This document shows positions 1-64,000 of a stretch of 64,000 nt of DNA, in pieces (position 1 is the first letter of the stretch; every line of letters starts with the position of its first letter). Below the pieces are notes generated by a model. The model saw only the letters and a program-made list of their open reading frames with translations, made no database searches and was not told the origin of the DNA. The DNA is from an uncultured Draconibacterium sp. (GTDB lineage: Bacteria > Bacteroidota > Bacteroidia > Bacteroidales > Prolixibacteraceae): positions 1,730,501 to 1,794,500 of the forward strand of contig NZ_OY781884.1 in assembly GCF_963677155.1 (NCBI RefSeq). The letters are read 5' to 3'. Made by a program: the position numbers and the translations under genes.

Positions 1-1304
1 CCCAGCAGTGGCAGAGCTGTTTTTTTTGCAGTGTTTACAAAAGCTTTGCTTCTATCCATCCCCGACTTCAGGTCGACCAGAATTCCATCGGCAACAACAA
101 TAGCGTTGTCAACCAACATCCCCATGGCCAGGATAATGGCTGCCAGCGTTACCCGATGCAATGGTAAGCCAATGGCCAACATTATAATCAAAGTTCCCAG
201 AATGGTAAAAATTAAACCACTTGAGATTAATAAGCCCGAACGGTAGCCCATGGCGAACATGAGTACTATTATTACAATACCCACCGACATAGCCAGGTTA
301 AACATAAAATCCTTCACGGCATCATCAACACGATCAGGTTGATAATAAACCTGACTAATTTCAATTCCAACGGGCAATTCTTTTTGTAGTTCGGCCAACT
401 TTTTATCCAGTCGTTCGCCCAATTTTACTACGTTAATTCCACTTTCGTTCGACAAGCCTAGTGTTAAACCGGCTTTATCGTTGTAAAAAAGCGCCTCTGT
501 TTGTGGCTCCAGATAAGATCTTTTTATTATTGCAATATCGCCCAAACGAAAGTTACCTCCGCCCGGAACTTGTATCAAAAGATTTTCAATTTCTTCAATC
601 GAAGTAATTTTTTTGCCCACTCCAACACGAATCGACTCGTCGCCGGTAACAATAGAACCGGGATTGATAATAGCCGTTTCGTTTTGAATAGCCGCAGCAA
701 TATAAAGCGGATTTACGTTGAGACCCGCCAGTTTTTCAGGCGAGAAGACAATGTCGATGGATTCAGTTTGTTCTCCAAAGATTTGCGAGCGACGAACACC
801 ATTAACACTTAACAGCTCGCGTTCGATGTATTCGGTGTATTTTTCCAACTCATGACGCGAATATCCATCGGCGGTAATCGCGTATAAAATTCCGTACACA
901 TCGGCAAAATCATCGTTTACTATCGGCTCCATGGCACCCACCGGCAACGAACCTTTTGCATCATTTACCTTTCGTCTAAGATGATCCCAAAGTTGCGGCA
1001 ACTGCGGTGTTTTAACCGCTGGTTGAATGTAAACGGTAATTAACGACAGACCGGGCCGCGAAACTGATTTTATCTCATCGATATTTTCTAGTTTCTGAAT
1101 GGCTTTTTCAAGCGGGTCGGTAATTTCCAGTTCAACTTCGTGTGCTGTGGCTCCCTGATAAACGGTCATTACGGTGGCCGCCTTAATCGGAATTTCAGCA
1201 TCCTCCAATTTTCCAATATTATTGTAAGCAATTATTCCTCCCAACAATACTGCTACCAGTATGGTGGAAATCATTGCTTTCTGATTCAGTAACTTTTCCA
1301 GCAT
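1..1304 (-). CDS. RND efflux permease (AcrB/CusA-like), truncated by window edge
   Basis: The first 434 codons of an inner-membrane RND transporter are visible and the gene runs off the left edge. It would use proton motive force to export drugs or metals through a tripartite pump. The N-terminus has the first membrane helix (about residues 10-28) followed by a KLEDAEIP segment and a porter domain with DPLEKAIQKLENID, as in AcrB-type proteins. Near the edge the MLVDNAIVVADG motif of the fourth helix region is present. Its ATG overlaps the stop codon of the adaptor gene (TAATG), so the two are translationally coupled. I cannot tell from this part whether it is a drug (HAE1) or metal (HME) subtype. 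Confidence 0.9.
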   Translation of the reverse strand, partial: MLEKLLNQKAMISTILVAVLLGGIIAYNNIGKLEDAEIPIKAATVMTVYQGATAHEVELEITDPLEKAIQKLENIDEIKSVSRPGLSLITVYIQPAVKTPQLPQLWDHLRRKVNDAKGSLPVGAMEPIVNDDFADVYGILYAITADGYSRHELEKYTEYIERELLSVNGVRRSQIFGEQTESIDIVFSPEKLAGLNVNPLYIAAAIQNETAIINPGSIVTGDESIRVGVGKKITSIEEIENLLIQVPGGGNFRLGDIAIIKRSYLEPQTEALFYNDKAGLTLGLSNESGINVVKLGERLDKKLAELQKELPVGIEISQVYYQPDRVDDAVKDFMFNLAMSVGIVIIVLMFAMGYRSGLLISSGLIFTILGTLIIMLAIGLPLHRVTLAAIILAMGMLVDNAIVVADGILVDLKSGMDRSKAFVNTAKKTALPLL

Positions 1305-2377
1305 TACAATAACCCTCCAATGTTAGTTACTGATGGAGTTTTAATGGGTTGAACCTTTTGGCCTTCCACCAGGTAATGCACTCCGGCAGTTACAACCTGT
1401 TCGCCGTTGTTTACCCCCGAAACAATATTTACACGCCCCTTACTTCCGTCGAGCGCAACTTTAATTTCACGCTTTTCAACCTTTTTTGTTGAAGGATTAA
1501 ATACCCAAACGTAAGAGCTAGTTTTTTCGTGGAAAATTGCCGAAGCTGAAACCGAAAGTTGATTTTTATTGGCTGTATTATAAACGGTTACTTCTGCGGT
1601 CATTCCCGGAGCCACTTGCAAATCCTTTTTATTCTCGAACAAAAATTTCACCTCGTATAAACCATCCTGCATAGCTTTCTCACCAACGCTAAACAGTTTT
1701 ACCGGGAAGTTACTAATACCTGCATTATCCACGCTCAGGTAACTTTCTTTATTGTTTTTTACAAGCTTTAGCTGACTTTCAGAAACCGATACAACAGCTT
1801 CAAGATGCGAGTTGTCGATAATGGAAACAATCGGTGTTCCGGCGCCAACTGTTTGAAAATTCTCTACAAATTTCTCGTAGATATAACCAGAAAAAGGTGC
1901 TCTTAGCTCGGTGTCGCGCAATTGATTTTGTGCATTTTCGTAAGCTGTTTTTGTCATCAGGTATCCCGACTTAATCTTTTCAAAAGTATTTTCCGGAATT
2001 TTGTTTTGCTCAATCAACTGTTTGTAGCGTTCATATTCACCTTCCGTTTGCTCAAACTGCGCTTTTGTGGTTTCTACCTGTAGTTTGTAGTCGCGCTTGT
2101 CGATCTGTGCAATAACCTCGCCTTGTTTTACGTAATCGCCTTGTTTTACATTTAGTTTTAATAACGGGCCACCAACACGAAAAGAAAGTGAGGTAAGGCT
2201 TTTCTCCTTAATCTTTCCGTTTAATGTTACCGAATTCTGAGTTATGCCATCGGTAACAGTTTCAACCTTTACATTTTTAATTGTTTCGGCCACAGTCTCT
2301 TCTCCTGTGCTGTTTTTACAACCAGTAAAAGCAACCAGAGCTGCTGCTAATACGAACACAATGTTTCTGAATTTCAT
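1304..2377 (-). CDS. RND efflux periplasmic adaptor (HlyD/MFP family) lipoprotein
   Basis: This 357-residue protein is the membrane fusion subunit that would link the RND permease to an outer membrane channel. A lipoprotein signal peptide ends at Cys20 (AFTGC). Residues about 60-100 and 160-195 form the two halves of a lipoyl/barrel-sandwich domain (VKQGEVIAQID, then LRAPFSGYI), separated by a coiled-coil hairpin of about 60 residues. A beta-barrel domain and a membrane-proximal domain follow. It is directly upstream of, and overlaps by one base with, the permease gene. No TolC-like gene is visible; it may be beyond the left edge. Confidence 0.92.
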   Translation of the reverse strand: MKFRNIVFVLAAALVAFTGCKNSTGEETVAETIKNVKVETVTDGITQNSVTLNGKIKEKSLTSLSFRVGGPLLKLNVKQGDYVKQGEVIAQIDKRDYKLQVETTKAQFEQTEGEYERYKQLIEQNKIPENTFEKIKSGYLMTKTAYENAQNQLRDTELRAPFSGYIYEKFVENFQTVGAGTPIVSIIDNSHLEAVVSVSESQLKLVKNNKESYLSVDNAGISNFPVKLFSVGEKAMQDGLYEVKFLFENKKDLQVAPGMTAEVTVYNTANKNQLSVSASAIFHEKTSSYVWVFNPSTKKVEKREIKVALDGSKGRVNIVSGVNNGEQVVTAGVHYLVEGQKVQPIKTPSVTNIGGLL

Positions 2378-2411
2378 ATGATGTTTTTTGTTTTATAATC
2401 GAATCATGCAG

Positions 2412-2419
2412 CAAAATTA
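2412..2419 (-). promoter_or_regulatory. Possible -7 element upstream of efflux adaptor
   Basis: On the minus strand the octamer TAATTTTG matches the Bacteroidota -7 consensus TAnnTTTG exactly and lies about 35 bases upstream of the adaptor start. No convincing -33 TTTG is seen 19 bases further up, so this is tentative. Confidence 0.3.
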
Positions 2420-2484
2420 TTTCTACTGATTTTTAAGGTTTTATATTTTTGCATCGAATGATAAAATGCCTCCCTGAAATGCAA

Positions 2485-3255
2485 CTATACCGGTTCAACA
2501 CTTGTTATACGTTCCCTCAAATGCTTCATATATTTGTTCAGCTGCAACTGTACACTCGAAATGGTTGATTGGGTATAATTCTGCGAATTCTGAATATTGT
2601 TTTGCACACGCTTCATCATCAGGTCGAAATTGGAGATCAGTGCATTGGCAATTTCTTTATCGCCCTCGTTCCGCACTTTAACATTTTGGTTGTGCAATTG
2701 AGGCACTGTCCGCTCCAAATAATTTAACGCCTGGTAACTAACGCATTTTCCTAAAGCCTGATAATAAATAGTAAAGAACGCTTCAACCCCAAAAAGAATC
2801 TCTTTCATATCTTTCAAAATGGGGAGTAGATCAGCTCTTAGCATGGCTTTTTCGCTCATACCCGTTTCATACGGATCAGCGGCATAATTAATGGTAAAAC
2901 TGGCCGGGTTGCCAATAACCATGTCGGCCTGGCAATTTCGAATCGGAGCTAACATGGTGGTGAAATGTTCTTTTCGCAAATGAACCAGATTGGCATTGAT
3001 AAACAACACAATTTCGTTGCTGGCAAACTCAACGCCACAGGCCATTGCATAACTCTTTCCATAGTTTTCAGGCAGCTTTAAATACTCGAAATGATAGTGA
3101 ATGGACAAGGTTTTCAGAACATTCTCCGTTCCATCGGTCGACCCATCGTCAACCACAATTACCTCGGCTTCAGGATTGTGTTTGCAACACGAAGCCACCA
3201 CGTTAAAAATGGTTTTTTCTTCGTTGTAGGTACAAACAATAATGCTTGTTTTCAT
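2485..3255 (-). CDS. Family 2 glycosyltransferase-like protein
   Basis: The 256-residue protein starts with a GT-A nucleotide-sugar binding fold: SIIVCTYNEEKT near residue 4 and VVDDGSTDGT at residues 35-43, both typical of GT2 enzymes. No transmembrane segment is obvious, so it is probably cytoplasmic. At the place where GT2 enzymes carry the metal-binding DxD motif this one has N87-A88-N89 (FINANL), which could mean weak, altered or metal-independent catalysis. The C-terminal third (from about residue 170) is helical and not recognisable. It stands alone, so its acceptor and pathway cannot be inferred. Confidence 0.8.
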   Translation of the reverse strand: MKTSIIVCTYNEEKTIFNVVASCCKHNPEAEVIVVDDGSTDGTENVLKTLSIHYHFEYLKLPENYGKSYAMACGVEFASNEIVLFINANLVHLRKEHFTTMLAPIRNCQADMVIGNPASFTINYAADPYETGMSEKAMLRADLLPILKDMKEILFGVEAFFTIYYQALGKCVSYQALNYLERTVPQLHNQNVKVRNEGDKEIANALISNFDLMMKRVQNNIQNSQNYTQSTISSVQLQLNKYMKHLRERITSVEPV

Positions 3256-3651
3256 CTGTTTAATAGTGTTTATTCATTTTGGCAACAGATGTAACTCTCT
3301 ATAAATTTAATCATTCTCTTTTGTGTAATTCAGAATGTTAAAATTCATGTTCGTTTCATTGTTTTCTGTTTTCGGAAGCGAATATAAACCACAATGAAGA
3401 GTTGATGTGAAATGAAATTCGTGAAATGCTAAAACTAAGGCATGGAATGAAAACAATCTAATTTTCAGGCTAATGTACTTCGTAAATCTCCATCGAATTT
3501 TTCTTGCCGAAGAATTGAATCAGCTCAACGTATTCAATTTTAGATTCTTCTTGAATTTAAAGGAAGGTAAAACAAACAAGAGGTAATGGTAAAAACTCCG
3601 GGAGCCTCCGTTTTAAGAAAATAATTGAATCAATTGTACGTTATTAGGCTT
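3256..3651. other. Intergenic region between divergent genes
   Basis: About 390 bases separate the glycosyltransferase start from the outer membrane protein start. I see no full gene, RNA or strong repeat. The only coding-like signal is a short minus-strand reading frame at 3470-3556, listed separately. Promoters for both divergent genes must lie here, but no complete -33/-7 pair stands out. Confidence 0.5.
3470..3556 (-). pseudogene. Possible remnant of a gene 3' end
   Basis: A 28-codon open stretch, with no good start and a stop just upstream, reads as a plausible protein C-terminus (ESKIEYVELIQFFGKK, ending in EIYEVH). The amino acid make-up looks coding rather than random, but the length is small and it could be chance. 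I do not recognise a family. Confidence 0.2.
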
Positions 3652-4695
3652 GTGAAGTATCTCTTAGCATTCATACTTATTTTTAGTTCGATGGCAGGAT
3701 TTGCGCAGGACCCCCTCTCGCGCGAAGATTGGATGCCCTATTTTGAAAACAATTTACCTACGCGTTTTCTGTACCTAAAAATGGAAGGTCCGTTTCAGTA
3801 CAATATTTCATCAACTTCGGAAATACCTGAAATTGGCGACGGATCGGCCAAGATTACCAAAAACAGAACAGTAACGGCAAGGTTCAAATTTCCGATTCTG
3901 AATAAACAGCGGATAAAACTAGTCGGAGGATTTCGCTATGTAAACGAGCAGTTTTACTTTGAAGACATAGAACCCGGCGATTATCCCATGTACGTTGGAT
4001 TGAACGACCGTAACCTTAGACGCCTGGGACTTGACATGAAAGGCTTATTTCACCTGAAAGACAATCATTCGATAGTGATGCGAACCAGCTGGAGTCTGGC
4101 AGGTGATTTCCATATTCATAACGATAAGTATTTTTCGTTTGGCGACTTGCTAAAGTCATCTCTTGCCATTGGTTATGCAACGCGGAAAGACAGGAATACC
4201 TATTATGCTTTTGGGGCCTATTTTGGTTATACTTTTGGCGATCCGGCAATTTACCCTGTGATTAGTTACTGCAAACGATTCTCCAATGGAATTGGGCTGA
4301 ACTTGATACTTCCGCAAGGATTTAAAGCATGGAAACAGCTGAACAAAAACGCTTATGTGGTTTGTGATGCTAAGATATCGGGAACCAGTTATACCGTACG
4401 TATTGACAATACCGTGCTTAGCCAAATGGAAAGTATTCAGCTGCGCCAATCGACCTTTGATGCAACAGCAGGCATTATTACACAAATAAATAAATGGGTA
4501 GGTTTTGAGGCAAAATTTGGGTACTCGAACAACATTAATTTTAATGTTACCAAATCGAGCTTTAAAATTGGAAGTACCTTGTTAAAACCCCATACAGATT
4601 ATCTTATAAAATCGAAAGTTTCAGGTGCACCGTACGCCAGTATTTCACTGTTTTTATCGGTACCGAAAGATTTGATCGATCGTTACATAAAATAA
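3652..4695 (+). CDS. Outer membrane beta-barrel protein (DUF6268-like)
   Basis: The mature protein is rich in alternating hydrophobic and aromatic strands (for example RTVTARFKFPIL, IKLVGGFRYVNEQFYF), as expected for an outer membrane beta-barrel; it resembles DUF6268 proteins, but that assignment is from memory. I choose a GTG start at 3652 because it gives a clean 19-residue signal peptide, MKYLLAFILIFSSMAGFAQ. The longer frame begins at a TTG at 3625 directly after a stop and has no ATG until 3691, inside the signal peptide. The product is 347 residues. No substrate can be inferred, and the next gene is convergent. Confidence 0.7.
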   Translation: MKYLLAFILIFSSMAGFAQDPLSREDWMPYFENNLPTRFLYLKMEGPFQYNISSTSEIPEIGDGSAKITKNRTVTARFKFPILNKQRIKLVGGFRYVNEQFYFEDIEPGDYPMYVGLNDRNLRRLGLDMKGLFHLKDNHSIVMRTSWSLAGDFHIHNDKYFSFGDLLKSSLAIGYATRKDRNTYYAFGAYFGYTFGDPAIYPVISYCKRFSNGIGLNLILPQGFKAWKQLNKNAYVVCDAKISGTSYTVRIDNTVLSQMESIQLRQSTFDATAGIITQINKWVGFEAKFGYSNNINFNVTKSSFKIGSTLLKPHTDYLIKSKVSGAPYASISLFLSVPKDLIDRYIK

Positions 4696-4706
4696 GCGAG
4701 CTACTG

Positions 4707-5177
4707 TTAAAATGACTCATCCAGTTTCTTTACTGCATCCTCCATCACTTTAACGGCCGAATCGCCAATTTCGGTAGCGCCATCAATTATCCTATCCAAA
4801 TCCTCGTCCAAATCTTCATCAATATATTTCTGAATCTTATCGCCGATTTTATTTACGTCATCCTTAAAAAGATCACGCAGTAAATCTCCAATACTTTCTT
4901 TGTTTTTTAAAGCATGATATTTAATGATCAGCCCTTTAATTTTTATCTGATCTTCAATCGTAAAATCGTCGCGGTATTGGAGGTACCACTCCGAATTGTA
5001 CTTTTCAAATTTCTCATCTGCCCACTCCCAGTCTTTCTTTCCGTATTTTTTATGGTTATTCTCTACACGCTCTACAAAGCGCTCAAACCGGTCGAGGTAA
5101 TCCTCTTTTGATGTAGGAGTTGTACAAGCAACCAGCCACACCAAACAACACACTATCAAATATTTTGAATACTTCAT
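4707..5177 (-). CDS. Small lipoprotein (DUF6565-like)
   Basis: A 156-residue lipoprotein with an N-terminal signal MKYSKYLIVCCLVWLVAC, where the last Cys (residue 18) would be lipidated. The mature part is acidic and helical, with a FERFVERVENNHKKYGKKDWEW pattern typical of DUF6565, followed by an Asp/Glu-rich amphipathic C-terminal region (YIDEDLDEDLDRIIDG). The ATG at 5177 is preferred over the upstream one at 5219 because it begins directly at the signal peptide. It follows the phosphoribosyltransferase gene by 23 bases and is probably its operon partner. Function is unknown. Confidence 0.65.
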   Translation of the reverse strand: MKYSKYLIVCCLVWLVACTTPTSKEDYLDRFERFVERVENNHKKYGKKDWEWADEKFEKYNSEWYLQYRDDFTIEDQIKIKGLIIKYHALKNKESIGDLLRDLFKDDVNKIGDKIQKYIDEDLDEDLDRIIDGATEIGDSAVKVMEDAVKKLDESF

Positions 5178-5200
5178 TTCAAACTCCCATTTCAAATAAA

Positions 5201-5599
5201 TCAAGGTTTCCACGGCCATTTTACACAGTCTTTAATTTCGGGAAACAACACATAATCGGCTCTTCCTTTCATGGCGCAGGTTTTTACATTCAATCCTTTT
5301 AACTGACTTAACGCAGCCTCCATGGTTTTTCCTGATACAGATACATCGTCAACCAACAAAATACGTTTCCCGTCCAAATCCCAGTTAGCTTTTTCAAGTA
5401 CTTTGGGCTCGTTGTAGCGCGGGTTATTTTTTTCATCGCGGTAATTCAATGTCATCACCAATAATTCGGTATCAAGATGATAAGCTACCATTGTTGCTGC
5501 CGGAACACCGCCGGTACCAATGCCAATTACCACATCAATTTTAGGGAATTCAATTATTCTTAGTCGTTCTGTTATTTCTTTAAACGATAATGGAACCAT
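5201..5599 (-). CDS. Type I phosphoribosyltransferase-domain protein
   Basis: A 132-residue protein with the PRPP-binding signature ILLVDDVSVSGKTMEAAL at about residues 79-97 and an early IGIGTGGVPAATMVAYHL loop. These mark the type I phosphoribosyltransferase fold used in nucleotide salvage and in regulators. It is shorter than xanthine or hypoxanthine enzymes and lacks an obvious hood domain, so the base it binds is not predictable. It sits 16 bases downstream of the histidine kinase gene and upstream of the lipoprotein gene, in the same direction. Confidence 0.8.
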   Translation of the reverse strand: MVPLSFKEITERLRIIEFPKIDVVIGIGTGGVPAATMVAYHLDTELLVMTLNYRDEKNNPRYNEPKVLEKANWDLDGKRILLVDDVSVSGKTMEAALSQLKGLNVKTCAMKGRADYVLFPEIKDCVKWPWKP

Positions 5600-5614
5600 G
5601 TTCTTCTTTGTTTT

Positions 5615-8600
5615 TTAATTTTTCAATATTTCCTCGTACACCGGAATTTCGAGGTAAAAAGTTGTGCCTTTTCCCATCTCGGTTTCGAACCAGATTCTGC
5701 CGGCAAAATTTTCAACGATATTCTTTACAATTGAAAGACCTAATCCCATTCCACTGGTTTTGGTGGTAAAACTCGGACTAAACAACTTATCGCGCAACTC
5801 GGTATCAATACCTGAACCGTTGTCTTCAACTGAAATTACTGCCATATGGTGGCGTCGGTCGAGCCTTATTTTAATCCTTCCTTTACGGTTCTCGGGAATG
5901 GCCTGAATGGCATTTCGAATCAGGTTTATAATTGCCCGCGACAACTGTTCTCTGTCGGCATTTACTTCAAGATTTTCGTAGCCATTCGAATCAAATTTAA
6001 TATCGATTTTACTGTGTGTTCCGTACAAATCGATCGATTTTTTCAACTGCTCGGCCAAACAGAATACCTGGTTACGAGCCGTTGGAATTTTTGCAAAGTT
6101 CGAGAATTCGGTAGCAATATTCGAAAGGTTGTCGATTTGCTCGATAAGTGTTGAGGTAACTCGATCAACAAACTCGTTATATTCTTCGTTTTTCCCTTTG
6201 GCACGCTGCAAATACTGAATGTTCAGTTTCATCGGCGTTAGTGGATTTTTAATCTCGTGTGCAATTTGTTTAGCCATTTCGCGCCATGCCGATTCCCTTT
6301 CTGAACGTGCCAGCAAGTCGGCACTCACTGCCAACTCATCAACCTTTTTGTTGTATTCACGAACCAGACTTCCAATTTCGTCTTTTCGGTTATATTGAAT
6401 GGGCTCATTTCGTTTGCCCAACTGCATTTTTTGCAGGTTCTCCTGAATAACCACCAACGGACGAGTAATCTGGTTGGCAATAAAAACTGCTGCAATAATA
6501 CTGGCCAAAAACAGCAGTACATACAGGTTGATAAAGGCTACAATAAAGGTGGATATTTCCTGGCTGTAATTATCCTGCCTGATAAAATAAGGAAGATTAA
6601 TAACCCCAAGGTAATCGCCATTGTTATTGATAATTGGACGGTAGGCTGACAGGTACGATAGATTTCCGATATTCTCGGGCTGAAAATAATTTATAGAATA
6701 ATTCTGATATACTTCGTATTTAGCACGGGCATTTATTCGTGACGACACCAATCCGCGCTCAAAAATCTCGAAACGCGATGAGGCAATAAGCCGCCCATCT
6801 ATTCCGTAAATATTAATATCAGTTCTAAAAATGTTAGATAATTTTGATAACTCCTCGCGCAACCATTCTTCCAGTTCCGGCGTAATTTCGCGTTTATCAG
6901 TCAGGCGCATATCAATTTCTTCCGAAATCGACTTCATTTTCTCGTTCAAATCGTCCTGGTGTTTCTCCCGGTATTCTTTTACATTGTAAAAAAGAGTAAC
7001 TCCGGCAACAACCATCAGCGAAATAAAAACGATGGAGATAATGGCCGCCTGTATTTTAAATTTCAGATCGAAAAATACCTTTCTCCCGCGAATCGACCGA
7101 TTAGCAATTATTAATACAACCAGTAGCGTAAGAAAATAGAATACAAATAAATACGGAAATGAAATCAAGTAATCAATAGGTGTTAGCAACTCCCTTGAAA
7201 CAACCACATAATTTTGCTGGTTGGTACGATAAACCAGGTGCTCGTATTTTCCCTGGCGAAGAAATGAAAACTCGTCGTCTGATTTCAGGTAAACATGCCC
7301 GTTGTAATTGTAGTTGTAATCACCATACTTATCGGCGAGCTCTCCCGCATAATATTTGGCATAATTGTATTTACGGTAACTATTCGACCGAGCCATCGAT
7401 TTATCGATCAACAATTCGGGAAAACCAATTCCTTCGAACAACAAATCCGAATCCAAATCGATATAAACCGTTACTCCATTCCCTCCGTCCACCAGTGGAT
7501 AATCCCAGCGACCGGTATACGAGATTCGCCCATTCATGTTGTCCATAAAATAAAAATTGGTACCGGGAATTTGTAAGCCCTGTGCTTTTATCTGATCATC
7601 CATAAATGGTCGGCACGAAACTTCGCGATCATCAGGCTGAATAATTAAAACGTGATTTGTGCGACACACATAAATGTTCAATAAATATTTTCTAAAATAA
7701 GTATTAAAATACGATTGCCGGATATAGTCAACGGCCTCATCATCGCGGTTTTGATTTAACAAACTTGGGATGGCCGCATCTTTCGAGAGTTGGTATTGTA
7801 TTTCGGTCATAAAAACTTCGGCGGCCGGATCGCGTTCGGCAACAAGCGTCACCGCAAACAGTTTCTGTTGTTCTTTATCTTTTTTGCTGATAGTTCGGTT
7901 AATAACAACCAAAGAATAAACCGAAACCACCGCCACATAAATAATCAGATAACTTAAGGTAAAGGTTTGCAGATAATGCCGGGTTATAAGCGAAGAAAGG
8001 ATAACACAAATAATAAAGAGTAACAGTGCGTAAATTGATACATTTTGTACGGCGATATATTGTACTCCGGCAAAGAATAAACTAATAAGCAACGTTAATA
8101 GAACCAGCTGATAGAGTTTAAAACTTTTAAGCGTTTTTTCGTTTACCCTAATCGTAAAGAACACAACGCCCAGTAATAATAAACTTACTGCAAAAATTCC
8201 CAAAACACTTTGAGGCGAGATATCGATAATTTTGTTCAGCGCAAACGAAACAGTTGAATTATAAATAAGCTCCTTAATTAAATTATCAACCAGCAAATAC
8301 AAACTGGCATTAAAAATCAGCAGTAGAATAATTATACCTTTTCGCGGCAAACCCGAATCCTTGTGTAAATTATTAATATTCAGGTCGATAGCAAAATTAT
8401 ATATCCAGAAAAGGAAAAATATAGCCAATAAAAAATAATCGCCCAGCGATGGCAACCAATCGTTTATGGCAAAAAAATCAGGGCTAAAAAACTTCAGATG
8501 AAAAAATACCTTGGGCACCTGAAAAATAAGATGAATCCAATACACTACAAACAAAGCTACTCCCAGCGAAACCAGCTTCAGGAAGAACGGTGCGTCGTTG

Positions 8601-9298
8601 TCTACAAATTCTTTTCGGAAATAAAATAACAGTAAAATAAGCCCGACAAAATATATGGCACCGGGAAAATACAACTGATTAGTGGTACACAAATAATTTC
8701 CGTGGGGTAAAAGAGTAAACAGGTAATCGCCTTTCAGGTCAATAATATCATAGCCGTGTTTAGATTTTTCTGTTCGTATAATATAATCGTTGGGAAGCTT
8801 GTAGTTTTTAAAGAAATTATTTTGCAGGTACTTGTTTTCATAGGTGTAGTTACGCTTAATCAAATGAAGAACTGCTGCCGTATATTCTCCAACATTTATG
8901 GTATCAATCAGGTAATAACCATTTGGCAATGTTACCAAGCCACTGGTTTTTGGCAGGTCTTCCAGCTGGTCGTAGAACGTAATTCCGCGGTCGGACCAAA
9001 AAAACAGCTCATTATTTTTAAAAACCATCGATCCAAATCCGGTTTCGCGGATAAGTGTTTTATCGCGGTTAAAAAATTCGCTGATATCCTCATCCAGGTC
9101 TTCTTCAACAAGCATTTTTTTTATTTCCTGCAGCTTATCCTGAAGCGCTGTTTCGTTTATCAGCAACTGAGTTTGAAAATCGTCGATAAGTTTGGTTTCA
9201 GGATTCCGCCTTAGCAAACCATTTTCAAGAATGGCAGCTACAACCAAAATCCCAATGGCTAAAATGAGGAATGTATATTTATTTAGTTTAACCAACAT
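5615..9298 (-). CDS. Large NtrY-like sensor histidine kinase
   Basis: This 1227-residue membrane kinase has an N-terminal anchor (about residues 10-28), a first extracytoplasmic domain to about residue 205, and then a block of many hydrophobic helices to about residue 465. A second sensor domain, another helix pair, a HAMP linker (about 935-985), a HisKA domain with phospho-acceptor His1014 in QIAHEIKNPLTPMKL, and a HATPase domain (NLIRNAIQAIP, VEDNGSGI, GMGLGLSIVKNIV) follow. The NPLTPMKL box is typical of NtrY-type kinases. No response regulator is adjacent. It lies between rlmH and the phosphoribosyltransferase with gaps of 3 and 15 bases, indicating one operon. Confidence 0.93.
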   Translation of the reverse strand: MLVKLNKYTFLILAIGILVVAAILENGLLRRNPETKLIDDFQTQLLINETALQDKLQEIKKMLVEEDLDEDISEFFNRDKTLIRETGFGSMVFKNNELFFWSDRGITFYDQLEDLPKTSGLVTLPNGYYLIDTINVGEYTAAVLHLIKRNYTYENKYLQNNFFKNYKLPNDYIIRTEKSKHGYDIIDLKGDYLFTLLPHGNYLCTTNQLYFPGAIYFVGLILLLFYFRKEFVDNDAPFFLKLVSLGVALFVVYWIHLIFQVPKVFFHLKFFSPDFFAINDWLPSLGDYFLLAIFFLFWIYNFAIDLNINNLHKDSGLPRKGIIILLLIFNASLYLLVDNLIKELIYNSTVSFALNKIIDISPQSVLGIFAVSLLLLGVVFFTIRVNEKTLKSFKLYQLVLLTLLISLFFAGVQYIAVQNVSIYALLLFIICVILSSLITRHYLQTFTLSYLIIYVAVVSVYSLVVINRTISKKDKEQQKLFAVTLVAERDPAAEVFMTEIQYQLSKDAAIPSLLNQNRDDEAVDYIRQSYFNTYFRKYLLNIYVCRTNHVLIIQPDDREVSCRPFMDDQIKAQGLQIPGTNFYFMDNMNGRISYTGRWDYPLVDGGNGVTVYIDLDSDLLFEGIGFPELLIDKSMARSNSYRKYNYAKYYAGELADKYGDYNYNYNGHVYLKSDDEFSFLRQGKYEHLVYRTNQQNYVVVSRELLTPIDYLISFPYLFVFYFLTLLVVLIIANRSIRGRKVFFDLKFKIQAAIISIVFISLMVVAGVTLFYNVKEYREKHQDDLNEKMKSISEEIDMRLTDKREITPELEEWLREELSKLSNIFRTDINIYGIDGRLIASSRFEIFERGLVSSRINARAKYEVYQNYSINYFQPENIGNLSYLSAYRPIINNNGDYLGVINLPYFIRQDNYSQEISTFIVAFINLYVLLFLASIIAAVFIANQITRPLVVIQENLQKMQLGKRNEPIQYNRKDEIGSLVREYNKKVDELAVSADLLARSERESAWREMAKQIAHEIKNPLTPMKLNIQYLQRAKGKNEEYNEFVDRVTSTLIEQIDNLSNIATEFSNFAKIPTARNQVFCLAEQLKKSIDLYGTHSKIDIKFDSNGYENLEVNADREQLSRAIINLIRNAIQAIPENRKGRIKIRLDRRHHMAVISVEDNGSGIDTELRDKLFSPSFTTKTSGMGLGLSIVKNIVENFAGRIWFETEMGKGTTFYLEIPVYEEILKN

Positions 9299-9301
9299 TA
9301 G

Positions 9302-9775
9302 TTATTCATGATGATATGGTTCGCCTTTCAAAATTGTCATCGCTCTGTATACTTGCTCTACGCACAACAATCGCACCATTTGATGCGAAAATGTTAAGCG
9401 CGATAGCGAAATTTTTGAACTGGCTCGTTTATACACTTCTTCTGAGAAACCATACGGCCCCCCCACTACAAGTATCAGCTCTTTTGGGCCACTTATCATT
9501 TTCTTCTCTAAAAACCGCGAAAACTCCACCGACGAATACATTTTCCCTTTCTCATCGAATAAATGCAACTCTTTTCCAGGGGCCAGTTTTGAAAGAATAA
9601 TTTCACCCTCTTTATTTTTCTGTATTTCCGGGTTGGTATTTTTTCCCTTCTTAATATCAGGAATAACTTCCAGTTCAAAACTAATGTAGTGCTTCAGGCG
9701 TTTAAAATATTCATTTATTCCATCGCGTATGTAAGCTGCATCAGTTTTACCAACAACCAGTAGTGTAATCTTCAT
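9302..9775 (-). CDS. rlmH: 23S rRNA pseudouridine(1915) N3-methyltransferase
   Basis: RlmH is a SPOUT methyltransferase that methylates pseudouridine 1915 in helix 69 of 23S rRNA on the assembled ribosome. The 157-residue product has the family start MKITLLVVGKTDAAYIRDGI, a glycine-rich SAM knot LVVGGPYGFSEEVY and the C-terminal end LCVEQVYRAMTILKGEPYHHE. An upstream in-frame ATG at 9853 would add 26 residues absent from the family, so 9775 is used. The gene ends three bases before the histidine kinase start. Confidence 0.95.
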   Translation of the reverse strand: MKITLLVVGKTDAAYIRDGINEYFKRLKHYISFELEVIPDIKKGKNTNPEIQKNKEGEIILSKLAPGKELHLFDEKGKMYSSVEFSRFLEKKMISGPKELILVVGGPYGFSEEVYKRASSKISLSRLTFSHQMVRLLCVEQVYRAMTILKGEPYHHE

Positions 9776-10104
9776 TTCACAAAATCGTTTATTTACAGAA
9801 ACCATGTGTACTATGCCACATTTTTTCCAATTCTCAACCAATTGGGTTGACAAAATGACACCAACACATAAGCACCTGAAGGAGAATTAAATATAATTAT
9901 GTTTCGACAACAATCGCCCAATTGATTTTTAATTTTATAAATTTACACTAAAAATAAGCGTATAAAAGTGTTTTTGCATAGTTTTTGCGTATTATGCATC
10001 ACGTAGGCAGAATTAAATATGATGAAACGAACATAATAGAAATTCGCTAAATACACAGTGTTATGATTATGCGAGCCACCACTGAAAAATATAATTATAA
10101 ACGA
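9776..10104. other. Intergenic region, divergent promoters
   Basis: About 330 A+T-rich bases between the divergent rlmH and DUF4783-like genes. No gene, RNA or repeat is seen. TTTTTGC-rich stretches near 9970-9990 could hold a promoter for the rightward genes, but I find no exact TTTG-N19-TAnnTTTG pair. Confidence 0.4.
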
Positions 10105-10518
10105 ATGAAAAATTTTAAACATATATTTTCAATTATCCTGATATTCTGCAGCTTGCTTGCAGGTGCTGCTCATCTACCTCAGGAGAAAAAGGTTCCGAAC
10201 GAAATTAATGTTGGTTTGGCAACCGGAGATGCAAAAGTACTCTCCTCTTATTTTAACCAAAACGTAGAACTGGTAGTACTTGATAACGACAATGTATACA
10301 GCAAAGCCCAGGCCCAACAAATTGTAACCAACTTTTTCAGCAAATTCCCCCCACTGGAAAAAAATGCTTTCAGTATTATTCATGACAGTGGTAAAGAGAA
10401 CGCACAATACGTAATCGGGAAATTAAAAACAGAAAAAGGCAATTTCAGGGTTTATTTTTTACTGAAACAAAACGATGGCAAACAATATATTCACCAACTG
10501 CGAATTGAACAACAATAA
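10105..10518 (+). CDS. DUF4783-like secreted protein
   Basis: A 137-residue protein with a signal peptide (MKNFKHIFSIILIFCSLLAGAA) followed by a compact alpha/beta domain that resembles DUF4783, an NTF2-like fold (VGLATGDAKVLSSYFNQNVEL, later YVIGKLKTEKGNFRVYFLL). The start at 10105 begins the signal peptide directly; an ATG at 10063 would add 14 charged residues. Its stop overlaps the next start (TAATG), so it is coupled to the BrkB-like membrane protein. Role unknown; the family is common in Bacteroidota. Confidence 0.7.
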   Translation: MKNFKHIFSIILIFCSLLAGAAHLPQEKKVPNEINVGLATGDAKVLSSYFNQNVELVVLDNDNVYSKAQAQQIVTNFFSKFPPLEKNAFSIIHDSGKENAQYVIGKLKTEKGNFRVYFLLKQNDGKQYIHQLRIEQQ

Positions 10519-11468
10519 TGGCCGGTATGGCATCGGAAAAAATTTCTTTTAAACGAGTAAAAAAGCTGAGCGAAAGAGCCGTTGAACACGCGAAACGCAT
10601 TTCGCTCCCTCTTTTTGATGGAGTACCTTTATACGATGTTTTATTGTTTTTCTGGAGAAGCATAGTCGACGGATCAATAACAACACGGGCATCGGGCATT
10701 GCTTTTTCCTTCTTTATTGCCTTATTTCCTGGTATCATTTTTCTGTTTACCCTAATTCCTCTCAGTGGATTCCAGGATGAATTATTTGTAATTATTCAGG
10801 AGATAGTCCCAGTAAGTGTCTGGCCGACAATAGAAGAAACCATCACTGAAATTGTGATGCGCCCTCGAGGTGATTTATTGTCGCTGAACTTTGTTATGGC
10901 ACTAATTTTTGCCACGAATGGTTTTGTTTCAATGATGAGCGCCTTTGATGCAACTGTACACAACATCAATCGCCGAAAATGGTGGAGCCAATATTTGGCT
11001 GCAGCTCTTATGTTAGTTGTTTTTACTGCAGCTCTTACTGTTGCGATTGCCTTGTTAACCGGCGGACAAATGTTAATCAACTACCTCGACCGTATTGACA
11101 TTATACAAGACAATTTTCTGGTGTATCTGTTAATAGCCGGAAAGTGGATTATAACGATTACCATCTTCTTTTTTGCCTTCTCGTTTCTTTATTATATGGC
11201 ACCGGCAAAAAAAACAAAATGGCGTTTTATCTCGGCAGGAGGCACTTTAGCAACTGTACTCAGCATTGTTGGTTTTGCTGCCATGTCGTATTACCTCAAC
11301 AATTTTAGCCAATACAACAAACTTTATGGCTCCATCGGAACGTTACTGGCCATCCTTTTTCTAATGTATGTGATGTCGTTGATTTTGCTGATTGGGTTTG
11401 AGCTAAACGCCAGTATTTACCAGGCACATACCTACCCAAAAGATGATCAGGAAAGGATAATTAATTAA
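10518..11468 (+). CDS. YihY/BrkB-family membrane protein
   Basis: A 316-residue integral membrane protein with about six helices, beginning with ASGIAFSFFIALFPGIIF around residue 58, which matches the YihY/virulence factor BrkB family (an old claim of RNase BN for this family was withdrawn). A long cytoplasmic N-terminus precedes the first helix. The conserved YGSIGTLLAILFLMYVMSLILLIG segment lies near residue 275. The start overlaps the stop of the DUF4783-like gene by one base. The substrate or role of this family is not established. Confidence 0.9.
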   Translation: MAGMASEKISFKRVKKLSERAVEHAKRISLPLFDGVPLYDVLLFFWRSIVDGSITTRASGIAFSFFIALFPGIIFLFTLIPLSGFQDELFVIIQEIVPVSVWPTIEETITEIVMRPRGDLLSLNFVMALIFATNGFVSMMSAFDATVHNINRRKWWSQYLAAALMLVVFTAALTVAIALLTGGQMLINYLDRIDIIQDNFLVYLLIAGKWIITITIFFFAFSFLYYMAPAKKTKWRFISAGGTLATVLSIVGFAAMSYYLNNFSQYNKLYGSIGTLLAILFLMYVMSLILLIGFELNASIYQAHTYPKDDQERIIN

Positions 11469-11551
11469 TAATGAAGATTTATCATGGTTTCTGGGTAGTG
11501 TTTCTCTGCAATCACAAGCCACCTTTTCAATCTGACAACTGTAACTAAAAA

Positions 11552-12433
11552 CTACTTCTTCCCCTGCTTAAAAAGCAATTCCTTTTCTTGTTTGGTTAAA
11601 CTCTCGTAACCCGATTTTGCAATTTTATCCAGAATACGATTGATCTCCTCTTGCTGCTTATGTTTCTGACGGTTGTACTCATAATCGTCGCGCGGTGGTT
11701 TTCGGTAAGTAACTTTCATTTTGCTTTTGTGCTTAAAAAGTCCTTCGAAAAACTCGCCAATTCTATTCACCAGATTCACCAATCCTGCTCCCATATCTTT
11801 TCCTTTTCGTAATTGATAAATATAAAACCACCCCCAGAAAGCACCTCCCAAATGCGCAATATTCCCACCTGGATTTGTTGAAGAAATACCGATTACAGAT
11901 AATAAAACGTAAAAGGCGGCTACATATTTTAATGGGAAACGACCGACAAAAAACAGGTATATCTCGCGGTTGGGATCATAAAAAGCAACGGCCACCAAAA
12001 TAGCAAAAATTGATGCAGAAGCCCCCAGTAGCAAGCCGTTAACAGAACTGAATACCGGCAGAAGATTGTAGGCAATAATATATAAAAAAGCTCCCCAAAG
12101 TCCGCCCATCAAATAAACGCCCAACATCTTGTCCCCTTCAAAATGATACAGAAACAATTGTCCGAACCAATACAGGCCCAGCATATTAAACAGAAGGTGA
12201 ATAAATCCCTGGTGCAAAAACATATAGGTTATCGGAGTCCACGGGCGTTGCGCTAACACATCTACAACCGAAGGCACTGACAACCACTGATACACCGGCA
12301 AACTCTGTCCACTCAGATAAAAGAATACCCCAATGATTTTCAGCAAAAGAAAAACACCAATATTTATATAAATCAACCGGGTTAGTACCGATCCTTCTTT
12401 AAATGTTCTTTTTATGTCGCCTGCTATATCCAC
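11552..12433 (-). CDS. Rhomboid intramembrane serine protease with C-terminal extension
   Basis: The 293-residue protein has six hydrophobic helices and the rhomboid catalytic pair: Ser in LGASASIFAILV and His in NIAHLGGAFWG, plus the HQGFIHLLFNM motif of the second helix. It would cleave membrane proteins within the bilayer. A basic cytoplasmic tail of about 80 residues (KVTYRKPPRDDYEY to the end) resembles the DUF6576 tail found on some Bacteroidota rhomboids. It is 18 bases downstream of a second rhomboid gene, suggesting a two-gene operon of paralogues. Confidence 0.92.
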   Translation of the reverse strand: MDIAGDIKRTFKEGSVLTRLIYINIGVFLLLKIIGVFFYLSGQSLPVYQWLSVPSVVDVLAQRPWTPITYMFLHQGFIHLLFNMLGLYWFGQLFLYHFEGDKMLGVYLMGGLWGAFLYIIAYNLLPVFSSVNGLLLGASASIFAILVAVAFYDPNREIYLFFVGRFPLKYVAAFYVLLSVIGISSTNPGGNIAHLGGAFWGWFYIYQLRKGKDMGAGLVNLVNRIGEFFEGLFKHKSKMKVTYRKPPRDDYEYNRQKHKQQEEINRILDKIAKSGYESLTKQEKELLFKQGKK

Positions 12434-12451
12434 AACTTCTCCAGCTTGTTT

Positions 12452-13165
12452 CTAGTAAAAACGATTCGAATTCTTGTTCCAGTATTTGATCATAAAATAC
12501 CCAAACAGCATGCCTCCAAGGTGAGCAAAGTGAGCTACACTTCCCTGAATTCCTGATACCCCAAAGAACAACTCCAAAGCACCATAACCCATTACAAAAT
12601 ACTTTGCTTTAATGGGTATTGGCGGAAACAGCAACATCAACTCGGTATTTGGGAACAACATACCAAAACCTAACAAAATACCGAAAACCGCCCCCGAAGC
12701 TCCCACCGTTGGTGTCGTTAAAATTTCTGAAATTTTATTTCCAGGAATGTATTTCCCTTGGGCAGCAAGTTCCTTGAAATAATTCAGCTGATCAACACCT
12801 ACACCCGCAAGAGCATGACGATATTCGAGAGTAAGCACTCCCAAATGCAAAGCGGCAGCACCCAAACCGGTAACAAGGAAAAAAGTCAGAAAACGTTTTG
12901 GCCCCCAAACACCTTCCAGTACACGCCCAAACATATACAAGGCAAACATATTAAAAAATATGTGCCCGATACTTCCGTGCATAAACATGTGCGTAAAAAG
13001 CTGGTATAAGCGAAAATTCGGAGACGCCGGAAAATATAATCCCAGAATATGATTCAAGTTGGCACCAGTTTGCTGCAACACCATTGTTATCAAAAAAATT
13101 ACAACATTGGCAAGAATCAGATTCTTGACCACTGGCGGCATATTTAAGGCTGGACGATAATTCAT
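12452..13165 (-). CDS. Rhomboid intramembrane serine protease
   Basis: This is the upstream member of the tandem rhomboid pair. The catalytic Ser is in VGASGAVFGILLG and the His in AHFAHLGGMLFG, with HGSIGHIFFNMFALY as the conserved HxxxN helix. A 30-residue loop (LTLEYRHALAGVGVDQLNYF and onward) between helices is longer than in its neighbour. I place the start at 13165 (MNYRPALNMPP, 237 residues); an alternative ATG at 13213 adds 16 residues. It lacks the long basic tail of the second copy, so the two may differ in substrate or partners. Confidence 0.88.
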   Translation of the reverse strand: MNYRPALNMPPVVKNLILANVVIFLITMVLQQTGANLNHILGLYFPASPNFRLYQLFTHMFMHGSIGHIFFNMFALYMFGRVLEGVWGPKRFLTFFLVTGLGAAALHLGVLTLEYRHALAGVGVDQLNYFKELAAQGKYIPGNKISEILTTPTVGASGAVFGILLGFGMLFPNTELMLLFPPIPIKAKYFVMGYGALELFFGVSGIQGSVAHFAHLGGMLFGYFMIKYWNKNSNRFY

Positions 13166-13336
13166 TCGTATATTTTTTAATTTTTCAAAAGTAACTGATG
13201 AAAGCCGGAACACAAAAGTCCAAACTTTGTACTGTTATTTTCTGAATTTAACATTCTTCGTTTGTTTATTGTTTTAAGGCAAGTGAGTTACAATGACCAC
13301 GCCAATATTTTAAAACCTCAAATTAACGACAATCTG

Positions 13337-15232
13337 TCACTTTGAAAAACTTTTTTCGATATCATCTGTCGAAATAATGGTCAACACCTTTTTCCCGTCG
13401 GGCGAAAAGTTGGGCGTTGCACAGGCAAACAAATTATCGATCAGGTGATCCACCTCTTCCTGTTTCAGGTCGGTACCATAATCCATCGCCGATGCTTTTG
13501 CCAGCGACGCAGCAATTTGCTCTTTAGCTTTTGAGCGCGCATCAACCGGCGATGTTTTATACTCTTCCAGCAATTTTTCAAGAATCAACTCGGGCGACGA
13601 AATATCTAAAACACCCGGTGTGCCATTTATAATAAACGTGTCTTTTCCAAATTCGCGAATATCAAATCCCAACGATAACAGATCTTCCAAAATCGATTTC
13701 AGCAGAGCAGCATCAGCAGGGTTGAGTTCGATCGTTTGCGGAAAAAGCTGCTGCTGACTGGCTACCGAATCCGATTTCAGCACCTCCATAAATTTTTCGT
13801 ACAAAATCCGTTCGTGCGCTCTCTTTTGGTCGATAACCATTAACCCTGATTTTACGGGAGTTAACACATAGCGCTGTTTCAGCTGCAAAACTTTTTTACC
13901 ACTGAATTGTCCCGGTGTATTGGCATACAAATCATCAGCCTGAATGGCACTTTCGCGATATCCCGGCTCAGGCTTCAATTTCAGTTGTGCTCCCTGATAC
14001 AGATCTTCCCAGTTTTCCAGATTTTTCTTTTCCCGACCAGAATCGGATGATGAACTTCTTCCCTGCCCAGCAGAATCCTTCTCAAAAGGAGAATAACCAC
14101 GCTCGGCAAAATCCTTCTCATTGTTAAACGGATTGTAATCAGGATTGATCTGAATCTCCGGGAAACGCACATCTTCACCATTTTTTTTCGGAACTGGAAT
14201 ATCAATACTTCCGCTCTGGTCGAAATCGATCGACGGCACCACGTTGTGTTTGCCTAACGATTCGCGTATCGACGCATGAATAATCGGCCAGATATCGCGT
14301 TCATTTTCAAATTTTATCTCGGTTTTTGTAGGATGTACATTGATGTCGATCGCTTCCGGATCGAGCTCCAAAAACAGGAAATACGACGGATAAGTATCGG
14401 GCGGTAACAACTGCTCGTAAGCCTGCGTAATCGCCTTATGAAAATAAGGGTGACGCATAAAACGTCCGTTCACAAAAAAGAACTGTTCGCCCAATGTTTT
14501 GCGGGCATATTTTGGCTGCCCGATGTAACCAAAAACCTTTACAATACTGGTATCTTCATCTACATTTATCAGGCTTTGATTCAATGTCTTTCCAAACACG
14601 TCGACCAAACGTTTTCGATAGTTGGCCCGCGGCAAATCATAAACCGGTGAGCCATTGTGAATCAACGATAATTTAATATCAGGATTGGGCAGTGCCACCC
14701 GCTGAATTTCCCAGATAATATGTTTTAATTCGGTTGAATTTGCTTTCAGGAATTTACGACGTGCCGGCACATTAAAAAACAGGTTTTTAATCATGAAATT
14801 GGTGCCATTATTACACCCCGCAGGTTCCTGTGTTTTCACTTCAGAACCAATAATATGAATAAAAGTACCCACCTCATCGTCGGCTTTTTTGGTGCGCAGT
14901 TCCACATCGGCAATAGCTGCGATGGATGCCAGTGCCTCGCCACGAAACCCCATGGTGCGAATAGCAAACAAATCGTTAGCCGAACGTATTTTTGAAGTAG
15001 CATGACGCTCGAAAGCCATCCGTGCATCGGTTGGCGACATTCCACTTCCGTTGTCTGAAATCTGAATGAGAGTCTTCCCTGCGTCTTTTATATTGATGGT
15101 TATTTCAGTTGCGCCCGCATCAAGAGCATTTTCCACGAGCTCCTTCACAACCGATGCCGGTCGCTGAATAACTTCTCCGGCAGCAATCTGATTGGCAACT
15201 GCATCGGGTAATAACTGAATAATATCGCTCAA
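13337..15232 (-). CDS. mutL: DNA mismatch repair protein MutL
   Basis: MutL couples mismatch recognition by MutS to strand removal. The N-terminal GHKL ATPase shows ENALDAGATEI, DNGSGM and TMGFRGEALASI; the transducer domain and a Ser/Asp-rich linker (about residues 340-430) follow, then the C-terminal dimerisation domain. At D468 the sequence reads DQKRAHERILYE, so the His of the usual endonuclease motif DQHAxxERxxYE is replaced by Lys. This MutL may therefore lack intrinsic nicking activity. At 631 residues it is a normal length. The small membrane protein gene 39 bases upstream is in the same direction. Confidence 0.96.
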   Translation of the reverse strand: MSDIIQLLPDAVANQIAAGEVIQRPASVVKELVENALDAGATEITINIKDAGKTLIQISDNGSGMSPTDARMAFERHATSKIRSANDLFAIRTMGFRGEALASIAAIADVELRTKKADDEVGTFIHIIGSEVKTQEPAGCNNGTNFMIKNLFFNVPARRKFLKANSTELKHIIWEIQRVALPNPDIKLSLIHNGSPVYDLPRANYRKRLVDVFGKTLNQSLINVDEDTSIVKVFGYIGQPKYARKTLGEQFFFVNGRFMRHPYFHKAITQAYEQLLPPDTYPSYFLFLELDPEAIDINVHPTKTEIKFENERDIWPIIHASIRESLGKHNVVPSIDFDQSGSIDIPVPKKNGEDVRFPEIQINPDYNPFNNEKDFAERGYSPFEKDSAGQGRSSSSDSGREKKNLENWEDLYQGAQLKLKPEPGYRESAIQADDLYANTPGQFSGKKVLQLKQRYVLTPVKSGLMVIDQKRAHERILYEKFMEVLKSDSVASQQQLFPQTIELNPADAALLKSILEDLLSLGFDIREFGKDTFIINGTPGVLDISSPELILEKLLEEYKTSPVDARSKAKEQIAASLAKASAMDYGTDLKQEEVDHLIDNLFACATPNFSPDGKKVLTIISTDDIEKSFSK

Positions 15233-15271
15233 GATTAAATCTTTAGAAATTTGTACTACAAGGTTTGCTTT

Positions 15272-15580
15272 TTAGGCAAAAAAGTCGGAGAAGAAGAAAA
15301 GATAAAGCACCAGTGCAAGGACTATAACAATCCATACTAACCGGCGATTTTGTGCTCTTCTGGCCGATTCAGATGACCGAGCCCAGCCATCTCCCGTGCG
15401 AAACTGACCTTTAATATTCGGACGATACGGGCGATTGCTGTCTTTTTCGTCATCAACAATCCCCAACTCCTCCTTTATTCGGCGTTCCCGCTCGTCTCTC
15501 TCGTCCTTATCGGGATCCCAAAAACGTGGGGTGATTCTAAACCTTTTTGTTCCCGGTGTATGAAAAAAATTGCCAATCAT
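15272..15580 (-). CDS. Small tail-anchored membrane protein of unknown function
   Basis: A 102-residue protein, highly charged in its first two thirds (WDPDKDERDERERRIKEELG) and ending in a single hydrophobic helix (LVWIVIVLALVLYLFFF), so it is probably anchored by its C-terminus. I use the ATG at 15580 (MIGNFFHTPGTKRF) rather than the one at 15601. It lies directly upstream of mutL in the same direction and may share its transcript. No family function is known to me. Confidence 0.6.
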   Translation of the reverse strand: MIGNFFHTPGTKRFRITPRFWDPDKDERDERERRIKEELGIVDDEKDSNRPYRPNIKGQFRTGDGWARSSESARRAQNRRLVWIVIVLALVLYLFFFSDFFA

Positions 15581-15598
15581 CGCGTTCTGTTTATTGTA

Positions 15599-15606
15599 CA
15601 AAGATA
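15599..15606 (-). promoter_or_regulatory. Likely -7 element for small protein/mutL
   Basis: TATCTTTG on the minus strand matches TAnnTTTG exactly, about 19 bases upstream of the 15580 start. The -33 box is not clear. Confidence 0.35.
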
Positions 15607-15647
15607 ACTTTTATTCTACAAAAATTGTTCCGATACCGGATTGTCAT

Positions 15648-16796
15648 TTACAATGACCGATCCAAAATGCAAAACAACTGCTCATCTGTCAGTTCTACCG
15701 GATTACCCTTCATACTACTTGCCACTTTTGCTTTTTCAACCAGTACTGGAAAATCTTCTTTTGTCAATCCATATTCCGACAATGAAGGAATCTTCAATTC
15801 GGCCACCAATTCCGCTACCCAAATAACAGCATCGTTTGACATGGCTTTTTCGTTTCCGGTAAGTATTTTTGCCAGCTCATCAAATTTCGAACTATCGAGT
15901 TTTCTCTCTCTCAAACCCTTAATATTCTCGTCAATCACTGCCGACATCAGGCAGGCGCAAACGGCGCCGTGCGGAATAGGAAACATACCTCCCATTGGTC
16001 CAGCAAAACCATGCACAGCCCCCAATTTTACGTTGGCCAGTGCCATTCCACCCAAAAGGCTGGCCATAGCCATATCTTCGCGTGCCTGTTTATCGTTGCC
16101 GTTTTTATATGCTTTTCGTAAAGACCGTGCGATTCGTGTTAAACCCTCGCGACAAACCATATCAATATACGGGTTGGCCTGGTTCGACACAAATGTTTCG
16201 AGCAAATGCGTTAAGGCATCAATGCCGGTGCTGGCCGTTAATGCCGGTGGCATTGACCATGTCAATACCGGATCAACAACCGCCACATCAGGATACATCT
16301 GGTTATTTCGCAAACTTACCTTAACACTATTTTCGGGCGATTTTATCACCGAATTTTTGGTTACCTCTGCACCGGTTCCGGCCGTTGTAGGAATGGCAAT
16401 ACAGGGCAAAGGTTTTTCTGTCAGTGGTTTTCCGCGCCCAATTACTTCCAAGTAATCGAGCAGTTCGCCTTTATTAGTTGCCAAAGCAGCAATGGCTTTT
16501 GCACTATCGATAACACTTCCTCCGCCCAAACCTACTATTACATCACTTCCATAACTGCGTGCCAATTGCACTCCTTTCTCAATTAAATCGGTAGTCGGCT
16601 CGTCAGGTATATTAAAAAGCACAGTGTTGGTTCCCGGGCTGAATTTCGCCATCAACTCTTTAGCTCGTGAAGAATTTTTTCCTGTTACCAAAACAACCTT
16701 CTGCCCAAAACCGGCAACAAGGCCGGGAACTTTCTCCAGCGAATGATTTCCAAAAATGATTTGCCCTGCCGTTGCAAATGAAAAATTAACTGCCAT
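15648..16796 (-). CDS. Iron-containing alcohol dehydrogenase
   Basis: A 382-residue member of the group III, iron-dependent alcohol dehydrogenases, which interconvert alcohols and aldehydes or ketones with NAD(P). The Rossmann motif GLGGGSVIDSAKAIA lies near residue 85. Metal ligands are in GIDALTHLLETFVS (Asp and His), AVHGFAG and IPHGAVC. The start at 16796 gives the usual MAVNFSFATAGQIIFG; an in-frame ATG at 16820 would overlap the upstream gene. It follows the ABM-domain gene by 14 bases, so the pair is probably one operon. The physiological substrate cannot be read from the sequence. Confidence 0.9.
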   Translation of the reverse strand: MAVNFSFATAGQIIFGNHSLEKVPGLVAGFGQKVVLVTGKNSSRAKELMAKFSPGTNTVLFNIPDEPTTDLIEKGVQLARSYGSDVIVGLGGGSVIDSAKAIAALATNKGELLDYLEVIGRGKPLTEKPLPCIAIPTTAGTGAEVTKNSVIKSPENSVKVSLRNNQMYPDVAVVDPVLTWSMPPALTASTGIDALTHLLETFVSNQANPYIDMVCREGLTRIARSLRKAYKNGNDKQAREDMAMASLLGGMALANVKLGAVHGFAGPMGGMFPIPHGAVCACLMSAVIDENIKGLRERKLDSSKFDELAKILTGNEKAMSNDAVIWVAELVAELKIPSLSEYGLTKEDFPVLVEKAKVASSMKGNPVELTDEQLFCILDRSL

Positions 16797-16810
16797 ATCT
16801 TCTGTCCCTC

Positions 16811-17119
16811 TTAATCCCAACCTTCGTCGTCGGGATGTACATTATAAAACTTAATTGCCGATCGTGGTTCAGCCATCATATCGGCAACAGTGTCGCGCCA
16901 CTTTTGGTAGTGCGCTGTTTCTTTATGTTTTGCCGGATCGTCTGCTGTACGATACACCTCTACCAATACAAAACGTGTAGGGTCTTCTTGTTGTTCTACA
17001 AAATCGAAACGGGCAATTCCCGGTTCTTTAATACTATTTCGTGCATTCTCGATGGTGGCTGCTTTAAACGCCTCGATACAATCTTCTTTTACATGAATAA
17101 ATACGTGAACGATAAACAT
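16811..17119 (-). CDS. Antibiotic biosynthesis monooxygenase (ABM) domain protein
   Basis: A 102-residue single-domain ABM protein of the dimeric ferredoxin-like fold, similar to LsrG/YgiN-type proteins. It shows the [12 protein letters not shown] first strand, a central [25 protein letters not shown] and the helix [14 protein letters not shown]. The start at 17119 begins exactly at strand one; an earlier frame start at 17209 is not family-like. Such proteins act as cofactor-free oxygenases or isomerases on small metabolites. Pairing with the iron alcohol dehydrogenase suggests a shared small-molecule pathway, which is inference. Confidence 0.85.
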
Positions 17120-17262
17120 GGTGTAAGATTTTAAGTGGTTTTCATACAAATGTGAAAAATATTTTTGTAGCATTCCAACCTTTTCAGAATATCTTCGTCT
17201 TAAAGGCAAAGATCGAGGTTTAAATCTGAAGAAAACTGCCTGGCTGCATTAAGAAAAACAAT

Positions 17263-17844
17263 TTGGAAATACACCACAACGATAACGAGGTTAGCTTGAT
17301 TAAGCTTTGTAAAAAAGGCGATGCAAAAGCTCAGTACAGACTCTACAAACTTTATTGCAAGGGAATGTACAACGTTGCCATTCGTTTGACAAATAATAAA
17401 AGTCTGGCAGAAGATGTGCTTCAGGATGCGTTTGTAAAAGCTTTCTCGGAAATCGACAAGTTAAAGAATGAAAAGGCATTTGGTGGCTGGCTAAAACGAA
17501 TTGTAGTTAACCGAAGTATTGATGTTACGCGAAAGGAAAAAATAGTTTACACCGAAGTTGAAAATTTGGGAAGCGACGACCATGAAATCGCAGTTGAAAT
17601 TGACAGTGAGTTTAGTCCGGAGAGGATTCACCACTATATAAAACAATTGCCGGATGGTGCCCGCGAGATTTTGGTTCTTCGTGCTTTAGAAGGCTACAAA
17701 CATACTGAAATAGGAGAAAAGCTGGGAATATCTGAATCGACAGCAAAAACACAGTTTTTCAGGGCTAAACAACTATTATTAAAAATGATGCAAGATGAAA
17801 CAGGACTTGGAAAAATATCTGAAAGAGCAACGGCTAAAGCTTGA
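17263..17844 (+). CDS. ECF-type RNA polymerase sigma factor
   Basis: A 193-residue sigma-70 family factor with region 2 (YRLYKLYCKGMYNVAIRL, then LAEDVLQDAFVKAF) and region 4 (LPDGAREILVLRALEGYKH, with helix-turn-helix GEKLGISESTAKTQFFRA). No ATG exists upstream of region 2 in this frame; the best start is the TTG at 17263, with an in-frame stop at 17227. A TATTTTTG -7 match lies at 17160-17167. Its 3' end overlaps the anti-sigma-like gene by 50 bases, so the two are coupled. It probably activates its own operon, including the secreted repeat protein downstream. Confidence 0.9.
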   Translation: MEIHHNDNEVSLIKLCKKGDAKAQYRLYKLYCKGMYNVAIRLTNNKSLAEDVLQDAFVKAFSEIDKLKNEKAFGGWLKRIVVNRSIDVTRKEKIVYTEVENLGSDDHEIAVEIDSEFSPERIHHYIKQLPDGAREILVLRALEGYKHTEIGEKLGISESTAKTQFFRAKQLLLKMMQDETGLGKISERATAKA

Positions 17845-18337
17845 TGTGGAAGCCCCCGAACCCGACATTGTTTGGGAAGGGATAAGAAATCAGCTTCACC
17901 AAAATAAAAAGCAAAGCCTGCCACACTGGTTTTGGAAGGTGGCGGCCATATTCCTATTTGTTGTTTCGGCCACTTATTTTGTGGTGAACGAAACTTCTGA
18001 AAAACAAGTGATGCTTGTTCAACTGTCCGATATTTCTAAAGATCTAGGACAGCAGGAAGCTTCACTTCAGCAAGTGGTAAACACCAAATGGAAAAAGGTG
18101 GAACAAGAACTGCCGGAAGAAAATTCGGAGATTCAGTTTTTACTTAACGAATTGAATAACCTTGACCAAATTTATGCTACTTACCAAAAAGATCTCAACA
18201 ATACCATGGATAACGAGCCAGTGATACACGTTATGCTCGATTATTACCAGAAGAAAATAAAAGTATTAAATAGAATCCTTCTGGAGATTGAAAAACAAAA
18301 GCACCACGAAACAAACATGAATTTTCATCAACTATAA
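17795..18337 (+). CDS. Membrane-anchored anti-sigma-like protein
   Basis: A 180-residue protein with a cytoplasmic N-terminus of about 45 residues (LKLDVEAPEPDIVWEGIRNQL), one membrane helix (FWKVAAIFLFVVSATYFVV) and a coiled-coil-like periplasmic part rich in Gln/Glu/Lys. This layout, and the 50-base overlap with the sigma gene, point to an anti-sigma factor that holds the ECF sigma at the membrane. There is no recognisable zinc (ZAS) motif, so this rests on position and topology rather than on a domain match. Confidence 0.7.
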   Translation: MKQDLEKYLKEQRLKLDVEAPEPDIVWEGIRNQLHQNKKQSLPHWFWKVAAIFLFVVSATYFVVNETSEKQVMLVQLSDISKDLGQQEASLQQVVNTKWKKVEQELPEENSEIQFLLNELNNLDQIYATYQKDLNNTMDNEPVIHVMLDYYQKKIKVLNRILLEIEKQKHHETNMNFHQL

Positions 18338-18404
18338 TTTTCAAATTGAATAAAATTCACAGAGAGTGACATCGAATACCAAAGAAACTTTAAATACTGA
18401 AAAA

Positions 18405-19697
18405 ATGAAAACACAATTAAACTTTAAATTATTAATTACGACTGCGATTCTATTATTTGCCAGCCAATTGCTATGGGCTAAAAGCTACGAGGATTCAAAA
18501 ACACTAAATAAGTCGACTGTAGTGCCGGCCAATGTAAGCATCAATTTATCGAACCATGCTGGCGATATAAAAATCAATACTACTAACGAAAAAACAGTAA
18601 GCATAAGTACCGAAATAAAAGTGGACGCCCGCAGCCAGGAAGATGCTGCAAAGCTAATAGCAGCCATTGAAGCGTTTGAATTCAACCTGACAGGAAACCG
18701 GCTAAACATTGATACACGTTTTTACAAAAACATGAACTCGGTTAACGGACGTAGCACCATCACCCTGTTGAATGGCGATAAAATTAAAATTAACGATTTT
18801 GAGATCAAGCATGAAATGAACATCCCGAAAACGGCCAACCTGAATCTTGAAAATAAGTACAGCTCAGTTTTTATTGGCGAGATTGAAGGAAAAACAAAAC
18901 TTAACCTTTACAACAGCGAACTTCGTTCTGAAGGTTTTCTAGCGACTTTTGAACTGGAGGCGAAGTATTCGAAACTATATGTGGAAAAATTTGCCGAAGA
19001 AGCCACTTTTAATTTGTACGATACAGATATTGAATTTAAAACGGCCCGCGATATTACCATCGATAGTAAATACTCAAAAGTTGAAGGGAACAAAGCTGGC
19101 AATCTGAAGATTAATTCGTACGACGACAAAGTGCTTATTGATGCCTTTAGCAACCTGAAAATGGAAGCCAAATATTCCGACCTGGTTTCAGAAGCTGTGC
19201 TTGATAATGTTTCGCTCGATTTATACGACTGCAACCTAAAAATACAATCGGCAAAATCAGTAACGTTTACAGGAAAATATTCCGACCTGGAATTGGGTAA
19301 AGTAAAAACACTTACGATCCCTGACTCGTATGACAACAATATTTATCTCGACAAAACCATCTCGATCGAGATTGTCCAAAGCAAATACAGCAAATACGAA
19401 ATTGAGTCTACTTCGAAACTCTCGATTATAAGCTATAACGATAATATTGATATTGCCCAACTAAATACCGATTTTGAAGGTATTTCGTTTGACGGGAAAT
19501 ACGGGAAACTAATTATTGGTGCGGGGGCGGTACCTTTTAAAATTGATGCCCAAATGAAATACGGAAAAGTTGATTATCCAAAATCGCTTACACCAAGTAG
19601 CCATATTGAAAAAAGCGGCGAATTGGAATTACTGGCAGGCGATAAAGGAAATACAATTTTGATACGAGGTTACGACAACACTGTAGCTATCGACTAG
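18405..19697 (+). CDS. Secreted repeat protein with KYS/YD solenoid (adhesin-like)
   Basis: A 430-residue exported protein. The signal peptide is MKTQLNFKLLITTAILLFA plus a few residues; the ATG at 18405 is preferred over a GTG at 18366. After a non-repeated region it contains eight copies of a KYS or KYG motif (from residue 151 to 385) spaced 36, 35, 34, 35, 36, 38 and 20 residues apart. Midway between copies sits a second motif with Tyr followed by Asp or Asn (YNSEL, YDTDI, YDDKV, YDCNL, YDNNI, YNDNI). This suggests a parallel beta-solenoid like the DUF4097/DUF2807 putative adhesins. It is the last gene of the ECF sigma operon and the likely output of that system. Confidence 0.8.
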   Translation: MKTQLNFKLLITTAILLFASQLLWAKSYEDSKTLNKSTVVPANVSINLSNHAGDIKINTTNEKTVSISTEIKVDARSQEDAAKLIAAIEAFEFNLTGNRLNIDTRFYKNMNSVNGRSTITLLNGDKIKINDFEIKHEMNIPKTANLNLENKYSSVFIGEIEGKTKLNLYNSELRSEGFLATFELEAKYSKLYVEKFAEEATFNLYDTDIEFKTARDITIDSKYSKVEGNKAGNLKINSYDDKVLIDAFSNLKMEAKYSDLVSEAVLDNVSLDLYDCNLKIQSAKSVTFTGKYSDLELGKVKTLTIPDSYDNNIYLDKTISIEIVQSKYSKYEIESTSKLSIISYNDNIDIAQLNTDFEGISFDGKYGKLIIGAGAVPFKIDAQMKYGKVDYPKSLTPSSHIEKSGELELLAGDKGNTILIRGYDNTVAID

Positions 19698-19710
19698 AAT
19701 TGGTCAACAA

Positions 19711-19757
19711 AAAGGATTCGGCAAAGATGGTGCAAGCCTTCCTTGCCGAATCTTTTC
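19711..19757 (+). terminator. Rho-independent terminator of the sigma operon
   Basis: A perfect 10-bp stem (GATTCGGCAA at 715-724 pairing with 743-752 of this 19-kb block) with an 18-base loop is followed by TTTT. It lies between convergent genes. Confidence 0.75.
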
Positions 19758-19765
19758 GTTAAACA

Positions 19766-21289
19766 CTAAACCTTCTTTTTTAACTGGAACAAATCCTGAC
19801 GACGATCTTTCAGATTTCTTACGCTGCCAAATTGATTCAGCTCGCGCAACAAACCAATATCCACATCGGCAATCAAAATCATTTCGGTATTTGGGGTAGC
19901 TTCAGCTTTTACTCCGTTAACAGGAAAAGCAAAATCGCAGGGCGTAAATACCATCGATTGTGCATACTGAATATCCATGTTATGCACTTTGGGCAAATTG
20001 CCAACACTTCCGGCAATAGCTACGTAGCATTCGTTTTCGATGGCTCGTGCCTGTGAGCAATTTCGCACCCGCGAAAAGCCGTTTTGTGTATCGGTTAAAA
20101 AGGGAACAAACAAAATATCCACTCCTTCGTCGGCCAGCAAACGACTTAGCTCCGGGAACTCCGAATCGTAACAAATCAACACACCAATCTTTCCACAATC
20201 GGTATCCAACGCTTTTAAAGTTTGGCCTCCCTGCATTCCCCAAACTTTCACCTCGTCGGGTGTTACATGCAGTTTTTCGTAGCGCTCGGTACTCCCGTCG
20301 CGGCGGCACAAGTACCCCACGTTATACAACTTGTCGTCCACCAGTTCGGGCATACTTCCGGTAATGATATTAATGTTGTAGCTAATCGCCAGTTCCGAAA
20401 ACTTTGCGGTAATAGCTTCAGTGTGTTTTGCCAGATCGCGAATAGCTTCCGGCTCTGTTAAATGGTTATTTTCGGCCATTAATGGCGCATTAAAAAACTC
20501 GGGAAATAAAGCAAAATCGCAACGATAGCCCGAAACGGCATCAACAAAAAACTCTGCCTGAAGCATCAGATCTTCCAGCGTTTTGTAGGGCCGCATTTGC
20601 CATTGTACCAAACCTAAACGAACCACTGTTTTTGTAATCTCCGGCTTTTTGCGTGGTTTCTCGTAGTAAATATTATCCCACTCCAGCAACACGGCATATT
20701 CATTCGAATCAGTGTCGCCCTCCAGGTAGCCTTTTATAATTTTTGCCGGGTGAAAATCGTTCGATATCTGAAAATTCAGCACCGGATCGTGAATCTCTTT
20801 CGTACGCACTTTCTGAATGTATTCTTTTGGCGACAACTCATCCTGATAAAGATGATAATTCGGAATCCGTCCTCCGAATGCAATTCCCTTTAAATTAAGC
20901 CGTTCGCATAATTCTTTTCGATAATCGTACAAACGGCGTCCCAATCGTAATCCACGAAATTCAGGTTTGATAAAAACATCAATTCCGTACAGCATGTCGC
21001 CATCCGGCGAGTGCGTATCAAACTTATAATTCCCGGTAATTTCTTTGTAAGTGTGGTTATCTTCAAACTTATCGTAATCAACCACAATGGCAAGTGCACA
21101 ACCTGCAATTTGCCCGTTTACCTTCAGTACCACCTGCCCCTCGGGAAAACGATCGATAAGCGATTTAATATGATGTTCTTTCCAATAGGCATCGGGCATG
21201 TTTGTGTACACCTCTATCATTGCCTGTTTTAGTTCCTGGTAATCGTCGAATTTTAAATACTCCAGTTCTATATTGTCAATTTCCTGCAT
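19766..21289 (-). CDS. Bifunctional GNAT acetyltransferase / carbon-nitrogen hydrolase
   Basis: A 507-residue fusion. Residues 1-210 form a GNAT domain with the acetyl-CoA loop FRGLRLGRRLYDYR near residue 115. Residues 228-500 form a nitrilase-superfamily domain with the catalytic triad Glu (FALFPEFFNAP), Lys (YEKLHVTPDE) and Cys (GVLICYDSEFPE). The fusion is a known bacterial family with no firmly settled substrate; an amide or N-acylated compound is likely. The gene is single, convergent with the sigma operon. All catalytic residues are present, so it should be active. Confidence 0.93.
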   Translation of the reverse strand: MQEIDNIELEYLKFDDYQELKQAMIEVYTNMPDAYWKEHHIKSLIDRFPEGQVVLKVNGQIAGCALAIVVDYDKFEDNHTYKEITGNYKFDTHSPDGDMLYGIDVFIKPEFRGLRLGRRLYDYRKELCERLNLKGIAFGGRIPNYHLYQDELSPKEYIQKVRTKEIHDPVLNFQISNDFHPAKIIKGYLEGDTDSNEYAVLLEWDNIYYEKPRKKPEITKTVVRLGLVQWQMRPYKTLEDLMLQAEFFVDAVSGYRCDFALFPEFFNAPLMAENNHLTEPEAIRDLAKHTEAITAKFSELAISYNINIITGSMPELVDDKLYNVGYLCRRDGSTERYEKLHVTPDEVKVWGMQGGQTLKALDTDCGKIGVLICYDSEFPELSRLLADEGVDILFVPFLTDTQNGFSRVRNCSQARAIENECYVAIAGSVGNLPKVHNMDIQYAQSMVFTPCDFAFPVNGVKAEATPNTEMILIADVDIGLLRELNQFGSVRNLKDRRQDLFQLKKKV

Positions 21290-21363
21290 ATTGTTTTGTT
21301 TTCTAATTACTCTTAAAATAATAATTCAATCAACGCTATCCGTTCAATTTACCCGAAACACGT

Positions 21364-22428
21364 TTACAACCACTTTTTTCGTTTAAAATAAATCAGTAGT
21401 CCACCTCCCATAATTAAAATAATTATCCAAAAAACAAGATAGCTGTACTTCAATTTTAGCTCGGGCATGTATTCAAAGTTCATTCCGTAAATGCCCGTAA
21501 TAAATGTAAACGGAATAAAAATTGAGGCAAAAATTGTAAGGGTTTTCATCACCTCATTCATTCGGTTACTCATGTTCGAATTGTAGATATTCAGCTGATC
21601 GGAAGTCATGCTATTATACATTTCAATCGCTTCTGTACATTGAATAAGCATATCATTCAGGTCTCTCAAATAAGCAATATTCTTTTCCTGAAAAAAAGTA
21701 TCCTCAGTTCGTAATAACCAAGCCATAAACTCGCGCATCGGACGAACTGCTTTCCGAATGTAATTTAGCTCGGTTTTAAACTGGTAAACCTCTTCTACTA
21801 TTTTGGAGTCCATTTGCTTAAAAAGCCGTTCTTCAATATCTTCAACCTGCCGGCCAATATTCTCTATCAAAATCGAATAATTATCCACCAGCGCATCCAT
21901 TAACGCATAGGCCAGGTAGTCGTTCCCCCTTGTCCTTACTCTTCCCTTACTTTTACGAACACGTTCGCGAACCACTTCAAAAACATCCCCCTTTCGTTCC
22001 TGCACGGTTAACACATAATTCTCGCCCAGAACAAGCGTAATCTGTTCGGCATGTATCCGTTTTGAACCTTCCTCAGGATGAAGAATTTTCATAATAAAAG
22101 CATCGTAACTTTCTCCATTTTCATACTTTGGCGACTGGTCGGTATTCAGAATATCTTCGAGCAAAAGCGACGGAAGCTTAAATTCTTCACCAAGCTGTTT
22201 TATCGTTTCCAAATCGTGCAAACCATAAATATTGATCCAGTTAACCTGTCCGTCCTGGCATTTTTCTTTTGCTTCATCGAATGAGTCAACAGTTTCTTCA
22301 AGCAATTCATTTTCATTGTACCGTATCAATTGAATGATCGGGTTCTCCATTTTCTGCCGGCCGATAAGCACCAAAGAGCCAGGAACCATTCCTTTTGCTT
22401 TCGAACGATCTTTTAAAAAACGTGCCAT
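21364..22428 (-). CDS. corA: CorA-family magnesium/cobalt transporter
   Basis: A 354-residue CorA-type channel. The soluble N-terminal funnel domain is followed by a long helix and two C-terminal membrane helices; the first ends in the selectivity motif IYGMNF, and the protein closes with a basic tail (FKRKKWL). It forms a pentamer that takes up Mg2+ or Co2+. The start at 22428 precedes a basic segment (MARFLKDRSKAKG); an internal ATG 27 codons later (MENPIIQLIRY) is also possible. Confidence 0.94.
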   Translation of the reverse strand: MARFLKDRSKAKGMVPGSLVLIGRQKMENPIIQLIRYNENELLEETVDSFDEAKEKCQDGQVNWINIYGLHDLETIKQLGEEFKLPSLLLEDILNTDQSPKYENGESYDAFIMKILHPEEGSKRIHAEQITLVLGENYVLTVQERKGDVFEVVRERVRKSKGRVRTRGNDYLAYALMDALVDNYSILIENIGRQVEDIEERLFKQMDSKIVEEVYQFKTELNYIRKAVRPMREFMAWLLRTEDTFFQEKNIAYLRDLNDMLIQCTEAIEMYNSMTSDQLNIYNSNMSNRMNEVMKTLTIFASIFIPFTFITGIYGMNFEYMPELKLKYSYLVFWIIILIMGGGLLIYFKRKKWL

Positions 22429-22681
22429 ACTATTTAATTTTATGCTCCGGGATTTACGAATATACAGCTAACCAATCCCAAAGAATTTTAGCCAATTTAA
22501 TAAATAATTTGGTGTTAAACGTACTAATAATTGCACGCCACACACTTAATCATTGATTATATGTTCTCCGGTTTAACATCCCCGAATCAATCGGCCGGAT
22601 CACCGAAATAATAAAAAATTATTCGATTCTTAACAAGCATGCTATATTGAAGATTTATTTTCGCATTCACAATTTTTAAAG

Positions 22682-23248
22682 ATGGATAGTACCGGGGAAG
22701 AACTTTTTAACAGGATTAAACAAAACGAGCAGGTTGCCCTTGAAAAGTTACATCGTAAGTATTATCAGCCGCTATGTTCTTTTTCCTACAGCTATGTAAA
22801 AGAAATACATACAGCTGAAGAAGTGGTTTCCGATGTGTTTCTGAACTTGTGGATAAAGCGTGATTCTATACACATTAGCTCCAGTATAAAATCTTATTTG
22901 TATACCTCGGTAAGGAATCATTCTATTAATAGCATGAATGCACAAAAGCATTTTTTTGAAACTCTAGAAAATCATCCTATCGAATACGAGTCAATTGATC
23001 ATCGTGCTGATGCTAAGATCAACTACACTGAGACCTATAACCAAATCGAAAAAATTATAAGGGAGCTTCCACCGCAGCGTCAAACAATATTTCGCTTAAA
23101 CCGAATTGATGGATTAAAATATAAAGAAATTGCCGAAATTTTATCCATTTCCGTTAACACTGTTCAAAAACAAATGACAGAAGCGGTTAAACACATTTCA
23201 AAATACTATTCCGAAAAAATCCTGGTTCTTTTTACGCTTATAAAATAG
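22682..23248 (+). CDS. ECF sigma factor (Bacteroidota FecI-like)
   Basis: A 188-residue sigma-70 family protein of the type associated with FecR and SusC genes in Bacteroidota. Region 2 reads LHRKYYQPLCSFSYSYVK with AEEVVSDVFLNLW; region 4 reads LPPQRQTIFRLNRIDGLKYKEIAEILSISVNTVQ. It is followed 105 bases later by the FecR anti-sigma gene. By analogy it is released when the SusC-type receptor of the same locus binds substrate, and then transcribes the receptor operon. Confidence 0.93.
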   Translation: MDSTGEELFNRIKQNEQVALEKLHRKYYQPLCSFSYSYVKEIHTAEEVVSDVFLNLWIKRDSIHISSSIKSYLYTSVRNHSINSMNAQKHFFETLENHPIEYESIDHRADAKINYTETYNQIEKIIRELPPQRQTIFRLNRIDGLKYKEIAEILSISVNTVQKQMTEAVKHISKYYSEKILVLFTLIK

Positions 23249-23353
23249 CTTCCCGGCTTAATTGAAGTGTAACAGTTACTTCACTTTTTATTAATTGGGT
23301 TCAATGGTAGGCTCTTCATCAAATTCTTGTCATAGGAGTGAAAGAGATAAAAG

Positions 23354-24544
23354 ATGAAGAAGAAGATTTTTTTTGAATTATCAACAAAGGTTTTAGTAAA
23401 TGAAGCAAATGCGCAGGAAAAGGCCTTGCTGAACGAATTACTAAAAGAAGAAAAATACCGAAAGCTTTTTAATTGGTTAGAAGCGGAATGGAAAAAAGAA
23501 CTTTCTACCGAGAAAGTAAAATTCGATTATTCCAGAGGCCTGGCAAAATTAAGAGCCAAAATTGCGGAATCAGAACAACATAACACGAAAATAAAAGTTG
23601 TCTCAATCCGTCGAAGAATATTTCAGGCAACAGCAGCAATTATTGTCATATTACTAACAAGTTCTATTGTACTTTATCAATTAAAAAATGATAAGCAGTC
23701 GATAAGCGATTTTGCAGAAAACACTCCAGCAGAAATATCGTCGGGCGAAACACGACTGATTCTGAATGGGCAAAAAGAGATTGAAATAGCCAGCAAAAAT
23801 GCAGTAATTAATTATTCGAAAGAAGCAGGAGCTGTAGTTGTCGACAACCATAAAAAAATTAAACAAGCTCTGAAACAGAATGAAATTACCTACAATACTG
23901 TAATTGTTCCTTATGGAAAAAGAAGTAAAATTACTTTAGCCGACAACAGTGTTATTTGGTTAAACTCGGGTTCAAAATTTATTTATCCTGCACATTTTTC
24001 CGGTAAAAAGCGTGAAGTATTTCTCGAAGGCGAAGCTTTCTTTGAGGTTCAGCACGATGACACCAAACCTTTTACAGTAATCACTAAAAATATTGAAATA
24101 ACTGTACTTGGCACCGTTTTCAATGTAACAGCCTACAACGACGATGTTTATACAAATACAGTACTGGAAAGCGGAAGTGTTGAAATTGATTATCCGGGTA
24201 AATCGAAATTTAAAACCTCGAAACTAAAAATTACTCCCGGAACATCGGCAGTTTATTACTCCGAAGAAAAAGTTATTCAAGAGAAGCAGGTTGATACCCG
24301 TTACTACACCAGCTGGCGCGAAGGAATTTTACTTTATCAGCACCAAACACTTACCGACATTGTAAAAAAGCTGTCGAGATATTACAACACCGAAATTAGT
24401 ATTAACAATCCGAAACTGGCAAATACAAGCTTTTCAGGCAAACTCGATTTAAAAGCTGATATAAACGAAGTACTGGAAACCATAGCTTTTGCTTCGGAAC
24501 TAAATATTGAGAGAAAAAATAACCAGTTGGTAATAAAAAAATAA
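23354..24544 (+). CDS. FecR-family anti-sigma factor
   Basis: A 396-residue membrane regulator. The cytoplasmic N-terminus (about 85 residues) would bind the sigma factor, one helix (IFQATAAIIVILLTSSIVLY) crosses the membrane, and the periplasmic FecR domain includes TVIVPYGKRSKITLADNSVI and FLEGEAFFEVQHD. The C-terminal DUF4974-type domain (TDIVKKLSRYYNTEISI) resembles the STN domain of the receptor and is thought to contact it. Position between the sigma factor and SusC is the classic trans-envelope arrangement. Confidence 0.94.
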   Translation: MKKKIFFELSTKVLVNEANAQEKALLNELLKEEKYRKLFNWLEAEWKKELSTEKVKFDYSRGLAKLRAKIAESEQHNTKIKVVSIRRRIFQATAAIIVILLTSSIVLYQLKNDKQSISDFAENTPAEISSGETRLILNGQKEIEIASKNAVINYSKEAGAVVVDNHKKIKQALKQNEITYNTVIVPYGKRSKITLADNSVIWLNSGSKFIYPAHFSGKKREVFLEGEAFFEVQHDDTKPFTVITKNIEITVLGTVFNVTAYNDDVYTNTVLESGSVEIDYPGKSKFKTSKLKITPGTSAVYYSEEKVIQEKQVDTRYYTSWREGILLYQHQTLTDIVKKLSRYYNTEISINNPKLANTSFSGKLDLKADINEVLETIAFASELNIERKNNQLVIKK

Positions 24545-24679
24545 CTGCCTATGATGTGAAGTGTTACAACCAAATCAAAAAAAACAAAAAAACCGGAGAA
24601 TGTGGTCGAGACATTAACCGGCTATCAATAACGATCATCGACCATGTGGTCAATTAGTAAAAATTTAACACGTAAATAT

Positions 24680-27600
24680 ATGAAAATTAATATTGAATCG
24701 GGCCCGTTTATGGGTTTGAAGAAACTAATTATTGTAATGAAAGTAACTTTTCTACTTTTTCTTTCTTCAATTATATCGGTTAATGCAAGCAACACTTATG
24801 CGCAAATAACCAAGTTATCAGTGAATATTGAAAAGGCTTCGATACAAAATGTTTTCGATGCTATAGAAAGCCAAAGCGAATACATTTTCTTCTATCAGGA
24901 TGAAACCATCAACTTCGATCAGAAAGTAAGTATTCAGGTTGAAGATAAAACGATTAATGAACTACTAGATGAACTTTTTGAGGGCACAGATAATGTGTAC
25001 AAAATTACCGACAGGCAAATTATTATAAGCAAAAGAAACAAAACAACAACGCCACAAAAGAATACCGAATTAAAACCTACAGTTAGCAAACAGCAGAAAA
25101 AAACAATTTCAGGAAAAGTAACTGACAGAAACGGCCTTCCTCTTCCCGGTGTTTCTATCGTAATTAAAGGAACAAGCACTGGTATTACAACCGATATGGA
25201 TGGTCATTTCACTCTAAAAATACCACAAAATGCCCAATACCTTGTTTTCTCATTTGTTGGAATGAAAAATCAAGAGGTAGCTATTAACGGCAAAAATTCT
25301 TTTAACATTACGATGGAAGACGAAACCGTTGGTATTGAAGAGATTGTTACCATTGGTTATGCCAAACAAAAAAAATCGGATGTTACCGGCGCTGTATCAT
25401 CAATTAAAAGCGACAACTTTAACAAAGGTGTTGCTAATTCTCCCGGCCAACTTTTACAGGGAAAAGTATCAGGAGTTAACATTACCTCTTCGAGCGGTGC
25501 GCCGGGAAGTGGCCAACGTATTGTAATCAGAGGTCAGGGAACAATTCGCCAGGGATCAGGACCACTTTTTGTAATCGATGGGTTTCCTATTGGACTGGCA
25601 GGAACAGGATCAGGATCAAGTCCCCTAAATTTTATCAATCCTGAGGATATTGAATCGATTGATGTATTAAAAGATGCTTCGGCTACTGCAATTTACGGCT
25701 CACGCGGAGCAAACGGAGTTATCATGATTAACACCAAAAAAGGCGAATCCGGATCGTCGCAACTCTCAGTGATTTCAAACTTTGGAATATCAAAGATTGC
25801 AAAAAAACTACCGGTTTTTGGTGCCGATGAATTCCGGAAACAAGTTGTAGCTGTTGGTGGTGTTTTAGAAGACCGTGGCGGAAATACCGACTGGCAGGAT
25901 GAATTAACTCAAACAGCTATTACACACGACCACAATTTAACACTGTCGGGGGGTACCAGCAAATTAACCTACCGTGCATCAATAGGATATTTAGACCAGG
26001 AAGGAATTGTAATTAATACTGGAATTAAAAGATACAGCGCAAGAGTTAGTGCCACTCAAAAACTACTGGATAATAAATTAAACATCGATTTTAACCTGAG
26101 CTCAACCATCGAAAAAGGAGAAAATGCACACATGGGAACGGTTGTTTCAAACATGCTGAGTTTTAACCCAACTTATCCGGCTTACGATTCGCACGGAAAA
26201 CCAGAAAAATATCCCGACTTAATCAATCCACTCATCCAGGCTGACCTTTTCACAAATTTCGACGAAAACAGAAAAATGATGATAAACATTGCTCCGTCGT
26301 TAGAAATTACCAAAGGCCTGGTTTACAAACTAAATTTCGGATACGAAAATAATTCGTACGAAATAGATGCACAGGAAATGCCGAGCACCGATCCGTATGT
26401 GGAAGGAAGACTTGAGCAGTCATTTTTTAATGGAGAAAACTCACTTATTGAGAATTACCTGACATACACCCTTGATATTCAAGACCACAACATTGTATTG
26501 CTTGCCGGACATTCGTACCAAAAAGTAACGAGCCGTTACCGTAACTGGAATATCGATCAGTTTGAAGCAAACGGCATCGAACCACGTTACAACCCGGGTT
26601 TGGGTCAACGTCTTGATTTAACACTGAACAGACCAGGTGGCTCGGCAGACATCAACGAACTGCAATCATTTTTTGGCCGGGCAACCTATAATTACCAGGG
26701 AAAATACATGGTAACAGGTACTGTTCGTTCCGATGGATCATCGAAATTTGGTAAAAACAACCGCTACGGTACATTCCCCTCGTTTGCTGCAGGTTGGAGA
26801 ATTTCAGAGGAAGATTTTATGGAATCGTCACCATTCAGCAACTTAAAGTTGCGTGCCGGTTGGGGACAAACTGGTAACCAGGAAATTCCTTCTAAAATTA
26901 CGCAGGAATCATTTCGGTCGTCAAACAGTGGAGACTACAGCTACCCACTTAGCGAATCAGGACCTTATCCGGTTGGAACGGTTTACACGCGTTTCGCCAA
27001 TCCTGATATTCAATGGGAAGTTTCATCGCAGACCAATGTTGGTGTCGATTTTGGGCTATTTAGCGGAGCTCTTTCTGGTACTGTTGACTATTTCCGTAAA
27101 GTATCAACCAACATCCTTGTTGAAGTTCCATCATTCGATCCGGTGTCTCCGGCTCCAACCTACTGGACAAATGTAGACAACATGAAGATCACAAATAAAG
27201 GGCTGGAAGTTGCACTTGACTATCAGCACAAAACAAAAAAGGGTTTCGATTACGCACTCGGAGCCAACGCAACATTTATCGACAATGTAGTTGAAGACTC
27301 ACCTTTTACGGTATTGACAACGGGAGCAGCTTCAGGTTCAGGTCAAACCGGAGCAACAATCAACGGGATGATCAATGGCTACCCCATTGGCTCTTTCTAC
27401 ATGCAAAAGTTTACAGGAATTGGTGCTGACGGACTTTCAACTTACGAGCCCGCACCAGTTGAAGGAGGCGAAGACCGATATGTTGTGGGAAGTGCACTTC
27501 CCGATGTTATGTATAATTTCTATGCCAACTTCAGCTACAAACAATTCGACTTAAGCATGAATTTTAATGGCGTGGCAGGCAACAAAATATATAACCACAC

Positions 27601-27979
27601 CGCTATGAACAAGTTCTACAAAGGACAATTGGCAACATCAAATAATGTTACCGATTTTGCAATTCAATATCCAGAGGAAGCAATTACGAACGCAGCTCTT
27701 GTTTCAACCCGCTTTTTAGAAAACGGCTCTTTCCTTCGCCTAAACAACCTTAGTTTAGGATACAATTTCAACACTACAAAACTTGGTATTTCTAATTGGG
27801 CAAAAGATTTAAGATTATCATTAACCGGTCAGAATTTATTCGTTATCACCGATTACTCAGGATTTGATCCTGAAGTTAACCAGGATAAATCGCAAGGCGG
27901 AATACAGTCTTTTGGTATTGATGACAATGCCTATCCAAAATCAAGAACATTTGTAGTTGGATTGAACGTAACTTTTTAA
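24680..27979 (+). CDS. SusC/RagA-type TonB-dependent outer membrane receptor with STN domain
   Basis: An outer membrane importer of about 1099 residues. After the signal peptide (VTFLLFLSSIISVNASNTYAQ) come an STN signalling domain (LSVNIEKASIQNVFDAIE, about residues 45-110), a carboxypeptidase-like domain (ISGKVTDRNGLPLPGVSIVI), a plug (VVIRG-type RIVIRGQGTIR, then DVLKDASATAIYGSRGANG) and a large barrel ending in VGLNVTF with terminal Phe. The STN domain fits with the sigma/FecR pair upstream. I prefer the ATG at 24680 over 24644, which only adds a charged leader. It pairs with the SusD-like lipoprotein 22 bases downstream. Confidence 0.95.
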   Translation: MKINIESGPFMGLKKLIIVMKVTFLLFLSSIISVNASNTYAQITKLSVNIEKASIQNVFDAIESQSEYIFFYQDETINFDQKVSIQVEDKTINELLDELFEGTDNVYKITDRQIIISKRNKTTTPQKNTELKPTVSKQQKKTISGKVTDRNGLPLPGVSIVIKGTSTGITTDMDGHFTLKIPQNAQYLVFSFVGMKNQEVAINGKNSFNITMEDETVGIEEIVTIGYAKQKKSDVTGAVSSIKSDNFNKGVANSPGQLLQGKVSGVNITSSSGAPGSGQRIVIRGQGTIRQGSGPLFVIDGFPIGLAGTGSGSSPLNFINPEDIESIDVLKDASATAIYGSRGANGVIMINTKKGESGSSQLSVISNFGISKIAKKLPVFGADEFRKQVVAVGGVLEDRGGNTDWQDELTQTAITHDHNLTLSGGTSKLTYRASIGYLDQEGIVINTGIKRYSARVSATQKLLDNKLNIDFNLSSTIEKGENAHMGTVVSNMLSFNPTYPAYDSHGKPEKYPDLINPLIQADLFTNFDENRKMMINIAPSLEITKGLVYKLNFGYENNSYEIDAQEMPSTDPYVEGRLEQSFFNGENSLIENYLTYTLDIQDHNIVLLAGHSYQKVTSRYRNWNIDQFEANGIEPRYNPGLGQRLDLTLNRPGGSADINELQSFFGRATYNYQGKYMVTGTVRSDGSSKFGKNNRYGTFPSFAAGWRISEEDFMESSPFSNLKLRAGWGQTGNQEIPSKITQESFRSSNSGDYSYPLSESGPYPVGTVYTRFANPDIQWEVSSQTNVGVDFGLFSGALSGTVDYFRKVSTNILVEVPSFDPVSPAPTYWTNVDNMKITNKGLEVALDYQHKTKKGFDYALGANATFIDNVVEDSPFTVLTTGAASGSGQTGATINGMINGYPIGSFYMQKFTGIGADGLSTYEPAPVEGGEDRYVVGSALPDVMYNFYANFSYKQFDLSMNFNGVAGNKIYNHTAMNKFYKGQLATSNNVTDFAIQYPEEAITNAALVSTRFLENGSFLRLNNLSLGYNFNTTKLGISNWAKDLRLSLTGQNLFVITDYSGFDPEVNQDKSQGGIQSFGIDDNAYPKSRTFVVGLNVTF

Positions 27980-28001
27980 TTAACAAAAAACAGATTACAA
28001 A

Positions 28002-29699
28002 ATGAAAAATACAATAAAAGCAGTAATTCTATCTGTGGCTCTATTTTTTACCTGGAGCTGTACAGACCTTGAAGAGCAGGTACTTGACGAATCTCTTACC
28101 GGAAATGTATCAGAAGATGAACTTGTAACAAGCGTTGTTGCTCCGGTTTATTCAAATCTATCAACTTTATTTTTACATACACACCTATTTTGCCTTCAGA
28201 TTATTTCTTCTGATGAAGGAATTCTGCCTGCTCGTGGAGGAAAAGATTGGTACGATGGAGGTGTATTTTATCAATTGCACCAACACGAGTGCCTTCCAAC
28301 AAATGCAAAAATCAAAGATACCTGGAACGATCTTACCAATATGCTTTCCCGGTCGGTTAGTGCCATTGAAACCTTAACACCAATGGCTGAAACAGATGCT
28401 TCAGCAAAAACATTTTTGGCAGAAGTTAGAGGAATGCGTGCTTATTACAACATGATAATGTTGGATTTGTGGGGAGTTGCCTTCAAAAAAGAAGAACCCA
28501 ATGAACTTTCAGTGATATTGCGCGGTAATGATGCAGTAGAATATATTCGTTCGGAATTTGAAGCAATAATCGACGACCTAAAAACCGATGTTGGCCCGGG
28601 ACGTTTAACACAGGGAGCGGTGTATGCATTACTAACACGCTTATACATGAATGCTGCAGTTTGGCGCGATCCGTATGCAACAAGCTTTAATTTTACAGAA
28701 GCAGATATGGATAAAGTAATTGAATACAGTACCAAGGTAATTAATGACTATGGCTATGAAATGTCTCCTGAATATTTCGAGTGTTTTGCCAACGATAACC
28801 ACACCAACAAAGAATTAATTTTTGCCGTTGACCAACGCCCGGATCTAAGCAGCTCGCATAACCGTATGTGTTACTGGTCAATGTCAGGAAGTTTCTATGG
28901 CAACCCTTTATTTCCTGACGGAGACGGAACTGACGGCGGAGCAATTACACAGGAATTCTACCAAAGTTGGGTGAATGCTTATGGCGATGTTGATCCTGCT
29001 GATGCCGACTGTCGTTTCTTTTGGGAACGTTTAATTATCCCTGAAGACTCAACTATTGCCGCAGAAGATTTCAAACTTAACCGAGGCATTTACAGAGGAT
29101 TACAATATGGGTTACAAAACGATGGCCACAAACAGCCTTTCCATGTTGATGAGGAAGGCGAGTATTATATTGGTCCTGTAAAAGATGTTAGAAGAGCGGC
29201 CGCCGATGCTTACGTTGACTACCTTTTAGAAGTTGACTTTACGGCCGAAGGCAGTGACTACAATCGCGGTTACCGTGTTGAAAAATACGAATGGAGCTCT
29301 GTTTCAACCAACGGCACCAACAAAGGCGAACACGACCTTGTTATTGTTCGTCTGGCAGACATGTACTTATTGCGTGCCGAAGCAAAACTACACAAAGGAG
29401 ATGCAGCAGGGGCTATGGCAGACGTTAACTTTGTAAGAGCATCAAGAACTGCACGGCCAGAAGTTACGCCTCCTGCCCTTAAAACAATGAATCTGGACAT
29501 ACTTTTCCGCGAACGTGGATTTGAGTTTTACTGGGAACACCAGCGAAGAACAGATATGATCCGCTTCGGAAAATATGAAGATCCGTTGATTGAAAAAACC
29601 AACAATGACGTAAAAAAACGTTTGTTTCCTATTCCACAAACAGCCATTGATGGGACCTCTGTCGTGGATGGCTATTTGGTTCAAAACGATAGTTATTAA
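28002..29699 (+). CDS. SusD/RagB-family substrate-binding lipoprotein
   Basis: A 565-residue surface lipoprotein with a signal ending at Cys20 (LFFTWSC) and the helical, TPR-like fold of SusD proteins (EVRGMRAYYNMIMLDLWG; LTRLYMNAAV; MYLLRAEAKLHKGDAAGAMADV; FRERGFEFYWEHQRRTDMIRFG). It would form the lid on the SusC barrel and capture the substrate. No glycan-degrading enzyme lies nearby, and the next gene is an alkaline phosphatase, so the ligand may carry phosphate; this is inference. Confidence 0.95.
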   Translation: MKNTIKAVILSVALFFTWSCTDLEEQVLDESLTGNVSEDELVTSVVAPVYSNLSTLFLHTHLFCLQIISSDEGILPARGGKDWYDGGVFYQLHQHECLPTNAKIKDTWNDLTNMLSRSVSAIETLTPMAETDASAKTFLAEVRGMRAYYNMIMLDLWGVAFKKEEPNELSVILRGNDAVEYIRSEFEAIIDDLKTDVGPGRLTQGAVYALLTRLYMNAAVWRDPYATSFNFTEADMDKVIEYSTKVINDYGYEMSPEYFECFANDNHTNKELIFAVDQRPDLSSSHNRMCYWSMSGSFYGNPLFPDGDGTDGGAITQEFYQSWVNAYGDVDPADADCRFFWERLIIPEDSTIAAEDFKLNRGIYRGLQYGLQNDGHKQPFHVDEEGEYYIGPVKDVRRAAADAYVDYLLEVDFTAEGSDYNRGYRVEKYEWSSVSTNGTNKGEHDLVIVRLADMYLLRAEAKLHKGDAAGAMADVNFVRASRTARPEVTPPALKTMNLDILFRERGFEFYWEHQRRTDMIRFGKYEDPLIEKTNNDVKKRLFPIPQTAIDGTSVVDGYLVQNDSY

Positions 29700-29718
29700 T
29701 TCTTTCTATAATTTATTT

Positions 29719-29748
29719 CCCGAAGGTCAGTCAAATTTGACCTTCGGG
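29719..29748 (+). other. Strong hairpin between susD and phosphatase genes
   Basis: An 11-bp perfect stem (CCCGAAGGTCA with its complement) encloses eight bases. There is no T-run after it, so it is not a standard terminator. It may stabilise the upstream message or reduce read-through into the phosphatase gene. Confidence 0.6.
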
Positions 29749-29769
29749 TTAGCTCAAATTACTTAAAAC

Positions 29770-30834
29770 ATGAAAAATATATTTTTAGCAATATTCCTGT
29801 TGGCACTTTCTTGTGCCTGTAACCAGGTTTCAAACCCAAAAACCAAAGAAAAAAAACCTGTCAACGTAATTTTCATGATTGGTGACGGTATGGGGTTAGC
29901 CCAGGTTTCATCGGCCTTTTATTTTAAAAAGACACCAGTAAACTTTAAACGGTTTAAAGAAATTGGACTGATTAACACCTCTACCGCAGTAGAAAAGATA
30001 ACAGATTCAGCGGCTGCAGGAACCGCGTTTAGCTGCGGAAAAAGAACCCGCAAAAAAATGATTGGCATGTCGGTTGATACCGTCTCGATGCCAAATATTA
30101 CCGATACGCTAAGCTCATTAAATTATAAAACGGGAATTGTGGTTACCTCATCGGTTACCGATGCTACACCGGCAGCTTTTTACGGCCATGTTCCTTCGCG
30201 ATACCAATACGAGGAACTTGCCAAACAACTTACTTCATCTAAAATTGATTTTGTTGCAGGCGGTGGTTTATCTGGTTTTATTAACCGAACGGACAGTGTT
30301 GACCTGCTACAAAAACTGGAAGAAGCCGGTTTTACTGTTGATACTGTTTCGCTAGAAAATTTTAATTGCGATACCAATAAAAAATATGCATTTATTCTGG
30401 CAAATGACAATATGCCCAAAATGCCCGAAGGCAGAGGTGATTATTTACCAACTGCTACACAAATGTCTATCGATTATCTTTCAAAAAACAAAGATGGATT
30501 CTTTTTAATGGTAGAAGGTTCTCAAATCGACTGGGGAGGGCACCGAAATAATGCAGAGCATGTAATTACAGAAGTAATTGACTTTGACGATGCTGTTGGA
30601 AAAGCACTGGATTTTGCGGAAAAAGATGGCAACACACTTGTAATTGTAACAGCCGATCACGAAACCGGTGGTTTTGCCCTTTCAGGCGATAAATACGAAG
30701 ACATAAAGTTTGCGCTGAATAATCATACTACCTCAATGGTACCATTTTTCGCATATGGCCCCGGGGCTGAACTTTTCACAGGAATATTTGACAACAAAGA
30801 TGTTTATAAAAAAATACTGAAAGCCATTCAATAA
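29770..30834 (+). CDS. Alkaline phosphatase, lipoprotein
   Basis: A 354-residue PhoA-family enzyme that hydrolyses phosphate monoesters outside the cytoplasm. A lipoprotein signal ends at LALSCAC. Metal and active-site motifs are intact: IGDGMGLAQVS, the nucleophile Ser in TDSAAAGTAFSCG, VEGSQIDWGGHRNNA, and TADHETGG near the C-terminus. It is shorter than E. coli PhoA (471) but in range for the compact forms. It lies 70 bases behind the SusD gene in the same direction, so it probably belongs to the same substrate-scavenging locus. Confidence 0.94.
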   Translation: MKNIFLAIFLLALSCACNQVSNPKTKEKKPVNVIFMIGDGMGLAQVSSAFYFKKTPVNFKRFKEIGLINTSTAVEKITDSAAAGTAFSCGKRTRKKMIGMSVDTVSMPNITDTLSSLNYKTGIVVTSSVTDATPAAFYGHVPSRYQYEELAKQLTSSKIDFVAGGGLSGFINRTDSVDLLQKLEEAGFTVDTVSLENFNCDTNKKYAFILANDNMPKMPEGRGDYLPTATQMSIDYLSKNKDGFFLMVEGSQIDWGGHRNNAEHVITEVIDFDDAVGKALDFAEKDGNTLVIVTADHETGGFALSGDKYEDIKFALNNHTTSMVPFFAYGPGAELFTGIFDNKDVYKKILKAIQ

Positions 30835-30890
30835 GAGCTTCCAGCGATTAAAGACATTTTACTTTCGATAAGTTTAGTTATTCAGATTTA

Positions 30891-30919
30891 GAGCTTCTGT
30901 CAAATGGCAGAAGCTCTTT
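30891..30919 (+). terminator. Terminator-like hairpin after phosphatase
   Basis: GAGCTTCTG pairs with CAGAAGCTC over 9 bp and is followed by a short TTTCC tract. It probably ends the SusCD-phosphatase transcript; the weak T-run lowers confidence. Confidence 0.55.
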
Positions 30920-30921
30920 CC

Positions 30922-30960
30922 AAAAAAAAATTCCACCTGCAATAACTACAGATGGAATTT
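30922..30960 (-). terminator. Rho-independent terminator of der
   Basis: Read on the minus strand, a 12-bp stem with one G-U pair (AAATTCCATCTG with CAGGTGGAATTT) is followed by a run of T. It lies just past the der stop. Confidence 0.75.
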
Positions 30961-30985
30961 TCTGACTCCGGTCTTCCGGCTCCTA

Positions 30986-32296
30986 TTATTTCTGTCTGAA
31001 ATAAATTTGAATAGGTACGCCGGTAAGATTAAAGTTGTCGCGCAACTGATTTTCGATATATCGTTTATACGGCTCTTTAATGTATTGCGGTAAATTGGCA
31101 AACAATGCAAACGCCGGTGTTGGCGATGGTAATTGCGTACAATACTTAATTTTTATGTATTTACCTTTTACTGATGGAGGGCCGTAATTTTCGATGGCTT
31201 CCAACAGAATTTCGTTCAACTCCGATGTTTTAATTCGCTGCTTACGGTTTTGATGTACTTCCATTGCAACTTCCAGCGCTTTGTGTACACGCTGTTTTGT
31301 TAATGCCGAAATAAAAATGATCGGCACATCGGTAAATGGTGCTAAACGATCATGAATTTCCTGCGTCATTTTTTTGGTGGTCATGGTATCTTTATCAATC
31401 AAATCCCACTTATTCACCAAAATAACCACACCTTTTTTATTTTTTATAATCAGGTTCAGAATGTTCATGTCCTGTGCTTCCACACCACGTGTTGCATCAA
31501 TCAATAACATACAAACATCCGAATTTTCGATGGTACGCACCGAGCGCAAGACCGAGTAAAACTCCAGATCTTCGTGCACTTTTCCCTTCTTGCGTAATCC
31601 GGCTGTGTCAACGATCATAAAATCGTGACCAAACTTATTGTATCGGGTATGTATCGAATCGCGCGTTGTGCCGGCAACATCGGTTACAATGTTACGGTCT
31701 TCGCCAATCAATGCATTTATAAACGACGATTTACCTACGTTCGGACGGCCAACTACCGACAGGTGTGGCAATTCGTGCTCTTCTTCCAGCGAATCTTTGT
31801 GCGGAAATTTTTCTACCAGTGCATCCAGCATATCGCCGGTTCCACTTCCAGTCATTGACGAAATACAATAGATTTCGCCCAATCCTAAGCCGTAAAATTC
31901 CTGCGCGTCCAGAATTCGGTTATGGTTGTCGACCTTGTTTACAACCACGATGATCTCCTTTTTACTGCGACGTAAAATATTTGCGATGGCATCATCCAGG
32001 TCGGTAGTTCCGGCTTCAACGTCAACCACAAACATAATCACATCGGCCTCGTCAATGGCCAAATGCACTTGTTTGTTAATCTCTGATTCAAAAACATCTT
32101 CCGAGTTAACGACATAACCTCCGGTATCAATTACCGAATATTCAACGCCAATCCACTCGCCTTTCCCGTAATTACGGTCGCGGGTAACGCCTGCTGTTTC
32201 GTCAACAATGGCTTTGCGCTGTTCAATCAAACGATTAAACAAAGTTGATTTACCAACATTCGGGCGTCCTACTATAGCTACTATTCTGCTGCTCAT
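30986..32296 (-). CDS. der: Ribosome biogenesis GTPase Der (EngA)
   Basis: Der is a tandem GTPase needed for 50S subunit assembly. The 436-residue protein carries two G domains, each with its P-loop ([11 protein letters not shown] at residues 9-19 and [11 protein letters not shown] about residue 182), DTGG/DTAG switches and NKxD motifs (VVNKVDN, LVNKWDL). A KH-like C-terminal domain ends in IQIYFRQK. It is followed on the same strand order by era upstream (130-base gap with REP-like hairpins), so two ribosome assembly GTPases sit side by side. Confidence 0.97.
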
Positions 32297-32314
32297 TTTT
32301 TCAATCTTTTTTAA

Positions 32315-32423
32315 GGGCGAAAAGCCCGTTGTTTTCCGGAGGCTTCCATCTCCCCCGCCTTGAAAGTCGGGGCTAAGGATGTTTTCCCTGTTTCTGCAAC
32401 TTACTTTCTACTCCGGTCTTCCG
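32315..32423. repeat. REP-like hairpins between era and der
   Basis: The spacer holds GGGC-gaaaa-GCCC (32315-32327) and an imperfect palindrome CCCCG/CGGGG with inner CTT/AAG (32353-32372), resembling in design the palindromes near 35.65 kb. At 32410-32423 the 14-mer ACTCCGGTCTTCCG repeats exactly a sequence at 30965-30978, next to the end of der. Confidence 0.45.
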
Positions 32424-32426
32424 ACT

Positions 32427-33311
32427 TTAAAATTTATCGTAACCAAAATTCTTTAACTGACCGTCTTTCTCGCGCCAGTCTTTGGCTACTTTAACATACA
32501 ACTCCAGAAAAATTTTCTTGTCAAAAAACTCTTCTGCATCAAGGCGTGCTTCCGTTCCAACCCTTTTTATCATCTTGCCCTGATGCCCAATGATAATTCC
32601 CTTCTGGCTATCGCGCGACACGTGAATCACCGTACGGATATTTATAATTTTATCTGTCTCTTTAAACTCTTCAACTTCAACCTCCACCGAATAAGGTATC
32701 TCCTTTTGGTAGTGCAGAAGAATCTTCTCCCGAATAATTTCCTGCACAAAAAAGCGCTCGTTCCGGTCGGTCAGTTGTTCTTTTGAGAAAAAGGCCGGAC
32801 CTTCGGGAAGGTGCTCCATAATGCGATCGAAAATAGGTTCGATATTGAACTTTTCCAGGGCTGAAATTGCAAAAACATCGGCCCCCGGAAATGTGTTCGA
32901 CCAATGATCGTACAGTTTTAATACCTCCTCCTGGTTCGACAAATCGATCTTATTCAGCAACACGATAACCGGCATGTTCGACTTACGTACTTTCTCGATG
33001 TACTCCGGATTTTTGTCTACCTTTTCTTTTACATCGGTAACAAAAAGAATCACATCAGCATCGATTAAAGCTGTGTCAACAAACTTCATCATCGATTCCT
33101 GAAGCTTATAACTGGGCTTCAGAATACCGGGAGTATCGGAATAAACAATCTGGAAATCGTCGCCACTTACAATGCCTTTAATGCGGTGGCGCGTGGTTTG
33201 CATCTTTTGGGTAATGATAGACAGTTTTTCGCCTACCAGTGCATTCATAATTGTTGATTTTCCCACATTCGGGTTGCCAACAATGTTCACAAATCCTGCT
33301 TTATGTGCCAT
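32427..33311 (-). CDS. era: GTPase Era
   Basis: Era binds the 3' end of 16S rRNA and assists 30S maturation. The 294-residue protein has the P-loop GNPNVGKSTIMNAL at residues 12-25, switch motif SDTPG, NKID (LLNKIDLSN) and a C-terminal KH domain with GIIIGHQGKMIKRVG. Start MAHKAGFVNIVG is canonical. It lies upstream of der in the same direction with a 130-base spacer. Confidence 0.97.
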   Translation of the reverse strand: MAHKAGFVNIVGNPNVGKSTIMNALVGEKLSIITQKMQTTRHRIKGIVSGDDFQIVYSDTPGILKPSYKLQESMMKFVDTALIDADVILFVTDVKEKVDKNPEYIEKVRKSNMPVIVLLNKIDLSNQEEVLKLYDHWSNTFPGADVFAISALEKFNIEPIFDRIMEHLPEGPAFFSKEQLTDRNERFFVQEIIREKILLHYQKEIPYSVEVEVEEFKETDKIINIRTVIHVSRDSQKGIIIGHQGKMIKRVGTEARLDAEEFFDKKIFLELYVKVAKDWREKDGQLKNFGYDKF

Positions 33312-33376
33312 TATTTCAAACTATTAGGTGTTCCTCCCCTTGCGGGAATTCTCTGTTATATTTCTAAAAATCGGCA

Positions 33377-33384
33377 CAAAGATA
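33377..33384 (-). promoter_or_regulatory. Likely -7 element for era
   Basis: TATCTTTG on the minus strand matches TAnnTTTG exactly, 66 bases upstream of the era start. No good -33 box is visible. Confidence 0.35.
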
Positions 33385-33540
33385 ATCGAATTCAACAAAT
33401 TGCGTTCACAACGGCATAATATTTTGATTTTCAAGGTAAAAGTTTCACACAGGCGCCATCAATCAGAAATAACCTCCTCTTTACTTCTTACATATATTTT
33501 TTTGAATTAGTGATTACCGGTTGAAATTCCGGGAATGGAA

Positions 33541-34311
33541 TCACTGATTTTCCTTCACGTACTTCATTACATTTATAAAGGAGTCACTGTAAAGATCATC
33601 GCTATTTTCGCTTACATATTGCAGCAGTTGTTTATGTACATCTGCCGCGGTATTCAGGTAACCACCTCCCACATTGTGAAACATAAATACCACAATAGTT
33701 CCTTTTGCTTTGGCTTCCTCAACCTTTGCAATCAGGTCGTCAATCTTCGGCTCAACCGACATAAAACTTGGTGTTTTCCAGGTTTTATATCCATCCATGG
33801 TCTCCGGGATGGGGCCGTCGCAACGGGCAGCCACAAAAATATTTTTTATTGAATCGGTAAAATCCACACCATTGGCCACAAAATGGCTACACGTGTATCC
33901 GTAACTTCGCTCTGTTTTTCCATCGATAGCTTTTAACAAAGTGTTGGCTGTTTTTAACTCTGCAACAATCTGTTCGGGCGTATAAGTTCTCAGGTCGTAT
34001 TCGGGTTTTACCCAATCTTGCCCGGTTCCGTCGCATGGGTGAAATAGTGTGTGGTTTCCCAGCTCGTACCCTCGCTTTGTAATGGCACGCCACTCTTCGG
34101 TTCGGTTATATAAGCTTGGCGAATTACCGGTACAGAAAAATGTTCCTTTCAAACCAAACTCGTCCAATTGCGGAACAACAACATCCAAATCGCAATCCAA
34201 ACCATCGTCGTAAGTAAAAACGACAGCTGCTTTGGCACCATTTGGCCACTTAAACTGTGCGTTTGAGCTAAAGGCAAAAACAGTTAAAATTAAGATTAAC
34301 AGTGTTCTCAT
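33541..34311 (-). CDS. Secreted polysaccharide deacetylase (NodB homology domain)
   Basis: A 256-residue protein with a signal peptide (MRTLLILILTVFAFSSNAQ) and a NodB-type carbohydrate esterase fold: AAVVFTYDDGLDCDLD holds the catalytic and metal Asp residues, and GNHTLFHPCD the metal His pair. It would remove acetyl groups from an extracytoplasmic glycan or peptidoglycan. Its ATG overlaps the end of the DapF-like gene by 4 bases (34308-34311), so the two are translationally coupled, an unusual pairing that hints at a shared cell-wall role. Confidence 0.88.
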   Translation of the reverse strand: MRTLLILILTVFAFSSNAQFKWPNGAKAAVVFTYDDGLDCDLDVVVPQLDEFGLKGTFFCTGNSPSLYNRTEEWRAITKRGYELGNHTLFHPCDGTGQDWVKPEYDLRTYTPEQIVAELKTANTLLKAIDGKTERSYGYTCSHFVANGVDFTDSIKNIFVAARCDGPIPETMDGYKTWKTPSFMSVEPKIDDLIAKVEEAKAKGTIVVFMFHNVGGGYLNTAADVHKQLLQYVSENSDDLYSDSFINVMKYVKENQ

Positions 34312-35171
34312 AGTTCAAGATCGTTTATTAATTCGGCACTTAATGTTCCTGATCCAATCTCGCGTACTTCGCCGGTCATGCGGATTTCCCAATCTTCATC
34401 AATTTCAATAGCCAGATTTCCACCCGGCATTTTTATGGTAAGGTTGCGTTCGGTCAATCCGCGTTTTACAACTGTACAAGCCACTGCACACGACGAACTT
34501 CCTGAGGCCAGTGTCCAGCCGGCACCGCGCTCCCAAATCATCACTTCCACTTCGTTTGGCGAAACAACTTTTGCAAACTGTACATTTATGCGGTTCGGAA
34601 ACATTGGGTTAGTCTCAATTTGCGGCCCAAATGTTTTTATTTCCTTTTCATCAAGATTATCGGTTAAAACCACACAGTGCGGATTGCCTACCGACACACA
34701 ATTAATTTCATATCCGCAGTATTCCAGTTCAAGTGGCTCTCCAATACATTCCTCTTTTTCGCAATTAACTGGTATTTTTTTCGATTCGAAAATCGCTTTT
34801 CCCATATCCACTTTAATGGTGAAAGCCTTGTTATTTTTCTCTTCAATTACTTCTGCCTTCACCAGCCCTCCGGGCGTTTCTATGCTGAATGATTTTGATT
34901 GGGTAAAACCATAATCATACAAATACTTGGCAAAAATACGCAAGCCATTTCCACTTTTCTCAGCTTCTGAACCATCGGGATTCAGAATACGCAAACCAAA
35001 ATCAGCTTTCTCGCTTGACACTTTCAGAAGAATGCCGTCGGAGCCAATGCCGAAGTGAACATCGCAAATGCGAATTATTGCTTTTTCTGTTAATTCAAAA
35101 GTTATCTCATCCTGATTTAAAACGATGTAATCGTTACCCAGACCGTGTGATTTTACAAAGAAGTTTTGCAT
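34308..35171 (-). CDS. Diaminopimelate epimerase homologue with Ser/Ser active site
   Basis: A 287-residue DapF-fold protein (N-terminus FFVKSHGLGNDYIVLNQ; FGIGSDGILL; VSVGNPHCV). In characterised DapF the acid/base pair is two cysteines, in CGNG and ACGxGxxA contexts. Here both positions are serine: Ser73 in EAEKSGNGLRIF and Ser223 in TLASGSSSCAV; both codons were checked (AGT and TCA). It may be a distinct subfamily with another substrate, or a slow epimerase. If it is the only copy, it would be needed to make meso-DAP after DapL. It overlaps the deacetylase gene by 4 bases. Confidence 0.85.
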   Translation of the reverse strand: MQNFFVKSHGLGNDYIVLNQDEITFELTEKAIIRICDVHFGIGSDGILLKVSSEKADFGLRILNPDGSEAEKSGNGLRIFAKYLYDYGFTQSKSFSIETPGGLVKAEVIEEKNNKAFTIKVDMGKAIFESKKIPVNCEKEECIGEPLELEYCGYEINCVSVGNPHCVVLTDNLDEKEIKTFGPQIETNPMFPNRINVQFAKVVSPNEVEVMIWERGAGWTLASGSSSCAVACTVVKRGLTERNLTIKMPGGNLAIEIDEDWEIRMTGEVREIGSGTLSAELINDLEL

Positions 35172-35186
35172 AGTAGTTTTATATTT

Positions 35187-35612
35187 CTAAAAGTTCTCAA
35201 AATTATAATTCTTAATGAACTCATTGTACTCTTCCTCCCAACTTTTCTTTTTGTGATGAATTTCCTGGTTCTGAATATAAATTTTTACTTTCTCAACTTG
35301 CGATTCACTAATAGAAACAGCAAAGTATTCATCTGCCCATTTAAAGTTCTTACATAAGTTCTCTTTATTAACCCAATACGAACTTTCTCCTTTTATGAGC
35401 TGAATAACTTTAGCAATATTCTGTTCCGGCAAGAGTGATATTAAACAATGAATATGATCTCGATATCCATTAATTGAATAAATAAAAATCCCCTTCGTTT
35501 TAGCATTAGTTAGGATATGATCCAATATTCTCGGTTTATTTTCATCTGTTAAAAGTGGAACTTTGGATTTTGTTCCCCATACACAATGTAACCAATTTCG
35601 AACATAAGACAT
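35187..35612 (-). CDS. Y1 transposase of IS200/REP-associated type
   Basis: A 141-residue single-domain tyrosine (Y1, HUH) transposase. The metal-binding HUH motif is HIHCLI (about residues 53-58), and a candidate catalytic Tyr is in VKIYIQNQEIHHKKK. The C-terminus (EEEYNEFIKNY) matches the Bacteroidota IS200-like group. It nicks single-stranded DNA at hairpins. No clear IS ends flank it, but three palindromes lie just upstream, so it may be a domesticated REP-associated form (RAYT). It is wedged 15 bases from the DapF-like gene. Confidence 0.88.
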   Translation of the reverse strand: MSYVRNWLHCVWGTKSKVPLLTDENKPRILDHILTNAKTKGIFIYSINGYRDHIHCLISLLPEQNIAKVIQLIKGESSYWVNKENLCKNFKWADEYFAVSISESQVEKVKIYIQNQEIHHKKKSWEEEYNEFIKNYNFENF

Positions 35613-35626
35613 ATACTAATATTTGA

Positions 35627-35717
35627 GGGCTAAAGCCCGGTTATCTGATCATTCTCATAACCCCAGGCTTAAGCCTGGGGTTATATGGCATTGCAACAAA
35701 TCAGGGTTTTAACCCTG
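35627..35717. repeat. REP-like palindrome cluster beside the transposase
   Basis: Three palindromes lie in 91 bases: GGGCT-aa-AGCCC (35627-35638); a perfect 28-base palindrome centred on CTTAAG with CCCC/GGGG arms (35657-35684); and CAGGGTT-tt-AACCCTG (35702-35717). The last overlaps the stop codon of the HEPN-like gene. They are probably the recognition hairpins of the adjacent Y1 transposase. Confidence 0.75.
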
Positions 35718-36596
35718 CATATTTCTATTGTTATTTAATATCAGATTTTGGAGTAACACCATTGTAAGATTTATAACAAGTAAAGCATCGTTCTGATTTG
35801 CAGAACCATTAGTAGGATGCACACCAGCCTTATCTTTTCTGATTCGCTCCAGGAAACTATTAATATTCAAATAAATAGTGTTTGTTAACTCATAATCAGA
35901 AAGGAGCTGGTTATTCTTAGCTTCTTTTAAAAGAACATTGATTTTCTTTTTCTGATTTACTTCTCCATCAACCAAAACTTGTAATGCTGCCTGAACTGCA
36001 TTTATTGATTTGGTAATTACATCATTATAGTCTTTTGCCCTGAAACTTTCAAAAGCCTTGTTAAGCTCATTATTCACTCCGTCGTATGTAGAATCTTTTA
36101 ACAATTGAAAAGTGGGATCGTAAATTTCAGTCACAATTTTTTCAGATTGACGGGGAACAAATTGATTGTTTCGAATCATCATGTTTACTCCGAATTGAGA
36201 AAAAATACTTTCACAAATATCTATCAATTTGTTAAGCTTATTTGTATTACGATCACCCTTAACGACAATATTAAAGTAAATTGAGAGTAATTCATAAAAG
36301 AAAAAGTCATCAATTTCCTCATACAAAGCAATCTGTAGAGCATCCTCAATATCAAAATAATATCCAACACCTTCTTCACTTGGAGTAAACCCAAAATTAA
36401 TTCTTCTATATTTCAGCTGGAGGAGTTCTAATGCCGCAAGCAAACTAGCAGCCTCAAAATTCCAAACCTGATACAACTGAGCATCTAATAGTTCAGAATA
36501 GCTTTCTCTAACTTCTGTCCAACTTCTTAGTTGTAAATTTGGATAAAGCGCATTTTTTAAATCTGAACGTGAATGTGAATAGTATTGGAATTCCAT
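35709..36596 (-). CDS. Abortive infection/HEPN-like protein
   Basis: A 295-residue, all-helical-looking protein. The C-terminus (NINSFLERIRKDKAGVHPTNG, then DALLVINLTMVLLQNLI) resembles the Abi_C domain of abortive infection proteins, and carries an R-x6-H motif (R253, H260) expected for HEPN ribonucleases. The N-terminal half is not recognised. I use the ATG at 36596; the longer frame starts at a TTG. The gene is visibly richer in A+T (about 27-30% G+C in two lines counted, against about 43% in a dapL line), which with the neighbouring transposase suggests acquisition. A phage-defence role is inference. Confidence 0.6.
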   Translation of the reverse strand: MEFQYYSHSRSDLKNALYPNLQLRSWTEVRESYSELLDAQLYQVWNFEAASLLAALELLQLKYRRINFGFTPSEEGVGYYFDIEDALQIALYEEIDDFFFYELLSIYFNIVVKGDRNTNKLNKLIDICESIFSQFGVNMMIRNNQFVPRQSEKIVTEIYDPTFQLLKDSTYDGVNNELNKAFESFRAKDYNDVITKSINAVQAALQVLVDGEVNQKKKINVLLKEAKNNQLLSDYELTNTIYLNINSFLERIRKDKAGVHPTNGSANQNDALLVINLTMVLLQNLILNNNRNMQG

Positions 36597-36820
36597 CAGA
36601 ATATTTATTTCCAATAAAAATAGGAATTATTACTTAAAAATAAATTTGTTCAAATCAATATACTATACCTCGACTTTCAGAAACAAAACTCCCCATTCGC
36701 AAATTCCTGTTTCATTAAATTAATCTAAATAACCACAAACGAGTTCGTCTCAAAAATACTTGCCGCTAGTTTTTTTTATCTTTACGCTTCAATTTGGAAA
36801 ACATTATAAAATAGACAGAT

Positions 36821-38050
36821 ATGGCAAAAATTAACGAAAATTACCTGAAACTTCAGGCTGGGTATCTTTTCCCGGAAATAGGGCGTAGAGTGAGCGAATT
36901 CATCGATGCCAATCCCGATAAAAAAGTTATTAAAATGGGTATTGGCGATGTTACCCAACCATTAGTTCCCAGTGTTGTAAAAGCTTTTCACGAAGGTGTT
37001 GACGAAATGGCCAAAGGTGAAACTTTTAAAGGATACGGACCGGAACAGGGGTATGCTTTCCTGCGCGAAGCGATTGCAAAACATTCGTACCAGGAGAAAG
37101 GTATCGATATTTCTGCCGATGAGATTTTTGTTTCTGACGGGTCCAAATGCGACACCGGAAATATTCAGGAGATTTTTGGCAACGACAATAAAATTGCAAT
37201 TTGCGACCCGGTTTACCCGGTATATGCCGACACAACGGTAATGAGCGGAAAAACAGGCGCTTGCCAGGAAAACGGTCATTACGAAGGAATAGTTTACATG
37301 CCCTGTACAAAAGAAAACGGCTTTATTCCTGAGCTTCCAACAGAAACTCCTGACCTTATTTTCCTTTGCTACCCGAACAACCCAACAGGTACGGTAGCCT
37401 CAAAAGAAGAACTGAAAAAGTGGGTTGATTATGCCATCGAGAAAAATGCGATTATTCTTTACGATGCGGCTTACGAAGCTTTTATCACCGAAGATGGAAT
37501 TCCCCGTTCGATCTACGAAATTGAAGGCGCCAAAAAAGTTGCCATCGAATTCCGCAGTTTCTCGAAAACAGCAGGTTTTACAGGAACACGTTGTGCAATT
37601 ACCGTTATTCCAAACGAGTTGGTAGCTTACGATTCAGAAGGAAAAGCTCACCAGGTAAAAACATTGTGGAACCGTCGTCAATCAACCAAGTTTAATGGTG
37701 TGTCTTATCCGGTTCAGAAAGCGGCGGCGGCCATTTACACCGAAGAAGGCAAAAAAGAGGTAGAAGAAGTAATTGCTTACTACCTGGAGAATGCCAAAAT
37801 AATGCGTGAAAGTCTGGCTGAAATTGGTTACGAAGTTTACGGCGGTGTAAACGCACCTTACGTTTGGGTAAAAACAAAAGACAACATGACATCGTGGGAC
37901 TTTTTCGATAAAGTATTAAACGAAGCAAATCTTGTGGGAACACCTGGTTCTGGTTTTGGTCCTGCAGGTGAAGGCTACTTCCGCTTTTCAGCTTTTGCCG
38001 ACCGCGAGAATGTGCTGGAAGCAATGGAACGTGTTAAGAACTTAAAATAA
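36821..38050 (+). CDS. dapL: LL-diaminopimelate aminotransferase
   Basis: DapL converts tetrahydrodipicolinate directly to LL-diaminopimelate, replacing the succinylase or acetylase steps of lysine and peptidoglycan synthesis. The 409-residue PLP enzyme starts [20 protein letters not shown], shows the YGPEQGY loop, the CYPNNPTGT box, and the PLP lysine in [14 protein letters not shown]. It is divergent from the transposase/HEPN islet, with a 224-base spacer. A DapF-like gene for the following epimerase step lies 1.6 kb to the left, on the other strand. Confidence 0.96.
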
Positions 38051-38087
38051 AGTTTCTCAGTAATCCTTTGCAAAGAGGCAGAAACAA

Positions 38088-38123
38088 AAAATCCGGTCTG
38101 AAAATTTCAAACCGGATTTTTTT
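38088..38123. terminator. Bidirectional terminator between dapL and aminotransferase
   Basis: A 10-bp stem (AAAATCCGGT and its complement) with T-runs on both strands serves both convergent genes. Confidence 0.85.
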
Positions 38124-38154
38124 ATATCGTTTTCTAAATTTATTCCATTAACTG

Positions 38155-39357
38155 CTACCGGCTTTTTCTTCCCGGGTACACTTTTAATGCTTCTGTTAAA
38201 ATCTTCAAACAACTTCCCAAATCTGCTTTGTTCAGCACATACGCAATTCGCACTTCATCCTGTCCTTTATCGGAACCGGTGTAAAAGCCCGAAGCCGGTG
38301 CAAGAAAAACGGTTTGTCCTTCGTACTGAAAATCGGATAATAACCACGCACAAAATTTATCGGCATTGTCAACCGGTAAACGTGCAACGGTATAAAATGC
38401 ACCCATCGGAATTGGCGAATACACACCATCAATGCGGTTCAGTCCGTCGATCAAAAACTTTCGTCGCTGAACATACTCGTTGTAGTTATTCAGCATGTAT
38501 TCCGGTTCGGCATCCAGCGAAGCCTCAGCGGCAATTTGCCCGATAAGTGGTGGACTCAATCGTGCCTGGCAAAACTTCATCACATTCTTTTTTACCTCTT
38601 CGTTTTTGGTAATCAGTGCACCAATCCGCAAACCACATTCACTGTAACGTTTCGATACGGAATCAACCAAAACAACATTCTGCTCAATTCCTTCTAAATG
38701 AAAAGCGGAAATATATGGAGCACCTGTATAACAAAACTCGCGGTAAACCTCATCGGAAAACAAATACAGGTCGTATTTTTTCACCAGATCGCGAATGGCA
38801 TTCATTTCCTGCTGCGTATACAAATATCCGGTTGGGTTATTCGGGTTACAAATCATAATCCCCTTTGTTTTTGGGGTAATCAGCTTCTCAAATTCTTCGA
38901 TGGCAGGTAATACAAATCCTTCCTCAATATCGCCCGGAATTGATTTAATTTTCGCTCCGGCTACAATAGCAAAAGCCTCGTAGTTAGCATAAGCCGGTTC
39001 GGGCACAATAATCTCATCGCCCGGATCGAGACAGCTCATAAAAGCAAAGGTTACCGCCTCGCTACCACCCGAGGTAACAATAATATCATCGGCCGTAACA
39101 TCAATATCAAATTTGTGATAATATTTCGCCAGTTTCTGACGAAACGATAAAATTCCCTCGCTGGGTGTATATTCCAAAATTTCCCGGTCGATGGACCGGA
39201 TTGCCGCCAGCGCTTCAGGAGGTGTTGGCAAATCGGGCTGTCCGATGTTTAAATGGAATACTTTAACTCCTTTCTCTTTAGCTTTATGAGCTAACGGAGC
39301 TAATTTCCTGATTGGTGAATCAGGCATTATCCTTCCTCTGTCTGATACTGTCGGCAT
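38155..39357 (-). CDS. Class I/II PLP-dependent aminotransferase
   Basis: A 400-residue aminotransferase of the aspartate/aromatic type (AspC/PatA group). It shows YTPSEGILSFRQKLAKYY near residue 80, NPNNPTGYLYT, and the PLP-binding Lys in DSVSKRYSECGLRIG. The amino donor is not resolved by sequence; aspartate or aromatic residues are likely. It is convergent with dapL, not part of the same transcript. Confidence 0.92.
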   Translation of the reverse strand: MPTVSDRGRIMPDSPIRKLAPLAHKAKEKGVKVFHLNIGQPDLPTPPEALAAIRSIDREILEYTPSEGILSFRQKLAKYYHKFDIDVTADDIIVTSGGSEAVTFAFMSCLDPGDEIIVPEPAYANYEAFAIVAGAKIKSIPGDIEEGFVLPAIEEFEKLITPKTKGIMICNPNNPTGYLYTQQEMNAIRDLVKKYDLYLFSDEVYREFCYTGAPYISAFHLEGIEQNVVLVDSVSKRYSECGLRIGALITKNEEVKKNVMKFCQARLSPPLIGQIAAEASLDAEPEYMLNNYNEYVQRRKFLIDGLNRIDGVYSPIPMGAFYTVARLPVDNADKFCAWLLSDFQYEGQTVFLAPASGFYTGSDKGQDEVRIAYVLNKADLGSCLKILTEALKVYPGRKSR

Positions 39358-39554
39358 GTTATAAAATATTTTTTAAAAGCAAGCAAAGATAAGATTATCA
39401 AACTGAAAACAATAATCTAAATTTTCAGTCAAATTAATATCTTATTGCAAACTTAACTTGCATTCTATAAGGATATGATATCACATACATTACTTTTTCA
39501 ATAAATTGTTGCAAATACTGAGAATTTATCATGTTTTAGTGAAAAATAGTGGTC

Positions 39555-39562
39555 TATTTTTG
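39555..39562 (+). promoter_or_regulatory. Promoter -7 element of ald
   Basis: TATTTTTG matches TAnnTTTG exactly, 31 bases before the ald start. A TTTTAG stretch at 39534 could act as a weak -33 box. Confidence 0.45.
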
Positions 39563-39592
39563 AACTCAGAAAAAACTCAAATATTTACTGTA

Positions 39593-40705
39593 ATGATAAT
39601 TGGAGTACCAAAGGAAATTAAAAATAACGAAAACCGTATTGCACTTACACCTGCTGGTGCGGCGGAGTTAGTTAAACACGGCCATGAAGTATACGTTCAG
39701 GCCGGCGGTGGCATGGGCAGCGGCTTTCAGGATGAAGACTACATTGGAGCCGGAGCAAAAATGCTTCCAAGTATTGAAGACGTTTACGGCATTGCCGAAA
39801 TGATCATCAAAGTAAAAGAACCGATTGAGGAAGAATACAAGCTGATTAAAGAAGGTCAGATTCTTTACACTTACTTCCACTTTGCATCGTGCGAGCCCTT
39901 AACGCATGCCATGATCGAAAATAAATCGATTTGTTTGGCATACGAAACTGTTGAGTTGCCAGATCGTTCGCTTCCGTTGCTTGTACCAATGAGCGAGGTT
40001 GCAGGTCGCATGTCAATTCAGGAAGGTGCTAAATACCTTGAAAAAACCTATGGTGGTTACGGAGTGCTTCTTGGTGGAGTTGCCGGAGTTCTTCCTGCCA
40101 AAGTATTGATAATTGGTGGCGGTATTGTTGGTACAGAGTCAGCTAAAATGGCTGCCGGATTGGGTGCCGATGTTACCATTATGGATGTATCGTTGAAACG
40201 CTTGCGTTACCTCGATGATATTATGCCGGCCAACGTAAAAACAATGATGAGTAACGAATTTAACATCCGCGAAATGGTCAAATCGCACGATGTTATTATC
40301 GGTGCGGTTCTTATACCGGGTGCAAAAGCACCACATCTGGTTACACGCGATATGCTGAAAACCATGAAACCTGGTACTGTTTTGGTTGACGTTGCCGTTG
40401 ACCAGGGTGGATGTTTTGAAACTACAAAAGCTACAACACACGCCGATCCGACATTTGTTATCGACGATGTATTGCATTACTGTGTGGCCAACATGCCGGG
40501 TGCTGTGCCGCGTACTTCAACAATTGCATTAACCAATGCTACTCTTCCGTATGCACTTGAGATTGCAGGAAAAGGATGGAAGCAAGCGTGTATCGACAAC
40601 GAACCTTTACGAAAAGGGCTGAATGTTGTTGATGGGAAAGTTGTTTACAAAGGTGTTTCTGACGCTTTCAACCTTCCATACGAAAGTGTTGAAACCATTC
40701 TCTAA
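39593..40705 (+). CDS. ald: Alanine dehydrogenase
   Basis: Ald catalyses reversible NAD-dependent deamination of L-alanine to pyruvate and ammonium. The 370-residue product begins MIIGVPKEIKNNENRIALTP, the exact family start, so 39593 is used rather than 39506, whose extra 29 residues are not family-like. NAD-binding GGGIVGTESAKMAAGLGADV and the substrate-site Lys/His region (YFHFAS) are present. It is monocistronic with its own promoter element and terminator. Confidence 0.96.
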   Translation: MIIGVPKEIKNNENRIALTPAGAAELVKHGHEVYVQAGGGMGSGFQDEDYIGAGAKMLPSIEDVYGIAEMIIKVKEPIEEEYKLIKEGQILYTYFHFASCEPLTHAMIENKSICLAYETVELPDRSLPLLVPMSEVAGRMSIQEGAKYLEKTYGGYGVLLGGVAGVLPAKVLIIGGGIVGTESAKMAAGLGADVTIMDVSLKRLRYLDDIMPANVKTMMSNEFNIREMVKSHDVIIGAVLIPGAKAPHLVTRDMLKTMKPGTVLVDVAVDQGGCFETTKATTHADPTFVIDDVLHYCVANMPGAVPRTSTIALTNATLPYALEIAGKGWKQACIDNEPLRKGLNVVDGKVVYKGVSDAFNLPYESVETIL

Positions 40706-40726
40706 AAACCAATACAGAATAATTTC

Positions 40727-40763
40727 AAAAAGCCTTTCCCTTTTATTTGGGAAAGGCTTTTTT
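40727..40763 (+). terminator. Rho-independent terminator of ald
   Basis: A 14-base perfect stem (AAAAAGCCTTTCCC) with an 8-base loop is followed by a T-run. Confidence 0.9.
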
Positions 40764-40824
40764 ATTTTATCGCCAAAACATATTTACAGCATATTTGTAT
40801 CTTTAATCCCGAATACTGCAAAGC

Positions 40825-41634
40825 ATGGACAAAACCAAAGAGAAAATTTACGAGATAATTTTTGAAGCCGACACAGCGGGCGGCAAACTTTTCGATGTGG
40901 CACTGCTTTTCATTATTATTGTAAGTGTTGCACTGGTGTTACTGGAGAGTGTTCCTGCCATACGCGATAGTCATTATCAGTTACTGCACATTTTGGAATG
41001 GTGTATTACCATCATTTTCTCCATAGAATATTTCCTGCGTGTTGCCATTGTAAAAAAGCCCTTACGTTACATTTTTAGTTTTTATGGCATTATCGACCTG
41101 TTGTCGGTTTTGCCTACTTACATCGGACTTGTGGTGGTTGGGTCGCACAGTTTGGTGGTAATCCGAATTCTCCGCTTGCTCCGTGTTTTCCGTATTTTAA
41201 AACTTACACGATACACTGAGGCAGGCCGTTCGCTGGCAAAAGCGCTATGGAACAGCCGCGAAAAAATAAGTGTTTTTATCTTTTTTGTAAGCATGCTGGT
41301 CATCATCATCGGAACAGTAATGTACCTCGTTGAAGGCCCGCAACATGGATTCACAAGCATTCCGCGCGGGATTTATTGGGCAATCGTTACCCTTACCACC
41401 GTTGGCTATGGCGATATCAGCCCCGGAACGCCACTGGGACAATTTCTGGCCAGCATTGTAATGATTATGGGGTACGCCATTATAGCCGTTCCAACGGGTA
41501 TTGTTACTGCCGAGATCATTAACCCAACCAGCGAAAAAAACACACAGGTTTGTCCACAATGCCTGCATCCATCGCACGATGACGATGCCGTTTTCTGTAA
41601 AAAATGTGGTTCACGTCTTAATCCTGAGGTTTAG
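40825..41634 (+). CDS. Voltage-gated-type potassium channel with C-terminal zinc ribbon
   Basis: A 269-residue, six-helix ion channel. Helix S4 carries regularly spaced arginines (VIRILRLLRVFRILKLTRY) and the pore has the potassium filter TVGYGD (Val193-Asp197). After the last helix a short soluble tail contains four cysteines, C243-x2-C246 and C258-x2-C261 (CPQCLHPS; FCKKCGSRL), a zinc ribbon. Such a tail on a Kv-like subunit could sense metals or redox state or aid assembly. It stands between ald and thyA without a shared operon. Confidence 0.9.
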   Translation: MDKTKEKIYEIIFEADTAGGKLFDVALLFIIIVSVALVLLESVPAIRDSHYQLLHILEWCITIIFSIEYFLRVAIVKKPLRYIFSFYGIIDLLSVLPTYIGLVVVGSHSLVVIRILRLLRVFRILKLTRYTEAGRSLAKALWNSREKISVFIFFVSMLVIIIGTVMYLVEGPQHGFTSIPRGIYWAIVTLTTVGYGDISPGTPLGQFLASIVMIMGYAIIAVPTGIVTAEIINPTSEKNTQVCPQCLHPSHDDDAVFCKKCGSRLNPEV

Positions 41635-41776
41635 ATTTAGTGATAGCATCACTCAGAGTGCTACTATTATTATAACTGCGCCCGTTAACAATCTAAGGGC
41701 AATTGTGAATATTTAAACCATGGAAATCGGAAGCAGTTCTTTTTGAACGATTATTTTTGTGGGAAATATTTGAAAA

Positions 41777-42571
41777 ATGAGGCAGTATTTAGATCTATTG
41801 GAAACCATTTTAGAAAAGGGAGCGACTAAAGAAGACCGCACGGGAACAGGAACAATCAGTCGCTTTGGACACCAAATGCGTTTTGATTTGAACGAAGGTT
41901 TTCCGATGGTAACAACAAAGAAACTGCACCTTAAATCGATCATTTATGAATTGCTTTGGTTTCTGCAAGGCGACACCAATGTAAAATATCTGCAGGACAA
42001 CGGAGTACGTATTTGGAACGAATGGGCGGACGACAACGGAGATCTCGGACACATTTACGGGTACCAGTGGCGCAGCTGGCCCACACCCGATGGTGGTCAC
42101 ATCGACCAAATATCACAAGTAATTGATGCCATTAAAAACAATCCAGATTCGCGACGCCACCTGGTTAGTGCCTGGAATGTTGGCGAACTGGATAAAATGA
42201 ACCTGCCTCCGTGCCACATTCTTTTCCAGTTTTATGTAGCCAACGGTAAATTGTCGTGCCAGCTGTATCAGCGCAGTGCCGACGTATTTTTAGGCGTACC
42301 TTTTAACATTGCATCGTATGCATTACTTACCATGATGGTGGCACAGGTTTGTGATCTTGAGCCGGGCGATTTTGTACATACTTTTGGCGATGTGCACATT
42401 TATTCCAATCATGTTGAACAAGTAAAATTACAACTTACCCGCGAGCCATATCCGTTGCCGCAAATGAAGATTAACCCGGATGTAAAGAGTATTTTCGACT
42501 TTAAATTCGAAGACTTTGAGTTGATTGGTTACCAATCGCACCCACACATTAAAGGAGCTGTTGCCATTTAA
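41777..42571 (+). CDS. thyA: Thymidylate synthase
   Basis: ThyA methylates dUMP to dTMP using methylene-tetrahydrofolate. The 264-residue product starts [26 protein letters not shown], has the catalytic Cys in [12 protein letters not shown] and the dUMP loop [18 protein letters not shown]. At 264 residues it equals the E. coli enzyme. folA follows 12 bases later in the same operon, which recycles the dihydrofolate it makes. Confidence 0.98.
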
Positions 42572-42583
42572 AACAATTTTAAA

Positions 42584-43087
42584 ATGACAGATAAAATTCA
42601 AAAAAACATTTCGATAATCGTTGCTATTGCCGAAAACTTTGCCATTGGCAAAAACAACGATCTGCTGTTTCATTTACCAAACGATTTGAAACGTTTTAAA
42701 GAAATAACCAGCGGGCATACCATAATAATGGGGCGTAATACCTTGTTGTCGTTGCCTAAATGGCCGTTGCCAAACCGTCGACACATTGTTATAACCGATA
42801 AACAGGACGATGTTTTCCCGGGGTGCGAAACAGTTTTTTCCATCGATGAAGCCATTGAAAAAGTGAAAGATGAAAAAGAAGCCTTCATCATTGGCGGAGG
42901 AATGATTTACAAACAGTTCTTCCCTGTTGCAGGCAAACTCTACCTCACGCTGGTACACAAACCTTTTGATGCTGACACTTATTTCCCCGAGGTGAATTAT
43001 ACCGAGTGGAACGAAATAAAACGCGAAGATCTGCACGACGAAAAAAACGATTTCGACTATTCATACCTGGATTTAGAACGAAAATAA
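42584..43087 (+). CDS. folA: Dihydrofolate reductase
   Basis: FolA reduces dihydrofolate to tetrahydrofolate with NADPH. The 167-residue protein has IIVAIAENFAIGKNNDLLFHLPNDLKRFK with the catalytic acid in LPNDLKRF, GHTIIMGRNTLLSLP and the NADPH loop FIIGGGMIYKQF. It lies 12 bases after thyA and is surely coexpressed with it. Confidence 0.97.
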   Translation: MTDKIQKNISIIVAIAENFAIGKNNDLLFHLPNDLKRFKEITSGHTIIMGRNTLLSLPKWPLPNRRHIVITDKQDDVFPGCETVFSIDEAIEKVKDEKEAFIIGGGMIYKQFFPVAGKLYLTLVHKPFDADTYFPEVNYTEWNEIKREDLHDEKNDFDYSYLDLERK

Positions 43088-43127
43088 TTTTTGCGTTTGC
43101 AGCATAGCTACTCAAACTTTTTATGTC

Positions 43128-44867
43128 ATGAGAAAAAAAACTGCCTTGATTGTAGTGTTGTGCGCTGTCAACCTGTTTTTGTTTGCTCAAAAACCATTAT
43201 TGAACCTGAAGTACGAGCAAAATTACACGCCAACTTACGATGAGATAATTGAAATGTATGAGCTGCTCGATGCAAAGTACGAAAATGCCACACTTGTTGA
43301 AAATGGATTTACCGATGTGGGGAAACCGCTCCATACTTTTATCATCAATAACGAGCCGGAATTTAATCCTGAAACGATAAAAGCACAAGGAAAACCGGTA
43401 TTACTGATTAACAACGGAATTCATCCCGGCGAACCTTGTGGAATTGACGCCAGCCTTGAATTTGCTGATAATATTTTACGCAACGCCAATAACCTGGCAG
43501 AACTACTTGAAAACACAGTTATTGTTATTGTTCCGGCTTACAACATTGGCGGACTTTTAAACCGCAGCGCCTACAACCGCTCGGGACAAACAACTCCTTA
43601 CGAAACCGGGTTCCGTGGTAATGCCGGAAACCTCGATCTTAACCGCGACTTTGCAAAATGTGATTCGGAAAATGCCCGGAATTTCAACCGCCTGTTTACC
43701 AAATGGGATCCGGATGTATTTTTAGACACGCATACTACCAACGGATCGGATCATCAATACAGCGTTACTTTAATTGCACCGTCGCCCGACATGTTTCCTC
43801 CAAGCCAGGAAAACTTTATACGCGAAAAATTACTTCCCGGCCTTTATAGCAATATGAAAAAGGGGGAATACGAACTGATACCATATGTAAGCTGGATGTA
43901 TCCTGACCCCAAAAAAGGCATAATGATGACGCAGGAAACAAGCCGCTATTCATCGGGGTATGCCAGCCTTTTTAACTCGTACGGCATGATGACAGAAAAT
44001 CATGTTTATAAAGATTATACAGACCGCGTAAAATCGTGCTACCAGTTTATTGAGGTGTTGGCAAAATTCACTTCAGCAAATTCCGAAGAAATAATAGAAA
44101 GCCGAAATGCGGGTAGAAAAGAATCGATGACCGCTGAAACTTATCCAATTAACTTTAGCTTAGACACGACACAGTTTCAATTGCTGGAATTTAAGGGTTA
44201 CGAAGTTGACAACAACCAAATCAGCCCTGTTACCGGATTGCCCCGTTTTGGTTACGACAAAACCCGGCCTTATACCGAAGAAATACCATTCTTCGATGTG
44301 TATAATCCTACAGAAGAAATTAAAATTCCAGAGTATTATATATTGCCACAAACCTGGAACCGTGTGATTGAACGCCTGGAATTAAACGGAATTGAATTTA
44401 CGCGATTACCTAACGACACCACAATGGCAGTAGAAGTGTACTACATCGATGAATATTCAAATGCCGGGCGCCTGAACAACGGACATTATTTTCACGACAA
44501 AGTAAGCACCACCAGCGAAGTTCAAAATATTAAATATTATGCCGGCGATTTAGTAATTCCGGTTCGCCAAAAGAAAATAAAATACCTGCTGGAACAATTG
44601 GAGCCCAAAGCCCGCGATTCATTTTTCAGGTGGAATTTCTTTGATCAGATTCTGGATGAACGGGAATATTTCTCGTCGTATGGATTTGAAGAAAATGCGC
44701 TGAAATACCTAAACGAACATCCGGAGTTTAAAAAGAAATTTGAAGAGAAACGCCAAACCGACCCGGAATTTGCTAAAAATCATCGGGCGCAGTTGAGTTA
44801 TATCTATTACAACTCGGAGTGGGCAGAGAAAACGTATAAACGTTACCCGGTGGCAAGGATTTATTAA
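43128..44867 (+). CDS. Secreted M14-family zinc carboxypeptidase-like protein
   Basis: A 579-residue exported peptidase (signal MRKKTALIVVLCAVNLFLFA). The M14 zinc site is visible: HPGE in NNGIHPGEPCGID and a second His in FLDTHTTNGSD; the catalytic Glu is likely in GMMTENHVYKD. Residues after about 330 form a large C-terminal region typical of the Bacteroidota subgroup. It probably trims peptides in the periplasm or outside. It begins 40 bases after folA but has no functional link to it. Confidence 0.88.
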   Translation: MRKKTALIVVLCAVNLFLFAQKPLLNLKYEQNYTPTYDEIIEMYELLDAKYENATLVENGFTDVGKPLHTFIINNEPEFNPETIKAQGKPVLLINNGIHPGEPCGIDASLEFADNILRNANNLAELLENTVIVIVPAYNIGGLLNRSAYNRSGQTTPYETGFRGNAGNLDLNRDFAKCDSENARNFNRLFTKWDPDVFLDTHTTNGSDHQYSVTLIAPSPDMFPPSQENFIREKLLPGLYSNMKKGEYELIPYVSWMYPDPKKGIMMTQETSRYSSGYASLFNSYGMMTENHVYKDYTDRVKSCYQFIEVLAKFTSANSEEIIESRNAGRKESMTAETYPINFSLDTTQFQLLEFKGYEVDNNQISPVTGLPRFGYDKTRPYTEEIPFFDVYNPTEEIKIPEYYILPQTWNRVIERLELNGIEFTRLPNDTTMAVEVYYIDEYSNAGRLNNGHYFHDKVSTTSEVQNIKYYAGDLVIPVRQKKIKYLLEQLEPKARDSFFRWNFFDQILDEREYFSSYGFEENALKYLNEHPEFKKKFEEKRQTDPEFAKNHRAQLSYIYYNSEWAEKTYKRYPVARIY

Positions 44868-44871
44868 AAAT

Positions 44872-44906
44872 AAAAAGGCCTGATTAAAAAATAATCAGGC
44901 CTTTTT
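44872..44906. terminator. Bidirectional terminator
   Basis: A perfect 15-bp stem (AAAAAGGCCTGATTA with its complement) and a 5-base loop, with T-runs on both strands, separates the M14 peptidase and pyrophosphatase genes. Confidence 0.92.
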
Positions 44907-44908
44907 AC

Positions 44909-45574
44909 TTATGCAAGCAGATTGCCCAGGTTCGCAAACTTATTGTTGTAATCTTCAACCGAAAGTTTGACAATTTCCAGTGCTTCTTCCTGCCCGTAAG
45001 TAGCGGCAATTTCAGTATTCGAATCAACACCTGGCATATCCTTATACGTAAGGAAGTAATGCTCCAAACGCTGGATTACAATTTCAGGAACCTGCGATAC
45101 ATCGGTAAAATGACCATAAACTGTATCGTTATCCAAAACAGCAATTATTTTATCATCGGCCTGGTCGCCGTCAATCATACGGAAACCTCCAATCGGACGC
45201 GCTGTTACCAGCAAATCGCCATGTGCCAGATCTTTTTCCGTTAATACACAAATATCAATCGGGTCACCATCTCCTTTTATACCTTTTCGGTTCACCTTCT
45301 CCGAACAGTATTCGCCTACTTTGTTGCCACAATAGGTTTGCGGAATAAACCCGTATAACGCAGGAACAACATTCGAGAATTTCTGCGGGCGATCAATACG
45401 CAAATAACCGCTATCTTTATCAATTTCGTATTTTACCGTATCGGTTGAAACCACTTCGATAAAAGCGGTTAATTCTTCGGGAGCATTTTCGCCAATTGCG
45501 ACGCCATGCCAGGGGTGCGATTTATAACGCAATCCCATCAATCGTCCAATGGGATCGGAAAGTCTGTCTACCAT
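44909..45574 (-). CDS. ppa: Inorganic pyrophosphatase (family I)
   Basis: Ppa hydrolyses pyrophosphate and pulls biosynthetic reactions forward. The 221-residue protein carries the family I signature DGDPIDICVL with three metal-binding Asp residues, the YGFIPQTYCG substrate region and GDQADDKIIAV. It is slightly longer than E. coli Ppa (175). The ATG at 45574 gives MVDRLSDPIGRLMG. It is monocistronic and faces the 21-bp repeat array. Confidence 0.95.
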   Translation of the reverse strand: MVDRLSDPIGRLMGLRYKSHPWHGVAIGENAPEELTAFIEVVSTDTVKYEIDKDSGYLRIDRPQKFSNVVPALYGFIPQTYCGNKVGEYCSEKVNRKGIKGDGDPIDICVLTEKDLAHGDLLVTARPIGGFRMIDGDQADDKIIAVLDNDTVYGHFTDVSQVPEIVIQRLEHYFLTYKDMPGVDSNTEIAATYGQEEALEIVKLSVEDYNNKFANLGNLLA

Positions 45575-45658
45575 CTTAGTTAAATTATGTTTTTTATTTC
45601 AAACCAATAGTACGACTTTTAGTTCATACTAATCGCTACAAAGGTGATTAAATTTTTA

Positions 45659-45799
45659 TTAAGCCACAACAGAAGAAACAGTTCCAAACGACGGAACACT
45701 TAATAACAAACAAAGCCTGTAAGTGCATAAACCAATGCGGCCTGCCAGTTTATGACAAATGCTCAGCAGAACGAGTAACAAAAGAACAGACTTCTTCAT
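45659..45799 (-). CDS. Possible 46-residue secreted peptide
   Basis: A minus-strand open frame of 47 codons encodes a peptide starting MKKSVLLLLVLLSI, a good signal-peptide-like helix, then CHKLAGRIGLCTYRLC with three Cys. A -33/-7 pair matching the phylum consensus lies 34-60 bases upstream. The gene lies in the non-coding region between ppa and comM. No family is recognised; it may be a real small gene or a decayed one. Confidence 0.35.
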   Translation of the reverse strand: MKKSVLLLLVLLSICHKLAGRIGLCTYRLCLLLSVPSFGTVSSVVA

Positions 45800-45832
45800 T
45801 TTCTGATTTTATTGATTTAGGCTATGAAAATA

Positions 45833-45860
45833 CAAAATTAGCTTATTGCTTAACGGACAA
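45833..45860 (-). promoter_or_regulatory. Promoter of the small peptide ORF
   Basis: On the minus strand, TTG (45858-45860), 17 bases, then TAATTTTG (45833-45840), which fits TTG-N17-23-TAnnTTTG. It lies 34 bases upstream of the ATG at 45799. Confidence 0.5.
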
Positions 45861-45971
45861 TATTTGCAGCTTCAATATTTGTTGGTAACAAAAAAGCCCA
45901 GGTTACAAACCGGAACGTGCGAGAGATAGAAAAACATTGCAGCTAAAAAAATCGGCAGAATGATTGCCAAG

Positions 45972-46235
45972 CAACCTTGGTTGATTGCCGATCAACTACG
46001 GTTGTTTTATTTCCAACCTTGGTTGGTTTACTATCAACTTTAGTTGATTCTCAATCATCTATAGTTGATAGCCTATTAACCTTGGTTAATTTCTTATCAA
46101 CCGTGGTTGGATCACCATCATCTTTGGTTGGTTATTTATCAACCGTGGTTGGATTACCATCAACCTTGGTTGTTTGTCTATCAACCAAGGTTGGCAATGT
46201 ATCAACTATGGTTGAATCAAAAACAGAAAGGGTTG
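45972..46235. repeat. 21-bp tandem array of a 12-bp palindrome
   Basis: Twelve units with a core close to CAACCnnGGTTG begin at 45972, 45993, 46014, 46035, 46056, 46077, 46098, 46119, 46140, 46161, 46182 and 46203, that is, exactly every 21 bp; a degraded 13th (CAGAAAGGGTTG) is at 46224. The 9-bp spacers vary, apart from a frequent AT just before the core. The 21-bp step is two helical turns, so a dimeric protein would bind one face. An open frame through it gives heptads like LSTLVGL, which I take as a side effect. It lies between ppa and the comM-like gene. Confidence 0.9.
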
Positions 46236-46368
46236 ATTTAAAACAGGATTTGTTTAATACAGTTAATCGCAACTCTCTCATCTTCCGGAGTTATTGTATA
46301 AGCAGCTATTCTTGTCCTCCGCTGGCGCGATTTTAGAAATCACTCCCCAGCCGACAATGCCGAAAAGC

Positions 46369-46402
46369 CAGACCTTCAAGGTTTCGCAACCTTGAAGGTC
46401 TG
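46369..46402. repeat. Perfect 15-bp hairpin
   Basis: CAGACCTTCAAGGTT pairs perfectly with its complement around a TCGC loop. There is no T-run, so it is not a normal terminator; it looks like a dispersed palindromic repeat. Confidence 0.7.
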
Positions 46403-46443
46403 ATAAGCGAACAGAACCAAAGTGAGACCATCACCTGAGTAGA

Positions 46444-47982
46444 TTATCCGCCCCAATTCTCACGATCCAAACTACGGTAATGAATAGCTTCCGAAAGGTG
46501 ATCGGCCTGCACATGCTCTTCACCTTCAAGGTCGGCTATTGTGCGCGAAACTTTTAAAATTCTATCGTAGGCACGGGCAGATAAGCCAAGGCGGTCCATA
46601 GCATTTTTAATCAGGTTGTTACTGTCCTCATCCAGCACCACGTATTCGCGTATCAGTTTCGAGGTCATTTGTGCATTGGCGTAAACACCCTGATGATTCT
46701 CAAAACGTTTCTCCTGAATTTTTCGGGCAGCTAACACCCGCTCGCGAACAGCCTCACTATTTTCCGACGACTCCATTTCCGACAGCTTTTTGAATGGTAC
46801 GGGAACAACTTCCAGGTGAATATCAATGCGGTCGAGCAGCGGCCCCGAGATTTTATTCAGGTATTTCTGCACCACGCCCGGCGCACAAACACACTCTTTT
46901 GTGGGATGATTGTAATAACCACACGGACACGGATTCATGGAAGCCACCAGCATAAAACTTGCCGGGTATTCTACCGAAAACTTAGCCCGCGAAATGGTAA
47001 TATTCCGGTCTTCCAAGGGTTGGCGCATCACTTCTAAAACAGTTCGTTTAAATTCGGGTAGCTCATCCAGAAACAAAACTCCATTATGAGCAAGGCTAAT
47101 TTCCCCTGGCTGTGGATAATTTCCGCCGCCAACCAAAGCGACGTCCGAAATTGTGTGGTGGGGACTTCGGAAAGGACGCCTTGTCATCAACGAAGTTTCT
47201 TTATCGATTTTACCGACTACCGAATGAATTTTTGTGGTTTCCAGCGCCTCTTTTAACGAAAACGGAGGAAGTACTGTCGGAATTCGTTTGGCTAACATCG
47301 TCTTTCCCGATCCCGGAGGACCTACCAAAATTATATTGTGACTTCCGGCAGCTGCAATTTCCAAAGCCCGTTTTACATTTTCCTGTCCTTTTACATCCGA
47401 GAAGTCGAGCGGATTAGTATTGACCTGCGTATAAAACTCAGCACGGGTATCGATTACGGTTTGTTCAAGACTTCCTTCATCATTCAAAAAGTCGATGACT
47501 TCTGTAATATTTTCGGCACCATAAACTTTCAATCGGTCAACAACAGCAGCTTCGCGTGCATTTTGTTTGGGCAGAATAAAACCTTCAAATTCCTCTTTAC
47601 GCGCATTAATAGCAATGGGTAAAACGCCTTTAATGGGCTGCAACGTTCCGTCGAGCGAGAGCTCCCCCATTAAAACATACTTTGCTAATTTATCGTGATT
47701 AATCTGCCCCGATGCGGCCAAGACAGCGGTAGCCAACGGCAAATCGTAAGCCGATCCTTCTTTACGAATATCGGCCGGAGCCATGTTAATAATGATTTTC
47801 TTTTTAGGCCATTTGTAGCCGTTTAGGCGCAGGGCCGATTCAATTCGTTGTTGACTTTCTTTCACTGCACTATCGGGCAAACCAACCAGCAAGAATTTAA
47901 TTCCGGTGGTTACGTCAACTTCAATGGTAATGGTTGTGGCATCAATTCCGAAAACTGCGCTTCCGAAGGTTTTAACTAACAT
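46444..47982 (-). CDS. YifB/ComM-family Mg-chelatase-like AAA+ ATPase
   Basis: A 512-residue AAA+ protein of the ComM/YifB type; ComM promotes branch migration during natural transformation. The N-terminal domain (VGLPDSAVKESQQRIESAL) precedes the ATPase with Walker A GPPGSGKTMLAKR, Walker B VLFLDELPEF and the cysteine-bearing loop NPCPCGYYNHPTKECVC; the C-terminal domain contains RAYDRILKVSRTIADL. The family is widespread in Bacteroidota, where its exact role is not tested as far as I know. Confidence 0.94.
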   Translation of the reverse strand: MLVKTFGSAVFGIDATTITIEVDVTTGIKFLLVGLPDSAVKESQQRIESALRLNGYKWPKKKIIINMAPADIRKEGSAYDLPLATAVLAASGQINHDKLAKYVLMGELSLDGTLQPIKGVLPIAINARKEEFEGFILPKQNAREAAVVDRLKVYGAENITEVIDFLNDEGSLEQTVIDTRAEFYTQVNTNPLDFSDVKGQENVKRALEIAAAGSHNIILVGPPGSGKTMLAKRIPTVLPPFSLKEALETTKIHSVVGKIDKETSLMTRRPFRSPHHTISDVALVGGGNYPQPGEISLAHNGVLFLDELPEFKRTVLEVMRQPLEDRNITISRAKFSVEYPASFMLVASMNPCPCGYYNHPTKECVCAPGVVQKYLNKISGPLLDRIDIHLEVVPVPFKKLSEMESSENSEAVRERVLAARKIQEKRFENHQGVYANAQMTSKLIREYVVLDEDSNNLIKNAMDRLGLSARAYDRILKVSRTIADLEGEEHVQADHLSEAIHYRSLDRENWGG

Positions 47983-48110
47983 AAACGGGGATTTTATTGA
48001 TAATCAGTTAAAATTAATGATTTTACCCGAAATTAAAAACTGAATTGTTTACTGAATATTACTTTCATTTCGTTCGTCGAGATAATTTCCGGCATGTTGC
48101 AAGAATGAAC

Positions 48111-48118
48111 TACTTTTG
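48111..48118 (+). promoter_or_regulatory. Promoter -7 element of exporter genes
   Basis: TACTTTTG matches TAnnTTTG exactly, 32 bases before the start at 48150. A TTTCCG at 48086-48091 might be a weak -33 box. Confidence 0.42.
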
Positions 48119-48149
48119 CATTTATTCAATTTAATTTTGAATTAGCAGC

Positions 48150-48917
48150 ATGAAAGATTCAGTAGCAGATGCACAATCTGCAGGAAATACGCTTTTAGAG
48201 ATTGGCGCATTATTAATGAGCTCAGGAGCCAGTACACACCGCACCCGAATTACCATGAAACGGATTGCAAAAAGCCTTGGATATGGAATTGATCTGCTTA
48301 TTACGCAAAGGGCTTTAATGCTAACGATTATTGAAAAAGATCAGCAGTATTTTTTTAGCCGCCTGAAACGCATCTCTCCGCTTCACCCAAATTTTAAAAT
48401 GGTTAGCGGAATCAGCCATTTAAGCTGGAATGTAAAGGAACAAAGCTGGTCGGTTGAAAAAATAAAGGAAGAATTAGAGCGACTAAAATCGTTACCTAAA
48501 TATCCTCGATGGCTATTGTTAACGATGGTAGGCGCTGCCGGTGCCGGCTTCTGTAATCTTTTCGGTGGCGACGCATTAAACATGGGGGTGTCGTTTATTG
48601 CAACTATTGCCGGGCTTTTTGTCCGCCAGGAAGCTGCACGCAAAAATTTCAATCCCTACCTCTGCGTGTTTTTTGCAGCTTTAGTGGCATCGTTCATTGC
48701 CGGGCTGTCTGAACAATTCGAAATTGGTAGCGATCCGGAAAAGGCAGTTGCAACCTCCGTTCTTTTTCTTGTTCCCGGAATACCGCTGATAAACTCGGTA
48801 ACTGATATAATTGATGGGAATATTCAGAATGGTCTTGTTCGGGCTATTAACGGATTAATGATTGCTTTTGCAATTGCATTTGGACTTTTCACATCCAAAA
48901 TGATATTAAATTTTTGA
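48150..48917 (+). CDS. Threonine/serine exporter family, N-terminal half (YjjP-like)
   Basis: A 255-residue membrane protein of the DUF1212 type. The cytoplasmic start ends in GALLMSSGASTHRTRITMKRIAKSLG and is followed by five hydrophobic helices from about residue 120. Its length and arrangement match E. coli YjjP, which works with YjjB (a succinate exporter there); the fused form in actinobacteria is ThrE. The second half is the next gene, one base away. Substrate here is unknown. Confidence 0.9.
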   Translation: MKDSVADAQSAGNTLLEIGALLMSSGASTHRTRITMKRIAKSLGYGIDLLITQRALMLTIIEKDQQYFFSRLKRISPLHPNFKMVSGISHLSWNVKEQSWSVEKIKEELERLKSLPKYPRWLLLTMVGAAGAGFCNLFGGDALNMGVSFIATIAGLFVRQEAARKNFNPYLCVFFAALVASFIAGLSEQFEIGSDPEKAVATSVLFLVPGIPLINSVTDIIDGNIQNGLVRAINGLMIAFAIAFGLFTSKMILNF

Positions 48918-48918
48918 T

Positions 48919-49407
48919 ATGATATTACTCGGAATACTTATAAAAGCTTTTTGGTCGGGAATTGCAGCCATCGGTTTTGCCATTCTTTTTAATGTCCCCA
49001 AACGTACACTCTTTCCCATTGGAGCAATGGGTGCTATCGGTGGATTTATCAAATTTGGCGGTATGTTTCTGGGAATTGGAATTGTTTTAGCATCGTTTAT
49101 CGGAGCTACAATCATAGGAATTATCAGCATACAAATGGCTCACATGAAGAAAAGTCCGCCATTGATTTTTTCCATCCCCGGAGTGATACCGATGGTTCCG
49201 GGAGCATTTGCTTACCGAATGATGTTAGGACTTATTGCACTAATTGATCTTGAGGATAAAGACACTTATATTCAAACGCTAATCGACACGGTTAACAACG
49301 GTGCCAAAATGATTTTCATACTTATTTCGCTGGCCATTGGCGTATCAATACCAATGCTAATTAGCAGAAAAGAATCGATAAAAAAGTTGAAGGAACCTAC
49401 GAATTAA
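48919..49407 (+). CDS. Threonine/serine exporter family, C-terminal half (YjjB-like)
   Basis: A 162-residue DUF3815-type membrane protein with five helices (ILIKAFWSGIAAIGFAILF; LFPIGAMGAIGGFIKFGG; PPLIFSIPGVIPMVPGAFAY). It starts one base after the stop of the YjjP-like gene and completes the two-subunit exporter. The PGVIPMVPG motif is a family hallmark. Confidence 0.9.
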   Translation: MILLGILIKAFWSGIAAIGFAILFNVPKRTLFPIGAMGAIGGFIKFGGMFLGIGIVLASFIGATIIGIISIQMAHMKKSPPLIFSIPGVIPMVPGAFAYRMMLGLIALIDLEDKDTYIQTLIDTVNNGAKMIFILISLAIGVSIPMLISRKESIKKLKEPTN

Positions 49408-49442
49408 TTTGTCGCAGTTCGAGAAGTGAAAAATAATTTCAA

Positions 49443-50372
49443 CTAATATAACTTCTTACGTTTCAACAGATACGAAAACAAAACCTCCTTAAAGTCTTTG
49501 TTGATATCGGCTTCGGCCAAATCGATCTGGTATTGCCCGCATCGTACTTTCAGGTCTTCGAAATACTCACTAACCGTATTGGTATAGTGCTGTTTTACTT
49601 CAGAGGGATTAAACTTAACAACCTGTCCACTCTCCAAATCAACAAACTTGTGCGGCCGGTTACTAAATTCAAACTCACGTTCAAGCGAATGATCGGTTAC
49701 ATGAAAAAGAATAACCTCGTGTTTATTGTACCGCAGATGTTGCAAGGCCGAAAACAGCTCCTCGTTTTTCGAGCTGTCAAGCATATCGCTGAAAATAATT
49801 ACCAGCGAACGTTTATGAATATTCTCGGCAATTTGATGAAGTACCTGAGTAGTATTGGTGGTTTTTCGTAAACCGGCATTTTCGGGCTGAATAAGCTCCG
49901 AAAGTTTTCCGTACATCACTTCGGCATTTACCGATGAAATTCGTGGTGACGAATGGAATTCAATTTCGTTAGAAAAAAGTGTCAGGCCAACGGCATCGCG
50001 CTGTTTGCGCATCAGGTAAATTAATGCAGCGGCCGTATAAACCGAAAAAGCCAGTTTATTGTGTAAATGCTTTTTCCCTTTTGCGTAAGGAAACAACATG
50101 GATGAAGAAGTATCGACAACGAGTTGGCAGCGCAGGTTGGTTTCCTCTTCGTACTGTTTTACAAAAAGCTTGTCGGTACGCGCAAACAATTTCCAGTCGA
50201 CGTGTTTGGTCGACTCGCCCTGATTATACAACCGGTGTTCGGCAAATTCAACCGAAAATCCATGAAACGGACTTCGGTGCAAGCCGGTTATAAAACCTTC
50301 AACAACCTCGTGAGCCACCAGCCCCAGGTTATCAAAACGGTGAAATTGTTCTATGTCGATCAGGTTCTTCAA
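49443..50372 (-). CDS. DUF58 (vWA-like) protein
   Basis: A 309-residue DUF58 protein of a von Willebrand A-like fold. The family motif FAEHRLYNQGESTKHVDWKLFART lies near residue 43, and a MIDAS-like DTSSSM (about residue 88) follows. In Bacteroidota such genes often sit with MoxR ATPases and BatA/B proteins, but none is visible here. It is probably cytoplasmic and contacts a membrane complex; function is not settled. Confidence 0.88.
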   Translation of the reverse strand: MKNLIDIEQFHRFDNLGLVAHEVVEGFITGLHRSPFHGFSVEFAEHRLYNQGESTKHVDWKLFARTDKLFVKQYEEETNLRCQLVVDTSSSMLFPYAKGKKHLHNKLAFSVYTAAALIYLMRKQRDAVGLTLFSNEIEFHSSPRISSVNAEVMYGKLSELIQPENAGLRKTTNTTQVLHQIAENIHKRSLVIIFSDMLDSSKNEELFSALQHLRYNKHEVILFHVTDHSLEREFEFSNRPHKFVDLESGQVVKFNPSEVKQHYTNTVSEYFEDLKVRCGQYQIDLAEADINKDFKEVLFSYLLKRKKLY

Positions 50373-50472
50373 AATGATGAAACGAAAAGCATTGTCGTTT
50401 TATTGATCCTTCTTTGATTACATCAGTGCCAGTCAGACTGAGCGTAATCGAAGTATTGTTATAAAAAAAGAA

Positions 50473-50552
50473 AACTGTCATTTCGGGTAGCAAGAAAGGC
50501 CGGATCTTTTATTGAAAAAGATTTCTCCTCCTGCGTCGTCGAAATGACAGTT
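50473..50552. repeat. 80-bp element with 13-bp inverted repeats
   Basis: AACTGTCATTTCG (50473-50485) recurs inverted at 50540-50552. The interior holds GATTTCTCCTCCTGCGTCGTC. From memory this resembles a short intergenic repeat widely scattered in Bacteroidota genomes; I cannot search to confirm. It lies between the DUF58 and trxA genes. Confidence 0.6.
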
Positions 50553-50567
50553 CTGATAAAAACGCTA

Positions 50568-50885
50568 TTACAGTAGCGCTTCCAGTTTGTCGATGAAAGC
50601 TTGTTTTGGAGCAGCACCAACTTGCTTATCCACAACTTCGCCGTTTTTCACAAACAATACTGTAGGAATGTTTCTGATTCCGTACTTCATTGCTACATCC
50701 TGATTGTTATCAACATCAACTTTCCCGATTACTGCTTTGCCTTCGTACTCAGCCGACATTTCTTCTACAATCGGTGCAATCATTCTACAAGGGCCACACC
50801 AAACTGCCCAAAAATCGATCATCACCGGTTTGTCTGAATTCATTACCAATTCTTCAAAATTGGCATCTGTAATTTCTAAAGCCAT
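50568..50885 (-). CDS. trxA: Thioredoxin
   Basis: A 105-residue thioredoxin that reduces protein disulphides using thioredoxin reductase. The active site WCGPC (residues 29-33) lies in DFWAVWCGPCRMIAP, and the cis-Pro loop reads IRNIPTVLFVKNG. Length equals E. coli TrxA. The dnaE gene lies 48 bases upstream on the same strand. Confidence 0.97.
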   Translation of the reverse strand: MALEITDANFEELVMNSDKPVMIDFWAVWCGPCRMIAPIVEEMSAEYEGKAVIGKVDVDNNQDVAMKYGIRNIPTVLFVKNGEVVDKQVGAAPKQAFIDKLEALL

Positions 50886-50933
50886 ATTAATATCCTTTTA
50901 TTATTGTATATCGTTCTTTTCTACTCCACAAAA

Positions 50934-53900
50934 CTAATTAATTCTGTAACTCATTTCCGGTTGCTCATTAAAAAAGTTCAGAAAACCATCCAAAGGATTA
51001 ACCCTTGTAGTTCTTGAAAACATTTCAATGTACATATTGTTCTCGGGATCAAAAACATTAAATTTCAATAGGGCTTTTCCTTTGTATTCACCAGCCATCT
51101 GATCAACGCGTTTTACAAAGTCTTCGGTTAATGCTTTTAGCGGTACGTTAATGGTTAAACTTTTAATGTATTTTTCGCGCACATCATCGAGCAGCTCAAT
51201 GCTGTTCACTTTATATTCGTAGAAATCGCTGTTAAAACGTTGCTTCACTGTACCTTTTACCATAATAAACAGCCCCATTTTACAGAATTTACTGAAGTTT
51301 ACATAGTCGTTTCCAAAGAAGAAAAGCTCTTTGGAATCGGTATAATCAGTTAAGGTCATAACTGCATACATATTTCCGTTTTTCGACTGTCCTTCGCGCG
51401 CCGCCGTAACCATTCCTCCAAAAGTAAAGTCTTTTCCCTGGTATTTCGAGATATCATTGTTCAGGTCTTTCAGCCCCACATCTCTCGAGCAAAAATTTGT
51501 GATTTCCAGTCGGTAATCATCAAGCGGATGAGCAGTGAGATAAATTCCAATCAGGTTTTTCTCTTTCTCCAGCAGAATCAGTTTTGCCCACTCATCAACT
51601 TTTGGAACAGGCGGCTTTTGAATGTCCTGTCCTCCTGCCATTCCTCCGAATAAACTTTGCTGTGCACTCTGCGCTTCCAATTGAACGCGGTTACCGTACC
51701 GAATCAGTTTTTCAATAAAATTGGTGTCGTCGTTTTCATTTTCGCCAGCAAAAAAGCAACTGCGGTTTACGCCCTCCAAATTCTGAAATGCACCGGCCAT
51801 AGCCAATGCCTCAAGGTTCTTTTTATTTACCGATTGTAAGTTTACATGTTCAACCAAATCGTATATGGTATGAAAATGGCCGCGCTCGTTTCGCACATCA
51901 ATAATATGTTTTACTGCGCCTGATCCAACACCTTTAATAGCCCCCATCCCAAAACGTATGTCGCCTTCCTTGTTGGCCGTAAACTTGATAAAACTTTCGT
52001 TCACATCCGGCCCAAGAACATTCATCTTCATGCGTTTACACTCAGTCATCAACTTAGTAATATCAGTAATATTATTAAGGTTTCGACTAAGGTTGGCCGC
52101 CATAAACTCGGCCGGGTAGTGCGCTTTTAAAAAACCTGTTTGGTAAGCAACGTAAGCATAACAAACCGAGTGCGATTTGTTAAATGCGTATGAAGCAAAA
52201 GCCTCCCAGTCTTTCCAAATTTTATTTATTACCTCATCAGTGTTTTTCCCTTTGTTTTTGCATTCGTCAACAAACTGCCGGTTGGCCTTACAGCCATCAA
52301 CAAACTTCACTTTAAGTTTTTCCATTACCGACATAATCTTCTTACCCATCGCCTTACGCAGCGTATCCGAGTCACCACGGGTAAAGCCTGCCAGCAAGCG
52401 CGAAAGTAACATCACTTGCTCCTGAAAAACGGTAATACCGTAAGTATCACTCAGGTATTCTTCCATCATCGGCACATCGTAATCCACCTTTTGTCTACCG
52501 TGTTTACGCGCAATATAATCGGGAATGTATTCCATTGGCCCCGGACGATAGAGCGCGTTCATAGCCACCAGGTCTTCAAAACGGTTAGGCTTCAAATCGC
52601 GAAGGTGCTTTTTCATTCCGTCCGATTCAAACTGGAAGATAGCAGTGGTTTCGCCCTGGCTAAAAAGTTCAAATGTCTTTTCGTCATCAAGCGGAATTTC
52701 ATTTATTGGAACTTCAATTCCTTTCGACAGTTTGATGTTCTCCAAACATTCTTTTATAATCGACAGCGTTTTCAGTCCCAGGAAGTCCATCTTCAGCAGG
52801 CCGATATCTTCCACAAAACGCCCGTCGTACTGAGTTGTCAGCAGATGCTCCTCATCTTTGGTAGGCATCAGCGGAATATGATCTGTCAGCGGATCACGAC
52901 TAATCAGAATTCCGCAGGCATGCACCCCGGTATTTCGCACCGAACCTTCGAGCTTTTCGGCATAAGTCAGCGTATCAACAACCAGCAGAATAGGCGAATC
53001 CTTTTCCCGTGCCAGATCGGGACTTTCTTTAAAAGCCTTTTTGAAACTCATTTTCGGCGCCTCAGGCACTAACTTGGCCAAACGATCGGCCTCGGGCAAG
53101 GGCAATTTTAACACGCGGGCCACATCCCTGATCGAAGACTTGGTAGCCATGGTTCCGAAAGTACAAATGTGGGCAACCTTGTCCTCACCATATTTATTAG
53201 TAACATAGTTAAGGACCTGTTGTCGTCCGTCGTCATCAAAATCGATATCGACATCGGGAAGCGATATACGGTCGGGGTTCAGGAAACGCTCAAAAAGCAG
53301 GTCGTATTTAATCGGGTCGATGTTGGTAATTCCGGCACAATACGATACTGCCGCACCGGCAGCCGAACCACGTCCCGGCCCCACAATTACGCCATTATTT
53401 TTTGCCCAGTTAATAAAGTCTTGCGTAATAAGGAAGTAACCGGGATAACCCATTGTTTTAATGGTATTCAGCTCGAAAATGAGGCGGTCTTCCACACTTT
53501 TCTCCAGCGGATCGCCATAACGTTCTTTTGCCCCTTCGAATGTAAGGTGCTCCAGAAACGCCGACTCCAGTTTTACACGAATTACTTTATCGTATCCGCC
53601 CAAACGTTCAAATGCCGCATCACCAAATTCTTCGCGCAAATCAGCCTCTGAGTATTGTTCCTTAAAACCTTCTTCCGTTCCAATTTCTTCAGGAATAGGA
53701 AACACCGGCATAATCGGCGAACAATTCAATTCAAAAGACTCCACTTTTTCGGCAATTTCGTTGGTATTTGCCAACGCATCCGGAAGGTCTTTAAAAAGCT
53801 CATTCATTTCGGCCTGCGTTTTAAACCACTCCTGCTTGGTATAACGCATCCGGTTCGGATCATCAAAATCTTTACCTGTATTCAGACAGATCAACAAATC

Positions 53901-54581
53901 ATGCGCTTCTGCATCCGATTCGTTCGTGAAATGAATATCGTTGGTGGCAATTAACTTCACGCCCAGCTTTTTAGCCAGCGGAACCAATTGCTTATTTACT
54001 TTTACCTGCCAGTCGTATACCTCTTCGCGCTCGCGTTGCGATTGCGCCGGATGCCGCATTAATTCCAGGTAATAATCGTCGCCAAATAATTTTTTATACC
54101 ACAGAATGGCGTCTTCGGCGGCCTGTATATTATTGGCCATTATATGCTGTGCAATCTCACCTCCCAAACAGGCCGATGATGCAACCAGTCCTTCGTGATG
54201 TTTCTCCAGCAGCTCTTTATCAATACGCGGCTTATAATAAAATCCGGTGGTAGTGGCTGTCGATATCAGTTTTATCAGATTAATATATCCGACCTTGTTC
54301 TTTGCCAGCAAAATAAGGTGATGCCCCGAGCGGTCGACCTTATCTTTTTTATCATTAATGGTACGGGCAGCCACATAAGTTTCACACCCTAAAATGGGTT
54401 TTATTTCGGCCTTCGCACAGGCCGCATGAAACTCTTTAATGCCGAACATTGTTCCGTGATCGGTTAACGCCAAAGCCGGCATGTTATCCGATTTTGCTTT
54501 GCCTACCAGATCGTTGATACTGGCGGCACCATCAAGAATAGAGTATTGCGAGTGTACGTGTAAATGCGTAAATGGAACCAT
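50934..54581 (-). CDS. dnaE: DNA polymerase III alpha subunit
   Basis: DnaE is the replicative polymerase of the chromosome. The 1215-residue protein has the N-terminal PHP domain (THLHVHSQYSILDGAASI), the polymerase core with catalytic aspartates in LPDVDIDFDDDGRQQVL, a helix-hairpin-helix region and a C-terminal OB domain (FTFGGMVTAAREGQSKNGN). Intact PHP His residues (HLHVHS) suggest the metal site is kept. It is a DnaE1-type enzyme by length. Confidence 0.97.
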   Translation of the reverse strand: MVPFTHLHVHSQYSILDGAASINDLVGKAKSDNMPALALTDHGTMFGIKEFHAACAKAEIKPILGCETYVAARTINDKKDKVDRSGHHLILLAKNKVGYINLIKLISTATTTGFYYKPRIDKELLEKHHEGLVASSACLGGEIAQHIMANNIQAAEDAILWYKKLFGDDYYLELMRHPAQSQREREEVYDWQVKVNKQLVPLAKKLGVKLIATNDIHFTNESDAEAHDLLICLNTGKDFDDPNRMRYTKQEWFKTQAEMNELFKDLPDALANTNEIAEKVESFELNCSPIMPVFPIPEEIGTEEGFKEQYSEADLREEFGDAAFERLGGYDKVIRVKLESAFLEHLTFEGAKERYGDPLEKSVEDRLIFELNTIKTMGYPGYFLITQDFINWAKNNGVIVGPGRGSAAGAAVSYCAGITNIDPIKYDLLFERFLNPDRISLPDVDIDFDDDGRQQVLNYVTNKYGEDKVAHICTFGTMATKSSIRDVARVLKLPLPEADRLAKLVPEAPKMSFKKAFKESPDLAREKDSPILLVVDTLTYAEKLEGSVRNTGVHACGILISRDPLTDHIPLMPTKDEEHLLTTQYDGRFVEDIGLLKMDFLGLKTLSIIKECLENIKLSKGIEVPINEIPLDDEKTFELFSQGETTAIFQFESDGMKKHLRDLKPNRFEDLVAMNALYRPGPMEYIPDYIARKHGRQKVDYDVPMMEEYLSDTYGITVFQEQVMLLSRLLAGFTRGDSDTLRKAMGKKIMSVMEKLKVKFVDGCKANRQFVDECKNKGKNTDEVINKIWKDWEAFASYAFNKSHSVCYAYVAYQTGFLKAHYPAEFMAANLSRNLNNITDITKLMTECKRMKMNVLGPDVNESFIKFTANKEGDIRFGMGAIKGVGSGAVKHIIDVRNERGHFHTIYDLVEHVNLQSVNKKNLEALAMAGAFQNLEGVNRSCFFAGENENDDTNFIEKLIRYGNRVQLEAQSAQQSLFGGMAGGQDIQKPPVPKVDEWAKLILLEKEKNLIGIYLTAHPLDDYRLEITNFCSRDVGLKDLNNDISKYQGKDFTFGGMVTAAREGQSKNGNMYAVMTLTDYTDSKELFFFGNDYVNFSKFCKMGLFIMVKGTVKQRFNSDFYEYKVNSIELLDDVREKYIKSLTINVPLKALTEDFVKRVDQMAGEYKGKALLKFNVFDPENNMYIEMFSRTTRVNPLDGFLNFFNEQPEMSYRIN

Positions 54582-54671
54582 AAAAACTATGCTAAAAAAG
54601 TTCTTAAAGATACCAATTCTCTTAGCTGAATAAGGGGGATGTTAATAATTTTTGATGGAATTTTTGGAGCA

Positions 54672-54697
54672 AAAAAGCCCCGATGCTTTGATCGGGA
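54672..54697 (-). terminator. Rho-independent terminator of greA-HIT operon
   Basis: On the minus strand CCCGAT-6 bases-ATCGGG is followed by a T-run, just past the HIT gene stop. Confidence 0.82.
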
Positions 54698-54700
54698 CTG

Positions 54701-55096
54701 TTAGTCAATATTTTCAGCGATAAGCTTTGCCAATTGCTCCATCTCCTCAGGAGGGAATTTTGTTTTGTCGGCAAAGTTCAGTAAATCGTGTTCGCTTTGC
54801 ATAGGCACCAAATGAATGTGTGCATGTGGCACTTCGAGACCCAAAACCATTACCCCCACTTTTTTGCAGGGAACAGCTTTTTCTAATCCTTTAGCCACCT
54901 TTTTGGCAAACATTTGCAACCCGGCATAGGTTTCATCATCCAAATCAAAAAGGTAGTCTACCTCTTTCTTGGGAATCACCAAAGTGTGTCCTTTAGCAGT
55001 TGGAGAAATATCGAGAAAAGCAAAATAATTCTCGTCCTCAGCTACTTTGTATGAAGGAATCTCACCATTGATAATTTTTGTAAAAATGCTTGCCAT
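54701..55096 (-). CDS. HIT-family protein
   Basis: A 131-residue histidine triad protein (Hint type), a nucleotide phosphoramidase. The triad HAHIHLVPM lies near residue 95, and the FTKIINGEIPSYKVAED start is typical. It lies 5 bases after greA in the same direction. Confidence 0.95.
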   Translation of the reverse strand: MASIFTKIINGEIPSYKVAEDENYFAFLDISPTAKGHTLVIPKKEVDYLFDLDDETYAGLQMFAKKVAKGLEKAVPCKKVGVMVLGLEVPHAHIHLVPMQSEHDLLNFADKTKFPPEEMEQLAKLIAENID

Positions 55097-55101
55097 GATT
55101 C

Positions 55102-55575
55102 TTAAATTGAAATTTCTACAATCTCGAAAGGTATTACTCCTGACGGAACTTTAATTTCAACCACATCGCCAACTTTTTTGCCCATCAATCCTTTGGCAAT
55201 TGGCGTCTGTACCGATATTTTTCCTTCTTTCAAATTCGCTTCACTTTCAGGAACCAGAGTGTATTGCATCGTAGCACTATTCTTTTTGTTCTTGATGGTT
55301 ACTTTATTCAGAATCTGAACTTTCGATGTATCAATTTTTGATTCGTCAAGAATTCGGGCATTTGCCACTTTCGATTTTATCTGGGCTATTTTTGCTTCAA
55401 GCATACCCTGGGCATCTTTTGCTGCATCGTACTCTGCATTTTCCGAGATATCGCCCTTTTCAATGGCCTCGCCAATCTGCTTCGAAATTTTTGGGCGCTC
55501 AACACTCATCAAGTGCTCTAACTCTTTCTTCAGCTTCTCCAATCCGTCTTTCGTCAAATATGTTACTTCGGACAT
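55102..55575 (-). CDS. greA: Transcription elongation factor GreA
   Basis: GreA rescues backtracked RNA polymerase by stimulating transcript cleavage. The 157-residue protein has the N-terminal coiled-coil (GLEKLKKELEHLM; GDISENAEYDAAKDAQG with its acidic tip) and the C-terminal FKBP-like domain (ISVQTPIAKGLMGKKVGDVVE). It forms an operon with the HIT gene. Confidence 0.97.
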   Translation of the reverse strand: MSEVTYLTKDGLEKLKKELEHLMSVERPKISKQIGEAIEKGDISENAEYDAAKDAQGMLEAKIAQIKSKVANARILDESKIDTSKVQILNKVTIKNKKNSATMQYTLVPESEANLKEGKISVQTPIAKGLMGKKVGDVVEIKVPSGVIPFEIVEISI

Positions 55576-55664
55576 TCTGTATCCTCCTTTATTTAATTGT
55601 TTCGCCTCAACGTAGGCATAAAAAAATAGAAAGAATCCCGATTTGCCCGGAACTCTTCCTAATG

Positions 55665-55672
55665 CAAAATTA
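55665..55672 (-). promoter_or_regulatory. Likely -7 element for greA
   Basis: TAATTTTG on the minus strand matches TAnnTTTG exactly, about 90 bases upstream of the greA start. The -33 box is unclear. Confidence 0.3.
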
Positions 55673-55738
55673 TATAATTTCTTGAATATTAAAATATTCT
55701 ACGCAAAAAAATATCGAAAACGAGTGATTTTTACACAG

Positions 55739-56128
55739 TTAGACATATTTCCGATTGATGATCTCACTATATATCACGGCTTTCTTCAACGAAAACTTCT
55801 CACCCAGTACTAACGACTGCTTTTTCGATTTTTTTGCGCGCTGCATTTGTCGTTTTAGCGGCACTGATCTTCTTGCTTCAGTACTAAACTGAAATGCCGG
55901 ATGAACTTCCTGTGCCGGCTCTTCTTCTACCTCTTCGTCTTGCACAAACTGCGGTCGCTGGGGAGTTGGGACATCTTTACCCTCATCCATCAGCATTTCC
56001 CAAAAATCCTGTGTACTTCCGGTTTGGGGAGCTGACACTCCGGGCGTAGCGTTCTTTTTACGTTTTTTATTGAGAATACCAAACACGGCAACGATCAATG
56101 TCAATATAATAACTAGTATATCATCCAT
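55739..56128 (-). CDS. Small single-span membrane protein, unknown
   Basis: A 129-residue protein with one N-terminal helix (DDILVIILTLIVAVFGIL) followed by a basic stretch (NKKRKKN), a Pro/Glu/Gln-rich disordered middle, and a basic C-terminal part (RSVPLKRQMQRAKKSKKQ). The N-terminus is probably outside and the tail cytoplasmic. Homologues appear in Bacteroidota by my recollection, but no function is known. Confidence 0.6.
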   Translation of the reverse strand: MDDILVIILTLIVAVFGILNKKRKKNATPGVSAPQTGSTQDFWEMLMDEGKDVPTPQRPQFVQDEEVEEEPAQEVHPAFQFSTEARRSVPLKRQMQRAKKSKKQSLVLGEKFSLKKAVIYSEIINRKYV

Positions 56129-56282
56129 AATTTTCTATCAGTAATAAATTGTATTTTTGGTTGTTCAATCTATAAAAGTACGAAACACGTACGGAAATAA
56201 AAATTTTCGCGTTAAAGAATAATAAAACAAGGTTAGTATCATGCAAAAAAAGAGCAACAATCGGAAGTCGGATTATTGGGGG

Positions 56283-56684
56283 ATGAAGTATTTATTTCTT
56301 ATTGTACTTACTTTTCTGGGCTATTCGTCGTGCAAAGAGATTGATTCGGAAATTCCTGATGCCTGGGTAGGCTTACCCCTTGATTTAGGGATATACAACG
56401 AACTAACCGTGCCTGGTAACTCGGCCTACTTCCCGAACCAGGGATTTGGCGGCGTTATTGTTTATTGCGAAACAGAAGGCTCGTACTATGCATTTGATGC
56501 AGCTTGCACCAACGAGATCAATCCATCTTGCAAAGTAGAAAACGACGGAGCCGTAGGAAAATGCTCCTGTTGCGAATCGGAATATATATTTATTGGCGGT
56601 ACTGTATTAAAGGGTCCCGCTACGGCACCATTAAAACAATATAAAACCTCGCTGGTTGGAAATACCCTGAGGGTGTACAACTAA
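56283..56684 (+). CDS. Rieske-like lipoprotein lacking histidine ligands
   Basis: A 133-residue lipoprotein (lipobox LGYSSC, Cys17). The C-terminal half follows the Rieske fold seen in Bacteroidota proteins (NDGAVGKCSCCESEYIFIGG; VLKGPATAPLKQY). The Rieske cluster normally needs CxH and CxxH; here the boxes read C75-T-N77 and C94-S-C-C97, so both His ligands are gone. It either binds a different metal site with its Cys residues or is structural. I use the ATG at 56283, which starts the signal peptide; 56241 adds a basic leader. Confidence 0.68.
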   Translation: MKYLFLIVLTFLGYSSCKEIDSEIPDAWVGLPLDLGIYNELTVPGNSAYFPNQGFGGVIVYCETEGSYYAFDAACTNEINPSCKVENDGAVGKCSCCESEYIFIGGTVLKGPATAPLKQYKTSLVGNTLRVYN

Positions 56685-56714
56685 AAATGGGCTCCACTAT
56701 GTGAAACCCATTTT
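56684..56714. terminator. Bidirectional terminator before ahcY
   Basis: AAAATGGG pairs with CCCATTTT (8 bp) around a 15-base loop, with short T-runs on both strands, between convergent genes. Confidence 0.7.
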
Positions 56715-56735
56715 CTATCGAATAAAATTGTCTTC

Positions 56736-58154
56736 TTAATATCTATAGTGTTCTGCCTTAAACGGACCTTCTTTAGAAATCCCTAAATAAGCAGCCTGTT
56801 TTTCGGTAAGCTCGGTAAGTTTTACACCAATTTGCGCCAGGTGCAAACGTGCAACTTCCTCATCTAGTTTTTTTGATAAAGTGAAAACACCAACTTCGTA
56901 GTCGTTCTCCCACAAATCAATTTGTGCCAGCGACTGGTTGGTAAACGAGTTACTCATAACAAATGACGGATGCCCGGTTGCACATCCAAGGTTTACCAAA
57001 CGACCTTCGGCCAACAGGTAAATACAGTGACCATCTTCGTAAGTATATTTATCAACCTGTGGTTTGATGTTTACTTTTTCGATGCCCGGCCATTTTTCCA
57101 TTTTGGCAACCTGAATTTCATTGTCGAAGTGGCCAATATTACAAACGATCGATTGATCTTTCATATTTGCCATGTGCTCGGCTGTAATTACATCGCAGTT
57201 TCCGGTTGTGGTTACATAAATGTTTCCTTCGGCCAATGCATCTTCCATCGTTTTCACCTCAAAACCTTCCATGGCTGCCTGCAGCGCACAAATCGGATCG
57301 ATTTCGGTAACAATTACACGAGCGCCATAACTACGCATCGAATGAGCACAACCTTTACCAACATCGCCATAACCGGCAACAACCACAACTTTCCCGGCAA
57401 TCATTACATCGGTAGCACGTTTAATACCATCTGCCAACGACTCGCGACATCCGTACAGGTTATCAAATTTCGATTTGGTAACTGAATCGTTAACATTAAT
57501 AGCAGGAACCAACAACTCGCCTTTGTCGGCCATCTGATACAAACGGTGTACCCCGGTAGTTGTCTCTTCTGAAACACCTTTCCATTCGGCTACCGCGCGA
57601 TGCCATTTCTGGTTATCTTCTTTTAATGTAGTTTTCAGCAACTCAAGAATTACGTCCTCTTCTTCGCTTGACGCTTCAGCATCCAAAACACTGGCGTCTT
57701 TTTCAGCAGCATATCCTTTGTGAATTAGCAAGGTAGCATCGCCACCGTCATCCACAATTAGCTGCGGACCTTTTCCATCGGGGAAACTCATTGCCTCGCG
57801 GGTACACCACCAGTATTCTTCCAAGGTTTCACCTTTCCAGGCAAACACCGGCACTCCAGCTTTTGCAATAGCTGCCGCCGCATGATCCTGTGTTGAAAAT
57901 ATATTACAGCTTGCCCAACGAACATCGGCTCCAAGCGCAACCAGTGTTTCAATTAAAACAGCAGTTTGCACGGTCATATGCAAACTTCCCATTACACGCA
58001 CACCATTGAGTGGTTTGCGCGGGCCAAATTTTTCTCTAATGGCCATTAATCCCGGCATTTCCTTCTCCGCGATATCAATTTCTTTTCTTCCGAATTCTGC
58101 CAATGAGATATCGGCTACTTTGTAATCTAGTTTTTTCTGAACTGACACGGTCAT
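56736..58154 (-). CDS. ahcY: Adenosylhomocysteinase
   Basis: AhcY splits S-adenosylhomocysteine into homocysteine and adenosine and so relieves inhibition of methyltransferases. The 472-residue enzyme has [20 protein letters not shown], the NAD-binding [17 protein letters not shown], and the C-terminal tail ending KAEHYRY that reaches into a neighbouring subunit. Length is in the long bacterial class with the extra insert of about 40 residues (after residue 150). Confidence 0.98.
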
Positions 58155-58191
58155 ATCTTATTACTTTAATTTACTCAAATAAAATGGCGTG

Positions 58192-58199
58192 CAAAAATA
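58192..58199 (-). promoter_or_regulatory. Likely -7 element for ahcY
   Basis: TATTTTTG on the minus strand matches TAnnTTTG exactly, 38 bases upstream of the ahcY start. Confidence 0.4.
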
Positions 58200-58240
58200 A
58201 CAATTTTTGCCACAAAAAAGTTGAAAATCAATGATAAGGA

Positions 58241-60427
58241 TTAGTTACCCATGTCGGAGAAGAACTTCACGCGCATTAAACGAATGTCATCTTCAGAGTA
58301 TTCTTCTTCGCCTAATTCTTCCAGTGCATCCTCTATGGAGTCGGTTTCAGCCTCGCGAAAATATTCAAAAATATCATCCTGATGATCTTCATCAATCACA
58401 TCATCAATGTAGTAATCAATATTTAATTTAGTCCCGGAATTCACAATAGCCTCCACTTCACCAATCACGTCGCTCACTTCAATTCCTTTTGAGTCGGCAA
58501 TATCATCAAACGACAATTTGCGGTCAATACTCTGAATAATGAACACCTTCATTTTCGATTTATTGGCCACTGTGCGCACCACCAAATCTTCAGGACGTTC
58601 AATTTCATTCTCTTCCACATACGACTTTATAAGCTTCGCGAACTCTTTTCCATACCGACGTGCTTTACCTTGTCCAACTCCCTGAATATTTTGCAACTCC
58701 TCGATAGTTATCGGGTACTGGATAGACATATCGGCCAACGACGGATCCTGAAAAATTACAAACGGAGGAAGATCATGCTTTTTGGCGATCTTTTTTCGCA
58801 GATCTTTTAACATGGCAAACAGCTGTGGATCGCCACTGGCGCCTCCTGATGGGGCACCTCCTGCAACTACTGAATCTCCTTCTTCTTCATAGTCATGATT
58901 TTTCACCAACATAAAACTATGCGGTTTTTCCAGAAACTCGTGTCCCTTTTCAGTGACTTTCAGCAGTCCATAATTCTCAATGTCTTTATTAATAATTCCG
59001 GCTACCATCAACTGGCGGAACACAGCATTCCAAAAACGCTCGTCGTGTTCTTTTCCTGAACCAAACGATTTTAGTGTGTAATGTTTGAACGATTTTATGG
59101 CAGCAGTGCTGTTACCAATCAGAATATTGGCTATATGGTCGCCTTTGTATTTCTCGTTAACTTCCAGAATTGCCTTTAGCGCGATAACAATATCGTCTTT
59201 GGCCTCAATTTGCGCTTTAGGATTCAGACAGTTATCACAATTTCCACAATTATCAGTTCTGTAGTGCTCTCCAAAATAATGCAACAAAATTATGCGGCGG
59301 CATATGGCCGACTCGGCATACGAAACTGTATCCAACAAAAGCTGTTTCCCAATTTCCTGCTCGGCAACCGGTTTCCCATGCATAAACTTCTCCAGTTTCT
59401 GTATGTCTTTATAACTGTAAAAAGTAATACATTGTCCTTCGCCACCATCACGCCCGGCTCGCCCGGTTTCCTGATAATAACCTTCAAGACTTTTAGGAAT
59501 ATCGTAGTGAATTACAAAACGAACATCGGGCTTGTCGATTCCCATACCGAAAGCAATGGTAGCAACAATTACGTCCACCTCTTCCATCAGAAATTTGTCC
59601 TGATTACCCGAGCGGGTTGCAGCATCCATCCCGGCATGATAAGCAAGAGCTTTAATTCCGTTCACCTGTAGGGTTTCGGCCAGCTCCTCAACTTTTTTCC
59701 GGCTCAAACAATAGATAATACCAGATTTGCCTTCGTTCTGTTTTATAAATTTTATGATCTGCGTTTCGGTTTGAACCTTTGGCCGCACTTCGTAATAAAG
59801 ATTCTCGCGATTAAACGATACCTTAAAAACTTTTGCATCTAAAATGCCAAGGTTTTTTTGAATATCGTGCTGCACCTTTGCAGTTGCAGTTGCCGTTAAC
59901 GCCACCATCGGAGATTTTCCAATTTCTTCAACAATTGATTTTATCCGTCTGTACTCCGGCCTGAAATCGTGTCCCCATTCCGAAATACAATGAGCCTCGT
60001 CAATGGCGTAAAACGATATCTTTATTTGTTTAAGGAACTCTATGTTTTCTTCTTTTGTCAACGACTCAGGAGCAACATAAAGCAGTTTTGTTTTTCCGGC
60101 CAGCACATCTTCCTTCACCTGTGTTATGGCTGCTTTTGACAGCGAAGAATTCAAGAAATGCGCAACACTGTCTTCGGCATGCGTACTACGTATTGCATCT
60201 ACCTGATTTTTCATCAGGGCAATTAAAGGAGAAATCACAATGGCAGTGCCATCAAGAATTAACGCCGGCAACTGATAAATTAACGACTTTCCTCCACCTG
60301 TTGGCATCAACACAAAGGTGTCTTTTCCATCCATCACACTTTTAATCGCTTCCTCCTGTTGACCTTTAAAACGGTCAAAACCAAAAAAACGCTGCAACTC
60401 GTCTGCTAATACAACTTTTTTACTCAT
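58241..60427 (-). CDS. recQ: ATP-dependent DNA helicase RecQ
   Basis: RecQ is a 3'-5' helicase in recombinational repair. The 728-residue protein shows Walker A MPTGGGKSLIYQLP, DEAH in AIDEAHCISEWG, QTGRAGRDGGEG in motif VI, a zinc-binding region with Cys residues (DNCGNCDNCLNP), a winged-helix part and an HRDC domain (about residues 525-610). An acidic extension of about 100 residues closes it (DALEELGEEEYSEDDIR). Confidence 0.97.
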   Translation of the reverse strand: MSKKVVLADELQRFFGFDRFKGQQEEAIKSVMDGKDTFVLMPTGGGKSLIYQLPALILDGTAIVISPLIALMKNQVDAIRSTHAEDSVAHFLNSSLSKAAITQVKEDVLAGKTKLLYVAPESLTKEENIEFLKQIKISFYAIDEAHCISEWGHDFRPEYRRIKSIVEEIGKSPMVALTATATAKVQHDIQKNLGILDAKVFKVSFNRENLYYEVRPKVQTETQIIKFIKQNEGKSGIIYCLSRKKVEELAETLQVNGIKALAYHAGMDAATRSGNQDKFLMEEVDVIVATIAFGMGIDKPDVRFVIHYDIPKSLEGYYQETGRAGRDGGEGQCITFYSYKDIQKLEKFMHGKPVAEQEIGKQLLLDTVSYAESAICRRIILLHYFGEHYRTDNCGNCDNCLNPKAQIEAKDDIVIALKAILEVNEKYKGDHIANILIGNSTAAIKSFKHYTLKSFGSGKEHDERFWNAVFRQLMVAGIINKDIENYGLLKVTEKGHEFLEKPHSFMLVKNHDYEEEGDSVVAGGAPSGGASGDPQLFAMLKDLRKKIAKKHDLPPFVIFQDPSLADMSIQYPITIEELQNIQGVGQGKARRYGKEFAKLIKSYVEENEIERPEDLVVRTVANKSKMKVFIIQSIDRKLSFDDIADSKGIEVSDVIGEVEAIVNSGTKLNIDYYIDDVIDEDHQDDIFEYFREAETDSIEDALEELGEEEYSEDDIRLMRVKFFSDMGN

Positions 60428-60561
60428 ATGTCCAATCTCTCAATGTCTGTAGCATAAGTAAATTCTAAATTATTAAAAGTAAGCAAAACGGCAATACAAT
60501 TTAATAAATTTTATACTTTAAAATAGGATGTATTTAATAGAGGCTAACATTATGTGAAAAG

Positions 60562-60625
60562 TTTGAGCCCTGCAATATATAAGTAATATTTGAGATTTTT
60601 AATGTGGAAAATTCATGTACATTTG
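60562..60625 (+). promoter_or_regulatory. Promoter region of tatC
   Basis: TTTG (60562-60565), 19 bases, then AATATTTG (60585-60592) is a 7-of-8 match to the -7 box at the exact consensus spacing. A perfect TACATTTG follows at 60618-60625, 28 bases before the tatC start. Either or both may be used. Confidence 0.5.
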
Positions 60626-60653
60626 TAAAGTTTTTTTTTGAAAACCAGAATTC

Positions 60654-61502
60654 ATGAGCGAAGAGCATACTACAAAGAAACAAGGGGACGAAAGTTCAAA
60701 AGAAGAAATGTCCTTTCTTGAACACCTGGAGATACTTCGTTGGCACATTATCCGGTCATCGGCGGCCATTGTTCTTTTTGCCATCGTCGCATTTGTTATG
60801 AAATCGTTTATTTTCGATGTGGTTATCCTCAGCCCGAGAATGCCCGATTTTTGGACCAATCGTATGTTTGCCAAACTTGGCGACCTGGTAGGATCGGAGG
60901 CTTTAAAAATTAACCAGGTACCATTAAAAATGCAAAGTATAAAAATTGCAGGGCAGTTTTCTACACATATTATGGTATCGATAATTGCCGGCTTTATTTT
61001 GGCATCGCCTGTTGTTTTCTACGAATTCTGGCGTTTTATAAAACCCGCGCTGTACGAAACCGAACGCAAACATGCTGGCGGTGCGGTGTTCTTCACATCC
61101 ATTCTTTTTTTAATGGGCGTATTGTTTGGCTACTTTTTAATTGTGCCTTTATCCATTCACTTTTTAGGCACCTACCAGGTAAGTAGCGAAGTTGAAAACA
61201 CCATTAATCTTCGTTCATATATTGGATCGGTAACATCCATCTCATTGGCAGCCGGAGTTGTTTTCCTTTTACCCATTTTCTCTTATTTTTTGAGCAAAGT
61301 AGGACTGCTTACCCCGGAATTTATGAAAACATACCGTCGTCATGCGTATGTAATCATGTTGTTACTTTCAGCAATTATCACTCCCCCCGATATTTTTAGC
61401 CAAATTATGGTTTGTTTCCCGTTGGTTTTCCTTTACGAAATTGGAATTGTAATTTCGCGGCGTGTAGTTAAAAATCGTGAAAAAGAGATGGAAGCCATGT
61501 AA
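60654..61502 (+). CDS. tatC: Sec-independent protein translocase TatC
   Basis: TatC is the receptor for twin-arginine signal peptides in the inner membrane. The 282-residue protein begins with a charged cytoplasmic part and the family motif FLEHLEILRWHIIRS, then six helices, including FIKPALYETERKHAGGAVFF and LLTPEFMKTYRRHAYV near the third loop. No tatA gene is adjacent. lptB follows 32 bases later. Confidence 0.96.
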   Translation: MSEEHTTKKQGDESSKEEMSFLEHLEILRWHIIRSSAAIVLFAIVAFVMKSFIFDVVILSPRMPDFWTNRMFAKLGDLVGSEALKINQVPLKMQSIKIAGQFSTHIMVSIIAGFILASPVVFYEFWRFIKPALYETERKHAGGAVFFTSILFLMGVLFGYFLIVPLSIHFLGTYQVSSEVENTINLRSYIGSVTSISLAAGVVFLLPIFSYFLSKVGLLTPEFMKTYRRHAYVIMLLLSAIITPPDIFSQIMVCFPLVFLYEIGIVISRRVVKNREKEMEAM

Positions 61503-61534
61503 TTCAGTCAAAAATTGACGTTATTTGAACCATT

Positions 61535-62257
61535 ATGATTCTTCGAGCAGAAAACATCGTTAAAAAATACCGAAAAAGAACCGTAGTAAAAGGAGTTAGT
61601 TTTCAGGTTGAACAAGGCGAAATAGTGGGATTACTAGGTCCAAACGGAGCAGGTAAAACCACATCTTTTTATATGATTGTTGGATTGATTCAACCCTTTT
61701 CAGGAAAAATCTTTCTCGATGATAAAGAAATTACAAAACTTCCGGTGTACAAAAGAGCACAGCGAGGCATTGGTTATCTGGCACAGGAAGCCTCAGTTTT
61801 CCGAAAGTTGAGTATAGAAGATAATATCAGGGCTGTTCTGGAAATGACCGACTATTCGAAAGAATACCAAAAAGAAAAACTGGAAACATTGCTTGATGAA
61901 TTTAGTTTGCAGCACATTCGGAAAAGTAAAGGTATTCAGCTCTCGGGGGGTGAACGACGCCGAACAGAAATTGCACGAGCACTGGCCATCGACCCTAAAT
62001 TTATTTTACTTGATGAACCGTTTGCCGGAGTTGACCCGATTGCAGTGGAAGACATTCAACAAATTGTAATGCAGCTAAAAGAAAAAAACATTGGCGTATT
62101 AATTACCGACCATAATGTACACGAAACGTTGCGTATTACAGACCGTTCGTATCTCCTGTTTGAAGGCAATATCCTAAAAGCCGGAACAGCTGATGAATTG
62201 GCTGCCGATGAAGATGTACGCCGTGTATACCTCGGTCAGAACTTCGAATTACGCTAG
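61535..62257 (+). CDS. lptB: LPS export ABC transporter ATP-binding protein
   Basis: LptB powers lipopolysaccharide extraction from the inner membrane with LptFGC. The 240-residue ATPase has Walker [13 protein letters not shown], signature [16 protein letters not shown], Walker [20 protein letters not shown] and the switch His in [13 protein letters not shown]. Partner permease genes are not in this window, and the gene stands behind tatC. Confidence 0.96.
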
Positions 62258-62396
62258 AAAAAATAATCTTCCCATTTTTTTCATTTTTTTGTTTGCAGAT
62301 TAAAAAATGTTTCTTTCCTTTGCAGCGCTAAAATAAAAACGGCGCTTTAAACGAAAAGCAAACCGATTTTAGCTGAGAAAAAAAATCCTGAAAAAA

Positions 62397-62427
62397 TTTG
62401 GTCGATTACAAAAATGCTGTATTTTTG
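62397..62427 (+). promoter_or_regulatory. Consensus promoter for tRNA-Glu (and rpsT)
   Basis: TTTG (62397-62400), 19 bases, TATTTTTG (62420-62427): an exact match to the Bacteroidota housekeeping consensus TTTG-N19-TAnnTTTG. The tRNA begins 32 bases later. No terminator separates the tRNA from rpsT, so it could drive both. Confidence 0.75.
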
Positions 62428-62458
62428 CAGTCCCAAAAATAAGGGAGTTAAATAGGAA

Positions 62459-62530
62459 GGCCCGTTCGTCTAGGGGTTAGGACGCCAGGTTTTCATCCTG
62501 GTAGCAGGGGTTCGAATCCCCTACGGGCTA
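62459..62530 (+). tRNA. tRNA-Glu (anticodon TTC)
   Basis: A 72-base cloverleaf: acceptor strand GGCCCGT pairs with ACGGGCT (one G-U pair), discriminator A at 62530, anticodon stem CCAGG/CCTGG around the loop TTTTCAT, giving anticodon TTC, and T-arm AGGGG-TTCGAAT-CCCCT. The 3' CCA is not encoded. Confidence 0.97.
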
Positions 62531-62560
62531 CTAATTTAAAAAAAGAGAGAAAGAAAGAAA

Positions 62561-62812
62561 ATGGCACATCATAAGTCAGCATTAAAAAGAATTCGTCAAG
62601 ACGAAAAAAAGAGAGTACACAACAAGTACTACGCAAAAACTACACGTAATGCAATTAAAGCTTTGCGTAATGCTACTGATAAAGCTGAAGCAGAAAAAAT
62701 GTATCCTTCAGTTGTTGCTATGATTGATAAACTAGCGAAACGCAATATCATTCATAAAAACAAAGCTGCAAACTTAAAATCGAAATTATCCACTCAGGTT
62801 AATTCGTTGTAA
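62561..62812 (+). CDS. rpsT: 30S ribosomal protein S20
   Basis: An 83-residue basic helical protein with the family start [21 protein letters not shown] and the end [19 protein letters not shown]20 binds 16S rRNA early in small subunit assembly. It follows tRNA-Glu by 30 bases and ends at a terminator. Confidence 0.97.
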
Positions 62813-62836
62813 GAAGAGAAAAACCAAATTATATAG

Positions 62837-62868
62837 AAAACCTCTCCGAGTTTCGGGGAGGTTTTTTT
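62837..62868 (+). terminator. Rho-independent terminator of rpsT
   Basis: AAAACCTCTCCG pairs with CGGGGAGGTTTT (one G-U pair) around a 5-base loop, then a T-run. Confidence 0.9.
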
Positions 62869-62959
62869 GTGTTTCAAATTTCCGTATGTTCTGTAACTAT
62901 ACTTTTCTATTTCCAAAATCATTTATTATGATTAATTTTAGGAAAGAACTCCGGGACAA

Positions 62960-63658
62960 ATGGGAGAATACAAAAAATTAAATATAAAAGACTGGGCTGT
63001 TGAAGATCGTCCGCGCGAAAAATTACTAAGCAAAGGACCACGGTCGCTAAGCGATGCCGAACTCATTGCCATTTTAATTGGCTCGGGGAATATTGAAGAA
63101 ACAGCCGTTGAACTCTCCAGACGCATTTTAGCATCGGCCGACAATAACCTAAACGAACTAGGCCGAAAAAGCATCGATTTTCTTATCAAGTTTCAGGGAA
63201 TTGGCGAAGCAAAAGCCGTAACCATTGCAGCTGCTCTGGAGTTGGGCAAGCGCCGAAAAGAGGCTGATGTATTCAATAAAAAGCAAATTACCGGCAGTAA
63301 AGATGCAGCTGAATATTTCCAGCCCATGCTTAGCGATTTAAATCACGAAGAGTTTTGGATTTTGCTGCTTAACCGCGGCAACCGCATTATCGACTCGTTT
63401 ATGGTGAGCCAGGGCGGAATTTCAGGAACAGTAATCGATGTTCGGCTGATATTAAAAAATGCGTTGGATAAAATGGCCAGTGCCATTATTCTCTGTCACA
63501 ACCATCCTTCAGGAACTATGCAGGCATCAAATGCCGATCTGAATATTACCCGTAAAATTAAAAGTGCGGCTGAAATCATGGATATATCGGTGCTCGACCA
63601 TATTATTATTGGCCAGAACAATTACCTGAGTTTAGCCGACGAAGGAATGTTAAACTAA
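62960..63658 (+). CDS. radC: RadC-family (JAB/MPN domain) protein
   Basis: A 232-residue RadC protein. An N-terminal helix-hairpin-helix part (LSDAELIAILIGSG; FQGIGEAKAVTIAAALELGKR) precedes a JAB1/MPN metalloprotease-like fold with the zinc motif HNHPSGTMQASNAD near residue 177. A role in DNA repair was once proposed for this family but is not supported; the real substrate is unknown. The next gene starts 15 bases after. Confidence 0.95.
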   Translation: MGEYKKLNIKDWAVEDRPREKLLSKGPRSLSDAELIAILIGSGNIEETAVELSRRILASADNNLNELGRKSIDFLIKFQGIGEAKAVTIAAALELGKRRKEADVFNKKQITGSKDAAEYFQPMLSDLNHEEFWILLLNRGNRIIDSFMVSQGGISGTVIDVRLILKNALDKMASAIILCHNHPSGTMQASNADLNITRKIKSAAEIMDISVLDHIIIGQNNYLSLADEGMLN

Positions 63659-63672
63659 TAAATCGAACGAAA

Positions 63673-64000
63673 ATGATACTTTTTTATTCCGACGAAGTTA
63701 ACCCACGAATTGAGTACATAGCAAAACTGATCTTCTCAAACATTTTGCAAACGGAAATTGCGTTTACTCAAAATTCTGCGGAGTTTCGAAAGTCGGAAAT
63801 TCCAAAGATTAACTATTCGCACGAAAAATTTGGCAACGAATTTTACATCAAACCACACAAGCTCATTTTTCAGAATGCACTTATAAAACCAACAATTAAT
63901 TCGGTTTGGTACGAGGGTAAAAAATATTTCTGCGAAACGTCCAAAGACTCTGATCTACCTTTCGATCCTTTTGCAGCTTCGTTTTACCTGGTTACCCGCC
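63673..64000 (+). CDS. DUF7033/polysaccharide deacetylase-like protein, truncated
   Basis: The first 109 codons are visible and the gene runs off the right edge. The sequence (MILFYSDEVNPRIEYIAKLI; INYSHEKFGNEFYIKPHKL; LPFDPFAASFYLVTR) matches the N-terminal DUF7033 region of Bacteroidota proteins that usually continue into a polysaccharide deacetylase domain; that second part cannot be seen. It follows radC by 15 bases and is likely in its operon. Confidence 0.75.
   Translation, partial: MILFYSDEVNPRIEYIAKLIFSNILQTEIAFTQNSAEFRKSEIPKINYSHEKFGNEFYIKPHKLIFQNALIKPTINSVWYEGKKYFCETSKDSDLPFDPFAASFYLVTR

Follow-up and report, generated by a model that had tools for sequence, protein, structure and literature searches.

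A palindrome array with a 21-bp step in an uncultured Draconibacterium is one of a large array family and perhaps the orphan part of a chromosomal gene-plus-array module

What keeps a short palindrome repeated at one exact spacing in a gap between two genes, and does such an array stand alone in its chromosome? The question arises from a locus in the window, by which we mean the whole 64-kb stretch of DNA analysed, from an uncultured Draconibacterium. The first-pass annotation of this DNA had described twelve intact units and one degraded unit at 21-bp intervals, without a phase slip, between a ppa and a comM-like gene; rescoring of the window gives the same units and step, and the neighbours are as claimed. 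Many other arrays with a 21-bp step, built on different palindromes, form a large family with it; they usually have a gene of their own and often a structured leader. With a probability of about 0.55, we propose that the window array is an orphan copy of the DNA component of a chromosomal module that the Bacteroidales have in several copies, acting as a cooperative protein-binding platform on one face of the DNA. The features discussed are collected in Table 1.

Table 1. Features of the window and of related loci; positions without prefix are those of the window, and G000 is the genome of the window.
Feature	Position	Strand	Remark
ppa-like gene	44909-45574	-	name presumed from the sequence
46-aa ORF	45659-45799	-	signal-peptide-like start; perhaps the secreted peptide of the first-pass annotation
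Array of 13 units, 12-bp palindrome CAACYnnRGTTG plus 9-bp spacer	45972-46235	-	strand is the gene-strand orientation, from comparison with gene-linked arrays L011 and L031
Degraded gene-proximal end unit	46224-46235	-	one half-site left (CAACC-CTTTCTG on the minus strand)
Probable relic, 3' end of a gene of about 106 aa	46273-46317	-	15 residues, 60% identical, two stops
Perfect 15-bp inverted repeat with 4-base loop	46369-46402		CAGACCTTCAAGGTT-TCGC-AACCTTGAAGGTCTG; lies between relic and comM; occurs once in the window
comM-like gene	46444-47982	-	name presumed from the sequence
Second CAACC array	G000:C1:1839291 (L011 5292-5534)		linked to a 106-aa gene
Third small-gene copy	G000:C1:537770-538075		in-frame TGA; no array seen by eye
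IS3-like element and shortened GCCCC array	G000:C1:1523000-1530500 (L127)		cls locus; element recognised by eye
CAACC-like units in a 105-bp higher-order repeat	L025 5029-5502 (G007:C7)		five 21-bp units per repeat; recently amplified look

The step is constant over all 13 unit starts (45972, 45993 ... 46224), with zero slips. Scored as matches at the ten specified positions of CAACYnnRGTTG, the units reach 10, 10, 10, 10, 9, 8, 10, 9, 10, 10, 10, 10 and 7, that is, 12 good units and one degraded unit (CAGAAAGGGTTG). At step 21, the highest sum that twelve units reach anywhere in the window is 116 of 120; it lies at 45972, and the maximum falls to 59 when the array is excised. A motif-free count of complementary pairs within units at the same step gave 55 of 60 at 45972 against 31 at the best place elsewhere; for ten units in the array region, step 21 gives 46 of 50 pairs, and none of the other steps from 15 to 29 gives more than 27. 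The sequence CAACCnnGGTTG, with up to one mismatch, has nine matches in the window, eight of them inside the array, a number reached in none of 100 shuffles (mean 1.6).

The first-pass annotation had proposed a motif search of the whole genome and its relatives, and this search located a second CAACC array in the same genome, about 60 bp past the stop of a 106-aa gene (MAYLKEAQKRDFV...). Gene and array are flanked by genes that we take, from their sequences, to be galE- and rfbB-like. The order galE, small gene, array, rfbB is repeated in a relative, G007; a histidine-kinase-like gene separates galE from the small gene in G010, and a similar gene adjoins the small gene in G002. The degraded end unit of the window array is found in identical form at the opening of the gene-linked arrays of its own genome (L031) and of G007 (L033), and the corresponding unit of G002 (L032) is CAACC-TATTCTG.

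The 106-aa family is present in 21 of 37 genomes of the genus and 32 of 140 of the family; among 393 genomes of the order it occurs in four, the window's own included, and among 395 of the phylum in that one only. A scan of genome contigs gave 13 loci, whose titles name Prolixibacteraceae, Draconibacterium, Maribellus, Sunxiuqinia, Mariniphaga and unclassified Bacteroidetes or Bacteroidota. Plasmids and phages, queried with one 118-aa member, gave no match, and viral contigs no confirmed relative; likewise, no family match above cut-off was obtained in Pfam, NCBIfam and PHROG scans of one to four members each, and four of four module proteins had no match to the PADLOC models at E 0.01. The HNH gene beside the module at L034 does have a PADLOC match. 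The pI computed for five proteins (four of 106 to 118 aa, one of 117 aa) is acidic, 5.2 to 6.1, and the small protein is probably helical. The third copy of the small gene in the window's genome adjoins a gene whose product starts MAR(K)KNNRKKK, as in G010.

The linkage between gene and array extends well beyond the CAACC type. In the 600 bp downstream of the gene, the best repeat lag was 21 (score at least 0.42) at 35 of 41 loci, compared with four of 41 upstream and five of 209 control windows; with this loose threshold, a few weak cases are included in the 35. The family and order genomes gave 61 gene places, of which 44 were examined, the other 17 having no fetched locus, being fragments or being cut by a contig end. 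Three of the 44 (L094, L096 and L097) were dropped since the script did not re-find the gene, and L094 and L096 still show repeats of 22 and 21 bp. The six failures are L037, where lags 20 and 21 tie at 0.52, L053, L055, L059, L060 and L091. A terminator-like hairpin lies within 130 bp past the stop at 29 of 39 gene loci in a permissive scan whose match at L045 lies inside the array itself.

The 21-bp step is common to the arrays, and the half-sites differ by class: CAACC, GCCCC, TACCC, TTACC, GTACC, TATCC, TGTCC, TGACC and ATCCCC, with TTCC/TGCC and GGCA as looser types. Over 28 loci, with half-site labels assigned by hand, half-sites diverge in step with the proteins (Mantel r between the two distances 0.54; 0 of 5000 permutations), although even proteins as much as 77% identical can adjoin different half-sites. 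By eye, the downstream 21-bp array of a distant relative (L096, G245) appears to consist of two inverted arms. Gene-linked arrays often border variable genes, among them an HNH endonuclease (in some cases with a DUF3427 helicase), a PLD-like protein and a Schlafen-type helicase, and others border polysaccharide genes (L034, L038, L039, L046, L064, L066, L068, L071, L072 and L073, some being the same place twice); the module may mark the edges of variable islands.

A leader of three hairpins was found upstream of the gene at 17 of 41 loci, and some others have only the last hairpin; none was seen in the CAACC class. The 17 leaders fold with a mean z of -3.0 and their reverse strands with -3.1. 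In an alignment of 12 of them, paired according to a structure written by hand and with the second hairpin misaligned in some rows, 87.1% of cells pair compared with 83.0% in shuffles, and seven of 24 pairs change on both sides compared with 2.7, neither value being reached in 500 shuffles; a count of further pair types, one of five measures, was no better than shuffles (390 of 500). RNAalifold returned only five pairs from leader alignment A5 because loops and the second hairpin misalign. Rfam gave no match at the gathering score for 12 loci and, at E 1, four matches for five leader loci, all below that score. A model built on the leader (R1) has matches in 33 of 140 genomes of the family, not all of which have a 106-aa gene. 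Among 14 of its loci away from such genes, 11 have a protein of about 247 aa behind the leader and three do not. A 20- to 21-bp array lies downstream of all 11 of these 247-aa genes and upstream of one; the arrays mostly form two inverted arms of CCTG/CAGG-like sites, the arrangement also seen at L096. A box, GCTGAAAGGCTTGTG (up to three changes), occurs within 700 nt downstream of the gene at 12 of 41 106-aa loci, the one at L037 probably being a chance match, compared with one of 41 upstream, and downstream at three of 11 247-aa loci; the background is three in 128 kb of the window, eight in 263 kb of orphan-array loci and one in 26 PQLLE loci.

The 247-aa protein matches NCBIfam family NF052641 (PQLLE) at 24.4 bits (E 1.9e-5), below the curated cut-off of 80, and four proteins of the 106-aa family have no match to it listed at E 1. 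PQLLE itself, an internal duplication (E 3.6e-14), was found in 43 of 120 relatives, 29 above cut-off. Thirty PQLLE loci were fetched and 27 used, in one of which the gene was not found; in the remaining 26, a repeat of 20 to 22 bp (score at least 0.45) is the best lag upstream at 24 and downstream at three. PQLLE genes are like the module in adjoining arrays of 20 to 22 bp, and unlike the 106-aa module in that the arrays lie upstream and, in twelve that were inspected, are largely direct single half-sites such as TAAGGA, GTAGGA and TTAGGA. Profile comparison did not relate the 106-aa family to PQLLE or to the 247-aa family, and between the latter two gave a weak match (E 0.0042). A common ancestry of the three is unsupported for the 106-aa family and weak for the other two. 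No paper with the PQLLE name was found in the open-licence PMC literature.

The first-pass annotation had taken the preserved palindromes and differing spacers to point to a selected binding site and not to recent copying, with all sites on one DNA face as in iteron, centromere-like or operator arrays. Comparison of orthologous arrays bears this out. Half-sites change more slowly than spacers in eight of eight sets, by 1.5 to 4.7 fold. Changes at half-sites against spacers are 144/963 vs 298/806 in the cls set, 13/340 vs 50/279 in cinA-argE, 27/317 vs 48/270 in ligA, 79/332 vs 119/279 in cob, 41/774 vs 114/648 in the gene-linked GCCCC set, 35/370 vs 45/306 in TACCC and 147/741 vs 327/621 in CAACC; the pair G034/G013 (1/130 vs 2/108) has counts too small to weigh. 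Nine single pairs, which are not independent of one another, show the same direction without exception (Fisher p 2.4e-5 to 0.032). Repeat alignment could create part of this contrast, although the flanks anchor the unit order. In six sets the two central bases are faster than the spacer, and in two (cinA-argE and CAACC) they are slightly slower; the 84-bp flanks, partly coding, are slower than the half-sites in two of the eight (cob, 61/334; ligA, 34/500). In several sets the units correspond one to one between species. The arrays have the form of iterons and centromere-like arrays: tandem sites in helical phase, conserved while the spacers drift.

What is conserved appears to be read as two equal halves. 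In 23 arrays, with end units left out, the two halves of a unit are complementary in 723 of 1060 cells, and shuffling the right halves within each array gives a mean of 738 (sd 8.8); neighbouring units across a spacer give about 706. This permutation test finds no covariation between the halves of a unit or between neighbours. Each half of a unit keeps on its own to a consensus common to the whole array, which is what two equal protein half-sites, and not base pairing, would lead one to expect. GCCCC arrays also contain units with one half-site swapped for GAAAA/TTTTC, at similar places near the ends across loci.

Arrays also occur apart from the small gene. Two-unit matches to the CAACC pattern were found in four of 61 genomes, all within the genus (four of 37). 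The same four carry a CAACC-type gene; for G010 this label comes from array and locus, as protein identity there is only about 49%. All four also contain one or more orphan arrays. By exact patterns, GCCCC arrays are present in at least nine of 37 genomes and KTACC arrays in at least six. The rule that an array occurs only where its own gene is holds for CAACC (four of four) and fails elsewhere: three of the nine GCCCC genomes (G007, G010 and G030) have no GCCCC-type gene, GTACC arrays are present in G030 and G008, neither of which has a full gene of that type (a fragment is left in G008), and a TTACC-like array is present in G004, where the 106-aa gene is missing. In arrays without a gene of their type, half-sites are again slower than spacers (changes at 3/110 against 17/112 positions between G030 and G010; p 0.0016). 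Orphans occupy orthologous places at loci whose neighbours we presume from their sequences to be cls (six species), cinA-argE (three), ligA (three) and cob (three); gaps are convergent at cls, divergent at ligA, cinA-argE and the presumed murB locus, and co-directional at cob. Two ORFs of the IS3-like element that adjoins the shortened GCCCC array of the cls locus recur directly behind a GCCCC-type small gene (L053).

The window array is itself such an orphan, and its small gene has probably decayed. On the minus strand comM is followed by the relic and then by the array, which opens with the half-degraded unit; this order of gene and array is that of the intact gene-linked copy. The relic is called on DNA alignment and not on tblastn, where its match (E 8.9) is not significant alone: the region 46236-46443 aligns locally with L011 at a score of 25.5, and none of 300 shuffles reached this value (best 20.5). 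At E 0.5, tblastn gave no match to a small-gene relic beside orphan arrays, and the window relic too lies below that cut-off. Among 30 ppa loci examined, over up to 1500 bp, a comM tail upstream of ppa occurs in G000 alone, so the place of the window array is young or rearranged. The first-pass annotation was upheld on binding-site selection and one-face form; it missed the wider family, the array's own gene and the leader RNA, for which other genomes were needed.

The module, as observed at its many loci, is made up, in order, of a structured leader RNA (in many of the classes), a small acidic protein, usually a terminator-like hairpin, and about 270 bp of half-sites at the 21-bp step. In the mechanism that we propose, a sequence-specific protein would recognise each 12-bp palindrome through a pair of identical subunits, and about 12 dimers would bind cooperatively along the DNA as a single nucleoprotein patch, on one face since the units are two helical turns apart. 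The most likely candidate for the binder is the protein of the module itself, alone or in a complex, and the specificity of the binder would shift from class to class, so that several modules could share a cell without cross-talk. By analogy with plasmid stability arrays, the patch would most likely be an anchoring or organising site rather than a simple operator. The main weakness of the binding reading is the putative binder, together with arrays that persist without the usual gene. More tentatively, and a little short of an even chance, the structured RNA, the small helical protein and the two-turn array may constitute one self-specific, previously undescribed class of RNA-protein-DNA module, in which the half-site code diversifies by class and the 21-bp geometry is frozen, giving several non-interfering versions per cell and orphan docking sites acted on in trans.

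These observations also bear on other explanations. An ordinary minisatellite or a translated heptad repeat might be suspected, 21 bp being seven codons and one plus-strand frame of the window array being open, and the first-pass annotation had allowed for both should relatives show equally conserved spacers or a conserved heptad protein. We regard this as scarcely tenable, and the array results refute it: faster spacers and one-to-one units, with no whole-unit homogenisation, rule out the minisatellite, and no reading frame is open throughout all 27 arrays, which rules out a coding array. Hairpins or a terminator transcribed from the array as a structural RNA are very improbable, even though the units are self-complementary and neighbours can pair across many spacers (GGTTGAT-n5-ATCAACC in L011). 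The permutation test of unit halves rules out base-paired hairpins, terminator-like hairpins often part the array from the gene transcript, and the 12 loci compared with Rfam had no match at gathering score.

If instead the sites were operators that repress or activate their neighbours, the module would be a set of small regulons. Several orphans do lie in divergent gaps and PQLLE arrays do lie upstream of their gene, but 106-aa and 247-aa arrays lie downstream, the former usually behind the terminator-like hairpin, orphans are found in convergent and co-directional gaps as well, and by eye their neighbours have no evident common function; we consider this quite unlikely. Nor do we think it likely that the arrays are a selfish or domesticated dispersed repeat of the REPIN-RAYT kind, in which the gene-linked array is the master and is copied to new intergenic sites by the protein, perhaps together with the leader RNA, the orphans being offspring. 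Same-class orphans at other loci of the same genomes, GCCCC arrays with similar unit types near their ends at different loci, the relic beside the window array and the patchy presence of the gene in the genus are what such copying would leave. Against it, copies are few (at least about one to four places per class and genome in exact-pattern searches), orphans are kept at orthologous places in several species, their half-sites too are the slowest-changing part, and neither a match to a transposase family, in the members scanned, nor a clean empty site was found.

The reading as a protein-binding platform, if the module's protein does read the array, would turn these loci into a naturally occurring set of proteins paired with their sites, in which specificity has switched repeatedly, and into a chromosome element of a new kind. 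From class to class the letters change along with an adjacent protein and often a structured RNA, both without a known family, and the geometry of one unit per two turns, repeated about 10 to 13 times, stays the same; all of this lies within one order and mostly one family. The module is open to direct tests in cultivated strains. The gene-plus-array module has seemingly been undescribed so far: in line with the first-pass annotation, which knew of no Bacteroidota element of this form, the open-licence PMC literature yielded no description of array or module, and one outside that limited set is possible.

Among known systems, the palindromic coding repeats termed PARCEL, in the part of their description drawn on here, are tandem DNA repeats with dyad symmetry, as our arrays are, with units of 25 residues (PMC2996958). 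Those repeats, as so described, are coding, and the arrays step by 21 bp and share no open frame, which rules out membership. A REPIN is a hairpin pair, not a long in-phase array, and the partner in REPIN-RAYT systems is a HUH/Y1 transposase (TnpA-REP). In the portions of the reports used here, these systems combine palindromic intergenic repeats with a cognate gene (PMC3116915, PMC8049555, PMC8266576). The module resembles them in having a cognate gene and dispersed extragenic copies of the same class, and differs in its long in-phase array, few copies, halves that do not covary and a protein that, in the members scanned, matches no Pfam, NCBIfam or PHROG family above cut-off, HUH/Y1 transposases included. 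Plasmid partition also uses arrays, in ParR-parC and TubR-tubC. A plasmid stability array is provided by StbA and the stbDRs of R388, as far as the part of that report used here describes them (PMC3098194). Unlike the plasmid arrays, the module is chromosomal (the window lies on a 5.27-Mb single contig, not on a plasmid or phage), occurs several times per genome with its gene upstream or downstream of the array, has palindromic 21-bp units and a structured leader RNA, adjoins no motor gene by eye, and encodes a protein unrelated by family search. Like them, it sets a small protein gene beside tandem short sites in phase, with half-sites specific to each class as expected for systems without cross-talk. 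The module is a member of no family tested, and it would work like plasmid stability arrays.
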